Shown one piece after another: positions 1 to 64,000 of a stretch of DNA of 64,000 bases. The stretch lies in assembly GCF_001485535.1 (NCBI RefSeq), contig NZ_BCMZ01000001.1, forward strand, positions 310,001-374,000, in the 5' to 3' direction. Below the pieces are notes generated by a model. The model saw nothing but the letters and a program-made list of their open reading frames with translations, did not search any database and was not told the DNA's origin. The stretch's first letter is position 1, and every line of letters starts with the position of its first letter. The DNA comes from Halobacterium sp. CBA1132. GTDB taxonomy: Archaea; Halobacteriota; Halobacteria; Halobacteriales; Halobacteriaceae. Both the position numbers and the translations under genes were made by a program.

Positions 1-1
1 G

Positions 2-1438
2 CTGGTCGCCGCGATTCCCGCCAGCATCCAGACGGCGACCGCCGGTCTGCTGTTGTTCGTCTACAGCGGCACGATGAACTACCTCACGACCGGTGGCCGC
101 CTCCTGAACGCGTTCCTCTCCCGGCCCGCGGAAGCGCCGCCGGAAATCCAGTACGCGTTCGCGCCCCGCGACTTCGTGCTGTTGGTGTCGCTGGTCGTGC
201 TGTACGGCGTCGCCGCCTACGGCCTCGTCCTCGCTATCGACCGCCCGTGGCAGCGCAGCCTCGGCGTCAGCGTTCTCGATTTCGTCAGCGGATTTATCGG
301 CCACATCGCGGAGGGCACCCGCGAACTGGAGGACTTCTTCGAACAGATTGGCGAGGAAGCAGTCGTCCCCGTGACGGTGCTGGCGTTCCGGAACGTCGAC
401 GACGGCGAGGAGAAAGCGCGCTTCGTGCTGCCGATGATTCACCCCGGGCCGATGGGGGAAATCGGCGGTGGGAACCTCCCGCAACGGGTCGCCGAATCCG
501 CCAGCGGGCTGGCGTTCCCGCCCCACGCGACCGCCGGCCACGACTTCAACCTCGTCACGGAGCGCGAAGTCGACACGCTCATCGACGCCGCCGAGAGCGC
601 CCACGACGCCATCGACTACTGCGACAGCGCGACCCCCGCGGTCCGCGTGCAGGAGGGCGAAGCCAAACTCCTCGGGCAGGCGTTCGGCGACGACGCGCTG
701 CTCGTCTCCACGTTCTCCCCCGAGTTCGCCGACGACGTCGAGTTCGCCGTCGGACTGTCCGCGACCGCGGAAGCCCGCGTCGAGGGCATGGACGACGTCC
801 TGCTGGCGGACGCGCACAACTGCAACAACGGCCTCGGCGGCGACGACCTCGGGCACGTCTACCCCGGGAGCAAGCGCTCGTTCGACATGATTCAGGCGGC
901 CGGCGACGCCGCCACCGCGCTCCGTGACGCCGACGAGGGCCCCCTCGAACTCGGCGTCGCGTGGGACCGCACGCCGTGGCGACCCGCGGACGGTATCGGC
1001 CCGCTCGGCATTCGCGTCGCCGTCCTCGATACGGGCGGTGACCGCACCGCGTACGTGCTCGTCGACGGGAACAACATGGAACCCGGACTCCGCGAGACCA
1101 TCGTCGACGCCCTCGACGGCATCGACCACGCGGAAGTCCTGACCACCGACACCCACATCGTCAACACCGTCGAGTCCACGAATCAGGTCGGCGCGGCCAT
1201 CGACTGGGACGAACTCGTCGACCTCGTTACCGACCTCACCGAAGCCGCAGTCGCGGACCTCGAACCTGTCGAGGCGGGCATGGCCAGCGAGCGCGCGGAA
1301 GTCACCGTGTTCGGCAACGACCGCACGGAGACGCTCGCCAGCCACGCCAACGCCGTTATCGCGATGGGCGGCGCAATCGCGGGTCTCGCGGTGCTGGCGA
1401 CGGTTGCTATCAGCATCCTCATCTTCTTCCTGACGTAG
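2..1438 (+). CDS. DUF2070 family membrane protein, 5'-truncated by the window edge
   Basis: The reading frame is open from base 2, so the true start lies upstream of the window. The visible part starts with hydrophobic segments (one around window residues 55-80) and continues into a large soluble domain. That domain carries the family-like motif HPGPMGEIGGGNLP and a later DAHNCNNG motif. A C-terminal membrane helix follows (AVIAMGGAIAGLAVLATVAI). This architecture matches DUF2070, an archaeal integral membrane family of unknown function. The conserved His, Asp and Asn residues in the soluble part suggest metal or nucleotide chemistry, but that is only inference. It stands alone on the plus strand, convergent with the prefoldin operon. 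Confidence 0.8.
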   Translation: MVAAIPASIQTATAGLLLFVYSGTMNYLTTGGRLLNAFLSRPAEAPPEIQYAFAPRDFVLLVSLVVLYGVAAYGLVLAIDRPWQRSLGVSVLDFVSGFIGHIAEGTRELEDFFEQIGEEAVVPVTVLAFRNVDDGEEKARFVLPMIHPGPMGEIGGGNLPQRVAESASGLAFPPHATAGHDFNLVTEREVDTLIDAAESAHDAIDYCDSATPAVRVQEGEAKLLGQAFGDDALLVSTFSPEFADDVEFAVGLSATAEARVEGMDDVLLADAHNCNNGLGGDDLGHVYPGSKRSFDMIQAAGDAATALRDADEGPLELGVAWDRTPWRPADGIGPLGIRVAVLDTGGDRTAYVLVDGNNMEPGLRETIVDALDGIDHAEVLTTDTHIVNTVESTNQVGAAIDWDELVDLVTDLTEAAVADLEPVEAGMASERAEVTVFGNDRTETLASHANAVIAMGGAIAGLAVLATVAISILIFFLT

Positions 1439-1494
1439 CCGCGCGGCCGCGGCGCTGTCGCTGTCTGTCTTCGTGAACGGAACGAGAAGAACCG

Positions 1495-1749
1495 TTACTC
1501 GTCCGCGAACAGGTCGTCGACGGCGCCGCGCGCTGCGAGCGCAGCGTCCTCCGCGACCTGCTCGACGTCGTCGTCGGCGTCCGGCGCGTGGACGTAGACG
1601 TCGACGTCGAGAACGCCGTCTTCGAACGTGACGGTGACGTCGAAGTCCTCGACGTCACCCGTCGCGAGCCGCGAGAACACGAGACCTTCGGCGGCCTCGG
1701 CCGCGGCCTCCACGACTTCCTCGTCGGTCGGCTCGTCGGTCGTACCCAT
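1495..1749 (-). CDS. DUF3194 family protein
   Basis: An 84-residue acidic protein lying immediately downstream of prefoldin beta (3-nt gap), so it is the last gene of the L37Ae-Rpo12-Pcc1-prefoldin operon. It looks like one small alpha/beta domain: helical N-terminal half (EEVVEAAAEAAEGLV), then beta-rich FDVTVTFEDGVLDVDVYV, then a C-terminal helix. Size and position next to prefoldin match the archaeal DUF3194 family. No catalytic residues are apparent and the function is unknown. Its place among translation and chaperone genes hints at a protein-synthesis role, which is inference. Confidence 0.75.
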   Translation of the reverse strand: MGTTDEPTDEEVVEAAAEAAEGLVFSRLATGDVEDFDVTVTFEDGVLDVDVYVHAPDADDDVEQVAEDAALAARGAVDDLFADE

Positions 1750-1752
1750 CAG

Positions 1753-2133
1753 TTACGCGCTCGGGCCGCCCATCGGACCGCCGCCGCCGGCACCGCCGAG
1801 CATCTCCTGAAGCTCCTCCTGAAGCTCCTCGAACTGCTCTTGAACGCGTTCCTCCTGCTTCGAGAGGGTGTCGACGCGCACTTCGAGGTTCTCGACCTTC
1901 TCGTCGAGGTCGTCTGCGGCGTCGTCGTAGTCGGTCTGCACGAGAAGTTCGCCGACCTCTCGGTACATCGTCGCGTCCTCGTCGATGTCGTCGAGGGCGT
2001 CGAGAGCGGTCTGGGCCTCGCTGAGCTGGGTCTCGGCCTGCTGCTTCTGGGCCGAAACCGTCTGCGCTTTCTCCTGAAGGTCCTGTAGCTGCTCGAGCTT
2101 CTCCTGCGCTTCCGGCGGCAGATTACCCTGCAT
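1753..2133 (-). CDS. pfdB: Prefoldin subunit beta
   Basis: Beta subunit of the archaeal hexameric prefoldin (two alpha, four beta), the ATP-independent cytosolic chaperone that captures unfolded proteins and passes them to the thermosome. The 126-residue length is typical. Two long amphipathic helices (about residues 8-48 and 75-115) rich in Gln, Glu and Leu form the coiled-coil tentacle, joined by a short hairpin segment ([14 protein letters not shown]). The C-terminus is a flexible Gly/Pro/Met tail ([14 protein letters not shown]). It sits between pcc1 upstream and DUF3194 downstream, the usual haloarchaeal order. Confidence 0.93.
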
Positions 2134-2219
2134 ACGTGCTCGGAGGCGCGCCCGACAGAAAAACCCCCGTATTACGGTCCGGAGCGTCAGTCTCGACGTC
2201 GAATCACAGTCCGCGCGGT

Positions 2220-2477
2220 TCAGGCGCTCTCGTCGCCCGCAGCGTCAGTCACGCGCTCGGCGACCTCCACGAGCGTCAGCCACGTGTTGTTCCCGGCCCG
2301 CAGCGCGGTCAGGTCCGCCGCGCCGACGGTCACCGTCACGGTCGCGCCGTCTCGGTCGACGGTCGCGTCGCTACGGTCGCCCTCGATGTCGCCGGCTTCG
2401 ACCGCGACGCTGCGCTCGACGCTGCGAGCGACCGCGGAAGAACCGTACTCGAAAACCAGTTCCGTGGCGTGGTCCAC
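2220..2477 (-). CDS. KEOPS complex subunit Pcc1
   Basis: An 85-residue protein beginning at GTG, six bases after the rpo12 stop. Pcc1 is the small dimerising subunit of KEOPS, which with Kae1, Bud32 and Cgi121 installs threonylcarbamoyl-adenosine at position 37 of ANN-decoding tRNAs. Support comes from its length, the alpha/beta pattern, the C-terminal motif [18 protein letters not shown] (family form: R-x-N-S/T-x-x-R/W-L) and its position between rpo12 and prefoldin beta, which is conserved in haloarchaea. The call rests on motif plus context. Confidence 0.85.
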
Positions 2478-2483
2478 CGGCAG

Positions 2484-2618
2484 TTACCGGACTTCGACTT
2501 CCTTGACGTCGCGGCTCCGCTCTTTCAGCAGGACGCGGTGCCCACAGTACGGGCACCGAACCCCGCCGTACTCGTCGAGTTCGACGTCTCGCTTACAGCG
2601 GGAGCACTTGTACGCCAT
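2484..2618 (-). CDS. rpoP: DNA-directed RNA polymerase subunit P (Rpo12)
   Basis: A 44-residue zinc-ribbon subunit of archaeal RNA polymerase (Rpo12, equivalent to eukaryotic Rpb12), which anchors Rpo3/Rpo10 in the assembly platform. The translated product starts [14 protein letters not shown] and carries two Cys pairs, CSRC (C5, C8) and CPYC (C23, C26). Basic residues dominate the rest, unusual for this acidic proteome but normal for this subunit. Its ATG overlaps the L37Ae stop by one base (TAATG), and pcc1 follows six bases later, so co-transcription and translational coupling are likely. Confidence 0.93.
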
Positions 2619-2926
2619 TATTCCTCGACGGCTTCGACGTCGGCGTCGGCTTCCGCTTCGCCCTCGCCGAGCGCCGCGCGGATGGAGCGGCTGACGGTGC
2701 GTCCGCCCGGCGTCTGGGGCTTGTACGCGCCGCCGGCGTACTTGTAATCACACTTCGAGCACTGCCAGATGCCGGTTCCCTGACGGGAGACGGCGTCCGA
2801 ACCGCAGTCGGGGCAGGCGTGGTTCTCGTTCATCTCGTCCTCGATTTCGGAGACGCGACGCCGAGAGACGCGGCCGTAGCGCGCGCCGAATCGGCCGGCG
2901 CTCCCCGCGGAGCCCTTCTTAGCCAT
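2618..2926 (-). CDS. rpl37ae: 50S ribosomal protein L37Ae
   Basis: A zinc-ribbon protein of the large ribosomal subunit. I chose the ATG giving [18 protein letters not shown] (102 residues), because the longer frame adds only an unrelated stretch and family members start with this Lys/Gly-rich segment. The zinc ribbon is CPDC followed by CSKC, in the middle of the protein (C-x2-C-x14-C-x2-C). The acidic C-terminal tail ([16 protein letters not shown]) is a halophilic extension. First gene of the L37Ae-rpo12-pcc1-pfdB-DUF3194 operon. Confidence 0.93.
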
Positions 2927-2990
2927 AGTGAACGCTTCTACCGTCGGGGCGCACATAAACGCTACGTTGCGTGGCCGACCGGCGGGAGGC

Positions 2991-3095
2991 CACGTTAGAG
3001 TGAGCGGCGAACTGCGTGCCCGAGCAACGCGAGGGCACGTTACACGCGAACGGCGACCGTAGGGAGCCGTGAGCTGCGTGCCTGGGTAACGCGAG
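2991..3095. repeat. Degenerate tandem duplication in the gap between L37Ae and DUF2103
   Basis: Two diverged copies of one unit lie in tandem. Copy one starts CACGTTAGAGTGAGCGGCGA at 2991 and ends CTGCGTGCCCGAGCAACGCGAG-like at 3033. Copy two starts CACGTTACACGCGAACGGCG at 3036 and ends at 3095 with the same pattern (CTGCGTGCC, then AACGCGAG), after an internal insertion. No ORF, tRNA fold or obvious promoter is visible here. It may be a decayed duplication of an intergenic element. Confidence 0.5.
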
Positions 3096-3116
3096 ACTGC
3101 AAGAATTCAGTCTCGC
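3091..3116 (-). terminator. Hairpin straddling the stop codon of the DUF2103 gene
   Basis: A perfect 9-bp inverted repeat: GCGAGACTG at 3091-3099 and CAGTCTCGC at 3108-3116, around an 8-nt AT-rich loop. The right arm includes the TGA of the minus-strand DUF2103 gene. Archaeal termination normally relies on U-tracts, and none is obvious, so this may instead stabilise the mRNA 3' end. Confidence 0.45.
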
Positions 3117-3829
3117 AGTTCTTCGTCGGCGAGCGCCTCGTTGAGGTCAACGCGGACGCGCTCGCCGGTGTCGCGATCCATCGCGGTCGTCACGACGCGG
3201 TTCTCTTGGACGCTGGAGCCGTCGCGGACGAGCAGTCGGAGGTTGCCGTTGTCGTCGGCGCGCGTGACCTTCGCGCGGACGCCGGTGCGCGAACTCGAAC
3301 CGCCGGCGTCGATGGGGCCGGGAATCACTTTCTTCACGTTCGGGTGGTCGGCGACGGTGCGAATCGCGCGCTGGCCGTCGCGGTTCCCGATGAGCGTGGA
3401 GTGGCGGCCGCCGATTTTCTCGCTGGCCGGTTCGTCGACGACGTCCAGCGAGCGGTCGCCGCGACGCTCGACAACCGACTCGACGGGGTTCTCGCGGGGG
3501 ACGCGGTAGACCTCGTAGTGGAGGTCCGCGCGGACCGCACGAATCACGTCGTGGTCGCCCGCGACGAAGACGTCCTCGGGGCGCTTGCGCCGAATCTCGT
3601 CGGCGATGCGGCCGGCGAAGTTCCGCAGTTCCACGACGCCGGTCTCGCCGCCCTCCTCGGGGACGGTCGCGATGTCGGTCTGCCCGACGACGGCTTCGTC
3701 GTCGAGGAACGTCAGCGTCGCGTGGTCGCGGTCGCAGGCGGCGACGACGGCGTCGCAGTTGGCGGTGTCACAGACTAAGCAGTAGTCGCCCGGCTTCCGC
3801 AACGGGGTGCCACACCGCTGACAGTCCAT
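3107..3829 (-). CDS. DUF2103 family zinc-ribbon protein
   Basis: A 240-residue cytosolic protein. I chose the ATG giving MDCQRCGTPLRKPGDYCLVC because upstream sequence in this frame is Arg-rich shadow sequence. An N-terminal zinc ribbon uses C3, C6, C17 and C20. The middle domain carries ELRNFAGRIADEI, and the later part has SEKIGGRHSTLIGNRDG and NVKKVIPGPIDAGGSSS, followed by a beta-rich end (VRAKVTRADDNGNLRLLVRDG) that could be OB-like. This matches an archaeal family listed as DUF2103 (putative metal-binding). Its function is unknown; the ribbon plus a Gly/Ser-rich basic patch suggests nucleic acid contact, which is inference. Confidence 0.75.
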   Translation of the reverse strand: MDCQRCGTPLRKPGDYCLVCDTANCDAVVAACDRDHATLTFLDDEAVVGQTDIATVPEEGGETGVVELRNFAGRIADEIRRKRPEDVFVAGDHDVIRAVRADLHYEVYRVPRENPVESVVERRGDRSLDVVDEPASEKIGGRHSTLIGNRDGQRAIRTVADHPNVKKVIPGPIDAGGSSSRTGVRAKVTRADDNGNLRLLVRDGSSVQENRVVTTAMDRDTGERVRVDLNEALADEELRD

Positions 3830-3936
3830 ATCCCGGAAAACGGTGCCGGCGCGCAAAAGCCCGGTGTTTCGCGCGGTCGCGGCCGTACTGTCGCGTCGCC
3901 GGTGGTACTTTCCGCGAGCCGGCAGTACGCTTCGGC

Positions 3937-4266
3937 GTGATGACGCCCTCCATAACGGCCGCCGTGCGTGGGCTGACCGTCGTCGTGGTCGCCGCGTTCC
4001 TCGGCGTACTAGGCTGGTACCTCGGCCAGTCCGGCTACACGTCGGCGCGGTTGGCGCTGTTCGCGGCACTCGGCGCGAGCGCAATCGCGGGTGCTGCCGG
4101 TGTGGTCTCGGGACGGGCGTTCGTGGCTGCCGGCGGCGCGTGCGCTCTGTTACTGCTCGGTTTCTGGCAAGCCGCGCTCTGGCTGTACGTCTTCCCTGTC
4201 GCCGGCCTTCTGGTCGTCGCCGCCGTCGTGCTCGCAGCCGACGGCGGTGCGAACGCGGCCGCCTGA
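3937..4266 (+). CDS. Small four-helix integral membrane protein, function unknown
   Basis: A 109-residue protein made almost entirely of hydrophobic segments, with about four predicted membrane helices (roughly residues 10-28, 38-58, 62-82, 84-102). It could start at the GTG at 3937 or the ATG immediately after. No catalytic or binding motif is visible and I do not recognise a family. It is divergent from DUF2103 and convergent with truD. Confidence 0.6.
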   Translation: MMTPSITAAVRGLTVVVVAAFLGVLGWYLGQSGYTSARLALFAALGASAIAGAAGVVSGRAFVAAGGACALLLLGFWQAALWLYVFPVAGLLVVAAVVLAADGGANAAA

Positions 4267-4280
4267 TACGGCGTCGCCCG

Positions 4281-5633
4281 TCAGAGGTCCGTCGGGTCCG
4301 TCTTCAGGTACTCGCGCAGGACGACCGTCGCGTAGCTTCCGGAGGGGAGCGCGAACTCGAAGGTCAGTGGGTCGCGTTCGACAGTGAGGTCCGGGCGGAG
4401 CAGAATTGCGCGCCGCGTCCCCGAGGAGTCGAACTCGCCCGGGAGGTCGAAGTCCTCGGGTTCGAGATCGAGTTCGCCGAGCACTGCGCGCTCGATTTCT
4501 CCGGGTTCGCCCTCGGCGAGTTCGGTGTCGGTGCCGACGAGCGGCGCGGTGACGAACGCCCGGCCGCGGGCGCAGTGGCGCGCCATCACGTCCACGCGGT
4601 CGGCGGTGACGCGCTGCTCGCGGCTGGAGTCCGGGCGCGCGACGCCTTCCGGCGCGTCCGACTCCGCGAACCAGACGACGTCGCCCTCGACGGGCTCGTG
4701 GAACGGCAGCCCGCGCTCCATCCGCTCGGCGAGCATGCGGTTGAACGCGTACGACTGGGCGGCGTGGACGAACAGCCGCTGGAGGTTCGACGGGAACGTC
4801 TCGACGGCGTCCCGGAAACTCCCGCCGTCCGCGAGTTCGTGCAGCATCGTGCGCTCGTAGCGCAGCCGGTTCGGGAACTCGTCGAGAGCACCCTCCCAGT
4901 CGCGGGTGTCCTCGACGAACCGCCGCGCGCTGCTGCTGTCCTCGGGTTCGTGCTCGCTGGGCGCGCCGAGGTACGCCATCGCCGCGCCCTCCCAGTCGTC
5001 GCGGAGGATGGCGAGACCGACCTCGTGGGTGACCGGGCGCTTGCTGCCGAAGCGCTGCTGGCCGAAGAAGTTGGGGACCGCGGGACGCGCAGCGTCCCGG
5101 TTCGAGCGAGCGGGCGACGCCCGCGAGCCCGGTTCGCCGCCGCCGAACGCCGCGAGGTCCGCGGTGACGGCGTCGGCCTGCTCGGGCGCGTCGGGGTCGC
5201 GAACGACGACGCGGAACTCGTTGCCCGCGAGGTCACCGAACTCCAGTCCGCGGCCCGCCCGCCCCACCACGTCGATGGTCGCGTCCGAAATCTCGGGGAC
5301 GTCCTCGGCGTCGACGTCGCGCACGGCGAACAACTGGGTGGTGACCGCGTGGCGGTCCTTCGTCCCCGCCCACCGCACGCGCTCGCGGCTCATTTCGAGG
5401 CGGTTCGCGAACTCGCGGGCGAAGTCGTTGGTGTCCCACGACGTCAGCGTCACGCGCAGGACGAGCCACGGGTAGTCGCCCGGGTCGGCGTCGACTGGCT
5501 GGGTGTCGAACTCCTCGATTTCGGTGACGCGGAAGTCCCCGGGGGACTCGCGGAGGCGCCCGCCCGTGCCGTCGCTGTCGCTGGCGTAGTACGCCATCCC
5601 GACCGCGCGTTCGAGTTCGTGGGCCTCTCGCAT
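4281..5633 (-). CDS. truD: tRNA pseudouridine(13) synthase TruD
   Basis: Converts U13 of tRNAs to pseudouridine. The 450-residue protein has the TruD signature [11 protein letters not shown], with catalytic Asp at residue 93, preceded by the motif [10 protein letters not shown] near the N-terminus. The conserved [19 protein letters not shown] segment follows near residue 185. The central insertion typical of archaeal TruD is present. Just before NFFGQQRFG lies an unusual Arg/Ser/Pro-rich insert encoded by two perfect DNA hairpins (listed separately). The gene starts 2 nt after pth2 ends, so the two RNA-related genes form one operon. Confidence 0.93.
5081..5124. repeat. Palindromic in-frame insertion within truD
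   Basis: Two adjacent hairpins inside the truD coding sequence: CGGGACGC/GCGTCCCG with a GCA loop (5081-5099) and GCGGGC/GCCCGC with a GAC loop (5110-5124). They encode a low-complexity Arg/Ala/Ser/Pro segment (about residues 161-184) that breaks the normal protein composition. Similar elements occur in trpB and trpA. Confidence 0.6.
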
Positions 5634-5635
5634 CG

Positions 5636-5974
5636 TCAGAACAGCGAGAGGTCGCCGGTAATTTCGTCCACGTCGGCGTCCGCCGCCGGGCCGATAGCGA
5701 CCGCGGTAGGCGTTCCGGGCTCAAGTTGGGTGCGGCCGGCGTCCTCGACGACCGCAGACGGCAGCCCCTTGGCTTTCGCTTCCTCCGCAATCTGGTAGAG
5801 TTCGCGCTCGCCGCTGGCCTTCACGACGACCTTCTTCTGCCCCTGCTGTTTCCACTGTCGCTGGGCGCGCTCGTCGGTGTACTCGTAGGCCTTCAGCGAG
5901 GCGTGGGATACCTGCGCGGCGAGTTTCCCCTTTCCCATCCCGATGTCCGTGCGGGCGGCGATGACCTGTTTCAT
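5636..5974 (-). CDS. pth2: Peptidyl-tRNA hydrolase, Pth2 type
   Basis: Releases tRNA from peptidyl-tRNAs that drop off ribosomes, the archaeal/eukaryotic Pth2 fold unrelated to bacterial Pth. I chose the start [20 protein letters not shown] (112 residues), the normal family length. An in-frame ATG nine codons upstream (5999-6001, MPEPTLQPD) is also possible and has a TTTTCG element about 25 bases before it. Family residues are the N-terminal [15 protein letters not shown] segment, Gln/His in AAQVSHAS, and the C-terminal [20 protein letters not shown]. It precedes truD by 2 nt. Confidence 0.93.
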
Positions 5975-6057
5975 GTCCGGTTGGAGGGTCGGCTCCGGCA
6001 TAGCGTTGGCTACTCGCCGTCGAAAACTCGAAGGCGGAGGCGGTCGCAGCCCGCCAC

Positions 6058-6672
6058 ATGCGCCCCCGCACCCCCGTCCTCCATCCAACCGAGTACTTCG
6101 AGCGCCGCGGCTTCGACCTGCGGCCCGCACTCGTTGTCGTCGGCGTCGCCGGCCTGATTGCCGTCGCTCCCGTCGTCGCGCTCGGTGCGCTCGCGACCGA
6201 ACAGTTCGCGTCCGCGGGCGGCGACGCCACCAGCGCGTTCTGGCTGTTGCTCTCGGTGTACGTCGCCATACTCCTGTCCGGTATCGTCACGTTCCCGCTC
6301 GTCACCGGCGCCGTCCTCCACGCCCTCGGCCGCGTCGTCTGCGACGGCGACGGCGAATTCGCGAACGCCTTCGTCGTCGCCAGTTGGGGGCTGTTGCCCG
6401 TCGTTCCCGTCCTGCTCGCGGTCCTCGGTTCGTTCGCTACCAGCGTGGTCGGCGCGGCGTCGGTCACGCCGCAGTCGTTTCTTGGTAATCTCTACGGGAC
6501 GCTCACCGGCGACGCGTCGCTGCCCGCGCTCGCCGCCGGGTTCCTCGTCGCCGGCTGGCAGACGCGCCTCTACGGGCGCGGGCTGTCGGTGGCGTTCGAC
6601 GCGGAGTCGTCGCGCCCGCTCCTCGCTGGCGGCGCGGTCGCCTACGGCTACTGGCTCCTCGCTCTCTTCTGA
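6058..6672 (+). CDS. YIP1-like multi-spanning membrane protein
   Basis: A 204-residue protein with about five membrane helices (near residues 24-48, 60-85, 104-128, 150-170, 185-203). The start ([20 protein letters not shown]) and the overall pattern resemble haloarchaeal proteins assigned to the YIP1 family. The family's role is poorly known in archaea, and no catalytic motif is visible. It is divergent from pth2 and followed by dcd. Confidence 0.65.
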
Positions 6673-6704
6673 AACCTTTAGGCCCCCGGGCACCACCCAC
6701 CGGT

Positions 6705-7292
6705 ATGATACTCTCCGACCGGGACATCCTCGCGCGGCTGTCCGAGGGCGACCTCGTCGTCGAACCGCTCGACGACGTCGACCTGCAGGTCCAGCCCGCG
6801 AGCGTCGACGTCCGGCTCGGCCGGCGCTTCCTGGAGTTCGAGCGCGCGAACGTGCCCTGCATCCACCCGAACCGCGAGGAGGAAGTCGAGGACTACGTGA
6901 CCGAGACGGTCGTCGACGACGGCGACGAGTTCATCCTCCACCCCGGGGACTTCGTGCTCGGCACCACGAAAGAGCGCGTGGAGGTGCCACCGGACCTCGT
7001 CGCGCAGGTCGAGGGGCGGTCTTCATTGGGAAGACTTGCCGTGGTAGTGCATGCCACAGCGGGGTTCATCGACCCCGGGTTCGAGGGAAAAGTGACCTTA
7101 GAGCTGTCGAACCTCGGGAAGGTGCCGGTCGCGCTCACCCCGGACATGCGCATCAGCCAACTCGTGTTCACACAACTTTCCAGCCCCGCCGAGCGGCCGT
7201 ACGGCGCCGAGCGCGGGTCGAAGTATCAGGACCAAGACGGCCCGCAGGCGTCGAAAATCCGGGGCGACCGCGAGTTCGGGGGCGACCAATGA
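6705..7292 (+). CDS. dcd: dCTP deaminase
   Basis: Deaminates dCTP to dUTP on the route to dTMP. The 195-residue trimer-forming protein has the N-terminal motif [12 protein letters not shown], a substrate-binding loop [20 protein letters not shown], and the signature [16 protein letters not shown], where the Glu is the catalytic base. The C-terminal lid region is [16 protein letters not shown]. An ACCTTTAGGC element about 30 bases upstream may be its TATA box. Its stop overlaps the ATG of the next gene (ATGA). Confidence 0.94.
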
Positions 7293-8191
7293 AGTTCATC
7301 GAGGAAGTCGTCGTCGAGGAGTTCCTCCCCACCTTCCGGTCGCTGCTCGCCGCGGACCTCCGCGAGCGCGGGCTCACCCAACACGAGGTCGCGGAACTGC
7401 TCGGCGTGAGCCAGTCCGCGGTCTCGAAGTACGCCCACGGCGAGGTCACTGTCAACGACGCGGTCGCCGACGACGAGCGCGTCCGTGAGACCGTCGAGCG
7501 CGTCGGCGAGGGCCTCGCCAGCGGCGATATGTCCCAAGTACAGGCGCTTGTCGAGGCGGAGGTGCTGATTCGCCGGCTGTCCGCGCGCGGCGACGTTGTC
7601 GCGGCGCTCCACGAGGAGGCGATGCCGGCGCTCGCGGAGTACGAGGGCGACTTCCGCGTCCACGACCCCGAGAGCGAGGTGCGCGTCCGCGAGCGCGTGC
7701 TCTCCTCGGTGCGACGCGGCGTCCGCATCCTCGAACACGCCAGCGGATTCGCGACGCTCATCCCCGCCGTCGGGTCGAACCTCGTGGAGTGTACGCCCGA
7801 CGCTGCGGGTGTCGAGGACGTAGCCGGCGTACCCGGTCGGATTCTCGACGTGATGGGGCGCACCGAGATTCCCGCTGACCCCGAGTTCGGCGTCAGCGTC
7901 CACGTCGCCTCGGTCCTGCTCGCGGCGCGCGACGCCGGCAGCGACGCCCGCGCGTGTCTGAACGTCCACTACGACGAGGGGGTCGTCGACGAACTCGCGG
8001 CGCTCGGCTACGAGACCGTCGAGTTCGACCCGGAGGGCGAGTCGTCAGCGGCGGCGCTCGGTCCCGTCGTCGCGGACCACCCGGAGGCGGACGTGCTCTA
8101 CCAGACCGGTGGCTTCGGCGTCGAACCAATCGTCTACTTGCTCGCGGACAGCGCGCCGGCGGCAGCGGAGATGGCGCGCGAACTACTGTAA
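7289..8191 (+). CDS. HTH-ThiN protein, probable thiamine-responsive regulator
   Basis: A 300-residue protein with an N-terminal helix-turn-helix (about residues 22-60: [20 protein letters not shown]) and a C-terminal domain of about 170 residues ([20 protein letters not shown], then [19 protein letters not shown]) that resembles ThiN, the archaeal thiamine-phosphate synthase domain. In archaea, HTH-ThiN fusions lacking synthase activity act as repressors of thiamine genes (ThiR). I infer that role here; activity as a synthase cannot be excluded. Its ATG overlaps the dcd stop, so the two are co-transcribed. It ends with a 9-nt overlap with the convergent neighbour. Confidence 0.8.
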
Positions 8192-8947
8192 CGGAGCGGT
8201 CGATAGCCCCGCCGGCCCGCCGTCGAGGCGCGCGCGGACGCCGTCGCCGGCGCGGTCGAAGGCCGGTTGGGCGTCCGGCTGGACCGCCAGCACCGCGACC
8301 GCCGCGGGGAGCGTGACGGCGGCGTCGGCCACCCGGACCGTCGGGTCGAACCGCCAGCCGTCGGCCGTCTCCGCCAGCGCGTCCACGAGGTCGGCGCCAG
8401 CGACCGTCGCGAGCGCGTCGCCGATGGACGAGGCGTCCGCGGCGAAGTCGGCGCGTCGCGCGGCGTCGGCGAGGACGACTGCTTGCTCGCGTGGCGCGAG
8501 CCGCGCGTCGAGCGTGCGCGCCGTACACCGCAACAGGACGACGCAGAGGTCGTCGGGGTCGGTGGTGGCTTCCGCGGCGGCGAAGTACGCGTCCAGAATC
8601 GTGCGCTCGGCGTCGCGGTGGCCGGCCGCGCTCAACGCCTCGAACACCGCGCCCGTGACGTCGTGGCAGGCGTCCGGCAACGACGGCGCGTCCGACGGCG
8701 GCACGGGGTCGGTGCGCTCGTGGACGACGAGGTCGTAGTGGGGCGCTCGCGGGTCGTAGCGCTCCAGCGTCCGGCGGTACTCTCGGGCCAACTCGACGGC
8801 GTCGGCGGCCGTCTCGCGGTCCGCGAACCGCAGGCCGCCGACCGGGAACGGGCGCTCGCCGGTCCGCGCGCAGGCGACGTAGAAGCGGCCGTCCTCGCTG
8901 GCGAGGCCGTCGAGTCGCTCGCGCATCGTCCGGAGGTCGTCGCCCAT
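8183..8947 (-). CDS. Uncharacterised haloarchaeal protein behind an iron-box-like operator
   Basis: A 254-residue soluble acidic protein starting MGDDLRTMRERLDGLASEDG; an upstream in-frame GTG would add 15 Arg-rich residues and looks wrong. The N-terminal third has FYVACARTGERPFPVGGLRF and LAREYRRTLERYDPRAPHYD, followed by an alpha-helical region. No enzyme motif is visible. It resembles a haloarchaea-specific DUF family (DUF7551, from memory). A perfect 16-bp palindrome of DtxR type lies 52-67 bases upstream of its ATG and abuts its likely TATA box, so metal-controlled expression is likely. Confidence 0.65.
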   Translation of the reverse strand: MGDDLRTMRERLDGLASEDGRFYVACARTGERPFPVGGLRFADRETAADAVELAREYRRTLERYDPRAPHYDLVVHERTDPVPPSDAPSLPDACHDVTGAVFEALSAAGHRDAERTILDAYFAAAEATTDPDDLCVVLLRCTARTLDARLAPREQAVVLADAARRADFAADASSIGDALATVAGADLVDALAETADGWRFDPTVRVADAAVTLPAAVAVLAVQPDAQPAFDRAGDGVRARLDGGPAGLSTAPLQ

Positions 8948-8998
8948 CACGCTCCCCTCCCGTCGGCGTCGTCTGGAGTCGGTCGGTCGCACATGTAT

Positions 8999-9014
8999 TT
9001 TAGGCCGGCCTAAA
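8999..9014 (-). promoter_or_regulatory. Iron-box-like palindromic operator (DtxR/Idr type)
   Basis: The perfect palindrome TTTAGGCCGGCCTAAA sits upstream of the minus-strand gene starting at 8947. The half-site TTAGG...CCTAA matches the form recognised by DtxR-family metal regulators, including the haloarchaeal Idr/SirR proteins. On the minus strand the palindrome runs into TAAAATAC, a plausible TATA element, so a bound regulator would block TBP/TFB. The identity of the regulator is inference. Confidence 0.65.
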
Positions 9015-9046
9015 GAATCAAAAAGGTATCGGGACCGACCGAGCGC

Positions 9047-9790
9047 TCAGTCGAGGTCGCCCTCACGAATCCGCTGCTCGGCGGCCTCCAGCGCCGCCTC
9101 GCGGTCGAAGTTCGCGACGATTTCTTCCAGTTCCTCGCGGGAGGCGTCACGGAGCGTGCGGGCGTGCTCGGTAATCGACGGCAGCGCGCGGATGATGTTG
9201 TCGACGACTGGGACGGCAGCGCTCTGCGCGGACCGCGACATCGGGTTCAAGTCCACGACGAGTTCCGTCTTCCCCATCGCCGCCAGCGCCTCCGCGCGGT
9301 CGCCGTCTTCGAGGGGGACGAGCACCACGTCGGCGTCGTAGATGCCGTTGCGGTCCACCTTCGCGCGCTCGTGCTCCAGCCCCGGAATCCGGGCGTCAGC
9401 GGTCAGCCCCTTCACGTCCTGTGCGCCGTGCTCGCGGAGGTGTTCGGCGATGGCTTCCATCCGCTCCTCGGTGCGGTTGAAGAGGTTCACCTCGATGTCG
9501 GCGCCGACGACCTCTGCCAGCGCGACGACCTCGCCCGGAACGAGCGCCGCGACGTTCCCGTTCACCGAGAGGACGGGATGCTCGGCGAGCAGGAGGTACG
9601 CGGCAGCCGCGCGCTCGGCGTCGTTCGCGGACGGAATCGTCTCCTCCCCGAGCAGGTAGTCGAACGCCTCGCCGCGGCCCTGCGCGACCAGCCCCTGCTT
9701 CGACGTGATGCCCTTCTCGACCCCCGCCTCGATGCGGTGGCGGGTCACCAGCGAGTCGTGGCGCGGGTGGTCGGCGGGAATCTCGGTCAT
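9047..9790 (-). CDS. 4-phosphopantoate--beta-alanine ligase (phosphopantothenate synthetase)
   Basis: Joins 4-phosphopantoate and beta-alanine using ATP, the second step of the archaeal CoA route that replaces bacterial pantothenate synthetase and kinase. I chose MTEIPADHPRHDSLVTRHRI as start (247 residues), which matches family length. Family features are the N-terminal HPRHDSLVTRHRIEAGVEKG, the central SVNGNVAALVPGEVVALAE, and VVDLNPMSRSAQSAAVPVVD near the C-terminus. It lies just downstream of pantoate kinase, its pathway partner. Confidence 0.9.
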   Translation of the reverse strand: MTEIPADHPRHDSLVTRHRIEAGVEKGITSKQGLVAQGRGEAFDYLLGEETIPSANDAERAAAAYLLLAEHPVLSVNGNVAALVPGEVVALAEVVGADIEVNLFNRTEERMEAIAEHLREHGAQDVKGLTADARIPGLEHERAKVDRNGIYDADVVLVPLEDGDRAEALAAMGKTELVVDLNPMSRSAQSAAVPVVDNIIRALPSITEHARTLRDASREELEEIVANFDREAALEAAEQRIREGDLD

Positions 9791-9901
9791 ACTGCCTCTC
9801 GCCGCCCGTCGCGCAAAAATCGTCCGCTTGCGGGTGGCCGCTGCTCGCGGATCACTACGTTCACCGCTCACTGTAACGTGGCGCGCTAGCGGTGCGCCAC
9901 G

Positions 9902-10738
9902 CTAGGGGTCCAGCGTCGCGCCTGCCGGATGCACGCGACACACCTCGGGGTCGTAGCCCGCGTCCGACAACCCCGTTCCGAGCGCGAACACGGTCTGTCC
10001 GAGCATCGCCATTGCCGCCTCGCCGCCCGCGTCCGCCACGGCGTCGACGGCCGCTTCGACCTCTCCGTCGAGCAAGCCGGCCTCCCGGGAGAACTCCCGC
10101 GAGAGCGCCATGAACCGCCGGAGCGTCGGATGCTCGCGGAGGGACGCGAGCGCGTCCTCGCCCGCTGCCGACAGCGTCGCCGTGTCGCCGCCGATGACGT
10201 CGCTCGTCGAGAGACCGCCGAAGGAGACGTACTCGACGCGGCCCGCGTCCGGCACGCCGTCGAGGCGGCCGTGAGCGGGCGCGCCGGGTTCGACGCGAAT
10301 CGGGACGCCGCCGCGGGCCTGCGCGACCACGTCACCCAGTCCGGTTCCGGCGTCGACTTCCGCGGCGTGCGCGACCGTCACGAGGTCGTTCGCCGACAGC
10401 CCCGCGTCGAAGGCGCTGTTCGCGGCGAGCGCCGTCCCCAGCGCCATCGCGCCGGAGACGCCGAACCCCGCGCCAATCGGCAGGGACGTCTCTGCGGAGA
10501 CTTCTGCAGTCGCGTCGAGCGCGTCCAGCACGCCGACCACGCTCCCGACGTCGACCTCGCGGCCGTTCAGGAGAATGCGCGTCTCGTCGCTGGGTTCGAC
10601 GCGCGTCGTCACGCCCTCCGAGAGCGTGATGCCCGCGCCACGGGACCCCGTGCGCTCGGCGCTCTCGGTGCGCTCCACGCTGAAGAATCCTGTCACGTGG
10701 CCGGGCGCGAACGCCGTCGCCGCGTCGCCGTCGCTCAT
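9902..10738 (-). CDS. Pantoate kinase (GHMP family)
   Basis: Phosphorylates pantoate to 4-phosphopantoate in the archaeal CoA pathway. I chose the ATG giving MSDGDAATAFAPGHVTGFFS (278 residues), since archaeal pantoate kinases start with this AxxPGHxTG pattern. The GHMP ATP-binding loop is SLPIGAGFGVSGAMALG, near residue 100. A later motif, EVDAGTGLGDVVAQARGG, matches the second conserved GHMP segment. The next gene on the same strand, 111 bases away, encodes the following enzyme in the pathway. A CTTAATC element upstream may be its TATA box. Confidence 0.9.
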   Translation of the reverse strand: MSDGDAATAFAPGHVTGFFSVERTESAERTGSRGAGITLSEGVTTRVEPSDETRILLNGREVDVGSVVGVLDALDATAEVSAETSLPIGAGFGVSGAMALGTALAANSAFDAGLSANDLVTVAHAAEVDAGTGLGDVVAQARGGVPIRVEPGAPAHGRLDGVPDAGRVEYVSFGGLSTSDVIGGDTATLSAAGEDALASLREHPTLRRFMALSREFSREAGLLDGEVEAAVDAVADAGGEAAMAMLGQTVFALGTGLSDAGYDPEVCRVHPAGATLDP

Positions 10739-10827
10739 CGACTCGGAGTCGGAGGCGGCGAAGATTAAGTGTTGCAGTATCGGCACACGAACCTTGAAGT
10801 GTGTTTACGACGTAATAGAACGTATAC

Positions 10828-11130
10828 ATGCCATCGATTAGCGCCCGGATTCCCGACGACGAGGAAGACGACCTCGCTGAAGTCGCCGACCTCCTCAGTG
10901 AGGACAAGAGCACCACCATCCGGAAAGCACTTGCCGAAGGCCTCCACGACATCCGCGTCCGCATCGCTGTTGAGCGCTACCAGTCCGGCGACGTCTCCGT
11001 CAACGAAGCCGCGCGCATCGCGGACGTGTCGCTGGCCGAGTGGCTGGAAATCGCGCGCGAACACAACCTCACCACGCAACTCTCCTCGAAGGACCTCGAA
11101 GCCGACGCCGACAGCGCGCTCGACGTATGA
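10828..11130 (+). CDS. UPF0175-like small protein, probable antitoxin
   Basis: A 100-residue protein with an N-terminal MPSISARIPDDEEDDLAEVA that looks like a ribbon-helix-helix strand and helix. A second segment follows (VERYQSGDVSVNEAARIADV, then SLAEWLEIAREHNL) resembling the helix-turn-helix of UPF0175 proteins. UPF0175 genes commonly pair with PIN-domain or DUF3368 toxins, and here the stop overlaps the start of a PIN-like gene (ATGA). Likely roles are DNA-binding autoregulator and neutraliser of the toxin. It is preceded by an AT-rich promoter (GTTTACG, then GTAATAGAACGTATAC) with an ACGTA direct repeat. Confidence 0.75.
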   Translation: MPSISARIPDDEEDDLAEVADLLSEDKSTTIRKALAEGLHDIRVRIAVERYQSGDVSVNEAARIADVSLAEWLEIAREHNLTTQLSSKDLEADADSALDV

Positions 11131-11651
11131 GCGACGTGGTGCTCGTCGACGCGACGACGCTTATCGCGGTCGGGAGCGTCGGCCGCGTCGGCCTGCTTGC
11201 TACCTTCGACGGCGAACTCCGGGTTCCCGACCGCGTCACGGACGAAGTTACCACCGAACCCGCGTCCACGAACGCCGCGTCGTTCCTCACCGACGACCAG
11301 CGCTGGACGGCCGACGACATTCCCGAGTCGTACCGCGACGACGCGCTCTCGATACTCGGCGACGACGCGGTGACCGGCGACGCGATGCTGATTGCGGGCG
11401 TCCGCCGACTCCAGGACGAAGACCGCTCGGTTGCCGTCGTCTCCGACGACCGCCGCGTCCGCACCGTCGCGCGCGGCCTCGGTGCGACGGTCACCGGCAC
11501 TGTCGGCGTCGTGGTTCGTGCCGTACACGAAGGAATGGCTGCGAACGACGCGAAAGCGTTGATTCGCGACATCGACAGCCACGGCCTCCACATGACCGGC
11601 GAACTCCGCGAAAAAGCGTTCGCGCTAATCGAGGACGCGGCCGACAGTTAG
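11127..11651 (+). CDS. PIN-like / DUF3368-type nucleic-acid nuclease, probable toxin
   Basis: A 174-residue protein whose start MSDVVLVDATTLIAVGSVGR resembles the beta1 strand of PIN-domain RNases, with D8 as the first metal ligand. Later acidic positions such as DDAVTGDAMLIAG and VAVVSDDRRVRTVA fit the remaining PIN ligands (an E/D in the middle and D-D near the end). The gene overlaps the upstream UPF0175 gene by 4 nt, the layout of a toxin-antitoxin pair. The expected action is cleavage of tRNA, rRNA or mRNA when freed from the antitoxin, by analogy. It sits next to a repeat-rich intergenic patch, consistent with an accessory module. Confidence 0.7.
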   Translation: MSDVVLVDATTLIAVGSVGRVGLLATFDGELRVPDRVTDEVTTEPASTNAASFLTDDQRWTADDIPESYRDDALSILGDDAVTGDAMLIAGVRRLQDEDRSVAVVSDDRRVRTVARGLGATVTGTVGVVVRAVHEGMAANDAKALIRDIDSHGLHMTGELREKAFALIEDAADS

Positions 11652-11660
11652 ACCAACGGA

Positions 11661-11980
11661 CGCTGCCTGTCTGGCGAGACCTGCGGTCTCGCTGACCGAC
11701 AACGTTCTCCTATGGGGAGAGCCGCTGCCGGTCCTGCGAGACGCGCGGCGTCTCGCTGGCTCCCAAGTCTTCGTCCTACGGACTCAGACGTTGGCGATCC
11801 CGCGGGAACGCCGGAAGACGTTCCTGCTCACTTCGTTTCGCGGGCTGCGACTTCCGAGCCCCCGCTCGCCAGACGCGCTGTCGCCTATGGCGACAGGCGC
11901 TGTCTGTCTGGCGAGACGCGTGGCGTCTCGCTGACCGCCACCGTTCTCCCCTACGGGGAGAGCCGCTGGCGGTCTCGCGG
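11661..11980. repeat. Hairpin-rich region with an 80-bp direct repeat reaching into aspS
   Basis: Copy A (11661-11740) and copy B (11898-11980) share a similar order of blocks: CTGTCTGGCGAGAC, GTCTCGCTGACCG, a CGTTCTCC..TAYGGGGAGAG hairpin, then CCGCTGSCGGT. Between and within them lie further hairpins whose loops all read CCTAYGG (near 11710, 11775, 11884 and 11951). Copy B covers the last ten or so codons and stop of the minus-strand aspS gene. There is no ORF I would support in 11652-11950. Confidence 0.7.
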
Positions 11981-13255
11981 GAACAGCACGGCTTCCCGGA
12001 TGTTGTCGAGGTCGAGCATCGTCATCACGAGGCGCTCGACGCCGTACGCCCACCCGGCGTGGGGCGGCATGCCGTACTTGAACATCTTCGTGTAGTACTC
12101 GAACTGGTCGGGGTCCAGTCCCTGCTGCTTGAAGCCCTCGACGAGCGCGTCGTAGCGGTGCTCGCGCTGGCCGCCAGACACCAGTTCCATGCGCGGGTGC
12201 ATCAGGTCGAAGCCCTTCGAGAGCTCCGAGTCGTCGTCGTAGTCCTGGATGTAGAACGGCTTGATTTCGCTGGGCCAGTCGGTGACGAAGTAGTGCCCGC
12301 CGACGTCGTCGCCGAGCGCCTTCTCGCCCTCCGTGGGCAGGTCGTCGCCCCAGACGAGCTGCTCGTCGAGTTCGCCGGTGGCGTTGATTCGCTCGATGGC
12401 TTCCTCGTAGGTGAGCCGCGGGAAGTCACCGGACGGCGCCTCGAACTCCTCGGCGAGGCCGAGCGCTTCGAGCTCGTCCTGACAGTTCTCCTCGACGGCG
12501 GAGTAGGCGGCCTGCAGCGTGCCCTCGCAGACGTCCATCGCCTCCTCGTGGTCGATGAACGCGGACTCGAAGTCGATCATCGTCGCCTCGTTGAGGTGGC
12601 GCGGCGTGTTGTGCTCTTCCGCGCGGAAGATGGGGCCGACCTCGAAGACGCGTTCGAGCCCGGAGCCGACCATCAGCTGCTTGAACAGCTGCGGGCTCTG
12701 GTTCATGAACGCCTCCTCGCCGAAGTACGTCACGGGGAACAGCTCCGTGCCGCCCTCCGTGCCGGTGGCGACGATTTTCGGCGTGTTGATCTCCGTCGAG
12801 CCGACGCTCCGGAAGTACTCCCGGACCGCGCGCAGCACTTCTGCGCGAATCTCGAAGATGGCCTTCGTCTCGGGCTTCCGGACGTCGAGCGTGCGGTTGT
12901 CCAGTCGCGTCGAGAGGTCCGCGTCGACTTTCCCCGAGGGGTCGAGGGGGAGCTGCGGGTCGGCCTCGGCCATCACTTGGATGGACTCGGGCGTGACCTC
13001 GACGCCGGTAGGTGCGCGCTCTTCGTCTTCGACGTCGCCGGTGACTTGGACGACGGACTCGCGCTGGACGTTGATGCCCGTCTCGACGAGGTCGTCGTCC
13101 ATCTCGTCTTTCTCGAATTTGACCTGAATCTTCCCGGTCTTGTCTCGGAGGATGAGGAACGCGATGCCGCCGAGGTCCCGCACTTCGTGGACCCAGCCCG
13201 CGACCGTCGCGTGGTCGCCGGGTTCGGCGTCCGCTGTGAACGTTCGGTCCTTCAT
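11951..13255 (-). CDS. aspS: Aspartate--tRNA ligase, archaeal type
   Basis: Charges tRNA with aspartate. The 434-residue protein has an N-terminal OB-fold anticodon-binding domain ([20 protein letters not shown]) and a class II catalytic core. Motif 2 is [20 protein letters not shown], and motif 3 is in [14 protein letters not shown] with the conserved Arg. I used the ATG giving [14 protein letters not shown]; upstream codons are filler, and GTTTAAGG about 25 bases before it is a good TATA box. Whether the enzyme also charges tRNA-Asn, as in many archaea lacking AsnRS, cannot be settled from this window. The 3' end lies inside copy B of a hairpin-rich repeat. Confidence 0.94.
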
Positions 13256-13335
13256 ACCACCCGATTCACGAGGACCGGCCTTAAACGCCTTCATTTCCGG
13301 CGTGGTCGAACCGCCGCGAATCAGTGCCCCGTCGG

Positions 13336-14040
13336 CTACTCGTGGGCGTCGTTGACGCCCCGAACCGTCTCCGTGACCGCTTCGACGCCCTGGTCGTGGA
13401 GCAGGTCGCCGACGACGATGGTGTCCGCGCGCTCGCCCATCTGGTATGCCGAGTCGTAGTCGTGGATGCCGCCGCCGTAGAACAGCGTCGCGTCGTCGAG
13501 CGCGTCGTGGGCCGCGCCGACGGCCTCGGGGTCGCCGAGCATCCCCGAGTACTCGACGTACACGATGTCCTGTCCGAGCATGCGTTCAGCGACCTCAGCG
13601 TACGCCCCCACTTCGTCGGGGTCGAGGTCGCAGTCCGCGTCGGTGTACTCCGCGACGCTCGCCTCCGGGTTCATGACGATGTACGCCTCGGTGGCGGTCC
13701 GCTCCCAGTCGAGGTCGGCGATGCGGACCCACTCCTTGTGCGCGCCCGTAATCCAGAACGGGTCGCCGGCGTTCAACACGACCGGCACGAGGTAGCCGTC
13801 GAGGGCTTCGTCGTCGACGACGACTGCCGGATTCGACGGCTCCTGATAGAGCGGGACGTCGTGTTTCCGGCAGGCGTCGATGACCCGCCGCATTTTCTCT
13901 GTGGTCACGTCCATCGTGCCGCCGATTTCGATGGCGTCGGTGCCCGTCTTCGCGACATCGTCGAACGTGTCGCCCTCGGCGAGCGACTTGTCCGGGTCCA
14001 CCTTCAGCACGTGGTCCCAGTCGTCCCACGGGGTAGTCAT
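13336..14040 (-). CDS. Geranylgeranylglyceryl phosphate synthase
   Basis: Attaches the geranylgeranyl chain to sn-glycerol-1-phosphate, the first committed step in archaeal ether lipid synthesis. The 234-residue TIM-barrel protein (PcrB/GGGPS family) starts [20 protein letters not shown], then [15 protein letters not shown], which contains the G1P-binding GGT motif. Near the end, [20 protein letters not shown] supplies the phosphate-binding loop. Sequence style is that of haloarchaeal group I enzymes. It is expressed apart from aspS, which ends upstream on the same strand after an 80-nt gap. Confidence 0.92.
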
Positions 14041-14141
14041 GTGCCCCCATTAAAATGGACCGGGCAAAACCCCTTCGATGCGGGTGGACTCGCACCAGCG
14101 GCGCCGCTGTGGGGTGTTGTGAGCGGAACCGGAGGCGAGAG

Positions 14142-15104
14142 CTAGCTGTGGATGCCCATCGCCTCGATCTGCTCCTGGTAGCGGTTCCGGATGGTAACTT
14201 CGGTCACCTGCGCGACGTCCGCGACCTCGCGCTGGGTCTTCTTCTCGTTGCAGAGCAGGGACGCGGCGTAGATTGCGGCGGCCGCGTAGCCGGTCGGGGA
14301 CTTGCCCGAGAGCAGTCCCTTCTCGGCGGTCGTCTCGATAATCTCGTTGGCTTTCGCCTGCACTTCCTCGGAGAGTTCCAGTTCCGAGCAGAACCGCGGC
14401 ACGTACTTCTTCGGGTCGACCGGTTTCATCTCCAGTCCGAGTTCCTGGGAGATATACCGATACGTACGCCCGATTTCCTTGCGCTCGACCCGGGAGACCT
14501 CCGAAATCTCTTCGAGACTCCGGGGGATGCCCTCCTTCCGGCAGGCCGCGTAGAGGGCGCTCGTGGCGACGCCCTCGATGGAGCGGCCGCGGATGAGGTC
14601 CTCTTTGAGCGCGCGCCGGTAGATGACCGACGCGACCTCCCGTACCGACCGCGGGACGCCGAGCGCGGACGCCATACGGTCGATTTCCGAGAGCGCGAAC
14701 TGGAGGTTTCGCTCGCCGGCGTCCTTCGTGCGGATGCGTTCCTGCCACTTCCGCAGGCGGTGCATCTGCGAGCGCTTCTTCGACGAGATAGAACGCCCGT
14801 AGGCGTCCTTGTCCTTCCAGTCGATGGTCGTCGTCAGCCCCTTGTCGTGCATCGTCTGTGTGGTGGGGGCGCCGACCCGCGACTTCTCCTGTCGTTCCTG
14901 GTGGTTGAACGCGCGCCATTCCGGACCGGGGTCGATCTGCTCCTCCTCGACGACCAGACCACAGTCGTTGCAGACCAGTTCCGCGCGGTCCGAGCTCTTC
15001 ACGAGGTTGTCAGAGCCACACTCCGGGCACTCCCGTACCCCCTCCTCAGACTCCTCCTGCTCTGTCGCCGTTTCTCGCTCCCGCTGGCGAGTGGACCGTG
15101 TCAT
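14142..15104 (-). CDS. tfb: Transcription initiation factor IIB (TFB), first copy
   Basis: Recruits RNA polymerase to TBP-bound promoters. The 320-residue protein has a zinc ribbon (C26, C29, C45, C48), then the B-reader/linker ([20 protein letters not shown]), and two cyclin-like repeats, each ending in a helix-turn-helix ([18 protein letters not shown] and [20 protein letters not shown]) that contact the BRE. Haloarchaea carry many TFB paralogues with partly specialised roles; a second copy lies at 62.7 kb. A CGTTT-cgc-AAACG palindrome next to its TATA box suggests special control. Confidence 0.95.
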
Positions 15105-15120
15105 CGCATTTTTATATTAG

Positions 15121-15139
15121 CGTTTCGCAAACGTTTAAA
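15121..15139 (-). promoter_or_regulatory. TFB promoter with adjoining palindrome
   Basis: On the minus strand TTTAAA (15134-15139) lies about 30-35 bases before the TFB start and fits a TATA box. Directly downstream is the inverted repeat CGTTT-cgc-AAACG (15121-15133), placed where transcription would begin. This is the geometry of a repressor site, but the regulator is unknown. Confidence 0.5.
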
Positions 15140-15281
15140 TCCATTGCCGGTTTGGGATGTATCCCAGGCAACACAATTCTCGGCAGTTTCGGCCGGAATC
15201 GGCGCTCAACGGCCCAGAGACGGCTCAACTGGAATACGGGGATAGAAATCCATATACGGGAGGCGGGGTGACTTCGGCTTA

Positions 15282-15878
15282 ATGCCGGTCGTAGAGTGCG
15301 ACGTCGACGACGCGCGCGAACGCCTCGACGCAGCGGGCGCGTCGTTCAGCGAGGGGAACTCCGAGTACGAGCGCTGGCACGCCGACCTCGGAGGCGCCCA
15401 CGCCGTCGCCTACGACGACAAACTGGTCGTGCAGGGCGGTAACCCCACGGACATCACTGCCGTCGTCGAACCCGACCGCGGTGGCCGCGTCCACGCGTAC
15501 TTCGACGGCGCGAGCCGCGGCAACCCCGGGCCCGCCGCCGTCGGCTGGGTGCTCGTCTCCGGCGATGGAATCGTCGCGGAGGGCGGCGAACGAATCGGTC
15601 GCGCGACCAACAACCAGGCCGAGTACGAGGCCCTGCTGACGGTGCTGGAAGCTGCCGCGGAGTTCGGCTTCGATGAGGTCGAGATCCGCGGCGACTCCCA
15701 GCTCGTCGAGAAACAGGTCAAGGGCGCGTGGGACACCAACGACCCCGAACTCCGGGAGAAGCGCGTTCGCGCACGAGAGCTGTTGGAGCGCTTCGAATCG
15801 TGGACGCTGACCCACGTTCCGAGAGAGGTAAACGACCGCGCGGACGAACTAGCCAACGAAGCCCTCGACGATGACTGA
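15282..15878 (+). CDS. rnhA: Ribonuclease HI, halophilic type
   Basis: Cleaves RNA in RNA/DNA hybrids. The 198-residue protein has a 65-residue N-terminal extension before the RNase H fold. Catalytic residues are visible: D75 in YFDGASRGNPGPAAVGW, E114 in NNQAEYEAL, D138 in IRGDSQLV, and D185/D188 in VNDRADELAN. Haloarchaeal RNase HI enzymes carry this kind of extension. A CCATATAC promoter element and a GGAGG lie upstream. The stop overlaps the next gene by 8 nt, so the two are co-translated. Confidence 0.93.
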   Translation: MPVVECDVDDARERLDAAGASFSEGNSEYERWHADLGGAHAVAYDDKLVVQGGNPTDITAVVEPDRGGRVHAYFDGASRGNPGPAAVGWVLVSGDGIVAEGGERIGRATNNQAEYEALLTVLEAAAEFGFDEVEIRGDSQLVEKQVKGAWDTNDPELREKRVRARELLERFESWTLTHVPREVNDRADELANEALDDD

Positions 15879-16440
15879 GCTCCCAGCCGACGTAGTCGAC
15901 GAAGCGGAACGCCTCACTCGCCTCGCCCGCGACGCGGTCGACGACGCCGCGGCGGCCGCGTACCGCGACCGCCGGGACGACCTGCTCGCCGAACACGGGT
16001 TCGTCCCGCGCCTGCGCGAGCGCGACGACACGCTCGTCTGCTATCCCGACGAGTGGGTCGACGACGGCACGGTCCAACTGGGCGACGTCGAAGACACCGA
16101 CCGCGCGGCCGAGGTGTCGCTATCCGGGCCGGGCGAGCAGGGCGACTACGAGGAAGCCGCCGCGCGCAACGACGCCATCGTCGAGCGCGTGCGGGAGCGC
16201 CACGGCGACGTCCACGGGGACAACGCCGCGGCGTTCGCCGAGTTCATGAACAACTACTACGCGCGCCCGATGGACACCGCCGACGACCGCGAGCGCGAGG
16301 AGTTCCTCGCGGAGTACTTCCCGCGGAACGCGTGGCCGAACGAGGAGCAGCGCGAACGCGTCGAGGCGTCGCTGGAGTTGCTGTTCGAAGTCGCCGAAGA
16401 CGTGGACACCGCGGAGTCGGCGCCGGCGTCCGAACAGTAG
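15871..16440 (+). CDS. rnhA-operon protein, uncharacterised (DUF7108-like)
   Basis: A 189-residue strongly acidic soluble protein that overlaps the 3' end of rnhA by 8 nt, so it is made from the same transcript. The N-terminal MTELPADVVDEAERLTRLAR and the central LVCYPDEWVDDGTVQLGDVE look like a conserved haloarchaeal family (DUF7108 from memory). A helical C-terminal half contains FAEFMNNYYARPMDTADD and FPRNAWPNEEQRERVE. No catalytic motif is visible. Linkage to RNase HI suggests a role in R-loop or replication metabolism, which is inference. Confidence 0.75.
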   Translation: MTELPADVVDEAERLTRLARDAVDDAAAAAYRDRRDDLLAEHGFVPRLRERDDTLVCYPDEWVDDGTVQLGDVEDTDRAAEVSLSGPGEQGDYEEAAARNDAIVERVRERHGDVHGDNAAAFAEFMNNYYARPMDTADDREREEFLAEYFPRNAWPNEEQRERVEASLELLFEVAEDVDTAESAPASEQ

Positions 16441-16486
16441 CGGCGCCGCTACGGAGTCGGTAAAATGTCGGTTCGTCGGTGAACCG

Positions 16487-16837
16487 TTAGTTCTCGGCGA
16501 GGATGTCGCGGACCTGCTCTTTGCGGTCCTCGTCGGTGAGGAACTTCGAGAGCGTCCACTCGAGGTCGTCGAGGACGGCGTCGAAGCCGTCGTCGGTGAG
16601 CTCGTACTGGTTGGTTCGCTTGTCGAGCTCGGACTTCTCGACGAGACCCTTGTTGACGAGGTCGTCGAGGTTCGGGTAGAGTCGACCGTGGTTGACTTCC
16701 TGTCCGTAGTAGTCTTCGAGTTCGCGCTTGATGGCGAGCCCGTAGCGGGCTTCCTCGGCGAGGACGGTGAGGATGTTCTTCTGGAACGCAGTCAGGTCGC
16801 GCACGTCCGTACGTGCAGCAGGTTGTGCCTCTGACAT
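16487..16837 (-). CDS. PadR-family transcriptional regulator
   Basis: A 116-residue winged-helix protein. Residues 15-90 form the PadR DNA-binding domain: LTAFQKNILTVLAEEARYGL, then VNHGRLYPNLDDLVNKGLVE and the wing RTNQYELTDDG. PadR proteins usually repress their own and neighbouring genes and sense small molecules through a C-terminal dimer helix, here short (LEWTLSKFLTDEDRKEQVRD). A TTAAATAG element about 27 bases before the ATG is a clear TATA box, so the message is likely leaderless. The target genes cannot be inferred from this window. Confidence 0.88.
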   Translation of the reverse strand: MSEAQPAARTDVRDLTAFQKNILTVLAEEARYGLAIKRELEDYYGQEVNHGRLYPNLDDLVNKGLVEKSELDKRTNQYELTDDGFDAVLDDLEWTLSKFLTDEDRKEQVRDILAEN

Positions 16838-17060
16838 AGCTAACCGAAAGTCATCTGGCTATTTAACTTCTGCGAGGTGCCATTTTCGCGCCTAACGAGG
16901 GATTTTGGCAATTTTCTGCAGTGAAAACGCAAAAGTGCGACCGCTTCGGGTGGTCACGTCCGCCGCAAAACCCGCGTACAATCGACGCATGCCAACACTG
17001 CACACGACCATCGAAACGGGATAGAAAAACATATTCCGGCGCGAACGGCATCTCTGCGCC

Positions 17061-17594
17061 ATGGCGAACCTCTGGGAAGACCTCGAAACCGGACCGGACG
17101 CACCCGACGTGATTTACGCGGTCGTCGAGTGCCTGAAAGGCGAGCGCAACAAGTACGAGTACGACAAGGACATCCCGGGCGTGGTGCTGGACCGCGTGCT
17201 CCACAGCAACGTCCACTACCCCTCGGACTACGGGTTCATCCCGCAGTCGTACTACGACGACGAGGACCCCTTCGACGTGCTGGTGCTCGTCGAGGACCAG
17301 ACGTTCCCCGGCTGCGTCATCGAGGCGCGCCCGGTCGCGCTCATGAAGATGGACGACGACGGCGAGCAGGACGACAAGGTCATCGCGGTGCCCGACGAGG
17401 ACCCCCGCTACGACCACATCGAGGACCTCGAAGACATCCCCCAGCAGGAACTCGACGAGATCGAGGAGTTCTTCGAGACGTACAAGAATCTCGAAGCCGG
17501 GAAGGAAGTCGAGACGCTGGGCTTCGAGGACGCCGACGCCGCGAAGGACGCAATCGAGCACGCCCAAGACCTCTACGACGAGAAGTTCGCGTAA
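17061..17594 (+). CDS. ppa: Inorganic pyrophosphatase, family I
   Basis: Hydrolyses pyrophosphate to phosphate, driving biosynthetic reactions. The 177-residue protein has the substrate-binding Lys region ERNKYEYDKD, then HYPSDYGFIPQSYYDDEDPF and DVLVLVEDQTFPGC, which contain the family signature D-x-D-P-x-D-V and supply the Mg-binding Asp residues. A second acid cluster, DDKVIAVPDEDPRYDHIEDL, completes the active site. GAAAAACATATT about 35 bases upstream is a probable TATA box. It stands alone. Confidence 0.95.
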   Translation: MANLWEDLETGPDAPDVIYAVVECLKGERNKYEYDKDIPGVVLDRVLHSNVHYPSDYGFIPQSYYDDEDPFDVLVLVEDQTFPGCVIEARPVALMKMDDDGEQDDKVIAVPDEDPRYDHIEDLEDIPQQELDEIEEFFETYKNLEAGKEVETLGFEDADAAKDAIEHAQDLYDEKFA

Positions 17595-17621
17595 CGCTCC
17601 GCCACTCCATTCCTCCGTTTT

Positions 17622-17639
17622 CGCCGCCGACTAGCGGCG
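17622..17639 (+). terminator. Short hairpin after ppa
   Basis: CGCCGC (17622-17627) and GCGGCG (17634-17639) form a 6-bp stem with a 6-nt loop, just after a CGTTTTCG T-rich patch 25 bases past the ppa stop. It may mark the transcript end. Confidence 0.4.
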
Positions 17640-17729
17640 CCCATAACCACGGTGTATCACGCGCTGCGCCGCCGATGTGTTATGCTCATGGGTAATTATT
17701 TCCGGGGTTGTGCCCTACCGTTGGGTGTA

Positions 17730-17855
17730 ATGGCTGCCAGTCACTCCGAGTTCGGCGTTCACCACGTCACCGTCGTTCCCACGAACTTCCAGTCCGCGGA
17801 CAGCGACGACGAGGACCGAACGGACGCCGTGAGCGCGTCCGACGCCCTCCGCTGA
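17730..17855 (+). CDS. Small conserved-looking protein (41 residues), unknown function
   Basis: The product MAASHSEFGVHHVTVVPTNF continues into an acidic Ser/Asp tail (SADSDDEDRTDAVSASDALR). I picked this ATG because GGTAATTATTTCC lies about 30 bases before it, the usual TATA-to-start distance of leaderless haloarchaeal genes. The strongly patterned EFGVHHVTVVPTNF core suggests purifying selection and seems familiar from other haloarchaea, but I cannot name it. It lies between ppa and the DHH protein. Confidence 0.55.
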   Translation: MAASHSEFGVHHVTVVPTNFQSADSDDEDRTDAVSASDALR

Positions 17856-17903
17856 CCTGGCACGGGGCAACATACTTAACGATTCAGGTGGACTCTCGGC
17901 GTA

Positions 17904-19013
17904 ATGCTCCCCGAGGTCGGCACGGTTTCGACGCCCGTGCTCGCGCTCGCTGCTGGCGCCGTCGCGGTCGGCGGCGCCGGCGCATACGCCCTCACGGCGG
18001 CGCTCAGGCGTCGCCGCACCGAGTCGGACGACGAGAACTTCACGCGACTCCGCGACACCATCGCTGGCCTCGAATCCGTCGCGCTCGTCGTCCCCGAGAA
18101 CCCCAGCGTCGACGCGCTCGCCGCCGCTATCGGCCTCCGCGAACTCTGCACCCAGTGGGGCGTCACCGCTCGCGTGTTCGCCGAGGACGACGTCACCAGC
18201 GACGACGCCAAAGCGTTCTGCAACCTCTTCGACGTCTCCCTCGACGTCGCCGGGAACTCCCTCGACGACTACGACGGCGCGGTCGCCGTCGGCGGCGGCG
18301 GCACCGTCCCGTCGTTCGCCAACCGGCCACCCGTCGTCGCTATCGTCCGCCACCGGCCCGCGGCCGTCGACCACTCGCTCGTCCTCGACGGCGACGACGC
18401 CGGCGCGACCTCCACCATCGTCGCGCGGTTCGTCGAACGCGCGGGCGTCACCCCCGAGCAGGACGTCGCCACCGCGCTCCTCTACGGCATCCGCGCAGGC
18501 ACCCGGGAGTTCCGGCGCGTGCGCTCCCGCGAGGACTTCCGCGCCGCGACGTTCCTCCAAGAGTTCGCCGACCAAGGCACCATCGACGCCTTGCGCGCGC
18601 CCGGCATGAGCGGCGAGACGTTCGACGTCATCGGCCACGCCATCGCGAACCGCGAGCGGCGCGCGAGTTTCGCGGTCACGAACGTCGGCAGCGTCCCGTC
18701 GGTGAGCGCGCTCGAAGAGGCCGCCGACACCCTCCTCCGCCTCGACGGCGTCTCCTCGGCGGCCGCGTTCGGCGTCCACGAGGACACCGTCGTCACGGCG
18801 TGTCGCGCCGACGACGTGCGCACGAGCGCGATGGACGTTCTCTCGTCGGCGTTCGACCAAACGGACGCGCTCGGCGGTGACGCCGACACCGCCACCGCAC
18901 GCGTCCCGCTCGGCCTGTTCAGCCGCGTCAGCTCCGACCAACAGTCCACGCTCGACGAACTCATCGACGCCAGCACGCGCAAAGCGCTGTTCGCTTCCTT
19001 CGAGCAAGCCTGA
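17904..19013 (+). CDS. Membrane-anchored DHH-superfamily protein with degenerate active site
   Basis: A 369-residue protein. One N-terminal membrane helix (about residues 10-33) is followed by a DHH/DHHA1-like phosphoesterase domain. The family normally hydrolyses short RNAs, pAp or cyclic dinucleotides using Asp/His metal ligands. Here motif I reads NPSVDALAAAIGL (Asp retained in part), the DxD region reads AVAVGGGGT, and the namesake Asp-His-His reads RHR (VAIVRHRPAAVDHSL). The C-terminal DHHA1 part (about 230-369) includes FAVTNVGSVPSVSALEEAAD. Loss of metal ligands suggests a non-catalytic or altered role. DAGATSTIVARFVERAG still matches the conserved ASST helix. Confidence 0.75.
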   Translation: MLPEVGTVSTPVLALAAGAVAVGGAGAYALTAALRRRRTESDDENFTRLRDTIAGLESVALVVPENPSVDALAAAIGLRELCTQWGVTARVFAEDDVTSDDAKAFCNLFDVSLDVAGNSLDDYDGAVAVGGGGTVPSFANRPPVVAIVRHRPAAVDHSLVLDGDDAGATSTIVARFVERAGVTPEQDVATALLYGIRAGTREFRRVRSREDFRAATFLQEFADQGTIDALRAPGMSGETFDVIGHAIANRERRASFAVTNVGSVPSVSALEEAADTLLRLDGVSSAAAFGVHEDTVVTACRADDVRTSAMDVLSSAFDQTDALGGDADTATARVPLGLFSRVSSDQQSTLDELIDASTRKALFASFEQA

Positions 19014-19100
19014 ACTGGCAAACGTGGCTGGTGTCGCTGACACCGGCCAGTTGCCGCCGTAAGACGAACCCTTTAGTGCGTCAGCGGCGACGCGGTGTGT

Positions 19101-20447
19101 ATGGGTCTGTTCGACCGGCTCCGCGGCGACGAGGGGTCGCGAGTCGCGTTCATCGGCATCGACGGTGTCCCGTACAGTCTGATTCGGGACGAGCCCGAGA
19201 CGTTCCCGAACCTCCACGACGTCATCGAGTCGGGCGGCGGCGGCGCCATCGACAGCATCGTCCCGCCCGAGTCCAGCGCGTGCTGGCCGTCGCTCACCAC
19301 CGGCGTCAACCCCGGAGAGACCGGCGTCTACGGGTTCCAGGACCGCGAGATCGGCAGCTACGACACGTACGTTCCGATGGGCCGGGACGTGCAGGCCGAC
19401 CGCGTCTGGGACCGCGTGACCGACGCCGGCCGGGACGCCACCGTCCTCAACGTCCCCGTCACGTTCCCGCCCCAGCGCAACGTCCAGCGCATGGTCTCGG
19501 GGTTCCTCTCCCCGGGCCTCGACAAGGGCGCTCACCCCGAGGACGTCAGTAACTACCTCGACTCCATCGGCTACCGCATCGACACGAACGCCAAGCTCGG
19601 CCACCAGGACGACAAGACCGAGTTCATCGAGGACGCCCACGAGACCATCGACGCCCGACAGGAGGCGTTCCTGAACTACGTCCGCGAGGACGACTGGGAC
19701 CTCTTCTTCGGCGTGTTCATGACGACCGACCGCGTCAACCACTTCCTGTTCAAGGACTACGAGCAGGACGGCGAGTACCGAGACGAGTTCCTGGAGTTCT
19801 ACGAGAAGGTCGACCGCTACATCGGCGAACTCCGCGACGAACTCCCCGACGAGGTGGCGCTGGTCGTCGCCTCCGACCACGGGTTCACCAGCGAGGACTA
19901 CGAGGTCCACCTCAACCAGTGGCTCGAAGACGAAGGGTGGCTCTCCTTCGAGGACGACGACCACGACAGCCTCGAAGACATCAGCGACGACACGAAGGCG
20001 TACTCGTTCATCCCCGGGCGGTTCTACGTCAACCTCGAAGACCGCGAGCCACGCGGGAGCGTCTCCGAATCGGAGTACGAGGACGTGCGCGCGGAACTGA
20101 AGGAGAAACTCCTCGCGCTGGAGGGGCCGGACGGCGAACCGGTCGTCGACCGCGTCGTCCCCAAGGAGGAGGCCTTCGACGGCGCCCACGACGAAATCGC
20201 GCCCGACCTCGTCGCCATCCCGAACCACGGCTTCGACCTCAAGGCAGGGTTCTCGGGGGCCGACGACGTGTTCAGCGTCGGCCCGCGCAACGGGATGCAC
20301 TCCTTCGAGAACGCCACGCTGCTCGCCGACGACCCCGACGTCACCGTCCCCGAGGGGACGGACCTCTTCGACATCACGCCGACGCTTTTGGACCTCCTCG
20401 ACGTCGACTTCGACGCCCGCGAGTTCGACGGCGAGACGCTCGTCTAG
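19101..20447 (+). CDS. Alkaline phosphatase superfamily protein (type I phosphodiesterase/nucleotide pyrophosphatase-like)
   Basis: A 448-residue enzyme of the alkaline phosphatase fold. Metal ligands fit: D-G in AFIGIDGVPYSL, the nucleophile Ser/Thr in PESSACWPSLTTGVNPGETG, D-H in MTTDRVNHF, and the classic DHG in VVASDHGFTSEDYEVHLNQW. A last His lies near FSVGPRNGMHSFENATL. Haloarchaeal homologues are annotated as alkaline phosphatase or phosphoglycerate mutase-like proteins, with substrates unknown. I started at MGLFDRLRG, two codons inside the longest frame. It converges on cetZ with a 4-nt stop overlap. Confidence 0.85.
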   Translation: MGLFDRLRGDEGSRVAFIGIDGVPYSLIRDEPETFPNLHDVIESGGGGAIDSIVPPESSACWPSLTTGVNPGETGVYGFQDREIGSYDTYVPMGRDVQADRVWDRVTDAGRDATVLNVPVTFPPQRNVQRMVSGFLSPGLDKGAHPEDVSNYLDSIGYRIDTNAKLGHQDDKTEFIEDAHETIDARQEAFLNYVREDDWDLFFGVFMTTDRVNHFLFKDYEQDGEYRDEFLEFYEKVDRYIGELRDELPDEVALVVASDHGFTSEDYEVHLNQWLEDEGWLSFEDDDHDSLEDISDDTKAYSFIPGRFYVNLEDREPRGSVSESEYEDVRAELKEKLLALEGPDGEPVVDRVVPKEEAFDGAHDEIAPDLVAIPNHGFDLKAGFSGADDVFSVGPRNGMHSFENATLLADDPDVTVPEGTDLFDITPTLLDLLDVDFDAREFDGETLV

Positions 20448-21517
20448 AGGAGGTCGTCCAGTTCGTCGCTCCGGAAGTCCTCGGTGGCTTGCTCTTCCTC
20501 GACGGACTCGCTGGCTTCCTTCGCGCGCTCCATGAACTGCTCGATGCGCTCGGAGCGAGAGATACCCGACAGCAACACGAGCACCGCGATTTTGTCCGAG
20601 TCGAGCGGGAAGTCCCCGCCCCGGACCTGCATGCTGCGCGTCTCCTCTTCGACCCACGAGCGCGCCTTCTCGACGCCCTTCCGTGAGACGCGGTCGGACT
20701 CGCCCGCGACGACGACCAGCGCCGCGCCTGCTTCCGTGGTTTCGGGGACGCTCATCCCCGTGAGCAGGGACTTCCGCGCCGTGGACGTGACGACGTTGAC
20801 GTTCTCACCGGCGTCGGGGGCGGCGTCCGCGCTCGCGAACCCGACCGCGGACATGTTCCCGGACTTGAGCGTGTTGATGACCTCACTGGAGTCGACGACG
20901 CTCTCCCCGACGCCCTCGACGTTCTCACCGGCGGCGAGCAGGATGCCGACGCGGCGCGCGATGCGCTCGTTGATGGCGTCGAACGCTTCCGTGACGCTCT
21001 GTCCGGTCTTGCGCCACGCGTCGTTGTCCACGAGCAGTGTCGAGTCGGCCTCCCGGACGAGCGTCTTCAGCGACCGGCCGGCGTTCGCCTGATAGATGCC
21101 GCCCTCGTCGCGGCCCGGAAGGATGCCGAGCGCGTACACCGGAATCTCGTGGACGCGCTGGAGTTCCTTCACGAGCACGGGCGCGCCGCCGGAGCCGGTG
21201 CCGCCGCCGAGGCCGGCGACGACGAAGATGGCCTCGGTCTCGGCGGTCACGACGCCGTCGAGCGCGCCGACGACCTCGCGGACATCGCTCTGCATGACCT
21301 CCGCGCCGAGTTCGTTGTCGGCGCCGACGCCGTGGCCTTTCACGCGCTCTTGGCCGACGAGCATCGTGTCGATTTCCAGCGGTTCGAGGTCTGCTTTCGC
21401 CGTGTTGACGGCGAGTGCGCCACGGACGGCGCCGTAGCCGGCTCGACGGTCTTCTTCGAGGAGGGCTTCGGTGACCTTTCCGCCGGCCTGACCGACGCCG
21501 ATGAGGGCGGCTTTCAT
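20444..21517 (-). CDS. cetZ: CetZ-family tubulin-like cytoskeletal protein
   Basis: A 357-residue GTPase of the FtsZ/tubulin superfamily, CetZ branch, which in haloarchaea controls cell shape and motility. Start is MKAALIGVGQAGGKVTEALL, the CetZ form of the first nucleotide loop. GHGVGADNELGAEVM and the tubulin signature VAGLGGGTGSGGAP bind GTP. The T7 loop is near FDAINERIARRVG, which activates the neighbouring subunit's GTPase. The acidic C-terminal tail (EASESVEEEQATEDFRSDEL) ends with DDLL, a possible partner-binding tail. The alternative name FtsZ3-like is possible, but the GQAGGK start argues for CetZ. Confidence 0.88.
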   Translation of the reverse strand: MKAALIGVGQAGGKVTEALLEEDRRAGYGAVRGALAVNTAKADLEPLEIDTMLVGQERVKGHGVGADNELGAEVMQSDVREVVGALDGVVTAETEAIFVVAGLGGGTGSGGAPVLVKELQRVHEIPVYALGILPGRDEGGIYQANAGRSLKTLVREADSTLLVDNDAWRKTGQSVTEAFDAINERIARRVGILLAAGENVEGVGESVVDSSEVINTLKSGNMSAVGFASADAAPDAGENVNVVTSTARKSLLTGMSVPETTEAGAALVVVAGESDRVSRKGVEKARSWVEEETRSMQVRGGDFPLDSDKIAVLVLLSGISRSERIEQFMERAKEASESVEEEQATEDFRSDELDDLL

Positions 21518-21596
21518 ACGCCGTCCATCTCGGGGCGCAAGCATCAACGTTGCGCCGCCCCGACAGTTAAACCGGAGGACGAGGCCACGGTGTGCC

Positions 21597-22058
21597 GTGT
21601 CCCGCGACGACATCGACGAACGGCTGCGAGCGGTGGAGCGCGCATTGACCGACGGCGACGCCGCCGTCAGCGACCTCTCGGACGCGGCGGCCGTCCACGG
21701 CCGACTCGACGCCGTGGAAGCGGACCTCGCGGACCTCCACGAGCGCCTCGACGCGCTCGACGCCACCGTACAGTCGCTGCACGGCTACGTCGGGGACATC
21801 GAAGCCGTCAACGAGCGCGTCCAGCGGCGCGCGGACGCCGCCCGCGAAGCCGTCGAACGTCTCGAAGACGAACGCCAGCGAACGCCACAGCACCGCCCGA
21901 ACGCGGACCACACAGGCGGAACCGCCACTGGCGACGCTACCACTTCTGCCGAGACCACCAACGCCGCACGTCGCGACCGAACAACATCCGACAGCGAGCG
22001 CGTCGAGGCAGACTCCGACGACGACTCGCTGCTCGACCGCGTCCGGGAGTCACTGTGA
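21597..22058 (+). CDS. Coiled-coil protein opening the secretion-like operon (DUF7310-like)
   Basis: A 153-residue protein starting at GTG (VSRDDIDERLRAVERALTDG). The first 95 residues are a heptad-patterned coiled coil (LDAVEADLADLHERLDALDA). The C-terminal third is a hydrophilic Thr/Asp-rich tail ending LLDRVRESL. It has no membrane segment or signal sequence, so it is probably cytosolic. It overlaps the next gene by 4 nt (GTGA), placing it first in an eight-gene operon with a secretion ATPase. It may act as an adaptor or scaffold for the ATPase, by position only. Family DUF7310 from memory. Confidence 0.75.
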   Translation: MSRDDIDERLRAVERALTDGDAAVSDLSDAAAVHGRLDAVEADLADLHERLDALDATVQSLHGYVGDIEAVNERVQRRADAAREAVERLEDERQRTPQHRPNADHTGGTATGDATTSAETTNAARRDRTTSDSERVEADSDDDSLLDRVRESL

Positions 22059-22519
22059 GCGTCCGCGTCGTGCTCGCAGTCGTGTTCGCGTTCGCGCTGG
22101 TAGCGGCCGCTCAGCCCGCTGTCGACCACGCGACGCGAACGCGGGACAGCGCTGTCGTCGGCGCGAGCGCGGACCGCGTCGCGGACGCCGTCGACGCCCT
22201 CTACCGCCGGAGCGACCCCGGGGAGACAGTCGAAACCGCGCCGCGTCGGACGCTCCGCCTCGACCTCCCCGCGGACGCGACGCTGGCGGTTCGGGACAAT
22301 CCACCGCGACTCATCTCGATACTCCCGAACGGTCCCGAACACCAGCGACTGCTCCCCGTGCGTGTCGCCATGTGCGGCGACTCGACGCTCGACGGCCCGA
22401 CGACGCTGGCGTACGTCGAACGCGCGGACGGCCCGGTCGTCCTCGCGCTCCGAGGGTTTATCCGCGGGAACGCGACCACCGCGTCCCATGCGTGCGCTCC
22501 TCGAACGCTTCCGGGCTGA
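22055..22519 (+). CDS. One-TM extracytoplasmic protein in the secretion-like operon (DUF7311-like)
   Basis: A 154-residue protein with an N-terminal hydrophobic helix (VSVRVVLAVVFAFALVAAAQ), which could be a signal peptide or an anchor. A beta-rich domain follows (TLRLDLPADATLAVRDNPPR, ISILPNGPEHQRLLPVRVAM). It ends in a Cys-containing tail (SHACAPRTLPG). It overlaps the coiled-coil gene upstream by 4 nt and the ATPase gene downstream by 32 nt. Its size and topology are those of a minor pseudopilin or an assembly factor, which is inference. Confidence 0.7.
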   Translation: MSVRVVLAVVFAFALVAAAQPAVDHATRTRDSAVVGASADRVADAVDALYRRSDPGETVETAPRRTLRLDLPADATLAVRDNPPRLISILPNGPEHQRLLPVRVAMCGDSTLDGPTTLAYVERADGPVVLALRGFIRGNATTASHACAPRTLPG

Positions 22520-24284
22520 CGGCCCCGACTGCTGCTGTGACGCCACCCGCGACGGCAGCGCGCTCCGCGTCGACGCCGGCGGCTGTCCGGGCAGCGGCGA
22601 CTTGCTCGCCGAACCCGCGTGTCGCGCCACCGTCACCGCCGCGTGCCGGCAGACGGACGTCGACCGCGTCGTCGTGGACGCCTCCGGGTTCCGCCGCGAG
22701 TACGGGCCGCGCGCCGTCGCGCTGTTCACGGCCGCCGGCCGGTTCGCCGCGAGAGTCGCGGACCGCGACCAACGCCTCGCCGCCCGCGCCCGCACTGACC
22801 CGCTCGCCGCGGCCGCGGAAGCGAGCGGCCGCGCCGGCCCGGTCGCCGACATCGCCGCCGAGACCGGGTTCGCCGCCGCTGCCGGCGACCTTCCCGACTA
22901 CGACGCGCTCCGGCCGCGCGTCGGTCCCGCACTCGCGGACGCCCGCATCGAACCGACGCCCCCACCAGCGGGCCGCCTCCGAGACTCGCGGGCGCTGGAA
23001 ACCGACGCGACCGTCCGCGAGTACGCCGTCCCCGACGGACTCTCCGTCTACCACGTCGTCCCGCCCGAGTACGAGTTCGCGCCCGCGGACTGCCGCGTGC
23101 TCGCCGACGCGCGCCGCCTGCTGGCTGACGGCTCGATTCCCGACGGCGAAGACGCGCCGGGGCGCGCCGTCCGCGAGGCCGCGGGCGAGCACCGCGAACC
23201 GCTCGCGGACGCGCTCCGCAAGCACACCCGCGGCTTCGGCGTCCTCGAAGACCTCTTCGCGGACCCGCGAATCTCGGACGTGTACGCGAGCGCCCCAGTC
23301 GCCGAGGGGTCGCTGCGTGTGACTGTCGACGGCGAGGACGCCCGGACGAACGTCCGATTCACGGACGCGGGGGCCGAGCGCCTCGCGTCGCGGCTCCGCG
23401 CGGAGAGCGGACGTCCGTTCTCGCGCGCGAACCCCACGCTCGACACCGCACTCGACGACCTCGGCACGGCGGGCCGTGTGCGGGTCGCGGGCGTTACCGA
23501 CCCGGTCAGCGACGGCACCGGGTTCGCGTTCCGCGCGCACGACGCCGACCCGTTCCGCCTCCCGGACCTCGTCGCGAACGGCACGCTCTCGCCCCGACTC
23601 GCGGGCTTCCTCGTCGAAGCGCTGCGCCGCGGCGCGTCCGTGCTGTTCGCGGGGGCGCGCGGCGCCGGCAAAACCACGCTCTTGGGCGCGACGCTGTGGG
23701 GGCTGGCCGCCGGCACGCGACTCGTCACCATCGAGGACACACCCGAACTCCCGGTTCGCGCACTTCGCAGCGACGGTCGCGACGTGCAGGCGCTGTACGC
23801 CGACGCCGACGGCGCGGGCGCGGACGTCTCGATGGCAGACGCGCTCCGCACCGCGCTCCGACTCGGCGACGGCGCAATCGCGGTCGGCGAGGTGCGCGGC
23901 GAGGAGGCGCGCGTGCTCTACGAGGCGATGCGCGTCGGCGCCAGCGACGCCGCCGTCCTCGGCACGATACACGGTGAGGGCGCAGCGGGCGTCCGCGAGC
24001 GCGTCGTCTCCGACCTCGGCATCGCTGCGTCGTCGTTCGCTGCGACCGACCTCGTGGTCACGCTCGCGGACACGGCTGGGGGGCGACGCGTCACGCGCGT
24101 CGAGGAAGTCACCGACGACGGGGCCGCGGCGCTCTACGCGGACGAGGGAGACGGCGCCGAACCGACCGGCCGCATCGCACGCGGGAACAGCAGTGTCGTC
24201 GCCGACCTCGCGGCGCCCGGGGAGACGTACGCCGACGTCCGGGACGCGGTTCGCGCCCGCGCCGACCACACGACCGATGCCTGA
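22488..24284 (+). CDS. Type II/IV secretion system ATPase (GspE/TadA-like) with Cys-rich N-terminus
   Basis: A 598-residue motor ATPase that would power filament assembly or secretion. The catalytic domain has Walker A GARGAGKTT (K395), an Asp box (LVTIEDTPELPV), Walker B (GAIAVGEVRGEEA) and a His box (AAVLGTIHGEG). The preceding domain (about 250-370) includes EDLFADPRISDVYASAP, as in archaeal PilB/TadA enzymes. The start (MRALLERFRADGPDCCC) opens an unusual segment with C15-C17, GGCPGSGDLLAEPAC and a fourth site, AACRQTD, which could bind metal. The call of ATPase is firm; the exact machine is not known. Confidence 0.9.
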   Translation: MRALLERFRADGPDCCCDATRDGSALRVDAGGCPGSGDLLAEPACRATVTAACRQTDVDRVVVDASGFRREYGPRAVALFTAAGRFAARVADRDQRLAARARTDPLAAAAEASGRAGPVADIAAETGFAAAAGDLPDYDALRPRVGPALADARIEPTPPPAGRLRDSRALETDATVREYAVPDGLSVYHVVPPEYEFAPADCRVLADARRLLADGSIPDGEDAPGRAVREAAGEHREPLADALRKHTRGFGVLEDLFADPRISDVYASAPVAEGSLRVTVDGEDARTNVRFTDAGAERLASRLRAESGRPFSRANPTLDTALDDLGTAGRVRVAGVTDPVSDGTGFAFRAHDADPFRLPDLVANGTLSPRLAGFLVEALRRGASVLFAGARGAGKTTLLGATLWGLAAGTRLVTIEDTPELPVRALRSDGRDVQALYADADGAGADVSMADALRTALRLGDGAIAVGEVRGEEARVLYEAMRVGASDAAVLGTIHGEGAAGVRERVVSDLGIAASSFAATDLVVTLADTAGGRRVTRVEEVTDDGAAALYADEGDGAEPTGRIARGNSSVVADLAAPGETYADVRDAVRARADHTTDA

Positions 24285-25854
24285 GGCTGCGAACGAGCGA
24301 CGGTCGCTCGCCGCGCTCGTAGTCACTGTCGCGCTCGCCGCTGCGACTGCGCACTGGAATCCGTACGCGGGTACCGCCGTCGCGTTCCTCGGTGTGGCAA
24401 CCGCCGCCGCGCTCGCGTACGGCCCGCACGTCCGCTCGGTCGCCGAACGGTCGCGCGCGCTCGGCGCCGCACCCGACATTGTCTGTCTGGTCGTGCTCTC
24501 ACTGCGTCTCGACCCCGCGCTCGAACGCGCCACCGACTTCGCCGCCGACCACGCGAACGGCCGCCTCGCGGCCAGCCTCGCCGCGCACGCTCGCGAATCA
24601 CGGGGCACGCCCGGCGCTGGATTCGCGTCCTTTGCCGCAACGTGGGACGATCACTTGCCGTCGCTTCGGCGCGCCGCCGCGCTCGCCGACGCAGCAGTCG
24701 ACGCGCCGACAGGGGACCGCGAACGCCTCCTCGACCGCGCCCTCGCTGTCGTCGTGGAAGGTTCACGGGAGCGTGCCAGCGAGTATGCCGACGCCGTCCA
24801 CGGCCCGACGATGGGCGTCTACGCGTTCGGCGTCGTGTTGCCGCTCGCGCTCGTCGGCGTCGTCCCCGCAGCGGCGAGCGCCGGCCTCCCGGTCACGCTC
24901 GGCGCGGTCGCGCTCGCGTACGGTGTCGTGCTCCCGCTGGCGGTGCTGGCGGTCGTCTGCTGGATTCTCGCGCGCCGCCCGGTCGCGTTCCCGCCGGCAG
25001 CCGTCCCCGCCGACCATCCGGACCTCGCGAACCGCGGGCGGAACGCCGCGCTCGCCGCCGTCTGTGGCGTCGTCGCCGCGCTCGTCGCATCCCGATTCTT
25101 GCCCGCGTGGTCGCTGCCCGTGTTGCTCGTCGGCTGGCCAGCTGGGGGCGCACTCGTCTACTGGTTCCGGCCCGCCTGCGAGGTCCGCGAGGACGCCCGC
25201 GAGGTCGAAGCGGGGCTCGCGGACGCGCTCTCCGTGCTCGGCCACCAACTCCGCCACGGCCGCGCCGTCGAGGCCGCGGTCACGGACGCCGGCGACACGC
25301 TCGACGGCGCTGCTGGTGCTGTCTTCGACGACGCAGCGCGGCGGATGCGTCGGCTCCGCGTCGGCGTCGCGGACGCGTTCCTCGGGGAGCACGGCCCGCT
25401 CGCGCGAACGCGCAGCCACCGCGCCCGCGCTGCCGTCTCGCTCGTCGTCCACGCCGCAGACGCCGGTCCGGCGGGCGGTCGCGTGCTCGTGGACGTCGCA
25501 GACCTTTTCGACGACCTCACTGACCTCGACCGCGAGGTGCGCCGCGAGTTCGCGTCGACCACCCGCACGCTCCAGTACACGGCGCTCGTCTACGCGCCGC
25601 TCGTCGCGGGCGTTACCGTCTCGCTCGCTGGTCGCGTGAGCGGCCTCGATGCCGCGTCCGCCCTGCCCGCCGGTCGCCTTGCGCTCGTCGTCGGCGCCTA
25701 CGTGCTGTGGCTTGCAGCCGTGTTACCCGCGCTCGCAGTCGGCCTCGACCGCGGACTGGACCGCGCGCTCGTCGGCTACCACGCCGGCCTCGCGCTCGCG
25801 GCCGCCGCCACCGTCTACCCCGTCACCGCGCTCGCCGCTGCGCGCGTCCTCTAA
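24277..25854 (+). CDS. Type II secretion system F-like (TadB/TadC) membrane platform protein
   Basis: A 525-residue polytopic membrane protein directly after the ATPase (8-nt overlap). Hydrophobic segments occur near residues 11-50, 185-235, 265-300 and 430-520. Two cytoplasmic helical blocks precede and follow the central helices, in the pattern of two fused GspF domains (DIVCLVVLSLRLDPALERAT, then VEAGLADALSVLGHQLRHGR). In type IV filament systems this protein is the inner-membrane platform turned by the ATPase. The arrangement ATPase then GspF is universal in such systems. Confidence 0.85.
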   Translation: MPEAANERRSLAALVVTVALAAATAHWNPYAGTAVAFLGVATAAALAYGPHVRSVAERSRALGAAPDIVCLVVLSLRLDPALERATDFAADHANGRLAASLAAHARESRGTPGAGFASFAATWDDHLPSLRRAAALADAAVDAPTGDRERLLDRALAVVVEGSRERASEYADAVHGPTMGVYAFGVVLPLALVGVVPAAASAGLPVTLGAVALAYGVVLPLAVLAVVCWILARRPVAFPPAAVPADHPDLANRGRNAALAAVCGVVAALVASRFLPAWSLPVLLVGWPAGGALVYWFRPACEVREDAREVEAGLADALSVLGHQLRHGRAVEAAVTDAGDTLDGAAGAVFDDAARRMRRLRVGVADAFLGEHGPLARTRSHRARAAVSLVVHAADAGPAGGRVLVDVADLFDDLTDLDREVRREFASTTRTLQYTALVYAPLVAGVTVSLAGRVSGLDAASALPAGRLALVVGAYVLWLAAVLPALAVGLDRGLDRALVGYHAGLALAAAATVYPVTALAAARVL

Positions 25855-25886
25855 GTTTAAATCGGAGGCCGCGACCAACCCGCCCC

Positions 25887-26357
25887 ATGTTCGACACGCT
25901 CGCCGACGTGCCGCCGCTGCTCGTCGCGCTCTCGCTCGTCAGCACGACGCTGCTCGGCGTCGCACTCGCGGCCAAACCGACTACGCAGGTGCGCGCCACC
26001 CCGCTCGCGAACACCGTCGACGCCGTCGCGAGCGCCGACCACGCGAGTACCGAGACGCGCGCCGTCGACGCCGACGCGATTCGACTCACCGAACACGCGG
26101 TCGAAGTGCGCGACGACACCGGCGAATCGAGAGCGTCGTACGCGTACGGGCCGGTTGTCCCCGTTCGACGCGACACGGCGCTCTGGCGCGTCCTCCGCGG
26201 CGCACCGCCCGGAGACGCATTCGCTGACGAACGCGCCTTCGAGCGCGCGACGGCCGACGCCCGCGACCGCGACGCGGCGTGGCGCCGGGACCGCCAGCAA
26301 CTGCTCGTTCGCCGTGTCACGTGGAGGGGTGTCGATGTCACGCTCGTCGGCGCGTGA
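25887..26357 (+). CDS. One-TM extracytoplasmic protein (DUF7283-like) of the secretion-like operon
   Basis: A 156-residue protein with one N-terminal membrane helix (LLVALSLVSTTLLGVALAAK), then a soluble domain (VDADAIRLTEHAVEVRDDTG; ASYAYGPVVPVRRDTALWRV). No prepilin peptidase site typical of archaellins or pilins is obvious. It follows the GspF-like gene by 32 nt and overlaps the next gene by 23 nt. Its likely position is the outer face of the membrane, as a minor pilin-like or assembly protein; this is topology plus context, not a recognised function. Confidence 0.7.
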   Translation: MFDTLADVPPLLVALSLVSTTLLGVALAAKPTTQVRATPLANTVDAVASADHASTETRAVDADAIRLTEHAVEVRDDTGESRASYAYGPVVPVRRDTALWRVLRGAPPGDAFADERAFERATADARDRDAAWRRDRQQLLVRRVTWRGVDVTLVGA

Positions 26358-26727
26358 GGCGCAAGTCGAACCGCTGCCCGCGCTCGTCGCCGTGGCCGTC
26401 GTCTGTCTCGCTGTCGGCGCGTTCGCGACGGTGCGTGCGGACGTCTTCCCGGCCGCCGTGAGCGATGCGCCCACCGACGAAGTGCTGGCGGACGCGGTGG
26501 CTGCGGCGTCGCCTACGGACGCCGTGGTGGTCGCGCCCGACCGCCTCACGGCCTCGGTCGCGCCCGCCGGCTACGAGGTCAACGTGACGGTGACGGCGGG
26601 CGACCGCGAGTGGGCAGCCGGCGAACAGCCGCCGCCCGACGCCGCGACTGCGAGCCAGCGCGTGCCGGTGCGCGTCGCGGCCGGTCGGACGCGCCCCGGT
26701 CGACTCACCGTGGAGGTGTGGTCGTGA
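26335..26727 (+). CDS. TadE-like one-TM protein of the secretion-like operon (DUF728x)
   Basis: A 130-residue protein. Its start MSRSSAREAQVEPLPALVAV has a short polar segment followed by a membrane helix (LVAVAVVCLAVGAFATVRAD). This layout (polar, Gln-Val-Glu-Pro, then hydrophobic helix) resembles Tad-type pseudopilins and other proteins with an N-terminal anchor and Glu near the helix start. The soluble part is a beta-rich domain (VVAPDRLTASVAPAGYEVNV). It overlaps both neighbours. I would test for class III signal peptide processing, but the usual cleavage motif is unclear. Confidence 0.65.
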   Translation: MSRSSAREAQVEPLPALVAVAVVCLAVGAFATVRADVFPAAVSDAPTDEVLADAVAAASPTDAVVVAPDRLTASVAPAGYEVNVTVTAGDREWAAGEQPPPDAATASQRVPVRVAAGRTRPGRLTVEVWS

Positions 26728-27182
26728 GCCGCGCCATTAGCACCGTGCTCGACGCCTCGCTCGCCGTTCTCCTCGTCAGCGCGGCCGCCGTCGCTCTCGT
26801 CACGATACCGGGCGGCGACCGGCGGCCGCCGGACCCGGACGCCGCCGCACGCACCGTGCTCGCGAGCACGGCGACCGCCGAGTACCAGACCGCGAACGGG
26901 AGCCAGCGCGCCGTCTCCGGGCGGGTCGGCACGCTGCTCGCGCACGCCGCGGTGGCCGACAACCGCTCGGCGAATTCTCGGTTCGCTGACGCGGTCGAGA
27001 ACGCTGTCGGGGACGTGCTCGCGAGCGTGGACGGCCACGTCGCTGTCGTCGCGACCGCAGGCGACGGGCGCGTTCGCGTCGGGGAACGCCCGCCGCCGAG
27101 CGCGTCAGTCGCGGCGGTCGCCCACGAAGCCGTCGCGGAGAACCACTCTGTGACCGTCACCGTCCGGACGTGGTCGCCGTGA
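26724..27182 (+). CDS. Pseudopilin-like one-TM protein of the secretion-like operon (DUF728x)
   Basis: A 152-residue protein starting at GTG, overlapping the preceding stop by 4 nt. The N-terminus VSRAISTVLDASLAVLLVSA is a hydrophobic helix preceded by two basic or polar residues, close to the start of archaeal pilin-like proteins (R-A-x-S-T-V-L-D). An extracytoplasmic domain follows, with Asn-Gly-Ser and Asn-Arg-Ser sites that could be N-glycosylated (TANGSQRAV, VADNRSANS, AENHSVTVT). Its function is unknown; it is probably a component of the same envelope assembly. Confidence 0.65.
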   Translation: MSRAISTVLDASLAVLLVSAAAVALVTIPGGDRRPPDPDAAARTVLASTATAEYQTANGSQRAVSGRVGTLLAHAAVADNRSANSRFADAVENAVGDVLASVDGHVAVVATAGDGRVRVGERPPPSASVAAVAHEAVAENHSVTVTVRTWSP

Positions 27183-30136
27183 GACTCGCCGACGACGATC
27201 GCGCTCGCGCGCCGTTCGCACTGGTCGGCGTGGTGTTGCTCGTCGCCAGCGCCACCGCGGCGGCCACGCTCGCCGGCCGCTCGCCGGTGCCGTCGGAGAC
27301 GCGCGCCGACCGCGCAGTCGAACGCGCGCAGACGAGCGCGGACACGGCGCTCGCCAGCGCCGCCCGCACGGCCGCCGCCGAGGCCATCCAGCACCCCGTC
27401 GTCGAACCGTCGAATACGACGTTCGGAACCGCTATCGGCAACGACACGCCGTTCCGCGACGCCCTGGCGTTACGCGTGTACGCTCGCACGGAGCGCGCGC
27501 TCCGCGGCCACGACTCGACCGTCGGCGCAGTGTCGGTGTCCGCGTCGCTGCCGCGCGTCGAAACCACCGTGGACGCTCGGCGAGCAATCGAACGCGTCTC
27601 GCTGGAACGCGTCGGCGACGACCTCTTTCGCGTCACGCTCTCCGAGGTGCGCGTCGACGTCGAGCGCGACGGCGCGCTCGCCTCGCGGTCGACGACGAAC
27701 GTCTCGACGACCGTCCACAGTCCTGCGTTGGCGCTGCGCGACCGCGTCCAGCGCTTCGAGCGCCTGCTCGACCGCGGCGCGTTCGCCGGGCCGGGTTTGG
27801 ACCGCCGGCTCACGGACTACCTCCACCGCGTCGTCTGGCTGCGCGGCCCGCTCCAGTACGCCGGCGTCCCGATTTCGAACGTGCTCGCGAACCGCCACGT
27901 GGAGGTGATGGCGAACCGCGCGCTCCTAGACGTTCAGCGGACGGCGTTCGGTCGGGAGGACGACGAGGCCCGCGCCGCGTACGGCCGCGCGCTGGCCCGC
28001 GTCGGCATCGACGACGTGCTCGCGGTCACGAAAGCGAGCGCGAAGGCACGCGCGAACGAAGTTCTCAGAGCGCCGGAGACGCCCTCGACGCCGACGAAAG
28101 TCGGCCTCTCGTCCGCGCTCGACGCAGTCGAGTCCAGTCAGTCCGTCCCCGTCGGCGTCAACGCGACTGCAGACCGCGCGTTCCTCGACTTCGTGGACGG
28201 CGACAGCGAGACGTCACTCGACAGCACGCTGCGCGCCGCGTTCACGTCGCTCGCGCGCCGCACGGCCGACGCGACAGTCGTCGACCGGACCCACTCGAAG
28301 TCCGGGCACATTCCTGCGAACTGGACGCTCGCGGACGTCACCGACGCCCGTGATGTCGACGTCGAAGACACCGTCGACCCCGGAGACGTGCTCGCGGACG
28401 ACCGACGAGCGGTCGAGACGTACGGCCGGCGCGTGGTCGTCACCGACCACGAGACCTACCGCTACGTCCGCGGCAACCGCACTCAGAGCGTCGTCGAGAC
28501 GACCGAGACCGAGTACCGCGTCTCCGTCGGCGTGAGCTACGCGCTGCGGCCGCCACGCCGCGACCGCTCCGTCGCGGGCGCCGAACGCGTCCTCGACGCG
28601 GCCGCAGCGACAGTCGGCCCGGCGATGCATCGCCGCATCACGGCCCGCGCGGAGCAGTCGCTGGTCGCGGCGGCGGGCGGCGTCGACGCGCTCGCTCGGC
28701 GGGCCGCTGCGGGGGAGTCGCTCGCCCGGGAGGAAGTCGTTCACCCCAGCGTCCCGGCGTCGGTCCGCGAGCGCGCGTACCGGGCTGCTGCGACGCTGCG
28801 AACGCGGAGTCGGAACGTCTCGGCGAACGTCTCCACGCGCGGCCTCGCCGCTGGCCGCGTCCCCGTCGACACCCTGCACGACCGCGTCGTAGCGCTCCAC
28901 GACGCCCGCGACAGCTACGACTCGGCGACCGACCGCGCCGTCGCCGCCGTCCGCGAAACATACCTCGCGCGAGTCGCCGAGCGACTTGGCGACCGACGCG
29001 CGGACGGCGCGCTCGCGTCGATAGGCGACGCGCTCGGCAGTCGGGGCCTCGAATCGCCGCCGACCGACCACGGGAGCGAGGCCGACGCCGGCCCCGTCGA
29101 GGCTGTCGAGGGCGCTCCGGCGTACCTGACGCTCGCGGAAGTCTCGCCCCGGCGACTGGGCGAGCGCGGTCGGCCGTACCACCCGCTCGCGGCGCGGAAC
29201 GTGAACTGGTTCACCGTGCCGCACGGCGACGCGGCGGCGGCCGTCGTCGACGCGGCGATGCCCGACCCGCCGGAGTCGGTTCGTGTCGGCACCGCAGCGC
29301 AGGCGCTTGCGGCTGCGAACGGTACGCTCGGCGCCGCGGCGAACCGGACACTCGGCGACCGCCGGACAGCGCTCCGAACTGCGGTCGCGGACAGCGTATC
29401 GGCGGCGGGACGAGCGTACCGGAACGTGCTGGCAGCGTCGCCGGTCTCATTCACGGAGCGCGAGCGCCACGCGGCGACGCAGCGCGCGCTCGCACACTGG
29501 TCGTCCGTCCACGAACGCGGGATGGCTGTCGGGAACGGGTCCGCAGCGAGAGCAGTCGCGGACGAGGCTGCGAGCATCGCTGGCATCACCTCACAGCGGC
29601 GCGACCGACTGGCGACCCGACTCCGCGCTGAATCCACGGACATCGTCGATAGTGACGCGGTTCGCGTCGAGGCGGGCGTCGTGCGGGACACGGCGGAGCT
29701 GACTCACCGCGTCGGGAGCGCACTCGCGGAACAAGCGCTCTCGGAGGCGGGGTCGGTCGCGGCCGAGAAAGCCGCGAAGAAACTCGGCGCGGCGGACGTC
29801 GGCGCGGTGCCGGCGGGCCTGCCGCTGGCGCCGGTGCCGGGGTTCTGGTACGCGACTGCGAACGCGTGGTCGGTGTCCGTCAGGGGGTCGTACGCGTCGT
29901 TGGCGGTTCGCGCGGACGGCGGGTCGCCGATTGGACCCGGGGACGGAACTGCCTACGTCCGAGAGGACGCCAGCGTCGCGTTCGATGTCGACGGTGACGG
30001 TGCCGCGGAGCGCGTCGGCCGCAACGAGCGGGTGTCGTTCGACGTGGAGGCGACGATTGGCGTGGTCGTGCCCGCCGGCCCGCGCGGCGTCGGCGACGTG
30101 GACGGGAACGCTGACGAGCAGTCCGCGGGGTGGTGA
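27179..30136 (+). CDS. Large one-TM extracytoplasmic protein (985 residues; DUF7286-like) ending the secretion-like operon
   Basis: The longest gene in the window. Near the start is a single membrane helix (FALVGVVLLVASATAAATLA), followed by more than 900 residues predicted outside the cell. The bulk is helical, with Asn-X-Thr/Ser sequons spread along it (SNTTFGT, NRTQSVV, NVSANVSTRG, ANGTLGAAANRT). The C-terminal region is beta-rich (WYATANAWSVSVRGSYASLA, GDGAAERVGRNERVSFDVEA) and ends in a possible Asp-rich calcium site (DVDGNADEQ). It overlaps the preceding gene by 4 nt. Size and place recall TadG-type proteins, but sequence similarity cannot be judged here. Confidence 0.75.
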   Translation: MRLADDDRARAPFALVGVVLLVASATAAATLAGRSPVPSETRADRAVERAQTSADTALASAARTAAAEAIQHPVVEPSNTTFGTAIGNDTPFRDALALRVYARTERALRGHDSTVGAVSVSASLPRVETTVDARRAIERVSLERVGDDLFRVTLSEVRVDVERDGALASRSTTNVSTTVHSPALALRDRVQRFERLLDRGAFAGPGLDRRLTDYLHRVVWLRGPLQYAGVPISNVLANRHVEVMANRALLDVQRTAFGREDDEARAAYGRALARVGIDDVLAVTKASAKARANEVLRAPETPSTPTKVGLSSALDAVESSQSVPVGVNATADRAFLDFVDGDSETSLDSTLRAAFTSLARRTADATVVDRTHSKSGHIPANWTLADVTDARDVDVEDTVDPGDVLADDRRAVETYGRRVVVTDHETYRYVRGNRTQSVVETTETEYRVSVGVSYALRPPRRDRSVAGAERVLDAAAATVGPAMHRRITARAEQSLVAAAGGVDALARRAAAGESLAREEVVHPSVPASVRERAYRAAATLRTRSRNVSANVSTRGLAAGRVPVDTLHDRVVALHDARDSYDSATDRAVAAVRETYLARVAERLGDRRADGALASIGDALGSRGLESPPTDHGSEADAGPVEAVEGAPAYLTLAEVSPRRLGERGRPYHPLAARNVNWFTVPHGDAAAAVVDAAMPDPPESVRVGTAAQALAAANGTLGAAANRTLGDRRTALRTAVADSVSAAGRAYRNVLAASPVSFTERERHAATQRALAHWSSVHERGMAVGNGSAARAVADEAASIAGITSQRRDRLATRLRAESTDIVDSDAVRVEAGVVRDTAELTHRVGSALAEQALSEAGSVAAEKAAKKLGAADVGAVPAGLPLAPVPGFWYATANAWSVSVRGSYASLAVRADGGSPIGPGDGTAYVREDASVAFDVDGDGAAERVGRNERVSFDVEATIGVVVPAGPRGVGDVDGNADEQSAGW

Positions 30137-30187
30137 GCCGTCGCGGCAAGCGTAGCCTCCTTGAACGCGGGGCACGTACAGCCAACC

Positions 30188-30619
30188 GTGCTAGCCGACG
30201 AGATTCAGGACGCCGAGGCAGTGACCGCGGGGGACGTTCGTGCCGACTACGAGGCGGCGCTCGCGGCCGTCGTCGAAGCGGAGGGCGTCGACGCCGTCGC
30301 GGACGTGTCGGGCGTCGACGAGCAGCGAATCGCGGCGCTCGCCGACGGCGAGTCCGTCGAACTCACGCTCGAAGAGGCGGCGGGTATCTTCGCGGCCAGC
30401 GACGACTGGCCGGACGCCGAAGGCTTGCTGCTGGAGGCTCGGGACAACTTGATGCTCCAGATGAGTTCCGCGGTGCTGGACGTGGAGGCGCTCGCCAGCG
30501 GCCTCGACGACGACTACGACCCCAAGGAGATTCAGCAGAAAATCGAGGGGCGCCAGCCGATGTCACTCGGCGAGTACGCCCGCATCTACCGCCACATCGC
30601 CAGCGAGAACCCCTACTGA
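30188..30619 (+). CDS. DUF5791-like small acidic protein
   Basis: A 143-residue soluble, mostly helical protein. I chose the GTG giving VLADEIQDAEAVTAGDVRAD; a TTG 27 bases upstream is the only earlier start. Later segments are LTLEEAAGIFAASDDWPDAE and DYDPKEIQQKIEGRQPMSLG, the latter resembling a small DNA- or protein-binding helical hairpin. A family named DUF5791 fits from memory. Its stop overlaps the start of the SDR gene (TGATG), so both are likely co-expressed. Confidence 0.7.
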   Translation: MLADEIQDAEAVTAGDVRADYEAALAAVVEAEGVDAVADVSGVDEQRIAALADGESVELTLEEAAGIFAASDDWPDAEGLLLEARDNLMLQMSSAVLDVEALASGLDDDYDPKEIQQKIEGRQPMSLGEYARIYRHIASENPY

Positions 30620-31521
30620 TGGACGTCGCGATTCTGGGCTGCGGGTACGTTGGCCTCGAACTCGGCCGCCAGCTCGAGGCTGCGGGACACGACCCCGTGG
30701 GGGTCCGCCGCTCCGAGGACGGCCTCGCAGCAATTCGGGACGCGGGTTTCGACGCCGTGGAAGCGGACGTCACCGACGCCGACTCATTGGCGGCGGTGCC
30801 GGACGTGGACGCCGCGGTGTTCGCGGCGAGTTCGGGGGGCCGCGGCGCCGACGCCGCGCGCGAGGTGTACGTCGAGGGACTGCGGACGGCAATCGACCAC
30901 TTCGGCGGTCGCAGCGACGCGCCCGACCAGTTCGTATACACGTCGAGCACGGGCGTCTACGGCGACCACGACGGCGACTGGGTGGACGAAGAGACGCCGC
31001 TGGACCCGACGACTGAGAAGACCGAGGTGCTCGTGGAGGCCGAGCGCGTCACCCGAGAGCGCGCACCAGAGTTCGGGATGGACCCGACTGTCGTGCGGTT
31101 CGCAGGCCTGTACGGCCCGGACCGCTACCGGCTGACGCGCTACCTCGACGGCCCCGTGACGGAGGGATACCTGAACATGGTCCACCGGGAGGACGCCGCG
31201 GGCGTCGCCCGGTTCGCGCTGACCGACGACGCCGTGGGGAGTCACGAGGTGTTGCTCGCGGTGGACGACGAGCCGGTCTCGAAGTGGGAGTTCGCGGATT
31301 ACCTCGCCGACGAAGCGGGCGTCGACCGCCCGGACAAACAGACCGTCCAGGAGCGCCTCGACGCGGGTGATCTCTCCGAGCCCGCCGAGCGCCGCCTGCG
31401 AACGAGCAAGCGCTGCTCGAACGACCGCCTGCGCGAGTTGGGTTACGAGTTCGCGTACCCGACGTTCCGCGAGGGGTATCGTGCGGCCGTCGAGGCGTTC
31501 CGTCGCGGGGAGTACAAGTAA
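30619..31521 (+). CDS. NAD-dependent epimerase/dehydratase-like SDR
   Basis: A 300-residue extended SDR. The nucleotide-binding loop is GCGYVGLELGRQLEAAGHD, with Arg after it (VGVRRSEDG) pointing to NADP(H) preference. The central segment has FVYTSSTGVYGDHDGDW. In a typical extended SDR the active Tyr-x3-Lys follows it, but here I see no clear Y-x3-K, which suggests an atypical SDR. Other features are VRFAGLYGPDRYRLTRYLDG and a C-terminal helix rich in Arg. Substrate unknown. Confidence 0.78.
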   Translation: MDVAILGCGYVGLELGRQLEAAGHDPVGVRRSEDGLAAIRDAGFDAVEADVTDADSLAAVPDVDAAVFAASSGGRGADAAREVYVEGLRTAIDHFGGRSDAPDQFVYTSSTGVYGDHDGDWVDEETPLDPTTEKTEVLVEAERVTRERAPEFGMDPTVVRFAGLYGPDRYRLTRYLDGPVTEGYLNMVHREDAAGVARFALTDDAVGSHEVLLAVDDEPVSKWEFADYLADEAGVDRPDKQTVQERLDAGDLSEPAERRLRTSKRCSNDRLRELGYEFAYPTFREGYRAAVEAFRRGEYK

Positions 31522-31541
31522 CGCCGCGGCGAAGGAGTCGT

Positions 31542-32630
31542 ATGGCTACTGCTGACGGGACGTTCCAGTACAAGGAGCGCTTCAGCGAGGACAAGGCGCG
31601 GACGTACTTCCGGAGCGTGCGCGACCGCGCGGTCTCCAGCGTCGGCCTCGGCACCTACCTCGGCGCGCCGACCGACGACGTCGACGACGCGTACTACGAG
31701 ACGGTGCGGGCGGCCGTCGAGGGCGGCTGTAACGTCGTGGACACCGCCATCAACTACCGCCATCAGCGCAGCGAGCGCGCCGTCGGCCGCGCGCTCGCGG
31801 ACGCCGACGTGGACCGCGAGGAGGTGTTCCTCGCGACGAAGGGCGGGTTCGTGCCGTTCGACGAGTCCCGCCCGGAGAAGCCCGGCGAGTTCGTCGCCGA
31901 GGAGTACGTCGACAGCGGGATTCTGGACGCCGACGACCTCGCGCACGGCAGCCACGCAATCGCGCCCGGGTTCATCGAGGACCAACTGGACCGCTCGCTG
32001 CGCAACCTCGGCGTGGACACCATCGACCTCTACTACGTCCACAACCCCGAGACGCAACTGGACGCGCGGCTCTCCGGGGCGGTCTACGACCAACTGGAGG
32101 CGACCTTCGAGCGACTGGAGGGGCGCGTCGCTGCGGGCGACATCGAGCACTACGGCGTCGCGACGTGGGAGGGGTTCCGCGTCCCGCGCACCCACGACCA
32201 CTTCCTCGACCTCGGCGAAATCATCTCGCGGGCGCGCTCGGCCGCCAAAACCGCGGGGAACACGGCGACGCACCTGCGCGCGATTCAGGTGCCGTTCAAC
32301 GTCTTCATGGCGGACGCGTTCACCGTGCAGTCTCAGGAGGGGCCGGAGGGCGACCAGAGCGTGCTGTGGTACGCCCACGAGGCCGGCCTGAACGTGTTCA
32401 CGTCCGCGAGCCTCGCGCAGGGGCAAGTGCTGGAGGGGATTCCCGACGACGTGAACGAGAAGCTCGACGGGGACACGCCTGCCCAGCGCGCCCTGAACTT
32501 CGCGCGCAGCGCGCCCGGCGTCACGTCAGCACTCGCCGGGACGACCAGCCCCGAGCACGTCCGCGAGAACGTCGCTGCGGGGACGTTCGAGCCGCTTGGC
32601 GCGGACGCCTTCGACGCGGTCTTCGAGTAG
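31542..32630 (+). CDS. Aldo/keto reductase family protein
   Basis: A 362-residue TIM-barrel oxidoreductase. Recognisable parts are VSSVGLGTYLGAPTDDVDDA, the catalytic Asp and Tyr in CNVVDTAINYRHQRSERAVG, and LFLATKGG-like EEVFLATKGGFVPFDES. Residues VDTIDLYYVHNPETQL supply the HNP motif of the family (the His next to the nicotinamide). Compared with short AKRs there is an insertion at residues 105-140 (GEFVAEEYVDSGILDADDLA). The C-terminus has the NADP-binding loop (FARSAPGVTSALAGTTSPEH). Physiological substrate unknown. Confidence 0.88.
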   Translation: MATADGTFQYKERFSEDKARTYFRSVRDRAVSSVGLGTYLGAPTDDVDDAYYETVRAAVEGGCNVVDTAINYRHQRSERAVGRALADADVDREEVFLATKGGFVPFDESRPEKPGEFVAEEYVDSGILDADDLAHGSHAIAPGFIEDQLDRSLRNLGVDTIDLYYVHNPETQLDARLSGAVYDQLEATFERLEGRVAAGDIEHYGVATWEGFRVPRTHDHFLDLGEIISRARSAAKTAGNTATHLRAIQVPFNVFMADAFTVQSQEGPEGDQSVLWYAHEAGLNVFTSASLAQGQVLEGIPDDVNEKLDGDTPAQRALNFARSAPGVTSALAGTTSPEHVRENVAAGTFEPLGADAFDAVFE

Positions 32631-32669
32631 AACCGCAAGAATTGACCTCGGGGGTCGCCAAGTCCGCCC

Positions 32670-33869
32670 GTGTCCAGTACGTCTGCCAGTGACGCGCGCC
32701 GCGTCCGGCTGTTCGGCTCGCTGTGCGCGCTCGTGTTCCTCGTGAACTTCGGGCGCGTCGTGTTCGCGCCGCTGGTCGCCCCCTTGCAAGCGGACTTCCT
32801 CGCGACCGACGCCGCCGTCGGGCTGGTGGCGACGCTGGCGTGGCTGGGGAGCGCGCTCCCGCGGCTGCCGACCGGCTGGCTGCTGACCCGGGTCGACCGT
32901 CACCACGTCGTCCTCGGCACGGGCGCGCTGCTGGCGGTGTCCTCGGCGGGGATGACGTTCGCGCCCTCCATCGAGTTCGTGATGGTCGGGGCGTTCCTCG
33001 TCGGCCTCGCGTCGGGCGCGTACTTCGTCGCCGCGAACCCGCTCATCAGCGAGCTGTTCCCCCAGCGCGTCGGCCGCGTCGTCGGCGTCCACGGCACCGC
33101 CTCGCAGTTGGCGGCCGCGCTCGCGCCCGTGCTCGTCGGCCGCGTCCTCCTCGAGTTCTACTCGTGGCGCGCGCCGTTCTACCTGCTGTCCGCGGCCGCG
33201 GTCGTCGTCACTGTCGTCATCTACGTGCTCGCCGGCCGCACGGACCTCCCCGAGGCCGGCGCCGCCGACCGCGACCTGCTCGGCGCGATTCGGCGCCAGT
33301 ACCGCATCGTCGTGCTCGGCGTCGTCATCGTCGGCGTCGCGGGTCTCGTCTGGAACGGCTTCTTCAACTTCTACATCAAGTACCTCACCGAGACCAAGAA
33401 CATCCCGAGTAGTACTGCCGAAACCCTCCTCACGGTGGTGTTCGCGGCGGGCGTGCCGGCGTTCTGGTACACCGGCCGGCTCGCCGACCGGTTCCGGCAC
33501 GTGCCGCTGATGCTCGCGGTGCTGGGGGGCTTCATCGCGTCGCTGCTCGCGATGACGCTCGTCGACGGCGTGGTCGCCGTCGCGGCCGTCTCCGTGGTGC
33601 TCGGATACGCCGTCCACAGCCTCTTCCCGGCAATCGACACGTTCCTGCTGGACAGCCTCCCCGACAGCGACCGAGCGAGCGCGTACGCCGGCTACAGCTC
33701 CGTGATGATGGTCGTGCAGGCGATGGGGAGCGTCGTCGTCGGGTCGCTGGTCGGCGCGGGCTTCGCCTACGACGGGGTCTTCCGCGTCGCTGGCGCTGGA
33801 CTCGCGGTCCTGCTCGTGGCGATGGTCGGTCTCTACCGGGCCGGTCGGCTGCCCGCTGGCGCAAGTTAG
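32670..33869 (+). CDS. MFS transporter
   Basis: A 399-residue, 12-helix transporter of the major facilitator superfamily in the cytoplasmic membrane. Start is GTG (VSSTSASDARRVRLFGSLCA). The cytoplasmic loop between helices 2 and 3 has GWLLTRVDRHHVVLGTGAL (the MFS motif A position). Helix 7 onwards includes NIPSSTAETLLTVVFAAGVP. No substrate-specific motif is clear; an organic anion or drug exporter is possible. Confidence 0.88.
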   Translation: MSSTSASDARRVRLFGSLCALVFLVNFGRVVFAPLVAPLQADFLATDAAVGLVATLAWLGSALPRLPTGWLLTRVDRHHVVLGTGALLAVSSAGMTFAPSIEFVMVGAFLVGLASGAYFVAANPLISELFPQRVGRVVGVHGTASQLAAALAPVLVGRVLLEFYSWRAPFYLLSAAAVVVTVVIYVLAGRTDLPEAGAADRDLLGAIRRQYRIVVLGVVIVGVAGLVWNGFFNFYIKYLTETKNIPSSTAETLLTVVFAAGVPAFWYTGRLADRFRHVPLMLAVLGGFIASLLAMTLVDGVVAVAAVSVVLGYAVHSLFPAIDTFLLDSLPDSDRASAYAGYSSVMMVVQAMGSVVVGSLVGAGFAYDGVFRVAGAGLAVLLVAMVGLYRAGRLPAGAS

Positions 33870-33895
33870 TTCCCGCCGGCGCGCCCAGCGAGGGT

Positions 33896-35032
33896 ATGGA
33901 CTACACGCAGGAGCGCGTGGCGACGCTCCACGACTACGGCGGCGCCGACCCGGACGCGCCGACGGGCCGGGCGGCCGTTGTCGTGCCGATGACCGACCGC
34001 GAGTACGCCGGCCTCGCCCCGGAGCGCGTGTTCTCCGAACTCGAACGCGTCGACCCCGCAGAGGTCGTCGTCCCGCTGCGCGCGCCCGCCGAGCGCGTCC
34101 CCGAGTTCTGTGACTGGCTCGCGGACTTCGACGTGCCCCTGACCGTGCTGTGGTGCGACGGCCCGCGGGTCGAAGCCCTGCTCGGCGACGCGGGACTCGC
34201 CGGCGAGCGCGGGAAGGGCCGGGACGTCTGGCTGGCGCTCGGGGTCGCCGCGCGCCACGACTACGTCGTCGTCCACGACGCCGACACCACGACCTACGAG
34301 GCTCGCGACGTCCGGAAGCTGCTGTTCCCGCTCGCGGAGGGCTTCGAGTTCGCGAAGGGGTACTACGCGCGCGTCGAGAACGACCGCCTGTACGGCCGAC
34401 TCTTCAGGCTGTTCTACGAACCGCTCGTGGACGCCCTCGCGCACTCGCACGACCACGAGATACTGGACTTCCTCGGGGCGTTCCGGTACGCGCTCGCCGG
34501 CGAGTGCGCGATGACGAGCGACCTTGCGCGCGGCCTGCGCGTGCAGCGCCGGTGGGGGCTGGAGGTCGGCACGCTCGGCGAGGCGTTCCGGCTCGCGGGC
34601 ACCGACGGCACCGCGCAAGTCGATCTCGGGCGCTACGAGCACGACCACCGCGCGGTCTCCGGGCCGACGGGGCTCTCGGAGATGAGCGAGGGCGTCGGCG
34701 CGGCGCTGTTCCGCGCCGTCGAGGACGCGGGCGTGGCCGTGGACTACGACGCGCTCGCCGAGCGCTACCTCGACGCGGCCGACCGGTTCGTGCGGGCGTA
34801 CGGCGCGGACGCCGCGTTCAACGACCTCGACTACGACGGCGAGCAGGAGCGCGCGCAGACGCGGACGTACGCCGACGCCATCGCCGAACCCGACGCGGAC
34901 ACCCGGCTGCCGGCGTGGACAGACACCAGCCTCGACGCCGGCGACGTCGCCGCCGCGGCCGCCGCGGACGCCGAGGAGGCCGCCGCGACAGCGGGAGGTT
35001 CAAGCGACTCCGCGACCGACGGGGAGCCGTGA
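33896..35032 (+). CDS. GT-A glycosyltransferase, GpgS-like (glucosyl-3-phosphoglycerate synthase family)
   Basis: A 378-residue cytosolic glycosyltransferase. The N-terminal RAAVVVPMTDREYAGLAPER matches GT-A nucleotide-sugar binding. The Asp motif is YVVVHDADTTTYEARDVRKL. KGYYARVENDRLYGRLFRLF and ALAGECAMTSDLARGLRVQ, followed by RRWGLEVGTLGEAFRLAG, match the GT81 family, which makes glucosyl- or mannosyl-3-phosphoglycerate, precursor of compatible solutes. An acidic Ala/Asp tail follows at 350-378. Donor and acceptor remain unproven. It overlaps the next gene by 4 nt. Confidence 0.82.
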   Translation: MDYTQERVATLHDYGGADPDAPTGRAAVVVPMTDREYAGLAPERVFSELERVDPAEVVVPLRAPAERVPEFCDWLADFDVPLTVLWCDGPRVEALLGDAGLAGERGKGRDVWLALGVAARHDYVVVHDADTTTYEARDVRKLLFPLAEGFEFAKGYYARVENDRLYGRLFRLFYEPLVDALAHSHDHEILDFLGAFRYALAGECAMTSDLARGLRVQRRWGLEVGTLGEAFRLAGTDGTAQVDLGRYEHDHRAVSGPTGLSEMSEGVGAALFRAVEDAGVAVDYDALAERYLDAADRFVRAYGADAAFNDLDYDGEQERAQTRTYADAIAEPDADTRLPAWTDTSLDAGDVAAAAAADAEEAAATAGGSSDSATDGEP

Positions 35033-35469
35033 ACGGCGACGAACTCGCGGGCGTCGTGGACCTCTTCGGCGCGCTCACCCACGCGGAACTCCACGACGCG
35101 CTCGAAGAACTGGCGTTCAAGCGCGGCGACGACTTCGACGCGGACGCCGCCGACGAGGCGGTGATGGACGCGCTCCGCGAGTACTACCTCGTGGCCGTCG
35201 ACCGCGATGACGGCGACCGCGTGCTCGTTCCCGGCCCGGTCGCGTTCCCCGAACTTCCCGAGGGAGCGGTCGACCTCCCCCACATTCTGGACGTCGAGCG
35301 CCGCGACCTCGACCGCGAGACGCTCGCCGACGCGGTGCGCGCCCGCCTCGAATCCGACGTCCCCGACGCCGACGGCGAGCGCGCGCGGTACCTCGTGGAC
35401 GTGACGTACGACGCGGAAGCGTGGGCGCCCGTCGACCTCGCGGACGTCCGGGACGCGCTGACCGAGTGA
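35029..35469 (+). CDS. DUF7109-like protein co-transcribed with the GpgS-like enzyme
   Basis: A 146-residue acidic protein starting at GTG (VNGDELAGVVDLFGALTHAE), with a first helical part then a beta/alpha region (VLVPGPVAFPELPEGAVDLP; YLVDVTYDAEAWAPVDLADV). It overlaps the glycosyltransferase gene by four nucleotides. It resembles a haloarchaea-specific family (DUF7109 from memory). The N-terminal 40 residues look like a winged-helix (LTHAELHDALEELAFKRGDD), which may make it a regulator; this is not certain. Confidence 0.72.
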   Translation: MNGDELAGVVDLFGALTHAELHDALEELAFKRGDDFDADAADEAVMDALREYYLVAVDRDDGDRVLVPGPVAFPELPEGAVDLPHILDVERRDLDRETLADAVRARLESDVPDADGERARYLVDVTYDAEAWAPVDLADVRDALTE

Positions 35470-35515
35470 GCGGGACTGCGCGTGAGTTAAGAGTGTCGCG
35501 GTGTTTCCCCCGGGT

Positions 35516-36109
35516 ATGGACCTGTCGCGGGTCGCCGCCCACCAGCCGGCACGGGTCACCGACGAGGAGCGCGACGCAGCGGTGCTCGTTCCCGTCGTCG
35601 AGCGCGACGACGGCCCGGCGCTGGTGTTCACGAAGCGCGCCGACCACCTCGGCGAACACCCCGGGCAGATGAGCTTCCCGGGCGGCGGCCGCGAGCCCAG
35701 CGACGACGACCTCCGGGAGACCGCGGCCCGCGAGGCGTACGAGGAGATCAGCCTCCTTCCCGAGGAGCTATCCGACGTCGGGCGACTCGACGACATCGCC
35801 ACGGTGACGGGGTACTCCGTGACGCCGTTCGTCGCGCGCGTCCCGGACCGCGAGTTCGTCCCCGACGAGCGCGAAGTCGACGAGGTGGTGGTGCTGTCGA
35901 TTGCGGCCCTCACCGACCCCGACAACTACGAGGTCGAGAAGCGCATCCACCCCTCGTACGGCGAGGCCATCGTCCACTTCTTCCACGTCGACGGCTACAC
36001 CGTCTGGGGCGCGACCGCTCGCATCCTCGTGCAGTTCCTCGACCTCGCGGTCGGGTGGACGCCGCCCGACCGGGAGCCCGAAGTCGTCGAAGTCGAACCC
36101 GACGACTGA
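35516..36109 (+). CDS. CoA pyrophosphatase (Nudix hydrolase)
   Basis: Hydrolyses CoA and its derivatives to 3',5'-ADP and 4'-phosphopantetheine. I began at MDLSRVAAHQPARVTDEERD (197 residues). The CoA-specific upstream motif is ALVFTKRADHLGEHPGQMSF, followed by PGGGREPSDDDLRETAAREA and the Nudix box core REAYEEISLLPEE with metal-binding Glu residues. Haloarchaea carry one or two such proteins. It follows the DUF7109 gene by 46 nt with its own start. Confidence 0.86.
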   Translation: MDLSRVAAHQPARVTDEERDAAVLVPVVERDDGPALVFTKRADHLGEHPGQMSFPGGGREPSDDDLRETAAREAYEEISLLPEELSDVGRLDDIATVTGYSVTPFVARVPDREFVPDEREVDEVVVLSIAALTDPDNYEVEKRIHPSYGEAIVHFFHVDGYTVWGATARILVQFLDLAVGWTPPDREPEVVEVEPDD

Positions 36110-36157
36110 CGTGGGAACAAACCACACGCTGAAGGTGGACTGGCGCCAACACCAGGT

Positions 36158-37786
36158 ATGTCCGACTCGCCGTCAGTCGCGGTGCTCGGTGGCGGAATCG
36201 GCGGTCTCACCGCTGCGCACGAACTCGCCGAGCGCGGCTTCTCGGTCACCGTCTACGAGGCCAACGACCGCGTCGGCGGGAAGGCCCGCAGCGTCCCCGT
36301 CGACGACGCCGACCACCCGCTGCTCGGCGAACACGGCTTCCGCTTCTTCCCCGCGTACTACCGCAACGTCGTCGACACGATGGCGCGTACTCCCGACGGC
36401 GCCGGCGGCAGCGTCGAGGACCACCTCGTGCCGACCAGCGAGACGCTGCTCGCTGGCACGGACGGCGACGCCGTGCGAACGTCCACCGAGCAGCCGTCGA
36501 CGCCCCGCGAGTGGCTCGAAGCGCTCCGGCCGCAGGTCGCCGGCGACGACGTGTCCACCCGGGAACTCGCGCACTTCCTCTCGCGGCTCGCCGTCCTGCT
36601 GACCTCGTGCCGAGAGCGCCGCGAGGACGAGTTCGAGCGCACGTCGTGGTGGGAGTTCATCGACGCCGACGAGATGTCCCCAGCGTACCGCAAACACCTC
36701 GCTCGGTCCACGCAGTCGCTGGTCGCGCTCCGGCCCGAGGACGGCAGCGCGCGCACTGTCGGCTCCATCTACCTCCAACTGCTGTTCGGGCAACTCGACC
36801 CCGACGCGCCCGCCGAGCGCGTGCTCGACGGCCCGACCAGCGAGGTGTGGCTGGAGCCGTGGGCGGCGCACCTCCGCGAACGCGGCGTCACAATCGAGAC
36901 TGGCGCGCGCGTCGACGCAATCGAGAGTGACGGCGAGCGCGTCACGGCCGCCGTCGTGAACGGCGAGCGCGTGACCGCGGACTACTACGTCGCCGCTCTC
37001 CCCGTCGACGTGATGGCGTCGCTCCTGACTCCCGACTTGACGGCGGCAGCACCGTCGCTATCTGGTGTTTCTCGCGTCGACACCGCGTGGATGAACGGCG
37101 TCCAGTTCTACCTCGACCGCGACATCCAACTGGCGGCGGGCCACGCGGTGTTCGCGGACTCGCCGTGGGCGCTGACCGCCATCAGCCAGCGCCAGTTCTG
37201 GCGGGACCACGACCCCAGCGAGCGCACCGACGGCCGCGTCGAGGGCGTGCTCTCGGTCATCGCCTCCGACTGGGAGACGCCGGGCATTCTCTACGACAAG
37301 CCCGGCCACGAGTGCACGCGCGAGCAAGCAGTCGAAGAAATCTGGGCGCAACTGCAAGCCCACCTCGGCACGGACGCCCTCCCCGACGACGCCCGCGTCA
37401 CGCACTTCCTCGACCCGGAACTGGAGGCCCGCCCCGAGGGATTGCACAACGGCTCGCCGCTCGTCATCAACACCGTCGACAGCCTCCGCCACCGCCCCGA
37501 AGCCGGCACGGAGGCCGAGAACCTCGTGCTCGCGGCCGACTACGTGCGCGTCGAGACGGACCTCGCGACGATGGAAGCCGCGAACGAAGCCGGGCGCCAC
37601 GCGGCGAACGCGATTCTCAGCCGGTCCGCGGGGCGCTATCGCCCCGTGGAGACGTGGGGATTGGACGAGCCCGCGGTCTTCGACTCGCTGAAGCGACGCG
37701 ACCGGCTCCGGTACCGACTCGGCCTCCCGCACCCCGGCGAAGCCGGCCACGACGCGTGGCGGTTCGCCCGTCGCCTCCGCGCGTGA
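36158..37786 (+). CDS. FAD-dependent amine oxidase/phytoene desaturase-like oxidoreductase
   Basis: A 542-residue flavoprotein. The dinucleotide-binding fold is SVAVLGGGIGGLTAAHELAE with a Glu at the end of strand 2 (VTVYEANDRVGGKARS). The Arg motif GG and the later RHRPEAGTEAENLVLAADYV with a C-terminal FAD-binding end (ATMEAANEAGRHAANAILSR) match carotenoid/squalene desaturase relatives. It could act on isoprenoids (for example hydroxysqualene dehydroxylase or a carotenoid desaturase), but the substrate is not readable. A Trp-rich middle (TSWWEFIDADEMSPAYRKHL) differs from CrtI. Confidence 0.8.
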   Translation: MSDSPSVAVLGGGIGGLTAAHELAERGFSVTVYEANDRVGGKARSVPVDDADHPLLGEHGFRFFPAYYRNVVDTMARTPDGAGGSVEDHLVPTSETLLAGTDGDAVRTSTEQPSTPREWLEALRPQVAGDDVSTRELAHFLSRLAVLLTSCRERREDEFERTSWWEFIDADEMSPAYRKHLARSTQSLVALRPEDGSARTVGSIYLQLLFGQLDPDAPAERVLDGPTSEVWLEPWAAHLRERGVTIETGARVDAIESDGERVTAAVVNGERVTADYYVAALPVDVMASLLTPDLTAAAPSLSGVSRVDTAWMNGVQFYLDRDIQLAAGHAVFADSPWALTAISQRQFWRDHDPSERTDGRVEGVLSVIASDWETPGILYDKPGHECTREQAVEEIWAQLQAHLGTDALPDDARVTHFLDPELEARPEGLHNGSPLVINTVDSLRHRPEAGTEAENLVLAADYVRVETDLATMEAANEAGRHAANAILSRSAGRYRPVETWGLDEPAVFDSLKRRDRLRYRLGLPHPGEAGHDAWRFARRLRA

Positions 37787-37789
37787 GCG

Positions 37790-37957
37790 CTACTCGACGG
37801 TGACGAGGAACGTCTTCCCGCCGCGACGCTCGATGAACGCCTCCTCGTGGGTGTCGGCGTAGGCGGCCACGCCGGCGGCGGTCATCTCCGAGACTTCGAT
37901 GCGGCGCTGGGCGCTGTCGGGGTTCGACTGCGAGCGGCGTCGGTGCTGCAGTGCCAT
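37790..37957 (-). CDS. Small haloarchaeal protein (55 residues), unknown function
   Basis: An ORF starting ATG with product MALQHRRRSQSNPDSAQRRI and ending TFLVTVE. The N-terminal 20 residues are basic (His/Arg-rich), the middle is acidic-polar (EVSEMTAAGVAAYADTHEEA), and the end is FIERRGGKTFLVTVE, a beta-hairpin-like sequence. It is coded on the minus strand, convergent with the FAD oxidoreductase, with a stop three nt from the neighbour's. The balanced codon pattern and the clean tail make it look real. No function can be offered. Confidence 0.55.
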   Translation of the reverse strand: MALQHRRRSQSNPDSAQRRIEVSEMTAAGVAAYADTHEEAFIERRGGKTFLVTVE

Positions 37958-38077
37958 ACTCTCACCTCACCCGCTACCCGCTTGAACCCCACCCGTGCGC
38001 GGTGAAAGTGAAACTGACGGACTGCGCCGGCCTCCGCGGTTCGCACCAGTTATGCCGGTCGCGGCGCATCCGTCGGC

Positions 38078-39214
38078 ATGGACGAGTTCAGTGACGCCGG
38101 CGACGACGACCGTGGCGCCGGCCGCTCGGTCGCCGTCGTCGGCGCCGGCGCCGTCGGACTGACTGCCGCCCACGACCTCGCAGCGCGGGGCGCCGCTGTC
38201 ACCGTTTACGAGCGCGGCAGCGTCGCCGGCGAGAGCACGGGCCGCGCCGCCGGCATCCTCTACGACGCCTACGCCGAGGACGTGGACGCGCGAGTCGCCG
38301 CGCGCGCCATCGAGCGCTTCCGCGCGCTCTCCGGCACCGGCGAGTTCGCCGTCGAGGAAGCGCCGTACCTCTGGTTCGTCACCGAACCCGGCCGGAAGGC
38401 CGACGCCATCCGCGAGCAGGTCGCGGGGATGCAGCGCCACGACCGCCGCGTCGAGCGCGTCGACGCAGACGACATCGCCGCCGAGTTTCCCGCGCTTCGC
38501 ACGGACGACATCGTCGAAGCCGCCGTCGCGCGCAACGCCGGGGTCGCGGACACCGCCGCGTACGCCGACGCCGTCGCGGCGCTGGCTTCCGAGGCGGGCG
38601 TCGACCTCCGCGAGCACACCGCCGCGAGCGTCTCCCTCGGCCCGCCGCGCGTGAACGGCGAGACGTACGACGCCGTGCTCGTCGCTGCCGGCGCCCACAC
38701 CGCCCGCGTGCTCGCCGACGCCGGCGTCTCGATTCCCCTGAAACCCTACCGCGTGCAGGCGCTCACCGCCGACTTCTCAGAACCGATTCCAACGCTGTAC
38801 GACGCCACCGAGGGCTACTACGCGCGCCCACACCCCGAGGGCTTGCTTGCCGGCGACGGCACCGAAGAGGCCGAAGCCGACCCCGAGACGTACGACCGGG
38901 ACGGCGACGACTGGTTCGTCGACGCGATGCGCGACCGCCTCGCCGACCGCCTCCCCGTCGACGAATCCGACGTCCACCGCGCGTGGGCGGGCCTCTGTAC
39001 CGCCACGCCCGACCGCGACCCGCTGCTCGGCGAACTCGAAGATGGCCTCTACGTCGCGGCCGGCTGGCAGGGCCACGGCTTCATGCGCGCGCCGGCCACC
39101 GGCGAAGCAATCGCGGAAGAAATCCTCGGCGGGACTGGCGTCCCCGCGTTCGACCCGACGCGCTTCGACGGCGACGAGCAGTTCGACGTCGTCGAAGGGA
39201 TGACCGTCGACTGA
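38078..39214 (+). CDS. FAD-dependent oxidoreductase of the D-amino-acid oxidase/glycine oxidase family
   Basis: A 378-residue flavoenzyme. The Rossmann motif is SVAVVGAGAVGLTAAHDLAA, with ERGSVAGESTGRAAGILYDA following (the loop next to FAD). The conserved Gly-rich C-terminal end, GLYVAAGWQGHGFMRAPATG, completes the FAD site. Haloarchaeal members oxidise glycine, sarcosine or other amines; the active Tyr/Arg pair here may be EGYYARPHPEGLLAGDG. Substrate cannot be assigned. The start at ATG 38078 gives a polar 12-residue leader before the Rossmann fold. Confidence 0.86.
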   Translation: MDEFSDAGDDDRGAGRSVAVVGAGAVGLTAAHDLAARGAAVTVYERGSVAGESTGRAAGILYDAYAEDVDARVAARAIERFRALSGTGEFAVEEAPYLWFVTEPGRKADAIREQVAGMQRHDRRVERVDADDIAAEFPALRTDDIVEAAVARNAGVADTAAYADAVAALASEAGVDLREHTAASVSLGPPRVNGETYDAVLVAAGAHTARVLADAGVSIPLKPYRVQALTADFSEPIPTLYDATEGYYARPHPEGLLAGDGTEEAEADPETYDRDGDDWFVDAMRDRLADRLPVDESDVHRAWAGLCTATPDRDPLLGELEDGLYVAAGWQGHGFMRAPATGEAIAEEILGGTGVPAFDPTRFDGDEQFDVVEGMTVD

Positions 39215-39218
39215 CGCG

Positions 39219-39641
39219 CTACTCGTCGTCCTCGGGCGTCGTCACGTCGACATCGGTGCCCTCGCGCTCGCCCTTCGGGAGGAAGACGTACAGCGCGCCG
39301 TTGTCGCGCAACTCCGCGCGCGCCGCCTCGGCGTCCACGACGGCGTCCGGTGGGAGTTCCGCGCGGCCGTCGAGTTGCAGGCCGCGACCCGGGAACAGCA
39401 TTTCGAAGCCCTCGCGGAACTCTCTGAACCGGTCCACGCGCACCTCGACGGCGCCCTCGACGTAGTTCACCTGCACGTCGCTGGTGGTCACGCCCGGTGC
39501 GTCGAAGACGACGAGGTACTCGTCGTCGCTCTCGAGCACGTCCACGGGCAGCGGCGACTCCTCCTGCATCTGGGAGGCCGCGCGGCCAAGCCGCTGGAAG
39601 ACGGCGTCACTGATGTCCGCCGCGAACTCGCGGACCGTCAT
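39219..39641 (-). CDS. Hsp20/alpha-crystallin family small heat-shock protein
   Basis: A 140-residue chaperone. The alpha-crystallin domain (about residues 28-125) shows PLPVDVLESDDEYLVVFDAP followed by GVTTSDVQVNYVEGAVEVRV. The C-terminal conserved part ARAELRDNGALYVFLPKGER ends the domain (A-x-x-x-N-G-x-L pattern). There is no clear I-x-I motif in the short tail, which could limit oligomer size. It overlaps the start region of the zinc-ribbon DUF7559 gene upstream by 4 nt and they are likely co-transcribed. Confidence 0.88.
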   Translation of the reverse strand: MTVREFAADISDAVFQRLGRAASQMQEESPLPVDVLESDDEYLVVFDAPGVTTSDVQVNYVEGAVEVRVDRFREFREGFEMLFPGRGLQLDGRAELPPDAVVDAEAARAELRDNGALYVFLPKGEREGTDVDVTTPEDDE

Positions 39642-39796
39642 AACTCGATGCGCTCCAAGGAGTCGGTCTCACCACACAGCGGACACTGCAGGTCCTCGAT
39701 GGTGAGGTCCTCGCTGACGTCGTACGTGTAGTGGTTCTCGAACATGTCCAGCTCGCAGTCGTCGCTCGTGCACTTCAGTTCCTCAGTAGCGGGCAT
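39638..39796 (-). CDS. Small zinc-ribbon protein (DUF7559-like), upstream of hsp20
   Basis: A 52-residue protein: MPATEELKCTSDDCELDMFE with Cys pair C9/C14, then HYTYDVSEDLTIEDLQCPLC with a second pair (CPLC) near residue 40. It forms a small zinc-binding module, probably monomeric. The gene is the first of a two-gene unit with hsp20, whose ATG overlaps its stop. A similar haloarchaeal family (DUF7559 from memory) starts with the same MPAT...KCTSDDCELDMFE. Confidence 0.75.
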   Translation of the reverse strand: MPATEELKCTSDDCELDMFENHYTYDVSEDLTIEDLQCPLCGETDSLERIEL

Positions 39797-39898
39797 ACGC
39801 GATAGTTGGAGCGGCGCGGGCAAAAAGGGGCGGGCTGCGGTGAGAACGACTGCGGGCGCTCCCCAAGACGAAAGTGCCGTCGCGTCGGTGCGTGAGGC

Positions 39899-41146
39899 AT
39901 GGCTTCGGTCCGCGCACCCCGACTCGTTCTCCTCGCCAGCGTGCTGGCGGGCGTCGCGAACACCGCGCTCTTCCCGCTGCGGAACCCCGAGCAAGTCGGT
40001 CTCGCGACGGACGTCTACTACTACGCCGCGCGCGCCGCGTTCCGCGGCGCGGACATCTACGCCGTCAACCCTCTCGGGCAGACCGGCTTCGTCTACCCGC
40101 CTATCGTCGCGCTCGCGTTCGCCCCGCACGCCGCGCTCGGCGACCCCACGCTCGCGTACGCGCTCCAGTGGTGCCTGAACCTCGCCGCGCTCGGGACGCT
40201 CGCCGTCCTCGTCGTTCGCGCGACGGAGCGCGTGGGCGTCGACCTCGCTACTCACTCGGTTCGCGGTCCCCCGTTGGTCGACCGCGTGCTCCTGACAGCG
40301 GCCGTTTTCCTCGTCGGCCCCGTCGGCGTCAACCTCGTCATGGGGCAAGTGAACCCGCTGCTCGCGCTCGGGCTCGCGGGCGGCGCCGTCCTCCTCGAAC
40401 GCGGCCGCGACACCGCCGCCGGCGCGGCGTTCGGGCTGGTCGCGCTCGTGAAACTGTTTCCCGCGCTCGTCGGCGTCTGGCTGCTCCGCCAGCGGCGGTG
40501 GCGGGCCGTCGCCGCCGCCACCGCGACGGGACTGGCCGGCATCGCCGCGGGCGTGCTCGTGTTCGGTCCGGACGCCTCGGTCACGTACGTCACCGAGACG
40601 CTCGCCGGCGAAACCGCGGTCGCGTCGTTCGCCGGCGGCCCCGACCACACGGCGCCGTACGCCACGGTCCGCCGCCAGCTGGCCGTGCTCGCGCCCGGCC
40701 TGTCCTCGTCGTGGCTGCTCCCAATCGGCGCGCTCGTCCTCGCGCCCGTCTTCGCCGGCGTGAACCGCGTGGTCGCGGACGCCCGCAGTCGCCTCGTCGC
40801 GCTCCAAGGGACGCTGCTCGCCACGCTTCTGTTGCTCCCGCTGGAGCCGTTCTACGTCATTCTCGCCCTGTTTCCGCTGCTCCCGCTGCTCTACGTGCTC
40901 GACGACGGGTGGCCGCGGCGGCTCTTCCTCGCCGGCGCGCTTCTGCTGTTGGTCCCCGTCACGTGGGCGAGCGTCACATCGATGACGGCCGTGCTGCCGG
41001 CGGGTGCTGCCAGCGTCGTCCGGAACGCCGCGAGCGCCCTGTTCTCGTTCGTGCTTCCGCCGACGATTGGCGCGTGGCTCGTGCTCGCGGGCTGCCTGCT
41101 GTACCAGCACCGGACGGCCACCGAGCGGGCGAACGGTTTTGTTTGA
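39899..41146 (+). CDS. GT87-family membrane glycosyltransferase (DUF2029)
   Basis: A 415-residue protein with about ten membrane helices and family motifs in the first loop: DVYYYAARAAFRGADIYAVN followed by TGFVYPPIVALAFAPHAA. GT87 enzymes transfer mannose from polyprenyl-phosphate-mannose on the outer side of the membrane. The Asp in LATDVYYYA is the likely catalytic base. It has repeated LALGLAGGAVLLERGRDTAA and VALVKLFPALVGVWLLRQRR segments as in archaeal members. Its target polymer or lipid is unknown. Confidence 0.82.
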   Translation: MASVRAPRLVLLASVLAGVANTALFPLRNPEQVGLATDVYYYAARAAFRGADIYAVNPLGQTGFVYPPIVALAFAPHAALGDPTLAYALQWCLNLAALGTLAVLVVRATERVGVDLATHSVRGPPLVDRVLLTAAVFLVGPVGVNLVMGQVNPLLALGLAGGAVLLERGRDTAAGAAFGLVALVKLFPALVGVWLLRQRRWRAVAAATATGLAGIAAGVLVFGPDASVTYVTETLAGETAVASFAGGPDHTAPYATVRRQLAVLAPGLSSSWLLPIGALVLAPVFAGVNRVVADARSRLVALQGTLLATLLLLPLEPFYVILALFPLLPLLYVLDDGWPRRLFLAGALLLLVPVTWASVTSMTAVLPAGAASVVRNAASALFSFVLPPTIGAWLVLAGCLLYQHRTATERANGFV

Positions 41147-41164
41147 CGGGTGTCAGTCCGTGGT

Positions 41165-41983
41165 ATGGGCTTCGAGACCGTCTACGGCGTGGACTTCAGT
41201 GGCTCCAGTACTGCGGGCGAGAAAATTTGGATAACTGAAGCTGACGTCAGTAGCGACGATTTTGTCGTTAATTCCGTCCAGCGAATCGACGACTTTCTCG
41301 ACCTTTCGTCCCAGTCACGTGATGTCGTTCTCCGGGAACTCCTCCGAGACATCCAGTCTCGTGACGACCGCACCTTGTTCGGATTCGATTTTCCGTTTTC
41401 ACTCCCGGAACCGATACTCTCTCAGCCTGACTGGGAAGATTTCGTCACCTGCTTTCCCGACGAGTTCCTGAGCCCGGAGAATTTACAACGCGTCTGTTCC
41501 GACCGGGCGAGGCTCGTCGGAGAGGAAAGTGGCGTGCAACTCAACCGGCAGACTGAGAGCGACTCGGGAGGCCTCTGTCCGTACAACGCACAGATTCGAC
41601 TACAGACATACTACGGTATTCGTGACCTGCTCCGGCCGCTCACCCTTACGGAGTCTGCACAAATCGCGCCCATGTTCTCTCCGCCGGGAACACAGCCGAC
41701 CGTCATCGAAGTGTATCCAGCAGCCACGATTCAGCAGCAGACCGAACTAACTCCACGAGGATACAAGTCGAATACCGAAAGCGCCGCCGACAAACGCGAT
41801 GCCCTCCTCGGCGAATTTCTCCCGGAAGCCAGTGAAATAGAACGCGAACACCTCGTTAACGACGCCGAGGCTGACGGGATTGACAGCCTCATCGCGGCAA
41901 ACGCGGCTTTCCGTAACCGCGGGAATCTCGCAATAGACGAGACGAATGACGGAACACCTGTCGAGGGCCGCATCTACGTGTAG
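41165..41983 (+). CDS. DUF429 (predicted RNase H-like nuclease) protein, probably acquired
   Basis: A 272-residue protein, starting at MGFETVYGVDFSGSSTAGEK, the first strand of an RNase H-like fold (D10 in VYGVDFSGS). Other conserved acidic segments are LFGFDFPFSLPEP and VIEVYPAATI. The C-terminal part has NDAEADGIDSLIAANAAFRN, with the second catalytic Asp of such proteins. DUF429 proteins are predicted nucleases of unknown biology. The DNA is much more AT-rich than its neighbours (around half GC in several lines), with codons the surrounding genes avoid, which points to recent transfer. Confidence 0.82.
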   Translation: MGFETVYGVDFSGSSTAGEKIWITEADVSSDDFVVNSVQRIDDFLDLSSQSRDVVLRELLRDIQSRDDRTLFGFDFPFSLPEPILSQPDWEDFVTCFPDEFLSPENLQRVCSDRARLVGEESGVQLNRQTESDSGGLCPYNAQIRLQTYYGIRDLLRPLTLTESAQIAPMFSPPGTQPTVIEVYPAATIQQQTELTPRGYKSNTESAADKRDALLGEFLPEASEIEREHLVNDAEADGIDSLIAANAAFRNRGNLAIDETNDGTPVEGRIYV

Positions 41984-42018
41984 TTACGTTCTTACGCGTC
42001 GAAGCCCAACGCCGGTGT

Positions 42019-43713
42019 ATGATTGACCCCGCGGAGTTGGACGTGACGCTCGTCGACGGCTACGTCGACGAGCCGGCGCACTTCGGTGTGCCGCCGTACA
42101 TCTCCACGTATCCGCGGTACGCGGCCGGCGCGCTCGTGGACGCCGGCATCCCCGAGGAGCAGATAACGTACCACACCATCGACGAACTCCGCGAGAACAA
42201 GTCGAAGTTCAACGACGTCGCGGACGCGGACCTCTTCGTCTACGTCGGCGGGATGACCGTCCCCGGGAAGTACGTCGGCGGGACGCCCGCCGAGCCCGAC
42301 GAGGTGCGCGAGCTGGCGTGGCTCGCGGACGGCACGAGTATCATGGGCGGGCCGGTTCGCTTCGGCGTCGGCGAGGAGAACGCGGGCGCCCAGGAGATGG
42401 AGCGCTCGGACCTCGACTTCGACTTCCTCGCCATGGCGGACGTCGAGGCCGCCGTCTACGACCTCGTGAAGAATGGTCTCGAAGGGTTCGAGGACCGCTA
42501 CCGCGACAACGAGGAAATCGACCGCTGGGGGGCGAAGGGCGCGTTCGTCGTCGAGCAGCACCCGAACTACCCGGACTACCTCATCTGCGAGATGGAGACC
42601 TCGCGGGGGTGCGCGTACCGCTGTTCGTTCTGCACGGAGCCGATGTACGGCGACCCCGGGTTCCGGAGCGCCGACAGCGTCGTCCGAGAGGTCGGGAACC
42701 TCTCCGACCACGGCGCGCGCCACTTCCGGCTCGGCCGGCAGGCCGACATCCTCGCGTTCGGCGGGGACGGCGAGGCGCCGAACCCGGACGCGCTCCGGCG
42801 GCTCTACGAGGGGATTCGGGAGGTCGCCCCGAACCTCGAAACGCTGCACCTCGACAACATGAACCCGGTGACCATCGTGGACTACCCCGAGAAGTCCCGG
42901 GAGGCCATCCGCATCATCGCCGAGCACAACACCGCCGGCGACACCGCGGCGTTCGGCTTAGAGTCGGCGGACCCCGTGGTGCAGGAGGAGAACAACCTCC
43001 TCGTGTCCGCCGAGGAGTGTCTGGAGGCCGTTCGCGTCGTCAACGAGGTCGGCGGCTGGCGGCCCGGCGAGTCCCCCGAGGACGCCCCCACGTGGGGCGA
43101 CGAGGCGACGAACCGGCTGCCCAAAATCCTGCCCGGAATCAACCTCGTCCACGGCCTGACGGGCGAACGCGAGCAGACGTTCGCGCACAACAAGCGCTTC
43201 CTCCAGAGCGTGCTCGACGAGGGCCTGATGCTCCGGCGCATCAACATCCGGCAGGTGATGGCGTTCGAGGGCACCGACATGGCGGAGACGGGCGCCCAGC
43301 TCGCCGAGGACCACAAGCGGCAGTTCAAGCGCTACAAGCAGGACGTGCGGGAGAACATCGACAACGCGATGCTGAACCGCGTGGTGCCGCCGGGCACGCT
43401 CCTGAAGGACGTCCACCTGGAGTACCACCAGGACGGGAAGACGTTCGGCCGGCAACTGGGCACGTACTCGCTGCTCGTGGGGATTCCCGGCGAGCGCGAA
43501 CTCGGGCGGACCATCGACGTCGCGGTCACCGACCACGGCTACCGCTCGGTCACGGGCGTCCCGCACCCACTCGACGTCAACGACGCGTCGATGGACGAAC
43601 TCACGGCGATTCCCGGCATCGGCAAGTCCACGGCCGGCGACCTGCTCGTCGACCGGCCCCACGACTCCGCGCCCAGCGTCGAGGACGCGGACCTCGCGAA
43701 GTTCACGCAGTAA
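42019..43713 (+). CDS. Radical SAM protein with C-terminal helix-hairpin-helix
   Basis: A 564-residue protein. The radical SAM cluster motif is CAYRCSFC (C-x3-C-x2-C) in SRGCAYRCSFCTEPMYG. The N-terminal part resembles the B12-binding or related Rossmann domain of archaeal radical SAM proteins (LVDGYVDEPAHFGVPPYIST), but lacks a clear DxHxxG cobalamin motif. The C-terminus has a HhH DNA/RNA-binding module (MDELTAIPGIGKSTAGDLL). The combination suggests chemistry on nucleic acid, perhaps tRNA, but no reaction can be named. A TRAM-domain gene ends 18 nt away, convergently. Confidence 0.83.
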   Translation: MIDPAELDVTLVDGYVDEPAHFGVPPYISTYPRYAAGALVDAGIPEEQITYHTIDELRENKSKFNDVADADLFVYVGGMTVPGKYVGGTPAEPDEVRELAWLADGTSIMGGPVRFGVGEENAGAQEMERSDLDFDFLAMADVEAAVYDLVKNGLEGFEDRYRDNEEIDRWGAKGAFVVEQHPNYPDYLICEMETSRGCAYRCSFCTEPMYGDPGFRSADSVVREVGNLSDHGARHFRLGRQADILAFGGDGEAPNPDALRRLYEGIREVAPNLETLHLDNMNPVTIVDYPEKSREAIRIIAEHNTAGDTAAFGLESADPVVQEENNLLVSAEECLEAVRVVNEVGGWRPGESPEDAPTWGDEATNRLPKILPGINLVHGLTGEREQTFAHNKRFLQSVLDEGLMLRRINIRQVMAFEGTDMAETGAQLAEDHKRQFKRYKQDVRENIDNAMLNRVVPPGTLLKDVHLEYHQDGKTFGRQLGTYSLLVGIPGERELGRTIDVAVTDHGYRSVTGVPHPLDVNDASMDELTAIPGIGKSTAGDLLVDRPHDSAPSVEDADLAKFTQ

Positions 43714-43731
43714 AAACCGGCTCCGGCGCGC

Positions 43732-44136
43732 TCAGTACTCGTCTTCGATGATTTCGCCGACCGCGAAGTTCGACTTGACTTCCGTCACCTCTACTTTCAC
43801 GCGCTCGCCGATTTCGGCGTCCGGCACGATGATGACGTAGCCGCGTTCGACGCGCGCGATGCCGTCGCCCTGCTTGCCGATGTCCTCGATTTCGACGTAC
43901 CGAATCTCGCCCTCCTCGACGGGCGGCTGGGGTTCGGACTCGGCGGGCTCGCTCGTCGTCTCGGTCTCGGTCCCGGTCTCGGCTTCGGCCTGCGAGATGA
44001 GCGCGACGCGGTAGACGTCACCGGGTTCGACCGAGCCGGCTTCGACTTCGCTCCGCGGGATTTCGACGACGTACTCGTCGTCTTTGACAGTCACTTCCGC
44101 ACTGAACAGACAGAGGAGTTGGTCAGAGATTTCCAT
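43732..44136 (-). CDS. TRAM domain protein
   Basis: A 134-residue protein. The TRAM domain (about residues 75-132; RYVEIEDIGKQGDGIARVER, then GYVIIVPDAEIGERVKVEVT) binds RNA through an OB-like barrel. The N-terminal part (IPRSEVEAGSVEPGDVYRVA) may be a second small beta domain, joined by a Glu/Thr/Pro linker. Single TRAM proteins in archaea act as cold-shock-like RNA chaperones. It is convergent with the radical SAM gene. Confidence 0.85.
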   Translation of the reverse strand: MEISDQLLCLFSAEVTVKDDEYVVEIPRSEVEAGSVEPGDVYRVALISQAEAETGTETETTSEPAESEPQPPVEEGEIRYVEIEDIGKQGDGIARVERGYVIIVPDAEIGERVKVEVTEVKSNFAVGEIIEDEY

Positions 44137-44200
44137 GGCAGGTCTCCATTCGTGCGTGTCGGCCCCGTGACTTAATCGTTGCCACGGTACGGGCGACGGC

Positions 44201-44851
44201 TCAGTCCCCGGTGGGCGTCCCGTCCGGCCGTTTCGCGCCCTCGGAGTCGTGGACGACGGTCTCGCCGGGACCGGGGTTCGCGGGCTCGTAGTTGTCCCGC
44301 ACGCCGATGGCTTCCTCGATGTCGCGCACCGCTCGCTCCTTCAGCGCCGCCGCCAGCGACTCGGCGTCCTCACGGGAGATGTCGCGGCCCAGTCCCTCGC
44401 ACTCGTGGGCGCGCACCATCCCGGATTCATCTACCGCCTCGCCCATCGGCTGGCTCGTCCCACCGAGCGCGACGCTGAACGGGTACGTCTCGCAGATGAG
44501 CGGTCGGCTGTCGTGAACCGTACACGCGCCCGTGCCGTCCTCTTCCTCCTCGTAGAACGAGCAGTCCCCGCACGCCGCCGTCTGGAGCGCCCACTCGAAT
44601 GTTTCTCCGGTCCCGTCCTCGTCGAGGCCGTACGGCATCGGCCGCGCGATTTCCCGCCAGTCGCGGTCGGTCGCGTCCTCCAACTCCCGGACCTCGTCCG
44701 GGAACACCGTCGCCGTGTGGGGGTCGTCGGCCTCGCTCTTACAGCACGCCCCGCAGCGCGTGCACTCGAAGCCGATGGTCTCGATGGCGTCCGCGAGCGC
44801 CGCGACGTCGAGGTCGCGGGCGCGCTCGAGTTCGACTTCGAGTTCCTCCAT
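44201..44851 (-). CDS. YkgJ-family Cys-cluster protein
   Basis: A 216-residue protein with the YkgJ Cys cluster: FECTRCGACCKSEADDPHTA in the N-terminal third, then TAACGDCSFYEEEEDGTGAC and TVHDSRPLICETYPFSVALG. This pattern (C-x2-C-x2-CC ... C-x2-C ... C ... RP-x-C-x2-YP) is believed to bind zinc or an Fe-S cluster. Function unknown in archaea. It is separated from TRAM by 64 nt on the same strand and followed upstream by an intergenic repeated element. Confidence 0.84.
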   Translation of the reverse strand: MEELEVELERARDLDVAALADAIETIGFECTRCGACCKSEADDPHTATVFPDEVRELEDATDRDWREIARPMPYGLDEDGTGETFEWALQTAACGDCSFYEEEEDGTGACTVHDSRPLICETYPFSVALGGTSQPMGEAVDESGMVRAHECEGLGRDISREDAESLAAALKERAVRDIEEAIGVRDNYEPANPGPGETVVHDSEGAKRPDGTPTGD

Positions 44852-44942
44852 GGTCGTGAGTTGGCGATGAGTGCGGAAAAGACTCGCGGGCTAGGTATCG
44901 GTTGGTCTCTTTTCTCCTGTGCGTCCCGCTTCATCTACGACA

Positions 44943-45069
44943 CCTCGAAAGCCCCCCTCCCGCTCGCGGTCGCTCGCGACGTAAGGACCGCAGGCCGGAG
45001 GGCGAGGACCGCAGCGAGCGAGCGACCGCGACCGGTCGGCCCCTTTCGTTCCTCGCCCACCGGTTGATT
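44943..45069. repeat. Intergenic palindromic element with conserved ends, copy 1
   Basis: A 127-bp element starting CCTCGAAAGCCCC (44943-44955) and ending GCCCCTTTC (45039-45047) then CCCACCGGTTGATT (45056-45069). Its inside is a long imperfect hairpin (CTCGCGGTCGCTCGC near the left end, GCGAGCGACCGCG near the right). The same two ends, with a different palindromic interior, recur at 62414-62597. It lies in the 251-nt gap between YkgJ and the MBL gene, which has no other feature I can support. Confidence 0.72.
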
Positions 45070-45102
45070 CAATTCGTCCTGCTACACCGGCTGGTTCGTC
45101 GG

Positions 45103-45876
45103 CTACTGTTCGCCGGCTGGCGGGCGGGCGCGGTCGCCGTCCCACGCGACGTGGCCCTCGACGGCGAGTTTCTGGAGGTGCGCGCGGACGACTCTCGCGG
45201 CGAGGCCGCGGGCGTCGCCGAGCGCTTTCTCGTAGGCGGCGTCGAGAATCTCGTCGACGGTCTCGGCGCCGGATTCGACGGCGGCGCGGACGCTGCGCTC
45301 GCGGTCGCGGCGGTGGAAGTACGTCTCGCGGACGCGCTCGTCGGGATTCTCGATTGGGTCGCCGTGGCCGGGGTGGAGCGCGTCGAAGTCGCGGGCGAGC
45401 AGGCGACGCAGGGACGACAGATACGTGCGGATGTCGCCGTCCGGCGTACCGACGAACACGCTCCCGTCGTCGAACACGAGGTCGCCCGTGACCGCTTCGC
45501 CGTCCGTGACGAACGCGACGTGGTCGGGCGCGTGGCCGGGGGTCGCCAGCACCGAGACGCCGGTGTCCGCGAGCGTGTCACCGGGCCGGAACAGCCGGTC
45601 GGGCTCGGTGCCCGTCGCGTCCGCGAACCGCGCTGCGTACGGCGCGTACGCCCACACTGTCGCGTCGGCTTCGGCCGCGTAGTCGGCGACTGCATCGACG
45701 TGGTCGGGGTGGGTGTGCGTGACGGCGACGTGGTCGATTCCGTCGGCCGCGTCGTCGAGGCCGGGCGTGCGACCCGCGGGGTCGACGAGCAGGTGTTCGC
45801 CCTCGCCGAGAACGTACGCGTTCGTCGCGCCGCCGGGCACCGGCGCTTGGACTGGAACTGCGTAGCGCGCTATCAC
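45103..45876 (-). CDS. MBL-fold metallo-hydrolase
   Basis: A 257-residue metallo-beta-lactamase-fold hydrolase. The metal motif is VAVTHTHPDHVDAVADYAAE (H-x-H-x-D-H), with a second His in VLATPGHAPDHVAFVTDGE, an Asp in VTGDLVFDDGSVF and the last His in LHPGHGDPIENPDERV. It has a C-terminal winged-helix-like region (ARVVRAHLQKLAVEGHVAWD), as in the LACTB2-like group. Substrate unknown; LACTB2 relatives are RNases, so RNA processing is possible. Confidence 0.85.
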   Translation of the reverse strand: MIARYAVPVQAPVPGGATNAYVLGEGEHLLVDPAGRTPGLDDAADGIDHVAVTHTHPDHVDAVADYAAEADATVWAYAPYAARFADATGTEPDRLFRPGDTLADTGVSVLATPGHAPDHVAFVTDGEAVTGDLVFDDGSVFVGTPDGDIRTYLSSLRRLLARDFDALHPGHGDPIENPDERVRETYFHRRDRERSVRAAVESGAETVDEILDAAYEKALGDARGLAARVVRAHLQKLAVEGHVAWDGDRARPPAGEQ

Positions 45877-45913
45877 GAGTGGAGCGTGGAACGCTGCGAG
45901 GAAAAACCGGCGG

Positions 45914-46183
45914 TTAGTTCTCGAGGAAGTACACTTGCTTGCGGGCGTCCTGGAAACTGTAGCGGGAGCCGACGAGGTCCGCGTCGTCGAGGCGGTTGAG
46001 CGCGTACCGGACGGTGCGGTCCGGCAGCAGGGACTCCTCCGCGAGTTGGCCCTGCGAGAGCGGCGCGTCGATTTCGAGAACTTTCGCGACGAGTTTCGCG
46101 CTCGGCGGGAGTTCGCGCAGGCGCTCGCGGAATTCTTCGTCGTCCTGAATGAGTGACTGGTGCTCCGTGGCGGACGTGCTCAT
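45914..46183 (-). CDS. Winged-helix transcriptional regulator (MarR-like)
   Basis: An 89-residue DNA-binding protein: LPPSAKLVAKVLEIDAPLSQ and GQLAEESLLPDRTVRYALNR form the helix-turn-helix, with a wing (ADLVGSRYSFQDARKQVYFL). It is essentially a bare DNA-binding domain. Its upstream region (46184-46260) contains a TATAC-N10-GTATA inverted repeat that could be its own operator. It is divergent from the methyltransferase gene, which it might also control. Confidence 0.83.
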   Translation of the reverse strand: MSTSATEHQSLIQDDEEFRERLRELPPSAKLVAKVLEIDAPLSQGQLAEESLLPDRTVRYALNRLDDADLVGSRYSFQDARKQVYFLEN

Positions 46184-46232
46184 GGAACTCTCTCACATAC
46201 TGAGGGAGGTAAAGGTTGTCTACCCGTGGGAC

Positions 46233-46252
46233 TATACACCTTATATCGTATA
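46233..46252. promoter_or_regulatory. Candidate operator TATAC-N10-GTATA between regulator and methyltransferase
   Basis: An AT-rich island in GC-rich DNA: TATAC at 46233-46237 and GTATA at 46248-46252, with TTATA-tcg-TATAA nested inside. It lies 50-70 bases upstream of the winged-helix gene (minus strand). GATATAAGG on the minus strand could be a TATA box, so binding here would affect transcription. The rest of the 252-nt gap shows a TTTTAA promoter element before the methyltransferase and nothing else I can support. Confidence 0.45.
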
Positions 46253-46435
46253 ATGATGTCTGAGCGCGCTCGCGCGGTACGACCACCTGTGACTTCACGC
46301 CGAGATGGTGAGGGGGAACACGGCGGGGGACTCGTTCCCGGTGGCCCGGCACGCCGCCACCTCTCGGGCGTCGTGTTTGTCGCGTGGTTTCCAGTACGGT
46401 TTTAACCACCCGCCCCCGAAGTGCAAGCGAGAAGC

Positions 46436-47140
46436 GTGAAGGGACAGGAGTGGTACCAGGCCACGGAGGTCGCGGAGGAGTACGACGAGAAGCGATTCTC
46501 CCGTGGCGGCCGGCTCATCGACCGACGAGAGAAAGAGGCCGTCCTCGACGCAGTGGGGCCGGTCGAGGACCAGCGCGTCCTCGAAATCGCCTGTGGCACC
46601 GGCCGCTTCACGGTGATGCTCGCCGAGCGCGGCGCCGACATCACCGGGCTGGACATCTCCGGGCCGATGCTCCAAGAGGGCCGCGAAAAAGCCCAGCGAG
46701 CGGGCGTCGCGGACACCATCGAGTTCATGCGCGGCGACGCCGGGCGACTCCCGTTCCCGGACGACCACTTCGACACCGTGTTCGCGATGCGATTCTTCCA
46801 CCTCGCGGACACGCCGGCGCGGTTCCTCACGGAGATGGCGCGCGTCTCCAAGGACTGCGTGTTCTTCGACACCTTCAACCGGTTCAGCACGCGCTCGCTG
46901 TACAACTGGCTGCTCCCGATGGGGTCGCGGCTGTACGGCGACAGCGAGGTCCGACGGCTCGTCGACGAGGCCGGCCTCGACCTCGTGGACGACGAGCACG
47001 ACTTCCTCGTGCCGTACGGCTTCTACCGAAAGGTGCCGGACTGGATCGCAGACCCGATTCGGCGCGCGGACACGGCCATCGGCGGGACGCCGGTCGGCCG
47101 GTCATTGGCGTCGGTGTCGTACTGGCAGACGAGCGTCTGA
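46436..47140 (+). CDS. Class I SAM-dependent methyltransferase
   Basis: A 234-residue methyltransferase starting at GTG (VKGQEWYQATEVAEEYDEKR). SAM-binding motif I is VLEIACGTGRFTVMLAERGA, the acidic motif II is TGLDISGPML and motif IV is FDTVFAMRFFHL. An adenine-contacting Asp sits in FMRGDAGRLPFPDD. The substrate is not readable; UbiE-like enzymes act on quinones. A TTTTAA box at 46399-46404 is a fitting promoter element. Confidence 0.86.
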   Translation: MKGQEWYQATEVAEEYDEKRFSRGGRLIDRREKEAVLDAVGPVEDQRVLEIACGTGRFTVMLAERGADITGLDISGPMLQEGREKAQRAGVADTIEFMRGDAGRLPFPDDHFDTVFAMRFFHLADTPARFLTEMARVSKDCVFFDTFNRFSTRSLYNWLLPMGSRLYGDSEVRRLVDEAGLDLVDDEHDFLVPYGFYRKVPDWIADPIRRADTAIGGTPVGRSLASVSYWQTSV

Positions 47141-47228
47141 CAGAAACCCACGGCTCGTGTGAGTTCGCGGACGATTTCGGGGGTTTCGACCCGGGACGTT
47201 TTTACCACAGCGCGGGTTCGTGTACGCT

Positions 47229-48149
47229 ATGGACCTCTCGGTAGTGGTGCCCACCCTCAACGGCCGCGACGTACTCGCAGCGTCGCTGGACGCGCTCGCG
47301 GCCCACGCACCCGACGCCGAGGTCGTGGTCGTCAACGGCCCGTCCGTGGACGGGACGTCCGGGATGGTGCGCGACCACGACGCAGCCGACCTGCTGTTGG
47401 AGCTCTCCGAGCGAAACCTCAACGCCTCCCGCAACGCCGGCGTCGCGGCCGCAGACGGCGATGTCGTCGCGTTCGTCGGGCAGGACTCCCAGATTCGCGA
47501 GGGCTGGGTGGAGGCCGTCGAAGCCGCGCTGGACGACGGCGCCGACGCGGTCACCGGCCCCGTCCACCGACGCGTCGAGGGCGGTGTCACTACGGAGTCC
47601 GTCGAAACGGCGACCGTCGCGGGCCGCCACGTCACGTTCTTCGACGGCGGGAACGTCGCGTTCGTCCGGGACGCTCTCGACGCCCTCGACGGGTTCGACG
47701 AGTACCTCCAAACTGGCGCCGCGCGCGACGCCGCTCACCGACTGGCGGGCATGGACCGCGACGTCGTGTGGGGCGCGGACGCAGTCGTGCTCCGTGAAGC
47801 GAAAGACGACATCCGCCACCGACTCCCGGAAGACGCCGAGGAGTCGGCGTGGGGGCTGAAGTACCGGTCGCTGGCGTACCGGCTCGTGAAGAACTACGGA
47901 TTCGGCGCGCGCATCGCCGCCCGCATCACGAAACACGCCTTCGGGGACGCCTTCTCGGTCGGCGGGGACGTGCTGCGCGGCGACGCGAAACTCTCCGAGT
48001 GGGCGGCCGCCGGCAGCGCCGTCGTCCCGAACGTCTGGCGGGGCAGTCAGGACGGGGTGTCCGCGCGGATGGCGGACCGAACCCCGCGACGCAACCCCAA
48101 CGGCGTCTCCGCGCGCATGGACCGAACGATGGTCCGCCACGACTGCTGA
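47229..48149 (+). CDS. Family 2 glycosyltransferase
   Basis: A 306-residue GT2 enzyme starting MDLSVVVPTLNGRDVLAASL. The DxD-like motif region is DVVAFVGQDSQIREGWVEAV, with a QDS in place of the usual DDD/DAD. Other family parts are SERNLNASRNAGVAAADG and FFDGGNVAFVRDALDALDGF. A C-terminal Arg-rich segment (MADRTPRRNPNGVSARMDRT) follows. It lacks membrane helices, so it likely works at the cytosolic membrane face. Product unknown. Confidence 0.84.
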   Translation: MDLSVVVPTLNGRDVLAASLDALAAHAPDAEVVVVNGPSVDGTSGMVRDHDAADLLLELSERNLNASRNAGVAAADGDVVAFVGQDSQIREGWVEAVEAALDDGADAVTGPVHRRVEGGVTTESVETATVAGRHVTFFDGGNVAFVRDALDALDGFDEYLQTGAARDAAHRLAGMDRDVVWGADAVVLREAKDDIRHRLPEDAEESAWGLKYRSLAYRLVKNYGFGARIAARITKHAFGDAFSVGGDVLRGDAKLSEWAAAGSAVVPNVWRGSQDGVSARMADRTPRRNPNGVSARMDRTMVRHDC

Positions 48150-48196
48150 CCGCTCTCCTCGTAGCCCGCGCTCGGCGACGCACTGCCGAGTCAGAA

Positions 48197-48313
48197 TCAG
48201 TTCCGGAACCGTTCCGCGAGGAACGTCGAGAGGTTGACGAACGTGTACGCGCCGTACAGCATCACGGCGACGGCGACCGCGAGCATCACCAGCCACTCCA
48301 ACTGCCCGTTCAT
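48197..48313 (-). CDS. Single-TM small membrane protein (38 residues)
   Basis: The ORF starts ATG and reads MNGQLEWLVMLAVAVAVMLY then GAYTFVNLSTFLAERFRN. It has one membrane helix (residues 6-24) and a basic C-terminus. The next ATG-rich frame is on the minus strand upstream of the amidohydrolase (48357, 43 nt away). It is too short for strong proof but the hydrophobic pattern and compact layout support it. No homologue is known to me. Confidence 0.5.
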   Translation of the reverse strand: MNGQLEWLVMLAVAVAVMLYGAYTFVNLSTFLAERFRN

Positions 48314-48356
48314 GGCCGGTGAGACTCCCGGCGGCGCGATAAGCTTTCTGTCGCCC

Positions 48357-49175
48357 TCACTCCCGGTCGAGTCCGGGGACGACGCGCACGGCGTTCTTCC
48401 CGAACACCTTCCGCATCGCGTCCTCGGTGACGTCGAGCGTGAGAATCTCCATGACCGCGACGTTCGGGTGGGTGGCGGGCGCGCCGCTCCCGAAGACGAC
48501 GCGGTCGGGGTGCTCGACGATGGCGTGTTCGAGCAGTTCCCGGTACCGGACCGCCGCCGTGTCGAGGTAGAGGTCGTCGTGGCTGTCCAGTAGCGCGACG
48601 GCCTCGTGCATCAGTTCGCGGTCGAGCGGGTGGCCGCCGAAGTGCGCCAGCACTACGGGGAACTCGCGGTCGAGCAGCGTCGCGTCCAGCGCGCTCGGCG
48701 GGAACCCCTCGCCGCCGTGGACGAGCACCGGCAGGCCGACGTCGTCGAGCACGTCGAGGACGTCCGGTTCGGGGAGGCCGTCCCTGGTCGGGTCGAGTTT
48801 GAACCCGTGGAAGCGGTCGTCGTAGGCGTACTGTTCGACGTCCTCCGGTGAGGTCTGCCAGTCAGTCCGCGACGACCGGAGGTTCTTCAGCCGGGAGGTC
48901 GCGCCGTCGCCGGGGTCGTGGGGGCCGTCGATGCGCGCGAACGCGATGAACGGCCGCTGGACGGCCTGCCGCGCGACCGCGTTGTTCGCGCGGAGGTAGC
49001 CCTGTTCGCCCTTCCGCGGCCCGGGGAAGACCACGGAGCGAACGACCCCGGCCTGGTGCATCTCGCGTTCGAGGTCCTCGCCGTCGATGGTGCGGCCCCG
49101 GACTGGGCGCCCCGGGCCGGCGTGGAGCCGCGCGTGCAGGTCCACAATCCGGAACCCGTGCTCCAGTTCGAGCAT
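48357..49175 (-). CDS. Amidohydrolase-family protein (TIM-barrel metal hydrolase)
   Basis: A 272-residue protein. I chose the ATG giving MLELEHGFRIVDLHARLHAG. The H-x-H motif of the superfamily reads DLHARLHAG, which is atypical. DRFHGFKLDPTRDGLPEPDV and VGLPVLVHGGEGFPPSA provide the Lys/His positions, and VVLAHFGGHPLDRELMHEAV the second His pair. The late Asp is near RVVFGSGAPATHPNVAVMEI, where the usual Asp is Gly. Closest in style to the amidohydrolase 2 group of decarboxylases/lactonases; function unknown. Confidence 0.78.
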   Translation of the reverse strand: MLELEHGFRIVDLHARLHAGPGRPVRGRTIDGEDLEREMHQAGVVRSVVFPGPRKGEQGYLRANNAVARQAVQRPFIAFARIDGPHDPGDGATSRLKNLRSSRTDWQTSPEDVEQYAYDDRFHGFKLDPTRDGLPEPDVLDVLDDVGLPVLVHGGEGFPPSALDATLLDREFPVVLAHFGGHPLDRELMHEAVALLDSHDDLYLDTAAVRYRELLEHAIVEHPDRVVFGSGAPATHPNVAVMEILTLDVTEDAMRKVFGKNAVRVVPGLDRE

Positions 49176-49317
49176 ACGCGTTCGTCGCCGGCCGGGTATT
49201 TCGGTGTGACGGTGCCCTTGCGCGTCTCCCGCCCGGACAGACTCCCCGCTGGCGGCCCGGCCACAATCTTTACGCGCTCGTCGAGCACTTACCCGTCTTC
49301 GACCACACGACCCGGGT

Positions 49318-50670
49318 ATGAGCGAGCAGCTCGGGCTCACGGAGTGCGTGTCGATGGCGCTCGGCGGCATGATCGGGGGTGGCATCTACGCCGTGCTGGG
49401 CGTCGTCGCGGGCGTCACGGACGCCGCGACGTGGTTCGCGTTCCTGCTCGCGGGCGCCGTCGCGCTCTGCGCGGGCTACTCGTACAACAAGCTCAACGTG
49501 CTCGTCGACGACGGCGGCGGGTCCGTGTCGTTCGTGCAGTCGCTGGTCGGGAACACCACGCTGGCGGGGATGCTCGGGTGGACGCTGCTGTTCGGCTACG
49601 TCGGGTCGATGGCGATGTACGCGTTCGCGTTCGCGGAGTTCACGCTCGGATTCTCGGTCGTCCCAGCGGCGGTGTTCGGGCTGCCGATGCGGCCGCTCGT
49701 CTCGGTGGCCGCGGTCGCGCTGTTCGTCGCGCTGAACCTGCTCGGCGCGCGTACCACGGGGACCGCCGAGAACGTCCTCGTCGCCGCGAAAGTCCTCGTG
49801 TTGGTCGCGTTCGGCGTCTTCGGACTCGTCTACGCGACGTCGCTATCAGAGACGCAGATGGCCTACGGCTTCGGACAGCTCACGACGGTCGGGCCGGTCG
49901 TCGCGGCGGCCATCTCGTTCGTCGCGTTCCAAGGCTGGCAGCTACTGTTCTACGACCAGGATAGCGTCAGTGACCACGTCGAGACGATTCGGCGCGCGGT
50001 CTACATCTCGATTCCCGCCGCGGTCGCTATCTACGTCCTCGTCGCCGTCGTCACTGTGAACCTCGCGCCGCAGGCGCTCGAACACCACCCGCACGTCGCG
50101 CTCGCGGACGCCGCCTCCGAGATGCTCTCCGTGGTCGGACTGTCGAGTCTCGGGTTCGTCGTCGTCTCGGTGTCGGCGCTGTTCTCGACGGGCAGCGCCA
50201 TCAACGCGACGCTGTTCTCCGCGGCGCACTTCGCGAAGCGGCTCATCCGCGGCGACCTGCTCCCGGACCGGTTCGGCGACACGGACGCAGACGGTGCGCC
50301 CGAGAAGGCGATTCTCGCGTTGGGCGTGGTGACGGCGGCGTTCGCGTCCTACGGGAGCCTCGGCGCCATCACGTCGTTCGCGTCGCTGTCGTTCATCGTC
50401 GTGTTCGGCGCGATGAGCCTGCTCGCGTTCCGCAACCGCGACGCCGCGGACGCCGACATCAACCCCGTGCTGCCAGCGGTCGGCACCGTCGGCGCGCTCG
50501 GGTTCGCGCCGCTGATGGTCAACAACCTCTACAACCGCGAACCCGGAACGTTCTGGATGGTCGTCGTGCTCGCGGTGCTCACGGTCGCGGTGGAACTCCT
50601 CTACTTCGAACGCGACACCATCCAACACCAACTCGGCGAGTTCGAGGACGACATTGAGTCGCGGATGTGA
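49318..50670 (+). CDS. APC-family amino acid permease
   Basis: A 450-residue, 12-helix transporter. The first helix carries the APC substrate motif (VSMALGGMIGGGIYAVLGVV, G-[S/G]-G-I-F/Y form). Helix 6 and the region VSFVAFQGWQLLFYDQDSVS also match the family. It is a cationic or neutral amino acid importer by family; the specific substrate is unknown. A separate plus-strand start lies 142 nt from the divergent amidohydrolase. Confidence 0.88.
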   Translation: MSEQLGLTECVSMALGGMIGGGIYAVLGVVAGVTDAATWFAFLLAGAVALCAGYSYNKLNVLVDDGGGSVSFVQSLVGNTTLAGMLGWTLLFGYVGSMAMYAFAFAEFTLGFSVVPAAVFGLPMRPLVSVAAVALFVALNLLGARTTGTAENVLVAAKVLVLVAFGVFGLVYATSLSETQMAYGFGQLTTVGPVVAAAISFVAFQGWQLLFYDQDSVSDHVETIRRAVYISIPAAVAIYVLVAVVTVNLAPQALEHHPHVALADAASEMLSVVGLSSLGFVVVSVSALFSTGSAINATLFSAAHFAKRLIRGDLLPDRFGDTDADGAPEKAILALGVVTAAFASYGSLGAITSFASLSFIVVFGAMSLLAFRNRDAADADINPVLPAVGTVGALGFAPLMVNNLYNREPGTFWMVVVLAVLTVAVELLYFERDTIQHQLGEFEDDIESRM

Positions 50671-50706
50671 CGCGCGGCGTGCCGGTCCGCACCGTCACCG
50701 CGACCG

Positions 50707-51462
50707 TCACCACGAGAGTTCGATTGGACTGCCGGGTTCGACGCCGAACGCGTCGTCCCCGCGGCCGCGATTCACGGCGAGTTCGACGTTCCCGTGGCTG
50801 CCGACGGTCACGACGCGCTCGCCGGGTTCGACGGCGGCGTACGTCCGCTCGACCCGCACTCGGTCGCGGTTCACGCGCACGGAGTCCCCGAAGTGGTCGT
50901 CGACGATGCGCCCCGGCAGGTTCGTGATGGCGTTCCCGAAGCCGTCCACGACGAGCACCTCGCCGCGGAGCACGTCGCCCGCGAGGTCCGGGTCGGGGAA
51001 CGCCACGGTCTCGTAGTCGTCGAGGCGCTCGTAGCCCGGATAGTCGTCGAACGCCTCGACACCGCGCTCGTGGACGTCCGCGGCGGCGGGCGCGAACACG
51101 TCCCGGCCGTGGAACGTCGAACTCGCGGGGTCGTCGACTTCGATTTCGAACACCTCGACGTCGTCGTCGATTCGTCGCGCCGCGGGAACCGCGACCCCGT
51201 TGTCCGGCGCGACGAGGGCGTGGCGGCCCGCGCGCACGACGACTGCCTTCCGGTCGGTGCCGACGCCCGGGTCGACGACGACGAGGTGGACTGCCGGCGG
51301 GAAGTACGGCAGCACCTCCCGTAGCCAAAATGCGGCCGCACGCACGTCCTGCCGCGGGAAGTCGTGTGCGACGTCGACGAGACGCGCGTCCGTCGACTGC
51401 AACACCACGCCCTTCATCGCCGCGGGGTACGGCGTCCCGAAGTCGGAACTCAGCGTTAGCAT
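50707..51462 (-). CDS. SAM hydroxide adenosyltransferase (DUF62 family)
   Basis: A 251-residue protein of the duf62/chlorinase fold, which splits S-adenosylmethionine into adenosine and methionine using water. Family features: LTLSSDFGTPYPAAMKGVVL at the start (Asp ligand), VVVDPGVGTDRKAVVVRAGR, DNGVAVPAARR, and VVDGFGNAITNLPGRIVDDH. The haloarchaeal operon order with NMN adenylyltransferase and lon is similar elsewhere (from memory). It begins 42 nt before the downstream end of NMNAT on the same strand. Confidence 0.88.
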   Translation of the reverse strand: MLTLSSDFGTPYPAAMKGVVLQSTDARLVDVAHDFPRQDVRAAAFWLREVLPYFPPAVHLVVVDPGVGTDRKAVVVRAGRHALVAPDNGVAVPAARRIDDDVEVFEIEVDDPASSTFHGRDVFAPAAADVHERGVEAFDDYPGYERLDDYETVAFPDPDLAGDVLRGEVLVVDGFGNAITNLPGRIVDDHFGDSVRVNRDRVRVERTYAAVEPGERVVTVGSHGNVELAVNRGRGDDAFGVEPGSPIELSW

Positions 51463-51503
51463 ACGTCGCGCGTACGGCGCCGCCGTTGAAAACTGCTGGC
51501 CAG

Positions 51504-52019
51504 CTACTCCCCGGTGTCCGTGTCGCCGACGCGCTGGATGCGGTCGATGCCGTCGATTTCGTCGATAACGTCCGCGACCGGCTTCGGGACGAGTTCCCGC
51601 CAGTCACCGCCCGCCTCCATCCGGCGGCGAATCTCGGTGCCTTCGAGCACGTCGCGCTCGAACATCGGGGACTGCCGGACCTCGATGCCGGCCTCGTTGA
51701 ACAGCCGAATCACGAGCGGGTTGTTCGAGTACGCCACGTCGAAGTTCGGACTCATCGACTGGACGTGGCTCACCCAGACCGCGTTCCGGTCCAAGTCCTC
51801 GATGGGGACGGCGTACGTCACGAGGTCGAAATCCACCAGCGACTTCGTAATCATCATGATGCGCTCGCCCGCCGTGAACGGGTTCCGCGTGCTGTGGGAG
51901 TCGCCCGCGCTCCCGATGCCGACGACCAGTTCGTCGACTTCGGTGGCAATCTGCTCGACGACGCGGTGGTGGCCGTTGTGGTACGGCTGGAAGCGACCGA
52001 TGTAGAACCCGCGGGTCAT
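51504..52019 (-). CDS. Nicotinamide-nucleotide adenylyltransferase
   Basis: Makes NAD from NMN and ATP. The 171-residue archaeal-type enzyme has the nucleotidyltransferase motif MTRGFYIGRFQPYHNGHHRV (H-x-G-H), the substrate region VGIGSAGDSHSTRNPFTAGE, and the second motif EGTEIRRRMEAGGDWRELVP in place of ISTxxxR. I used the ATG six codons inside the longest frame, as homologues start here. The gene lies upstream of the SAM hydroxide adenosyltransferase on the minus strand and is divergent from lonB. Confidence 0.92.
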   Translation of the reverse strand: MTRGFYIGRFQPYHNGHHRVVEQIATEVDELVVGIGSAGDSHSTRNPFTAGERIMMITKSLVDFDLVTYAVPIEDLDRNAVWVSHVQSMSPNFDVAYSNNPLVIRLFNEAGIEVRQSPMFERDVLEGTEIRRRMEAGGDWRELVPKPVADVIDEIDGIDRIQRVGDTDTGE

Positions 52020-52225
52020 GTCGTCACCTCGAAACACCCCGTCAGCGACTATAAGAATGGCGAGTTCGGCGCCGCCACCGACACAGCCGCGCTGGCGACG
52101 AACGACGAAATCCTGTTCCCGGGATTGAGGGCCCGAAACCGGGTAATACGGCCGGTTAAGCGCTTTTCCGAGGGAGAAAGTATATCAGTCGCCCGTCCGT
52201 GTTTTCACGTGTCGAAACCACTTCT

Positions 52226-54304
52226 ATGAGCAACGAATCGACTGACGACGTCTCCCACCACGAAGACCCGGACGCCGACCCGGACGCCCCCGAGGAGGGC
52301 GAGGAGTCGGCGCCCGAGTCTGCCGAACCCCTCGACGAACTCGAGGACCTCGGCAGCGAGGTCGGCGTGGAAGGCGACGTCTCGATCAACGAGGACGACG
52401 CCGAGGACGACCTGCTTGGCGGCCTCGAAATCCCGGACACCTCCGCTATCGAGGTGCCCGACCGACTGGTCGACCAAGTCATCGGTCAGTCCGAGGCCCG
52501 CGACATCATCATGCGGGCGGCCAAACAGCACCGCCACGTGATGATGATCGGCTCCCCCGGCACGGGGAAGTCGATGCTCGCGAAGGCGATGAGCCACCTC
52601 CTCCCGAAGGAGAGCCTCCAGGACGTTCTCGTCTACAACAACCCGGACGACTCCAACGAACCGAAAGTCCGGACCGTTCCCGCAGGGAAGGGCGAACAGA
52701 TCGTCGAAGCCCACCAGGAGGAAGCCCGCAAACGCAACCAGATGCGGTCGTTCCTCATGTGGATTATCATCCTGCTCGTCGTCGGCTACGCGCTCTTCAT
52801 GGCGCACAACGTCCTACTGGGCGTGCTCGCAGCCGGTGTCATCTATCTGGCGTTCCGCTACACCGACCGCGGCGGCGACGCGATGGTGCCGAAGCTCCTC
52901 ATCAACAACGCCGACAGTCAGACCGCGCCCTTCGAGGACGCCACCGGTGCCCACGCCGGCGCGCTGCTCGGCGACGTCCGCCACGACCCGTTCCAGTCCG
53001 GCGGCATGGGGACGCCGAGCCACGAGCGCGTCGAAGCCGGCGCCATCCAGAAGTCCCACAAGGGCGTGCTGTTCATCGACGAAATCAACACGCTCGACGT
53101 CCGCAGCCAGCAGAAGCTCATGACGGCGATTCAGGAGGGCGAGTTCTCCATCACCGGGCAGTCCGAACGCAGTTCCGGTGCGATGGTGCAGACCGAGCCC
53201 GTGCCGTGTGACTTCATCATGGTCGCGTCCGGGAACATGGACGCGATGGAGAACATGCACCCCGCGCTCCGCTCCCGCGTCCGCGGGTACGGGTACGAGG
53301 TGTACATGGACGACACCATCGAGGACACCCCGGAGATGCGCCGGAAGTTCGCGCGCTTCGTCGCCCAAGAGGTCGACCGCGACGGGCAGCTCCCGCACTT
53401 CGACGACGACGCCGTCCGGGAGGTCATCCTCGAAGCGAAGCGCCGCGCCGGCCGCAAAGACCACCTCACGCTCGAACTGCGTGACCTCGGTGGACTCGTG
53501 CGGGTCGCCGGCGACATCGCACGCTCGCAGGGCCACGAACTCACCACGCGCGACGACGTCCTGCAGGCGAAGAAGCGCTCGCGGTCCATCGAACAGCAGT
53601 TCGTGGACAACTACATCGAGCGCCGCAAGGACTACGAACTCGGCACCTCCGAGAAGGAGGCCGTCGGTCGCGTGAACGGCCTCGCGGTCATGGGCGGCGA
53701 CTCCGGTATCATGCTGCCCGTGATGGCCGAAATCACGCCCGCGCAGAGCCAGGAGGAGGGTCGCATCTACGCGACCGGCCAGCTCAAAGAGATGGCCGAG
53801 GAAGCCGTCGAGAACGTCTCCGCCATCATCAAGAAGTTCAGCGACGAGAACATGTCCGAGAAGGACGTGCACATCCAGTTCGTCCAGGCTGGCGAGGGCG
53901 GCGTCGACGGCGACTCCGCCTCGATTACCGTCGCGACCGCGGTCATCAGCGCGCTCGAAGACATCCCCATCGCGCAGGACCTCGCGATGACCGGGAGCCT
54001 CTCCGTTCGCGGAGACGTGCTGCCGGTCGGCGGCGTCACGCACAAAATCGAGGCCGCCGCGAAAGCGGGCTGCAAGCGCGTCATCATCCCGAAAGCCAAC
54101 GAGCAGGACGTGATGATCGAGGACGAGTACAAAGACCAGATCGAGATCATCCCGGTCTCGCACATCAGCGAAGTCCTCGACGTCGCGCTCGTCGGCGAAC
54201 CCGAGAAGGACTCCCTGGTCGACCGCCTCAAATCCATCACCGGCAAGGCCCTCGAAGGCCAGACGGAGTCGGGGACGACCAGCAGTTCGCCGAGTCCGCA
54301 ATAG
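52226..54304 (+). CDS. lonB: Archaeal membrane-bound Lon protease (LonB)
   Basis: An ATP-dependent, membrane-anchored protease of 692 residues, essential in several haloarchaea and controlling membrane protein and carotenoid levels. Walker A is GSPGTGKS (K115). Two membrane helices at about residues 175-212 ([20 protein letters not shown], then [16 protein letters not shown]) interrupt the ATPase domain as in all LonB. The C-terminal serine/lysine protease site is VDGDSAS (S564) with K607 in [13 protein letters not shown]. The N-terminal 65 residues are a strongly acidic linker. AGTATATC, about 48 bases before the ATG, is a TATA box. Confidence 0.95.
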
Positions 54305-54307
54305 GAC

Positions 54308-54360
54308 CTTTTTGCTGCGCTCTCTCGGGCGCTGACGCGCCCTCGTTCGCTGGCAAAAAG
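54308..54360 (+). terminator. Long hairpin directly after lonB
   Basis: CTTTTTGC (54308-54315) pairs with GCAAAAAG (54353-54360), enclosing an inner stem GGGCGC-tgac-GCGCCC (54327-54342). It starts three bases after the lonB stop and supplies U-runs on both strands. A second AAAAAG copy and a CCCCC-tcc-GGGGG hairpin follow before 54400. Likely a terminator or a repeated element that acts as one. Confidence 0.6.
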
Positions 54361-54513
54361 CTACGCTAAAAAGCCGTCCTCACCCCCTCCGGGGGTTCGT
54401 CGGCCCGCTCGCTCACTCCGTTCGCTCGCGGTGGGTGTTCTCGGTTCTCTCCGCTACCGCCTCCGCGACCGCTGTGACCGCCACTTTTCTACGCGCGTCC
54501 CGCGTGCGCCGAC

Positions 54514-55182
54514 GTGATGGCGTACTGGGTCGCGTTCGCGGCGTTCGCGCTGCTGGTGACCGCTGGACTCGTCGCGCTCACGCGAGCGTCGGCGGGCGTC
54601 GTCGGCGAGGGAACCGAGGAGTTCACGGCGGGCGAGTTGCTGCTGCAGACGACGCTCTCGCAGGCGGTCGTCGGCGCGCTGCTCGTGGTCGCGGTGTGGC
54701 TCGCGCGGATTCCCGTCGATTCGCTGGGCGTCGCCGTCTCCGCCGACCTCGTCGCAGTCGGCGTTGCCGCGGGGTTCGTGCTCGCGGTCGGGAACGAGGC
54801 CGCGATGCGCGTGGTCGACGCCGCGGGGCTGGGCTACGACGAGGAGCTCCGGGAGGCGCTGACGCCCGAGTCGCGCGGTGGCTGGCTGATTCTGTGCTTC
54901 GTCGCGCTCCCGGTCGTCGCGGGCTTCGAGGAACTGCTGTTTCGGGGGATTCTCGTCGGCGCGCTCTCCGTGGGGTTCGGCGTGTCGCCGTGGGTGCTCG
55001 CGGCGGCGTCCAGCGTCGTGTTCGGCGCGGCACACACCGCGCAGGGCGCGACCGGCGTCGTCGTCACGACGCTACTGGGATTCGCGCTCGCCGCCGCGTA
55101 CGTCGCCACTGGCAGCCTCCTCGTCGTGTTCGTCGCGCACTACCTCGTGAACGCCGCGGAGTTCGCGGCCCACGCGCGGTAG
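54514..55182 (+). CDS. CPBP-family intramembrane metalloprotease
   Basis: A 222-residue membrane protein of the CAAX-protease/bacteriocin-processing (CPBP) family. Motif 1 is AGFEELLFRGILVGALS (E-E-x3-R) and motif 2 is VVFGAAHTAQGATG with His; a third His is in VFVAHYLVNAAEF. About six membrane helices. These enzymes cut membrane substrates; in archaea the natural target is unknown. It starts at GTG 54514 or the ATG right after. It follows lonB, a membrane protease, by about 200 nt containing hairpins. Confidence 0.85.
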   Translation: MMAYWVAFAAFALLVTAGLVALTRASAGVVGEGTEEFTAGELLLQTTLSQAVVGALLVVAVWLARIPVDSLGVAVSADLVAVGVAAGFVLAVGNEAAMRVVDAAGLGYDEELREALTPESRGGWLILCFVALPVVAGFEELLFRGILVGALSVGFGVSPWVLAAASSVVFGAAHTAQGATGVVVTTLLGFALAAAYVATGSLLVVFVAHYLVNAAEFAAHAR

Positions 55183-55638
55183 TCAGGCTTCGAGGTCGCG
55201 GAGTCGGTCCGCGACTTCGGGCGGCGCACCGCTCGGGCCGTCGCGGACGCGGTGGTCTGGGATGAAAAGCGGCACGGGGTTCTCCGCGAGCGCGGCGCGT
55301 GCGGTCTCGCGCGCGTCGCTGTCCTCGGGGTCGACGTCGGGGACCATCGAGAGGACGCGCTTGACGGTGACGCGTTCGCCGTACGGGATGTTGCGGACGG
55401 CTTCGAGGACTTCGCGGTGTTTCGTCGGGACCGTCAGGCCGACCTCGACGTCGTCGAAGTCGTCCTCGCTCCCCTCGAAGTACGCCTCGACGCGGTCGAG
55501 CAGCGGGTGGTCGGGGTCGGCGTCGGCGGGCGCCGCCTCGGGGAAGGAGACGTTGATGACGCGGTCGCCCGCGACGCCGAGTTGGACGGCTCTGTCGAGA
55601 TACGACGCCTCGCGTGCGTAGATGCCGGCCGCAGTCAT
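55183..55638 (-). CDS. MGMT-like protein with Asp in place of the catalytic Cys
   Basis: A 151-residue protein of the O6-alkylguanine-DNA alkyltransferase fold. The start is [20 protein letters not shown]. The DNA-binding helix is near [19 protein letters not shown]. The active-site loop reads [19 protein letters not shown], where active enzymes have PCHRV; the codon at 55255-55257 encodes Asp128. It therefore cannot accept alkyl groups in the usual way. Alkyltransferase-like (ATL) proteins with Trp or Ala here flag lesions for nucleotide excision repair, and this may do likewise. Asp at the site is unusual. Confidence 0.82.
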
Positions 55639-55733
55639 GTACACACGGAGGAGAGACACGGCCTTGTACGTTCGGTCCCCGGTGAGTCCGGCGGTCTTCG
55701 GGCGCCGTCGTGCGCGAACCGACGCAAGGTTTA

Positions 55734-55759
55734 TGTACAAACTAGTTCATCAATGTACA
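55734..55759 (+). promoter_or_regulatory. Two TGTACA boxes in the trpC promoter (TRP-box-like)
   Basis: TGTACA occurs at 55734-55739 and 55754-55759, centres 20 bp apart (two helical turns). The first overlaps the TATA-like TTTATGTA; the second ends three bases before the trpC ATG, covering the start site. TGTACA is the consensus bound by the archaeal tryptophan regulator TrpY in Methanothermobacter. An AACTAGTT palindrome lies between. A third TGTACA (55638-55643) overlaps the start of the divergent MGMT-like gene. Use of TrpY here is inference. Confidence 0.68.
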
Positions 55760-55762
55760 GTA

Positions 55763-56518
55763 ATGAACGAGAGTGACGGGCTCGCGCCAGCGGTGCAGTC
55801 CATCCTCGACGCGGCCCGCGAGCGAGAACCGGACGGCCAGCGGGTGTCGGTGTCCCCGCGGTCGCTGCCCGACGCGCTCGCAGCCGCCGAGGCGGACGGG
55901 CGCGTGCCCACGATTGCGGAAGTGAAACCGACGAGTCCGACCACCGACGGCGAGCGCCGCGACGACCCCGTCGCGCTCGCCGAGCAGATGGTCGCGGGCG
56001 GCGCGGCCGCCCTCTCCGTGCTCACCGAGCCGGAGCACTTCGGCGGCAGCCCCGAGAACCTCCGCGCGATTCGGGACGCCGTCGACGTGCCCGTGCTCCG
56101 CAAGGACTTCCTGCTGCGCGAAGCCCAGTTGGACGCCGTCGAGGCCGACGTCGTCCTGCTCATCGCGCGCTTCCTCGGGGACGACCTCGAACCGATGCTG
56201 GCGGCCGCCCGCGAGCGCGGCTTCCAAGTGCTCGTGGAGGTCCACGACCGCGAGGAACTGGACCGCGCTATCGCGGCGGGCGCGGACATCGTCGGCGTGA
56301 ACAACCGCGACCTCGCGAAACTCGACGTCGACCTCTCGACGTTCGAGTCCGTCGCACCCTACGCGCCCGAGGACGTGACGCTGCTCGCGGAGAGCGGCGT
56401 GCAGACGCCCGCCGACGCCCGCCGGATGCGGGAAGCGGGCGCCGACGGCCTGCTCGTCGGAAGCGCCATCATGGACGGCGACGTAACCGAGAACACGCAG
56501 ACACTAACGAACGCATGA
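55763..56518 (+). CDS. trpC: Indole-3-glycerol-phosphate synthase
   Basis: Converts carboxyphenylamino-deoxyribulose-phosphate to indole-glycerol-phosphate in tryptophan synthesis. The 251-residue TIM-barrel enzyme has [14 protein letters not shown] (substrate-binding Glu/Lys), [16 protein letters not shown] with the catalytic Lys, and [17 protein letters not shown], as well as a late [15 protein letters not shown] phosphate loop. I started at [11 protein letters not shown] because its ATG directly follows the TGTACA promoter. First gene of trpCBA; overlaps trpB by 4 nt. Confidence 0.94.
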
Positions 56519-57864
56519 GCGACCAATCCCAGCGAACGACGGGCGAACAGGAGACGCGGGCCGGGAAATTCGGCGCGTACGGCGGCCAGTACGTCCCCGA
56601 GGTTCTGATGCCGGCGGTCGAGGAACTCGCGGACGCCTACGAGCGCTACGTCCTCGAGAACGAGGACGGCTTCGTTGACGACTTCCGGCAGCGAATCCGG
56701 GAGTTCGGGGGGCGACCCACCCCGTTGAGCCACGCCGAGAACCTCTCGGAGCGCTACGGCTTCGACGTTTACCTCAAGCGAGAGGACCTCCTGCACGGCG
56801 GCGCGCACAAGCTCAACAACGCGCTCGGGCAGGTGCTGCTCGCGAAGTACATGGGCAAAGAGCGCATCGTCGCGGAGACCGGCGCCGGCCAGCACGGCAC
56901 CGCGACGGCGATGGCGTGCGCGTACCTCGACATGCCCTGCGAGATTTACATGGGCCGCACGGACGTCAACCGCCAGCGGCCGAACGTCTTCCGGATGCGC
57001 ATCCACGACGCCGAGGTCAACCCCGTCGACGTCGGCTCGGGAACCCTCAAAGAGGCCATCAACGAGACGATGCGCGACTGGGCGACGAACGTCGAGGACA
57101 CCCACTACGTCATCGGTTCCGTGGTGGGGCCGCACCCGTTCCCGGCGATGGTCCGGGACTTCCAGTCGGTCATCAGCGAGGAGATGCGCGAGCAGAGCCG
57201 CGAGCGACTCGGCGAGCTGCCGGAAGCCGTTATCGCGTGCGCGGGCGGCGGGTCGAACACGATGGGCGCGTTCTCCGCGTTCGTGGGCAGCGCGAAACTC
57301 CCGGGTGCGCCCGAGGGAACCCACGAGCCCGCGCCCGACGTCGACTTGCTCGCGGTCGAAGCCGGGGGCTCCAGCCTCGGCGTCGACAAGGACGAGGGGT
57401 ACGCGCCGAACTCCGCGAGCCTCTCGACGGGGACGGAGGGCGTGCTCCACGGCGCGCGCACGAAGCTCCTCCAGACGGAGGAGGGCCAAATCGTCGAGTC
57501 CCACTCCGTGAGCGCGGGGCTGGACTACGCGGGCGTCGGCCCGGAGCTCGCGCACCTCGTCGACGAGGGCCGCGTCGAACCCGTGAACGTCGACGACGAC
57601 GCCGCGCTCGAAGCGTTCCACCGGCTCTCCCGCGAGGAGGGCATCATCCCCGCGCTCGAATCCAGCCACGCAGTCGCCTACCTCGAGGAGTATGCGGCGC
57701 ACCGCGCCGCAGGAAACGCGAGCGGCGACGAGCCGCGAGCGGGCGACGGCCCCGTGGTCGTGAACGTCTCCGGGCGCGGCGACAAGGACCTCGACACGGT
57801 CATCGAGGAGTCCGCCGCGCGCGACGTCGCCGGCGCGCCCACGATGGAGGTGTTCGAGGAGTGA
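56515..57864 (+). CDS. trpB: Tryptophan synthase beta chain
   Basis: Joins indole and serine using PLP. The 449-residue protein has [20 protein letters not shown] at the start, the PLP-binding Lys in [16 protein letters not shown], the phosphate-binding loop [12 protein letters not shown] and the late [12 protein letters not shown] motif. A short insert (about residues 400-412: [17 protein letters not shown]) is present where normal TrpB proteins run straight on; it is encoded by a repeated palindromic block also found in trpA. It is the TrpB1-type partner of TrpA. GTG start of trpA overlaps its stop by 4 nt. Confidence 0.95.
57715..57741. repeat. Palindromic in-frame insertion within trpB
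   Basis: A 27-nt block (AACGCGAGCGGCGACGAGCC followed by GCGAGCG) encoding NASGDEPRA. It differs at only one base from the block at 58200-58226 in trpA. It interrupts the trpB product near its C-terminus. Confidence 0.65.
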
Positions 57865-58742
57865 CCGACAGCGAGATTCGCGGTGCGTTCGCGGACGGTC
57901 CCGCGCTCGTCTCGTACGTCGCCGCGGGCGACCCGAGCGCGGAAGCCAGCAAGGAGTACGTCGAGGCGCTCGTCGAGGGCGGCAGCGACGTCATCGAACT
58001 CGGCCTCCCGTTCTCGGAGCCGGTCGCGGAGGGCACGACGATTCAGAACGCCATCAAGCGCGCGCTCGACGCCGGCATGACGCCGGACGCTTACCTCGAC
58101 CTCGTGCGCGAGTTGGACGTGGACGTGCCCATCGTCTGCATGACGTACTACAACCTCATCTACCAGTATGGGGAGAGCGAGGCGCGAAGCGCCTCGGAAA
58201 ACGCGAGCGGCGATGAGCCGCGAGCGAGCGGCGGTCCCGAGGAGTTCGTCGAAGCCGCGGCGGAGGCGGGTATCTCCGGGTTCGTCGTGCCGGACCTTCC
58301 CGTGAACGAGTCCGAGGCCATGTACGAGGCGTGCCGCGAGCACGGCCTCGACCTGATCTTCATCGTGGCGCCGACCACCACGCCCGAGCGCCTCGAATCG
58401 ATGCTCGACCGCACCACCGGGTTCGTCTACGTGCAGGGCCGGCTCGGCACGACGGGCGCTCGCGACGACGTCAGCGAGGACACGCCCGAGGCACTCGAAC
58501 GCCTGCAGGACGCCGACGTGCCGAAGGCCGTCGGGTTCGGCATCTCCTCGGGCGAGCAGGCCCGCGAAGTCATCGCCAGCGGCGCTGACGGCGTCATCGT
58601 CGGGAGCGCGTACGTCGACATCGTCGCCGACGGCGTCGAGAACGACCTGCCAGCGGGAGAGGTCGCGGACCGCCTCGAAGAGCTCGCCGCGGAACTCAAA
58701 CAGGGGGCGCGGAAGGGACTGCCCGAACCGGAACGCAAATAG
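57861..58742 (+). CDS. trpA: Tryptophan synthase alpha chain
   Basis: Splits indole-glycerol-phosphate to indole and glyceraldehyde-3-phosphate. The 293-residue TIM barrel starts at GTG ([20 protein letters not shown]). The catalytic Glu is in [19 protein letters not shown]; the usual Asp in the second position (DPxADG) is Glu here (EPVAEG), a substitution also seen in haloarchaea. [19 protein letters not shown] and [14 protein letters not shown] form the late loops. An extra segment ([20 protein letters not shown]) is inserted after NLIYQYG, encoded by two DNA palindromes. Overlaps trpB by 4 nt. Confidence 0.93.
58179..58226. repeat. Palindromic in-frame insertion within trpA
   Basis: Two joined elements: hairpin GAGGCGC-gaa-GCGCCTC (58179-58195) and a 27-nt block (58200-58226) nearly identical to that in trpB. 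Together they code for a low-complexity Ser/Ala/Glu/Arg insert after NLIYQYG in TrpA. Confidence 0.68.
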
Positions 58743-58766
58743 CCGACCGCTTGCTACTCGCTACCA

Positions 58767-59561
58767 ATGACACCAGGGAAGACAGCGCGACTCGACCGCA
58801 TCGGCCGGGATGGCCGATTCGTCACCATCCCGATGGACCACGGAATCACACTCGGCGCCGTCGACGGCCTCGTCGACATCGAATCCACCATCGACGACGT
58901 CACCAGCAACGGCGCCGACGCCGTACTCACGCAGAAAGGCGTCGCGCCGCGCGTCCACGACAACAAGAACGGCGCCGGCTACGTCGTCCACCTCAACGCC
59001 TCTACGTCTATCGGCCCCGACTCTAACGACAAGCGCCGCACCGGCACCGTCGAGGAAGCTGTGCGCGCGGGCGCCGACGCCGTCTCCTTCCACATCAACG
59101 TCGGCAGCGACCACGAACCCGACCAGATTACGCAGCTCGCGGACGTCGTCGACGACGCCCAAGACCTCGGAATGCCCGTGCTCGCGATGGCGTACGCGCG
59201 CGGTCCGGGCGTCGACGAGCACGACGCCGAGAGCCTCGGCCACGCTGTCCGCCTCGCGGAGGAACTCGGCGCGGACCTCGTGAAGACCGCCTACTCGGGG
59301 AGCCGCGAGAGCTTCGAGCGCGTCACGGAATCCACGAACAAGCCCGTCATCATCGCCGGCGGCAGCCCCGACGGCGACCGGCAGACGCTCCAGGACGTCC
59401 GCGACGCGATGGACGCCGGCGCCGCCGGCGTCTCCACTGGTCGCACTGTCTTCCAGCACGACGACCCCGGCGCGATGACCGCCGCCATCGCCGCCGTGGT
59501 CCACGAGGACGCCACGCCCGAGGAAGCCCTCCGCGAGGCCGGTCTCCCCATCGAAGCCTAA
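58767..59561 (+). CDS. 2-amino-3,7-dideoxy-D-threo-hept-6-ulosonate synthase
   Basis: First enzyme of the archaeal alternative entry to the shikimate pathway, condensing a deoxyketohexose phosphate with aspartate semialdehyde. The 264-residue class I aldolase-type TIM barrel has RFVTIPMDHGITLGAVDGLV and GADLVKTAYSGSRESFERVT, the Schiff-base Lys being K in VKTAYSG. The next enzyme, DHQ synthase II, lies 415 nt downstream on the same strand after one divergent small gene. It starts 24 nt after trpA, so it may be co-transcribed with trpCBA. Confidence 0.9.
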   Translation: MTPGKTARLDRIGRDGRFVTIPMDHGITLGAVDGLVDIESTIDDVTSNGADAVLTQKGVAPRVHDNKNGAGYVVHLNASTSIGPDSNDKRRTGTVEEAVRAGADAVSFHINVGSDHEPDQITQLADVVDDAQDLGMPVLAMAYARGPGVDEHDAESLGHAVRLAEELGADLVKTAYSGSRESFERVTESTNKPVIIAGGSPDGDRQTLQDVRDAMDAGAAGVSTGRTVFQHDDPGAMTAAIAAVVHEDATPEEALREAGLPIEA

Positions 59562-59563
59562 TT

Positions 59564-59863
59564 CTACACGTCGGCGTACGACATCTGCCACGCCGTCGGT
59601 AACTCCGTCAGCGCCGCTCGGAAGTCGGCGTCGGCCAGCCCGTAGAACTTCTCGCGGCCGACCGCCGTCCGCACGCGTACGACGACCGTGTGGTCGGTCG
59701 CTTCGAACGCCGTCAGCGACCCGCCGTCGGCGCGTTCGAGGCGCGCACACTCGGATTTTCGCTCGACGAGTTCGGCGCCGAGGTCCCAACTCAGGCACTC
59801 CGCGGCGTCCAGTGGGAACGGGACGCGTTCGCTCATGATGCGGCCCTGTCCACTCGTTGCCAT
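59564..59863 (-). CDS. Uncharacterised 99-residue protein between the shikimate entry genes
   Basis: A 99-residue acidic protein beginning MATSGQGRIMSERVPFPLDA. On the minus strand GATTTATAC lies about 28 bases before the ATG and GGAGGG is close to it, so both TATA and ribosome-binding signals support this start. Its core has SWDLGAELVERKSECARLER and EATDHTVVVRVRTAVGREKF, beta-rich. I do not recognise the family. It is on the opposite strand to the aromatic genes around it and would be transcribed towards ADH synthase. Confidence 0.72.
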   Translation of the reverse strand: MATSGQGRIMSERVPFPLDAAECLSWDLGAELVERKSECARLERADGGSLTAFEATDHTVVVRVRTAVGREKFYGLADADFRAALTELPTAWQMSYADV

Positions 59864-59975
59864 ACCACACCCTCCGTAGTTCGGAAGTATAAATCGTGTC
59901 ATTCCGGAGCACGCGCCGCCAGCAAGTACGGGGCGCTCCGGTACGTTCAAGGCCGCACCACGTCTCCATCCTGCA

Positions 59976-61142
59976 ATGACACGGTCCGTCTGGCTGAAGG
60001 CCGACGACGCGGTCGGTGACTGGGAGACGCGCAAGCGACGCATCACGGCCGGCTTGGAGGCCGGCGTCGACTGGGTCCTCGTCGACGACGGGGATGTCGA
60101 GCGCGTGCGAGAACTCGGCTCCGTGAACGTCGCGGCGTTCCGCACGGACGACGGCGACGTCATCGAGGAAGCCGACAGCGAGGACGCCGCCGAACCGGAC
60201 GCGTACGTCGTCGGGAAGGACGGCGAGGGCGACGGCACGGTCGACCTCCCGGAGGACTTCTCGGGGAGCGCGGACCTCTCCGCGGTCCGCCGCGGGAACG
60301 CCGACGCCGCCTACGTCCGCATCCTCGACGAGCGCTACGAGGCGTTCGCCGAGGAAGCCGCACAGGACGCCGACCACACCATCGTCGTCGGCGAGGACTG
60401 GACCATCATCCCGCTGGAGAACCTCATCGCGCGCATCGGGGACGAGACGACGCTCGTCGCGGGCGTCGAGTCCGCGGCCGAAGCCGAGACCGCCTTCGAG
60501 ACGCTGGACATCGGCGCGGACGCCGTCCTGCTGGACAGCGACGACCCCGACGAGATTCGCCGCACCGTGCAGGCCCGCGACGCCGCCGAGCGCGAACGCC
60601 TCGACCTCGCGTGGGTCACCGTCACGGAAATCGAGGAGGCCGGGAGCGCGGACCGCGTCTGCGTCGACACTGGAAGTTTGATGGACGACGACGAGGGGAT
60701 GCTCGTCGGGTCGATGTCCCGCGGCCTGTTCTTCGTGCACGCCGAAACCGCCGAGTCGCCGTACGTCGCGTCCCGGCCGTTCCGCGTGAACGCGGGGGCC
60801 GTCCACGCCTACGTGCGGACGCCGGACGGCGGCACGAAGTACCTCGCGGAACTGTCCAGCGGCGACGAGGTACAGGTCGTCGACCGCGACGGCCACACGC
60901 GCACCGCGGTCGTCGGGCGCGCGAAAATCGAGAAGCGCCCGATGTTCCGCGTCGAAGCCGAGACCGAGTCCGGCGACCGCATCGAGACGCTGCTGCAGAA
61001 CGCCGAGACCATCAAAGTCTCCACGAGCGAGGGCCGCACCGCGGTCACTGACATCGAAGAAGGCGACGAGATTCTGGCCTACCTCGAAGAGGGCGGTCGC
61101 CACTTCGGAGAAGCCATCGACGAACGCATCATCGAACAGTAA
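59976..61142 (+). CDS. 3-dehydroquinate synthase II
   Basis: Turns the ADH product into 3-dehydroquinate by NAD-dependent oxidative deamination, replacing bacterial AroB in archaea. The 388-residue protein starts [20 protein letters not shown] and has the conserved [20 protein letters not shown] and [20 protein letters not shown] segments. The pathway order (ADH synthase, DHQ synthase II, then dehydroquinase at 61.7 kb) confirms the call. Confidence 0.92.
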
Positions 61143-61151
61143 CGCGCGCCG

Positions 61152-61607
61152 CTACGGCGAGTCGGCGTCGCCCGCTGCGGCGTCGAGTCGCGTCGTACAC
61201 CACGGGCAGAAGTCGAGGTCGCTGTCGAGTTCTTTGCCGCACTCCGGACACGTCGCCGCTTCCTCGCCAGCGCTCTCGTCGTCGCTCCCGGGCGTCGGCA
61301 CGCGCTCGGCCACGGCGCTGGCCGTGTCGCGGACCGCCACGAGGTACGCGTCGACGACGTTCAGCAGCCGAATCACCAGCAGGCTCAGCGTCACTTCCAC
61401 GCCGAAGCTCTCGCTGGCCTCCATCAGGCCCTGGATGCCGTCGGTTTGGAACGCCTGATACGCCGACTCCGGCACGATGAGCGCCGCCGTCACGAGCGCG
61501 AGCACGAACCACGAGACGGCCCGCACCCAGCGCCGCAGGTAGACGTGTCCGAGGCCGGGGTAGACGAAACCCAGTACCGCCGCGATGACGCCGCGTCGAT
61601 TGACCAC
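61152..61607 (-). CDS. Membrane protein with C-terminal zinc ribbon
   Basis: A 151-residue protein. Two or three hydrophobic segments (RRGVIAAVLGFVYPGLGHVY; VSWFVLALVTAALIV; LSLLVIRLLNVVDAYLVAV) are followed by a zinc ribbon (CPECGKELDSDLDFCPWC). The first segment with GLGHVYLRRWVRA resembles the TM2-like fold of small membrane proteins. Haloarchaeal relatives carry a DUF7575 tag from memory. Function unknown. It converges on DHQ synthase II. Confidence 0.75.
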   Translation of the reverse strand: MVNRRGVIAAVLGFVYPGLGHVYLRRWVRAVSWFVLALVTAALIVPESAYQAFQTDGIQGLMEASESFGVEVTLSLLVIRLLNVVDAYLVAVRDTASAVAERVPTPGSDDESAGEEAATCPECGKELDSDLDFCPWCTTRLDAAAGDADSP

Positions 61608-61655
61608 TGTTACCGGCAGTCCGGGCCGCGCGCTCCTAAAGCCACCGAACGCCGA

Positions 61656-62330
61656 CTACTGGAGGTTCTCGACGAGCGTGCGCAGCGTCGCGGCGTCGTA
61701 CTGACCGGGCGCGGTGGCGTTCTCGGGGTCGGCGGGCGCGTACCCGATGCGGGAGCCGTACAGCGGCGCAACAGCGCGCGTGTGCCGGCCTGCTTCACCC
61801 ATTGCCATCGTCGCGACGGGCGCGTCCACTGCGTTGAACTCGTGGGTGACGCGCAGTACGTCGAGGGCGTCGCCGTGGTCCTCGGCGGTGACCGCGAGCT
61901 TTCCGACGTCCCCCAGCGAGCACGCCTCCCCGAGTAACTCCGCGAGCACGCCCATCTCGGGCGTTCCCTCGAAGTCGTGGACGGAGACGATGGTCGCGGT
62001 GCCCTCGGCGCGCGCGGCCGCCAGCGCCTCCGCGCCGCCGCCGTCCTCCTCGGTGAGTGCTGCGAGTTCGATGTCGACGGCAGCGACGAAGTCGGTGCGC
62101 GCCGCCTCCGCGAGCGCGTCGATGCGGCCGTCCTCGCTGGCCTCGCCGCCCTCCCACTCGGCGCGGTTCGTCGCGATGACCGGGAGCTCGCCGTCGTAGT
62201 CGTCGAGCGCGGGCAGCGGGTCGTCGGCGAGGTCCATCCGGAACTCGACGGCGTCGGCGTGCTCGCGGGCGGCCGCCTCGTCGCCGAGGTCGGAGACGGG
62301 CGCCGCCAGCACGAACTCCTCGAAGTCCAT
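61656..62330 (-). CDS. aroD: 3-dehydroquinate dehydratase, type I
   Basis: Converts 3-dehydroquinate to 3-dehydroshikimate by Schiff-base chemistry. The 224-residue protein starts [35 protein letters not shown] carries the conserved E-x-R-x-[18 protein letters not shown] the conserved His, and [18 protein letters not shown] the active Lys. [20 protein letters not shown] is the late phosphate-like loop. It is on the minus strand in the same area as ADH and DHQ synthases, providing the third step of the pathway. Confidence 0.91.
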
Positions 62331-62413
62331 GGGGTGTCGTGTGTGGGCCGTCCGCAATACGGTTTCGGAGTCCGCAACGAGCCAAATGGTTCACACGGTG
62401 TTGGTCACGGTGT

Positions 62414-62597
62414 CCTCGAAAGCCCCGGCGCGCTCGCGGCCGCTCGCTGGCATATCCCTCGCTTCGCTCGGGATAGCGGCCAGCGAGACGGCTAAACGGA
62501 GCGCGAGCCGGGCGGTCGGCTCCGCCGACCGCCGAATGCCGTGGCGGCGTTGCCGCCACGCTGCCGCCCCTTTCAGCCCACCCGACACCGGTTGATT
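62414..62597. repeat. Intergenic palindromic element with conserved ends, copy 2
   Basis: A 184-bp element in the 336-nt gap 62331-62666. It begins CCTCGAAAGCCCC (62414-62426) and ends GCCCCTTTC (62566-62574), then CACCGGTTGATT (62586-62597), the same ends as at 44943-45069. Inside are CTCGCTGGC with GCCAGCGAG around ATATCCC/GGGATA, then GGCGGTCGGC-tcc-GCCGACCGCC, then GTGGCGGC-gtt-GCCGCCAC. No ORF, tRNA or other gene is seen in the gap. Confidence 0.75.
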
Positions 62598-62666
62598 AGC
62601 TGGCGAAGCCGCCGGCTGTCGTCTCGGAACGCGCGGAAAAGCGGCGTCGCGGTCGGGTGGAGCCGG

Positions 62667-63620
62667 TTAGACCGGAATCGTGTCTTCGGCTTCGAGCAGT
62701 TCGTGGTAGCGGTTGCGGATGGTGACCTCGGAGATGTCAGCGACCTCCGAGACCTTCGCCTGCGTCGTCTTCTCGTTCGTGAGGAGGGCGGCGGCGTACA
62801 CCGCGGCCGCGGCGAGGCCGACCGGGCTCTTGCCGGAGTGGACGCCCTTGTCCTTCGCGGTCTTGAGGAGTTCGCGGGCGCGGTGGGCGGACTCGTCGGA
62901 GAGTTCCAGCGAGGACGCGAACCGCGGGACGTAGCTCTCGGGGTCGGCGGGCGCGACTTCGAGGCCGAGTTCGCGGACGACGTAGCGGTACGTGCGCGCG
63001 ATTTCGGACTTCTCGACGCGGGAGACGTCCGCAATCTCGTCGAGGCTGCGCGGGACGCCGGCCTGTCGGGCGGCGGCGTACACGCAGGAGGTCGCGACCC
63101 CCTCGATGGAGCGACCCGGCAGCAGGTCGTCTTCGAGCGCGCGGCGGTAGATGACGGAGGCCGTCTCGCGAACGTTGTCCGGCAGGCCGAGCGCGGAGGC
63201 CATGCGGTCGATTTCGCCGAGCGCCTGCTTCAGGTTGCGCTCCTTGGCGTCGCGCGTGCGGAAGCGCTCGTTCCACTTGCGGAGGCGCTGCATCTTCTGG
63301 CGCTGGTTCGAGGACAGCGAGTTGCCGTACGCGTCCTTGTCCCGCCAGTCGATGTTCGTCGACAGCCCCTTGTCGTGCATCGTGTTCGTGGTGGGGGCGC
63401 CGACGCGGGATTTCTCGTCTTTCTCCTTGGAGTCGAACGCGCGCCACTCGGGGCCGCGGTCGATGCCTTCCTCCTCGACGACGAGGCCGCAGTCGGCGCA
63501 GACGGACTCGCCGTGCTCTTCGTCCTGAACGACGAGACCGCCACACTCCGGGCAGCCGTCCGTCGTCTCTTCTTCGTCCGTGCGCTCCTGCTCTCGGGAG
63601 CGCATGCGTGCATCTGTCAT
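62667..63620 (-). CDS. tfb: Transcription initiation factor IIB (TFB), second copy
   Basis: A 317-residue paralogue of the TFB at 14.1 kb. The zinc ribbon uses C23, C26, C41 and C44; the B-reader is RVGAPTTNTMHDKGLSTNID; both cyclin repeats end in HTH segments (PRSLDEIADVSRVEKSEI; EKTTQAKVSEVADISEVTIR). It differs from the first copy mainly in N-terminal residues and the linker SNQRQKMQRLRKWNERFR. Start at ATG 63618-63620; GGTTAAG, about 65 bases upstream, may be the TATA box. Haloarchaeal TFB copies differ in promoter choice. Confidence 0.95.
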   Translation of the reverse strand: MTDARMRSREQERTDEEETTDGCPECGGLVVQDEEHGESVCADCGLVVEEEGIDRGPEWRAFDSKEKDEKSRVGAPTTNTMHDKGLSTNIDWRDKDAYGNSLSSNQRQKMQRLRKWNERFRTRDAKERNLKQALGEIDRMASALGLPDNVRETASVIYRRALEDDLLPGRSIEGVATSCVYAAARQAGVPRSLDEIADVSRVEKSEIARTYRYVVRELGLEVAPADPESYVPRFASSLELSDESAHRARELLKTAKDKGVHSGKSPVGLAAAAVYAAALLTNEKTTQAKVSEVADISEVTIRNRYHELLEAEDTIPV

Positions 63621-63755
63621 TAGCGTGAAATCACCGGAAAACCCGGGTGAGTCGTAGCCAATCGGTTGGGACAAAACACACTTAACCGTTGCGCTATTCC
63701 GACGAGAGGTCACTCGACCGCGTCCGTTTTCACCGCGGGTCACGACCGTTCGAGC

Positions 63756-64000
63756 ATGCGCGCCGTCTCGCTCGCACCGAGCGCTACCGCCACTGTCGCC
63801 GCTCTCGGCGGCAGCGACCGCCTCGTGGGCGTGACGACACACTGCGAGGGCGTGGACGCACCCGTCGTCGGCGGCTGGCTGAACCCCGACTTCGAGCGCG
63901 TCCGCGACCTCGACCCGGATGTCGTCCTCACCAGTGACGCCCTCCAGCGCGAGGTCCGCGACGACCTGCGCGACCGCGGATTCGACGTCCGCCACGTCGA
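63756..64000 (+). CDS. Substrate-binding protein of a cobalamin/metal ABC transporter (BtuF-like), truncated by window end
   Basis: The first 81 residues (MRAVSLAPSATATVAALGGS; VGVTTHCEGVDAPVVGGWLN; DFERVRDLDPDVVLTSDALQ) match the helical-backbone metal/corrin receptor family (BtuF/FhuD fold). No signal peptide is present, so it may be a cytosolic cobalamin-binding relative and not a secreted one. The rest is outside the window. Confidence 0.8.
   Translation, partial: MRAVSLAPSATATVAALGGSDRLVGVTTHCEGVDAPVVGGWLNPDFERVRDLDPDVVLTSDALQREVRDDLRDRGFDVRHV

Follow-up and report, generated by a model that had tools for sequence, protein, structure and literature searches.

Haloarchaea carry a pilB2/pilC2 regulon of the type IV pilus kind, which is already catalogued in two papers. 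Makarova et al. 2016 (PMC4858521) described an ATPase subclade, 4F, whose loci include a coiled-coil protein and have an ftsZ-like gene next to them, and linked these loci to stand-alone PilA-type pilins, with a proposed major pilin (arCOG02981) encoded elsewhere. Brown & Duggin 2023 (PMC9856176) reported that the regulon adjoins cetZ2, DUF5791 and a sugar epimerase, and suggested a recent acquisition or a mobile element. No experimental study of the PilB2/PilC2 locus was found in the literature. The locus considered here lies in a window of 64,000 nucleotides from Halobacterium sp. CBA1132, the whole stretch of DNA that was analysed, and consists of eight genes, called g1 to g8 below. It can be read, with a probability of about 0.8, as the Halobacterium copy of the pilB2/pilC2 regulon, with an ATPase of subclade 4F, working as the proposed pilus-type machine. 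The first-pass annotation had seen in it an undescribed haloarchaeal surface machine. The word “undescribed” has to be given up, since the locus is in both papers; the idea of a single machine made of an ATPase, a platform and exported subunits stands, the genes being co-inherited and of the type IV filament type.

All eight genes lie on the forward strand. The first, g1 (21597..22058), encodes a cytoplasmic coiled-coil protein of the DUF7310 family (PF23991, E-value 2.6e-27) and has a TATA-like box upstream. It matches the halobacterial-specific coiled-coil protein of 4F (PMC4858521), and is probably the arCOG07564 of Makarova. It is followed by g2 (22055..22519; DUF7311, PF23993, 9.8e-19), by g3 or pilB2 (22488..24284), a T2SSE/VirB11-type assembly ATPase with a Cys-rich N-terminus (PF00437, 2.8e-19), and by g4 or pilC2 (24277..25854), a T2SSF/TadC-like membrane platform (PF00482, 1.3e-4). 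The second half comprises g5 (25887..26357; DUF7283, PF23954, 6.5e-38), with an N-terminal signal-anchor helix, g6 (26335..26727; DUF7285, PF23956, 1.8e-26), a predicted minor pilin or pseudopilin, g7 (26718..27182; DUF7284, PF23955, 1.5e-13), a predicted minor pilin, and g8 (27179..30136; DUF7286, PF23957, 1.4e-267), an exported protein of 985 residues. The topology first described, with g1 as a coiled coil and one N-terminal hydrophobic helix each in g2 and g5 to g8, is borne out. All six accessory proteins (g1, g2 and g5 to g8) belong to Pfam DUF families, and no viral family was found among the locus proteins in the PHROGs comparison. Profile-versus-profile comparison of all pairs of g2, g5, g6, g7 and g8 gave no convincing relation.

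The g3 product scores 69.5 bits against PF00437, above the cut-off of 24.9, and only 102.9 bits against the archaellum ATPase model ArlI (NF058587, cut-off 550), so it is not an archaellum ATPase by that test. The g4 product falls slightly short of the PF00482 cut-off (22.4 against 25.2 bits), its orthologs score 17.6–20.7 bits or do not match, and its position beside the ATPase is that of a platform. At least four Cys are found within the first 60 residues in 60 of 64 ATPase orthologs, C15, C33 and C45 being invariant from Halobacteria through methanogens. In a tree built without the published 4F references, four methanogens that carry DUF7286 each contribute one ATPase, and g3 groups with these at 100/100 support. 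This tree and the Cys-rich N-terminus fit subclade 4F as PMC4858521 describes it.

The resemblance to Tad systems that was initially noticed concerns the ATPase only, and weakly. A bacterial-type Tad (tight adherence) pilus does use ATPase and platform proteins from related families; TadA (TIGR03819) is the top NCBIfam model for g3, and the PDB entries that g3 matches best include CpaF structures. The TadA score is nevertheless far under its cut-off (134.5 versus 373 bits), no TadE/F/G or Flp family matched g1 to g8 in Pfam or NCBIfam up to E=1, other Tad families were unmatched as well, and no relative of a Tad pilin or of TadE/F/G was found among the eight proteins, a difference from the bacterial system. 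The conserved neighbours, CetZ2 and DUF5791, also speak against a Tad pilus, which is largely refuted and looks extremely improbable here.

The upstream neighbour, cetZ2 (20444..21514, reverse strand), is divergent and encodes a tubulin-like cytoskeletal protein with a CetZ_C domain (PF21011, 4.7e-63). Its product scores 478.7 bits against PDB 4b45, which we take to be H. volcanii CetZ2, versus 345.9 bits against 4b46 (CetZ1). An assignment to the FtsZl1 family was ruled out by PF21011 and the PDB comparison. The downstream neighbour, at 30161..30619 on the forward strand, encodes a DUF5791 protein (PF19104, 1.3e-47), equated by position with arCOG04674; it is a conserved neighbour and not necessarily part of the machine. 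The ftsZ-like neighbour being CetZ2, with a DUF5791/epimerase flank, the context is the one given in PMC9856176. Of 101 loci sampled across the families of Halobacteriales, 72 have a CetZ match, usually as the adjacent, divergently oriented upstream gene, and 91 have a DUF5791 match. The gene set and its order recur in almost all of these loci, far beyond chance. As a type IV filament system it is well conserved, and most haloarchaea with the locus have a tubulin-family gene beside it.

The description of the locus as one overlapping eight-gene operon is only partly right. The eight open reading frames, their coordinates and their overlaps are real, with overlaps of 4, 32, 8, 23, 10 and 4 nt at six of the seven junctions. 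The genes stand apart only at the g4–g5 junction, where a 32-nt gap, the sole intergenic one, carries a TATA-like box (TTTAAA, 25856..25863, forward strand), which may mark the start of a second transcription unit. A sigma-70 promoter scan was dropped, being meaningless in an archaeal host, and an upstream AT profile, which before g5 peaks at -31, was used instead. Across loci, the TATA-like pattern precedes g5 in 63/76 cases, g3 in 21/47 and g1 in 17/47, and none of the other genes; judging from these patterns, three promoters are probable within what was called one operon. The locus is split at the same boundaries in Halorussus. These three promoter-like sites and this split, together with the location of g6 to g8 away from the ATPase in methanogens, could suggest two or three independent modules lying merely side by side. 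Co-inheritance makes this very unlikely: among 197 genomes, the ATPase and DUF7286 are both present in 45, one without the other in three (2/1) and both absent from 149, a nearly perfect association that holds in methanogens even where the genes are unlinked. DUF7283 and DUF7285 are moreover jointly absent where DUF7286 is absent or a mere remnant.

Deletion scars are seen at the locus in Halobacterium species. They bear on whether the system arrived recently or is an old trait that keeps being lost: they show that it was lost more than once, and so speak against a recent acquisition. Together with the co-inheritance in methanogens, they point to an old system that has often been lost.

The locus was first thought to lack recognisable pilins with class III signals. 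By the criteria of PMC4371748 (a charged residue at -2, G/A/S at -1, then a hydrophobic helix), prepilin-type sites are present in g6 (EA|QVEP) and g7 (RA|ISTVLD), and R-[A/G] precedes the membrane helix in g8. Orthologs of g6 mostly read R[AG]|Q[VTA]EP, with a charged -2 and a small -1 residue in 78 of 79; those of g7 have R[AG] at -2/-1 in 64 of 97, many Haloferacales being without it, which counts against the pilus-type reading. At the sequence level, the sites of g6, g7 and g8 resemble those of proven archaeal pilins. The rule is not highly specific, since 61 of 77 g5 orthologs also pass it through D-[A/S]-W-Y type sites; the window's own g5 fails, and no prepilin-type site was found among the g2 N-termini examined. 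A processing peptidase, said to be missing, is encoded elsewhere in the same genome, as in other haloarchaea, by a single Peptidase_A24 match (G000:C1:2363719-2364108).

The AF2 model of g6 (pLDDT 80) shows a helix at 14-37, another at 48-58 and a four-stranded sheet at 81-129. Among its listed fold matches, which are scattered ribosomal proteins with a best VIA Z of 5.9, none to a solved pilin was prominent, and the g6 profile matched no solved-structure sequence. A weak uL16-like match of the g7 C-terminus, from the same kind of profile search, was judged spurious. Homology between g6 and g7 (hhalign 96%) was rejected as a probable artefact because a misassigned row, L115:8764-9177, overlaps that locus's g6 gene; alignments rebuilt with other row filters gave 2.7%.

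In haloarchaea, DUF7286 proteins such as g8 have about 1000 residues; in methanogens they reach about 1400. The g8 N-terminus reads R-A/R-A-PFALVGVVLL, with R[AG] at -2/-1 in 94 of 98 orthologs; the Arg at +1 is unusual for a prepilin and counts against the pilin reading. Its AF2 model (pLDDT 78.5, pTM 0.49) gave as best match a SecB-like sheet at 359-513 (Z 6.0), no solved pilin standing out among the matches listed, and the unmatched g6 and g8 models are not proof of a new fold. This protein may be a giant pilin-like or a tip/surface subunit. The fuller proposal is that g8 is a giant pilin-like subunit, processed by PibD and with an undescribed fold, and that together with g6, g7 and the dedicated ATPase it makes up an ancient euryarchaeal structure, either the tip of a filament or a piston for secretion, which in haloarchaea is positioned by CetZ2. 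This proposal is tentative and rather doubtful. An unlikely alternative is a short pseudopilus for protein secretion, a T2SS-like piston of g6, g7 and g8 with no long fibre. It would account for the absence of an abundant small major pilin from the locus, for a g8 far larger than a normal pilin, and for a core conserved between Halobacteria and methanogens that consists of g6-g7-g8 and the ATPase. Archaea, however, have no outer membrane to cross, the 4F loci are tied to stand-alone PilA-type pilins (PMC4858521), and this genome has four Pilin_N open reading frames above the cut-off, its PilA-type pilins lying outside the locus.

The gene set probably builds a thin filament on the cell surface that belongs with the type IV pili. 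A hexameric PilB2 at the cytoplasmic face would drive the membrane platform PilC2. The g6, g7 and probably g8 proteins would enter the membrane by way of Sec, be cleaved by the single PibD-type peptidase and be joined through their N-terminal helices into a filament or short pseudopilus, whose main fibre subunit would probably be a PilA-type pilin encoded elsewhere. g8 could be an adhesin at the tip or a subunit that spans the surface layer, while g2 and g5 could act as membrane-anchored envelope helpers, g1 as a cytoplasmic coiled-coil regulator and CetZ2 as a possible positioning scaffold. The filament itself, what it carries and what it does, any adhesion included, are inferred, along with cleavage and polymerisation.

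New here are the near-invariant gene order, the ATPase–DUF7286 co-inheritance, the boxes at g1, g3 and g5, and the Halobacterium deletion scars. Given the prepilin-type sites, the co-inheritance and the module boundaries, the locus can be tested directly in Haloferax volcanii, which has the DUF7283, DUF7285 and DUF7286 families in its genome. The PilB3/PilC3-PilA and PilB1/C1 pili of this species are driven by a similar engine and have processing sites of the PibD type, and differ in having ATPases of other clades than PilB2. PilB3/C3 adhesion pili have been shown experimentally and PilB1/C1 has an adhesion effect, whereas PilB2/C2 is known from its genes. Subclade 4F (PMC4858521) is alike in its Cys-rich ATPase N-terminus, coiled-coil protein and ftsZ-like neighbour, in its TadC, of which g4 is the probable counterpart, and in its distribution over Halobacteria and Methanomicrobia. 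The regulon of PMC9856176 shares, by family and position, pilB, pilC, several proteins predicted to be pilins and a single surface protein, as well as the neighbours CetZ2, hypothetical arCOG04674, epimerase arCOG03095 and phosphodiesterase arCOG01377; its content shows no essential difference from that of the window locus.

The eight plus-strand genes (g1–g8, 21597–30136) that the first-pass annotation had read as one operon for an undescribed surface machine without recognisable pilins form a known and widespread type IV pilus-type locus, pilB2/pilC2, for which the formation of a filament, the major pilin's identity and what g8 does are inferred. All eight ORFs are indeed present, with the following Pfam matches: g1 (21597–22058, DUF7310), g2 (22055–22519, DUF7311), g3 (the PilB2 ATPase, 22488–24284, T2SSE), g4 (the PilC2 platform, 24277–25854, T2SSF with 22.4 bits, under the 25.2 cut-off), g5 (25887–26357, DUF7283), g6 (26335–26727, DUF7285), g7 (26718–27182, DUF7284) and g8 (27179–30136, DUF7286). 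The region has a GC content of about 75%, and its closest relatives with a name belong to Halobacterium. The overlaps described earlier also stand, at six of the seven junctions (4–32 nt each), the exception being g4–g5, with a 32-nt gap. The g7 product has 154 residues, compared with about 260–300 in most orthologs and 363–410 in methanogen ones; an internal or C-terminal part seems to have been lost in this lineage.

Upstream of g1 lies a divergent tubulin-family gene (PF21011, CetZ_C, 4.7e-63), matching PDB entries 4b45 (478.7 bits) and 4b46 (345.9 bits), both named there only as “cell division protein FtsZ”, which we take to be Haloferax volcanii CetZ2 and CetZ1, respectively. A phosphodiesterase/nucleotide pyrophosphatase gene is found on the far side of cetZ2, while g8 is followed by DUF5791 and then by an NAD-dependent epimerase gene. 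The order from divergent cetZ2 through g1–g8 to DUF5791 is almost invariant in 101 loci of Halobacteriales genomes, where most seeming swaps are overlapping frames sorted by stop-to-stop limits and the losses are truncated contigs. Two genomes of family f8 (loci L166 and L168) carry a more diverged version, with cetZ not found in the stretch analysed. In one genome from another family of the phylum (G453, locus L169), the C-terminal DUF7286 region appears as three shorter tandem ORFs (3–935, 1537–2343 and 2951–3772), alternating with small exported proteins that presumably resemble the sarcinarray family, a candidate likeness.

A TATA-like pattern sought 19–40 nt ahead of the start codon was found for g5 in 63 of 76 loci, for g3 in 21/47 and for g1 in 17/47, and in none of the loci scanned over this interval for g2, g4, g6, g7 or g8. 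The conserved boxes (window 21560–21597, 22455–22488 and 25856–25887) lie about −31 of g1, g3 and g5, where the AT peak falls alike for all three, a spacing which fits the leaderless type of haloarchaeal promoter. Since only these three genes carry them, three transcription units are predicted within the apparent operon: g1–g2, g3–g4 and g5–g8. Their boundaries coincide with the split points in Halorussus and near relatives (L122, L091, L103 and L090), where g1–g2 with cetZ2, g3–g4 and g5–g8 form three separate modules.

Co-conservation, proposed earlier as a check, was borne out both by this near-constant gene order and by co-occurrence. A search of one set of 197 genomes of the phylum for an ATPase profile (A5, E ≤ 1e-60) and for DUF7286 gave 45 with both, 149 with neither, two with DUF7286 only (one deletion remnant, one 84%-complete assembly) and one with the ATPase only (Fisher 8e-41, relatedness of genomes ignored). 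Joint absence occurs in several separate lineages, and neither DUF7283 nor DUF7285 was detected in any of the 19 tested genomes lacking DUF7286 or having only a remnant of it. The ATPase and DUF7286 genes lie apart in methanogens (in G300, for example, at 1.92 Mb and 2.43 Mb), yet both are retained, and g6–g7–g8 are contiguous in one methanogen family. In the ATPase tree g3 clusters (100/100; long branches) with sequences from four methanogens that carry DUF7286, one ATPase each, and C15, C33 and C45 are invariant in haloarchaea and methanogens.

The description as pilin-less does not hold. Prepilin sites combine a charged residue at −2, G/A/S at −1 and a following hydrophobic helix, characterised archaeal examples being RAVS, KAIS, RALS, KGQV and RAQI (PMC4371748). 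The window sites are EA/QVEPLPALVAV in g6, RA/ISTVLDASLAVLL in g7 and RA/RAPFALVGVVLL in g8. The commonest form among g6 orthologs is R[AG]Q[VTA]EP; R[AG] is present in 64/97 g7 orthologs, being lost in many Haloferacales, and at −2/−1 in 94/98 g8 orthologs, with an unusual +1 residue, generally Arg. Methanogen homologs have DG/YSTIIDAI for g7 and DG/ARVPFAVIG or RA/YIPFAVIG for g8. Shuffled N-regions satisfy the rule at the same place in 7–13%, the ortholog sequences being related to one another, and g5 orthologs also pass (61/77, via D-[A/S] sites). On these motif counts, g6 and g7 thus rank as good candidates for prepilins, with g8 plausible and g5 uncertain; g2 has no prepilin-type site by these criteria. 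The genome contains six T2SSE matches (g3 included), one Peptidase_A24 match and four Pilin_N ORFs over the cut-off, so that neither the peptidase nor the possible major pilins have to be encoded in the locus.

The AlphaFold2 model of g6 (pLDDT 80) has an N-terminal helix (14–37), a helix (48–58) and a four-stranded sheet (81–129), a predicted layout compatible with a pilin, and no specific PDB match was found for it. The g8 model (pLDDT 78.5, pTM 0.49) begins with a helix (7–31), then helices and strands up to 180, followed by sheet-rich (357–456) and helical (703–868) parts and a C-terminal strand domain (892–981), with no confident PDB match. Taken together, the two models do not decide for or against a pilin fold.

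Brown and Duggin (PMC9856176) suggested that the regulon might be mobile or a recent acquisition. Several Halobacterium species retain remnants between cetZ2 and DUF5791 (L167, 8380–9318; L203; L204; L116, 9815–10558), which makes loss, not only gain, part of its history. In G056, g1 (1–56) is fused to g8 (770–985); G088 keeps g1 and g8 (754–985); in G129 and in L116 of Halobacterium sp. KA-4, which are probably one genome, g1, g2 and the opening 30 codons of g3 are joined to g8 (800–985). The breakpoints thus form three distinct sets, pointing to at least three separate deletions. The last 185–230 residues of g8 persist in every scar; this end may include a useful domain or the promoter of DUF5791.

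Our literature search found no experimental study of pilB2/C2 and no mention of DUF7286. The locus itself has nevertheless been described, and the window copy fits the published accounts feature by feature. Makarova, Koonin and Albers (2016, PMC4858521) defined 4F, a subclade of archaeal pilus ATPases that frequently have a Cys-rich N-terminus, are encoded with a halobacterial coiled-coil protein and an ftsZ-like gene, and are distributed in Halobacteria and Methanomicrobia. Brown and Duggin (2023, PMC9856176) reported that, in the majority of the Haloferacales and Halobacteriales they surveyed, cetZ2 adjoins a type IV regulon with pilB2/C2, near arCOG04674, arCOG03095 and arCOG01377; DUFs and arCOGs are equated here by family and position. 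The clade label of PilB2 differs between papers, the protein having been assigned to 4C by Legerme and Pohlschroder (2019).
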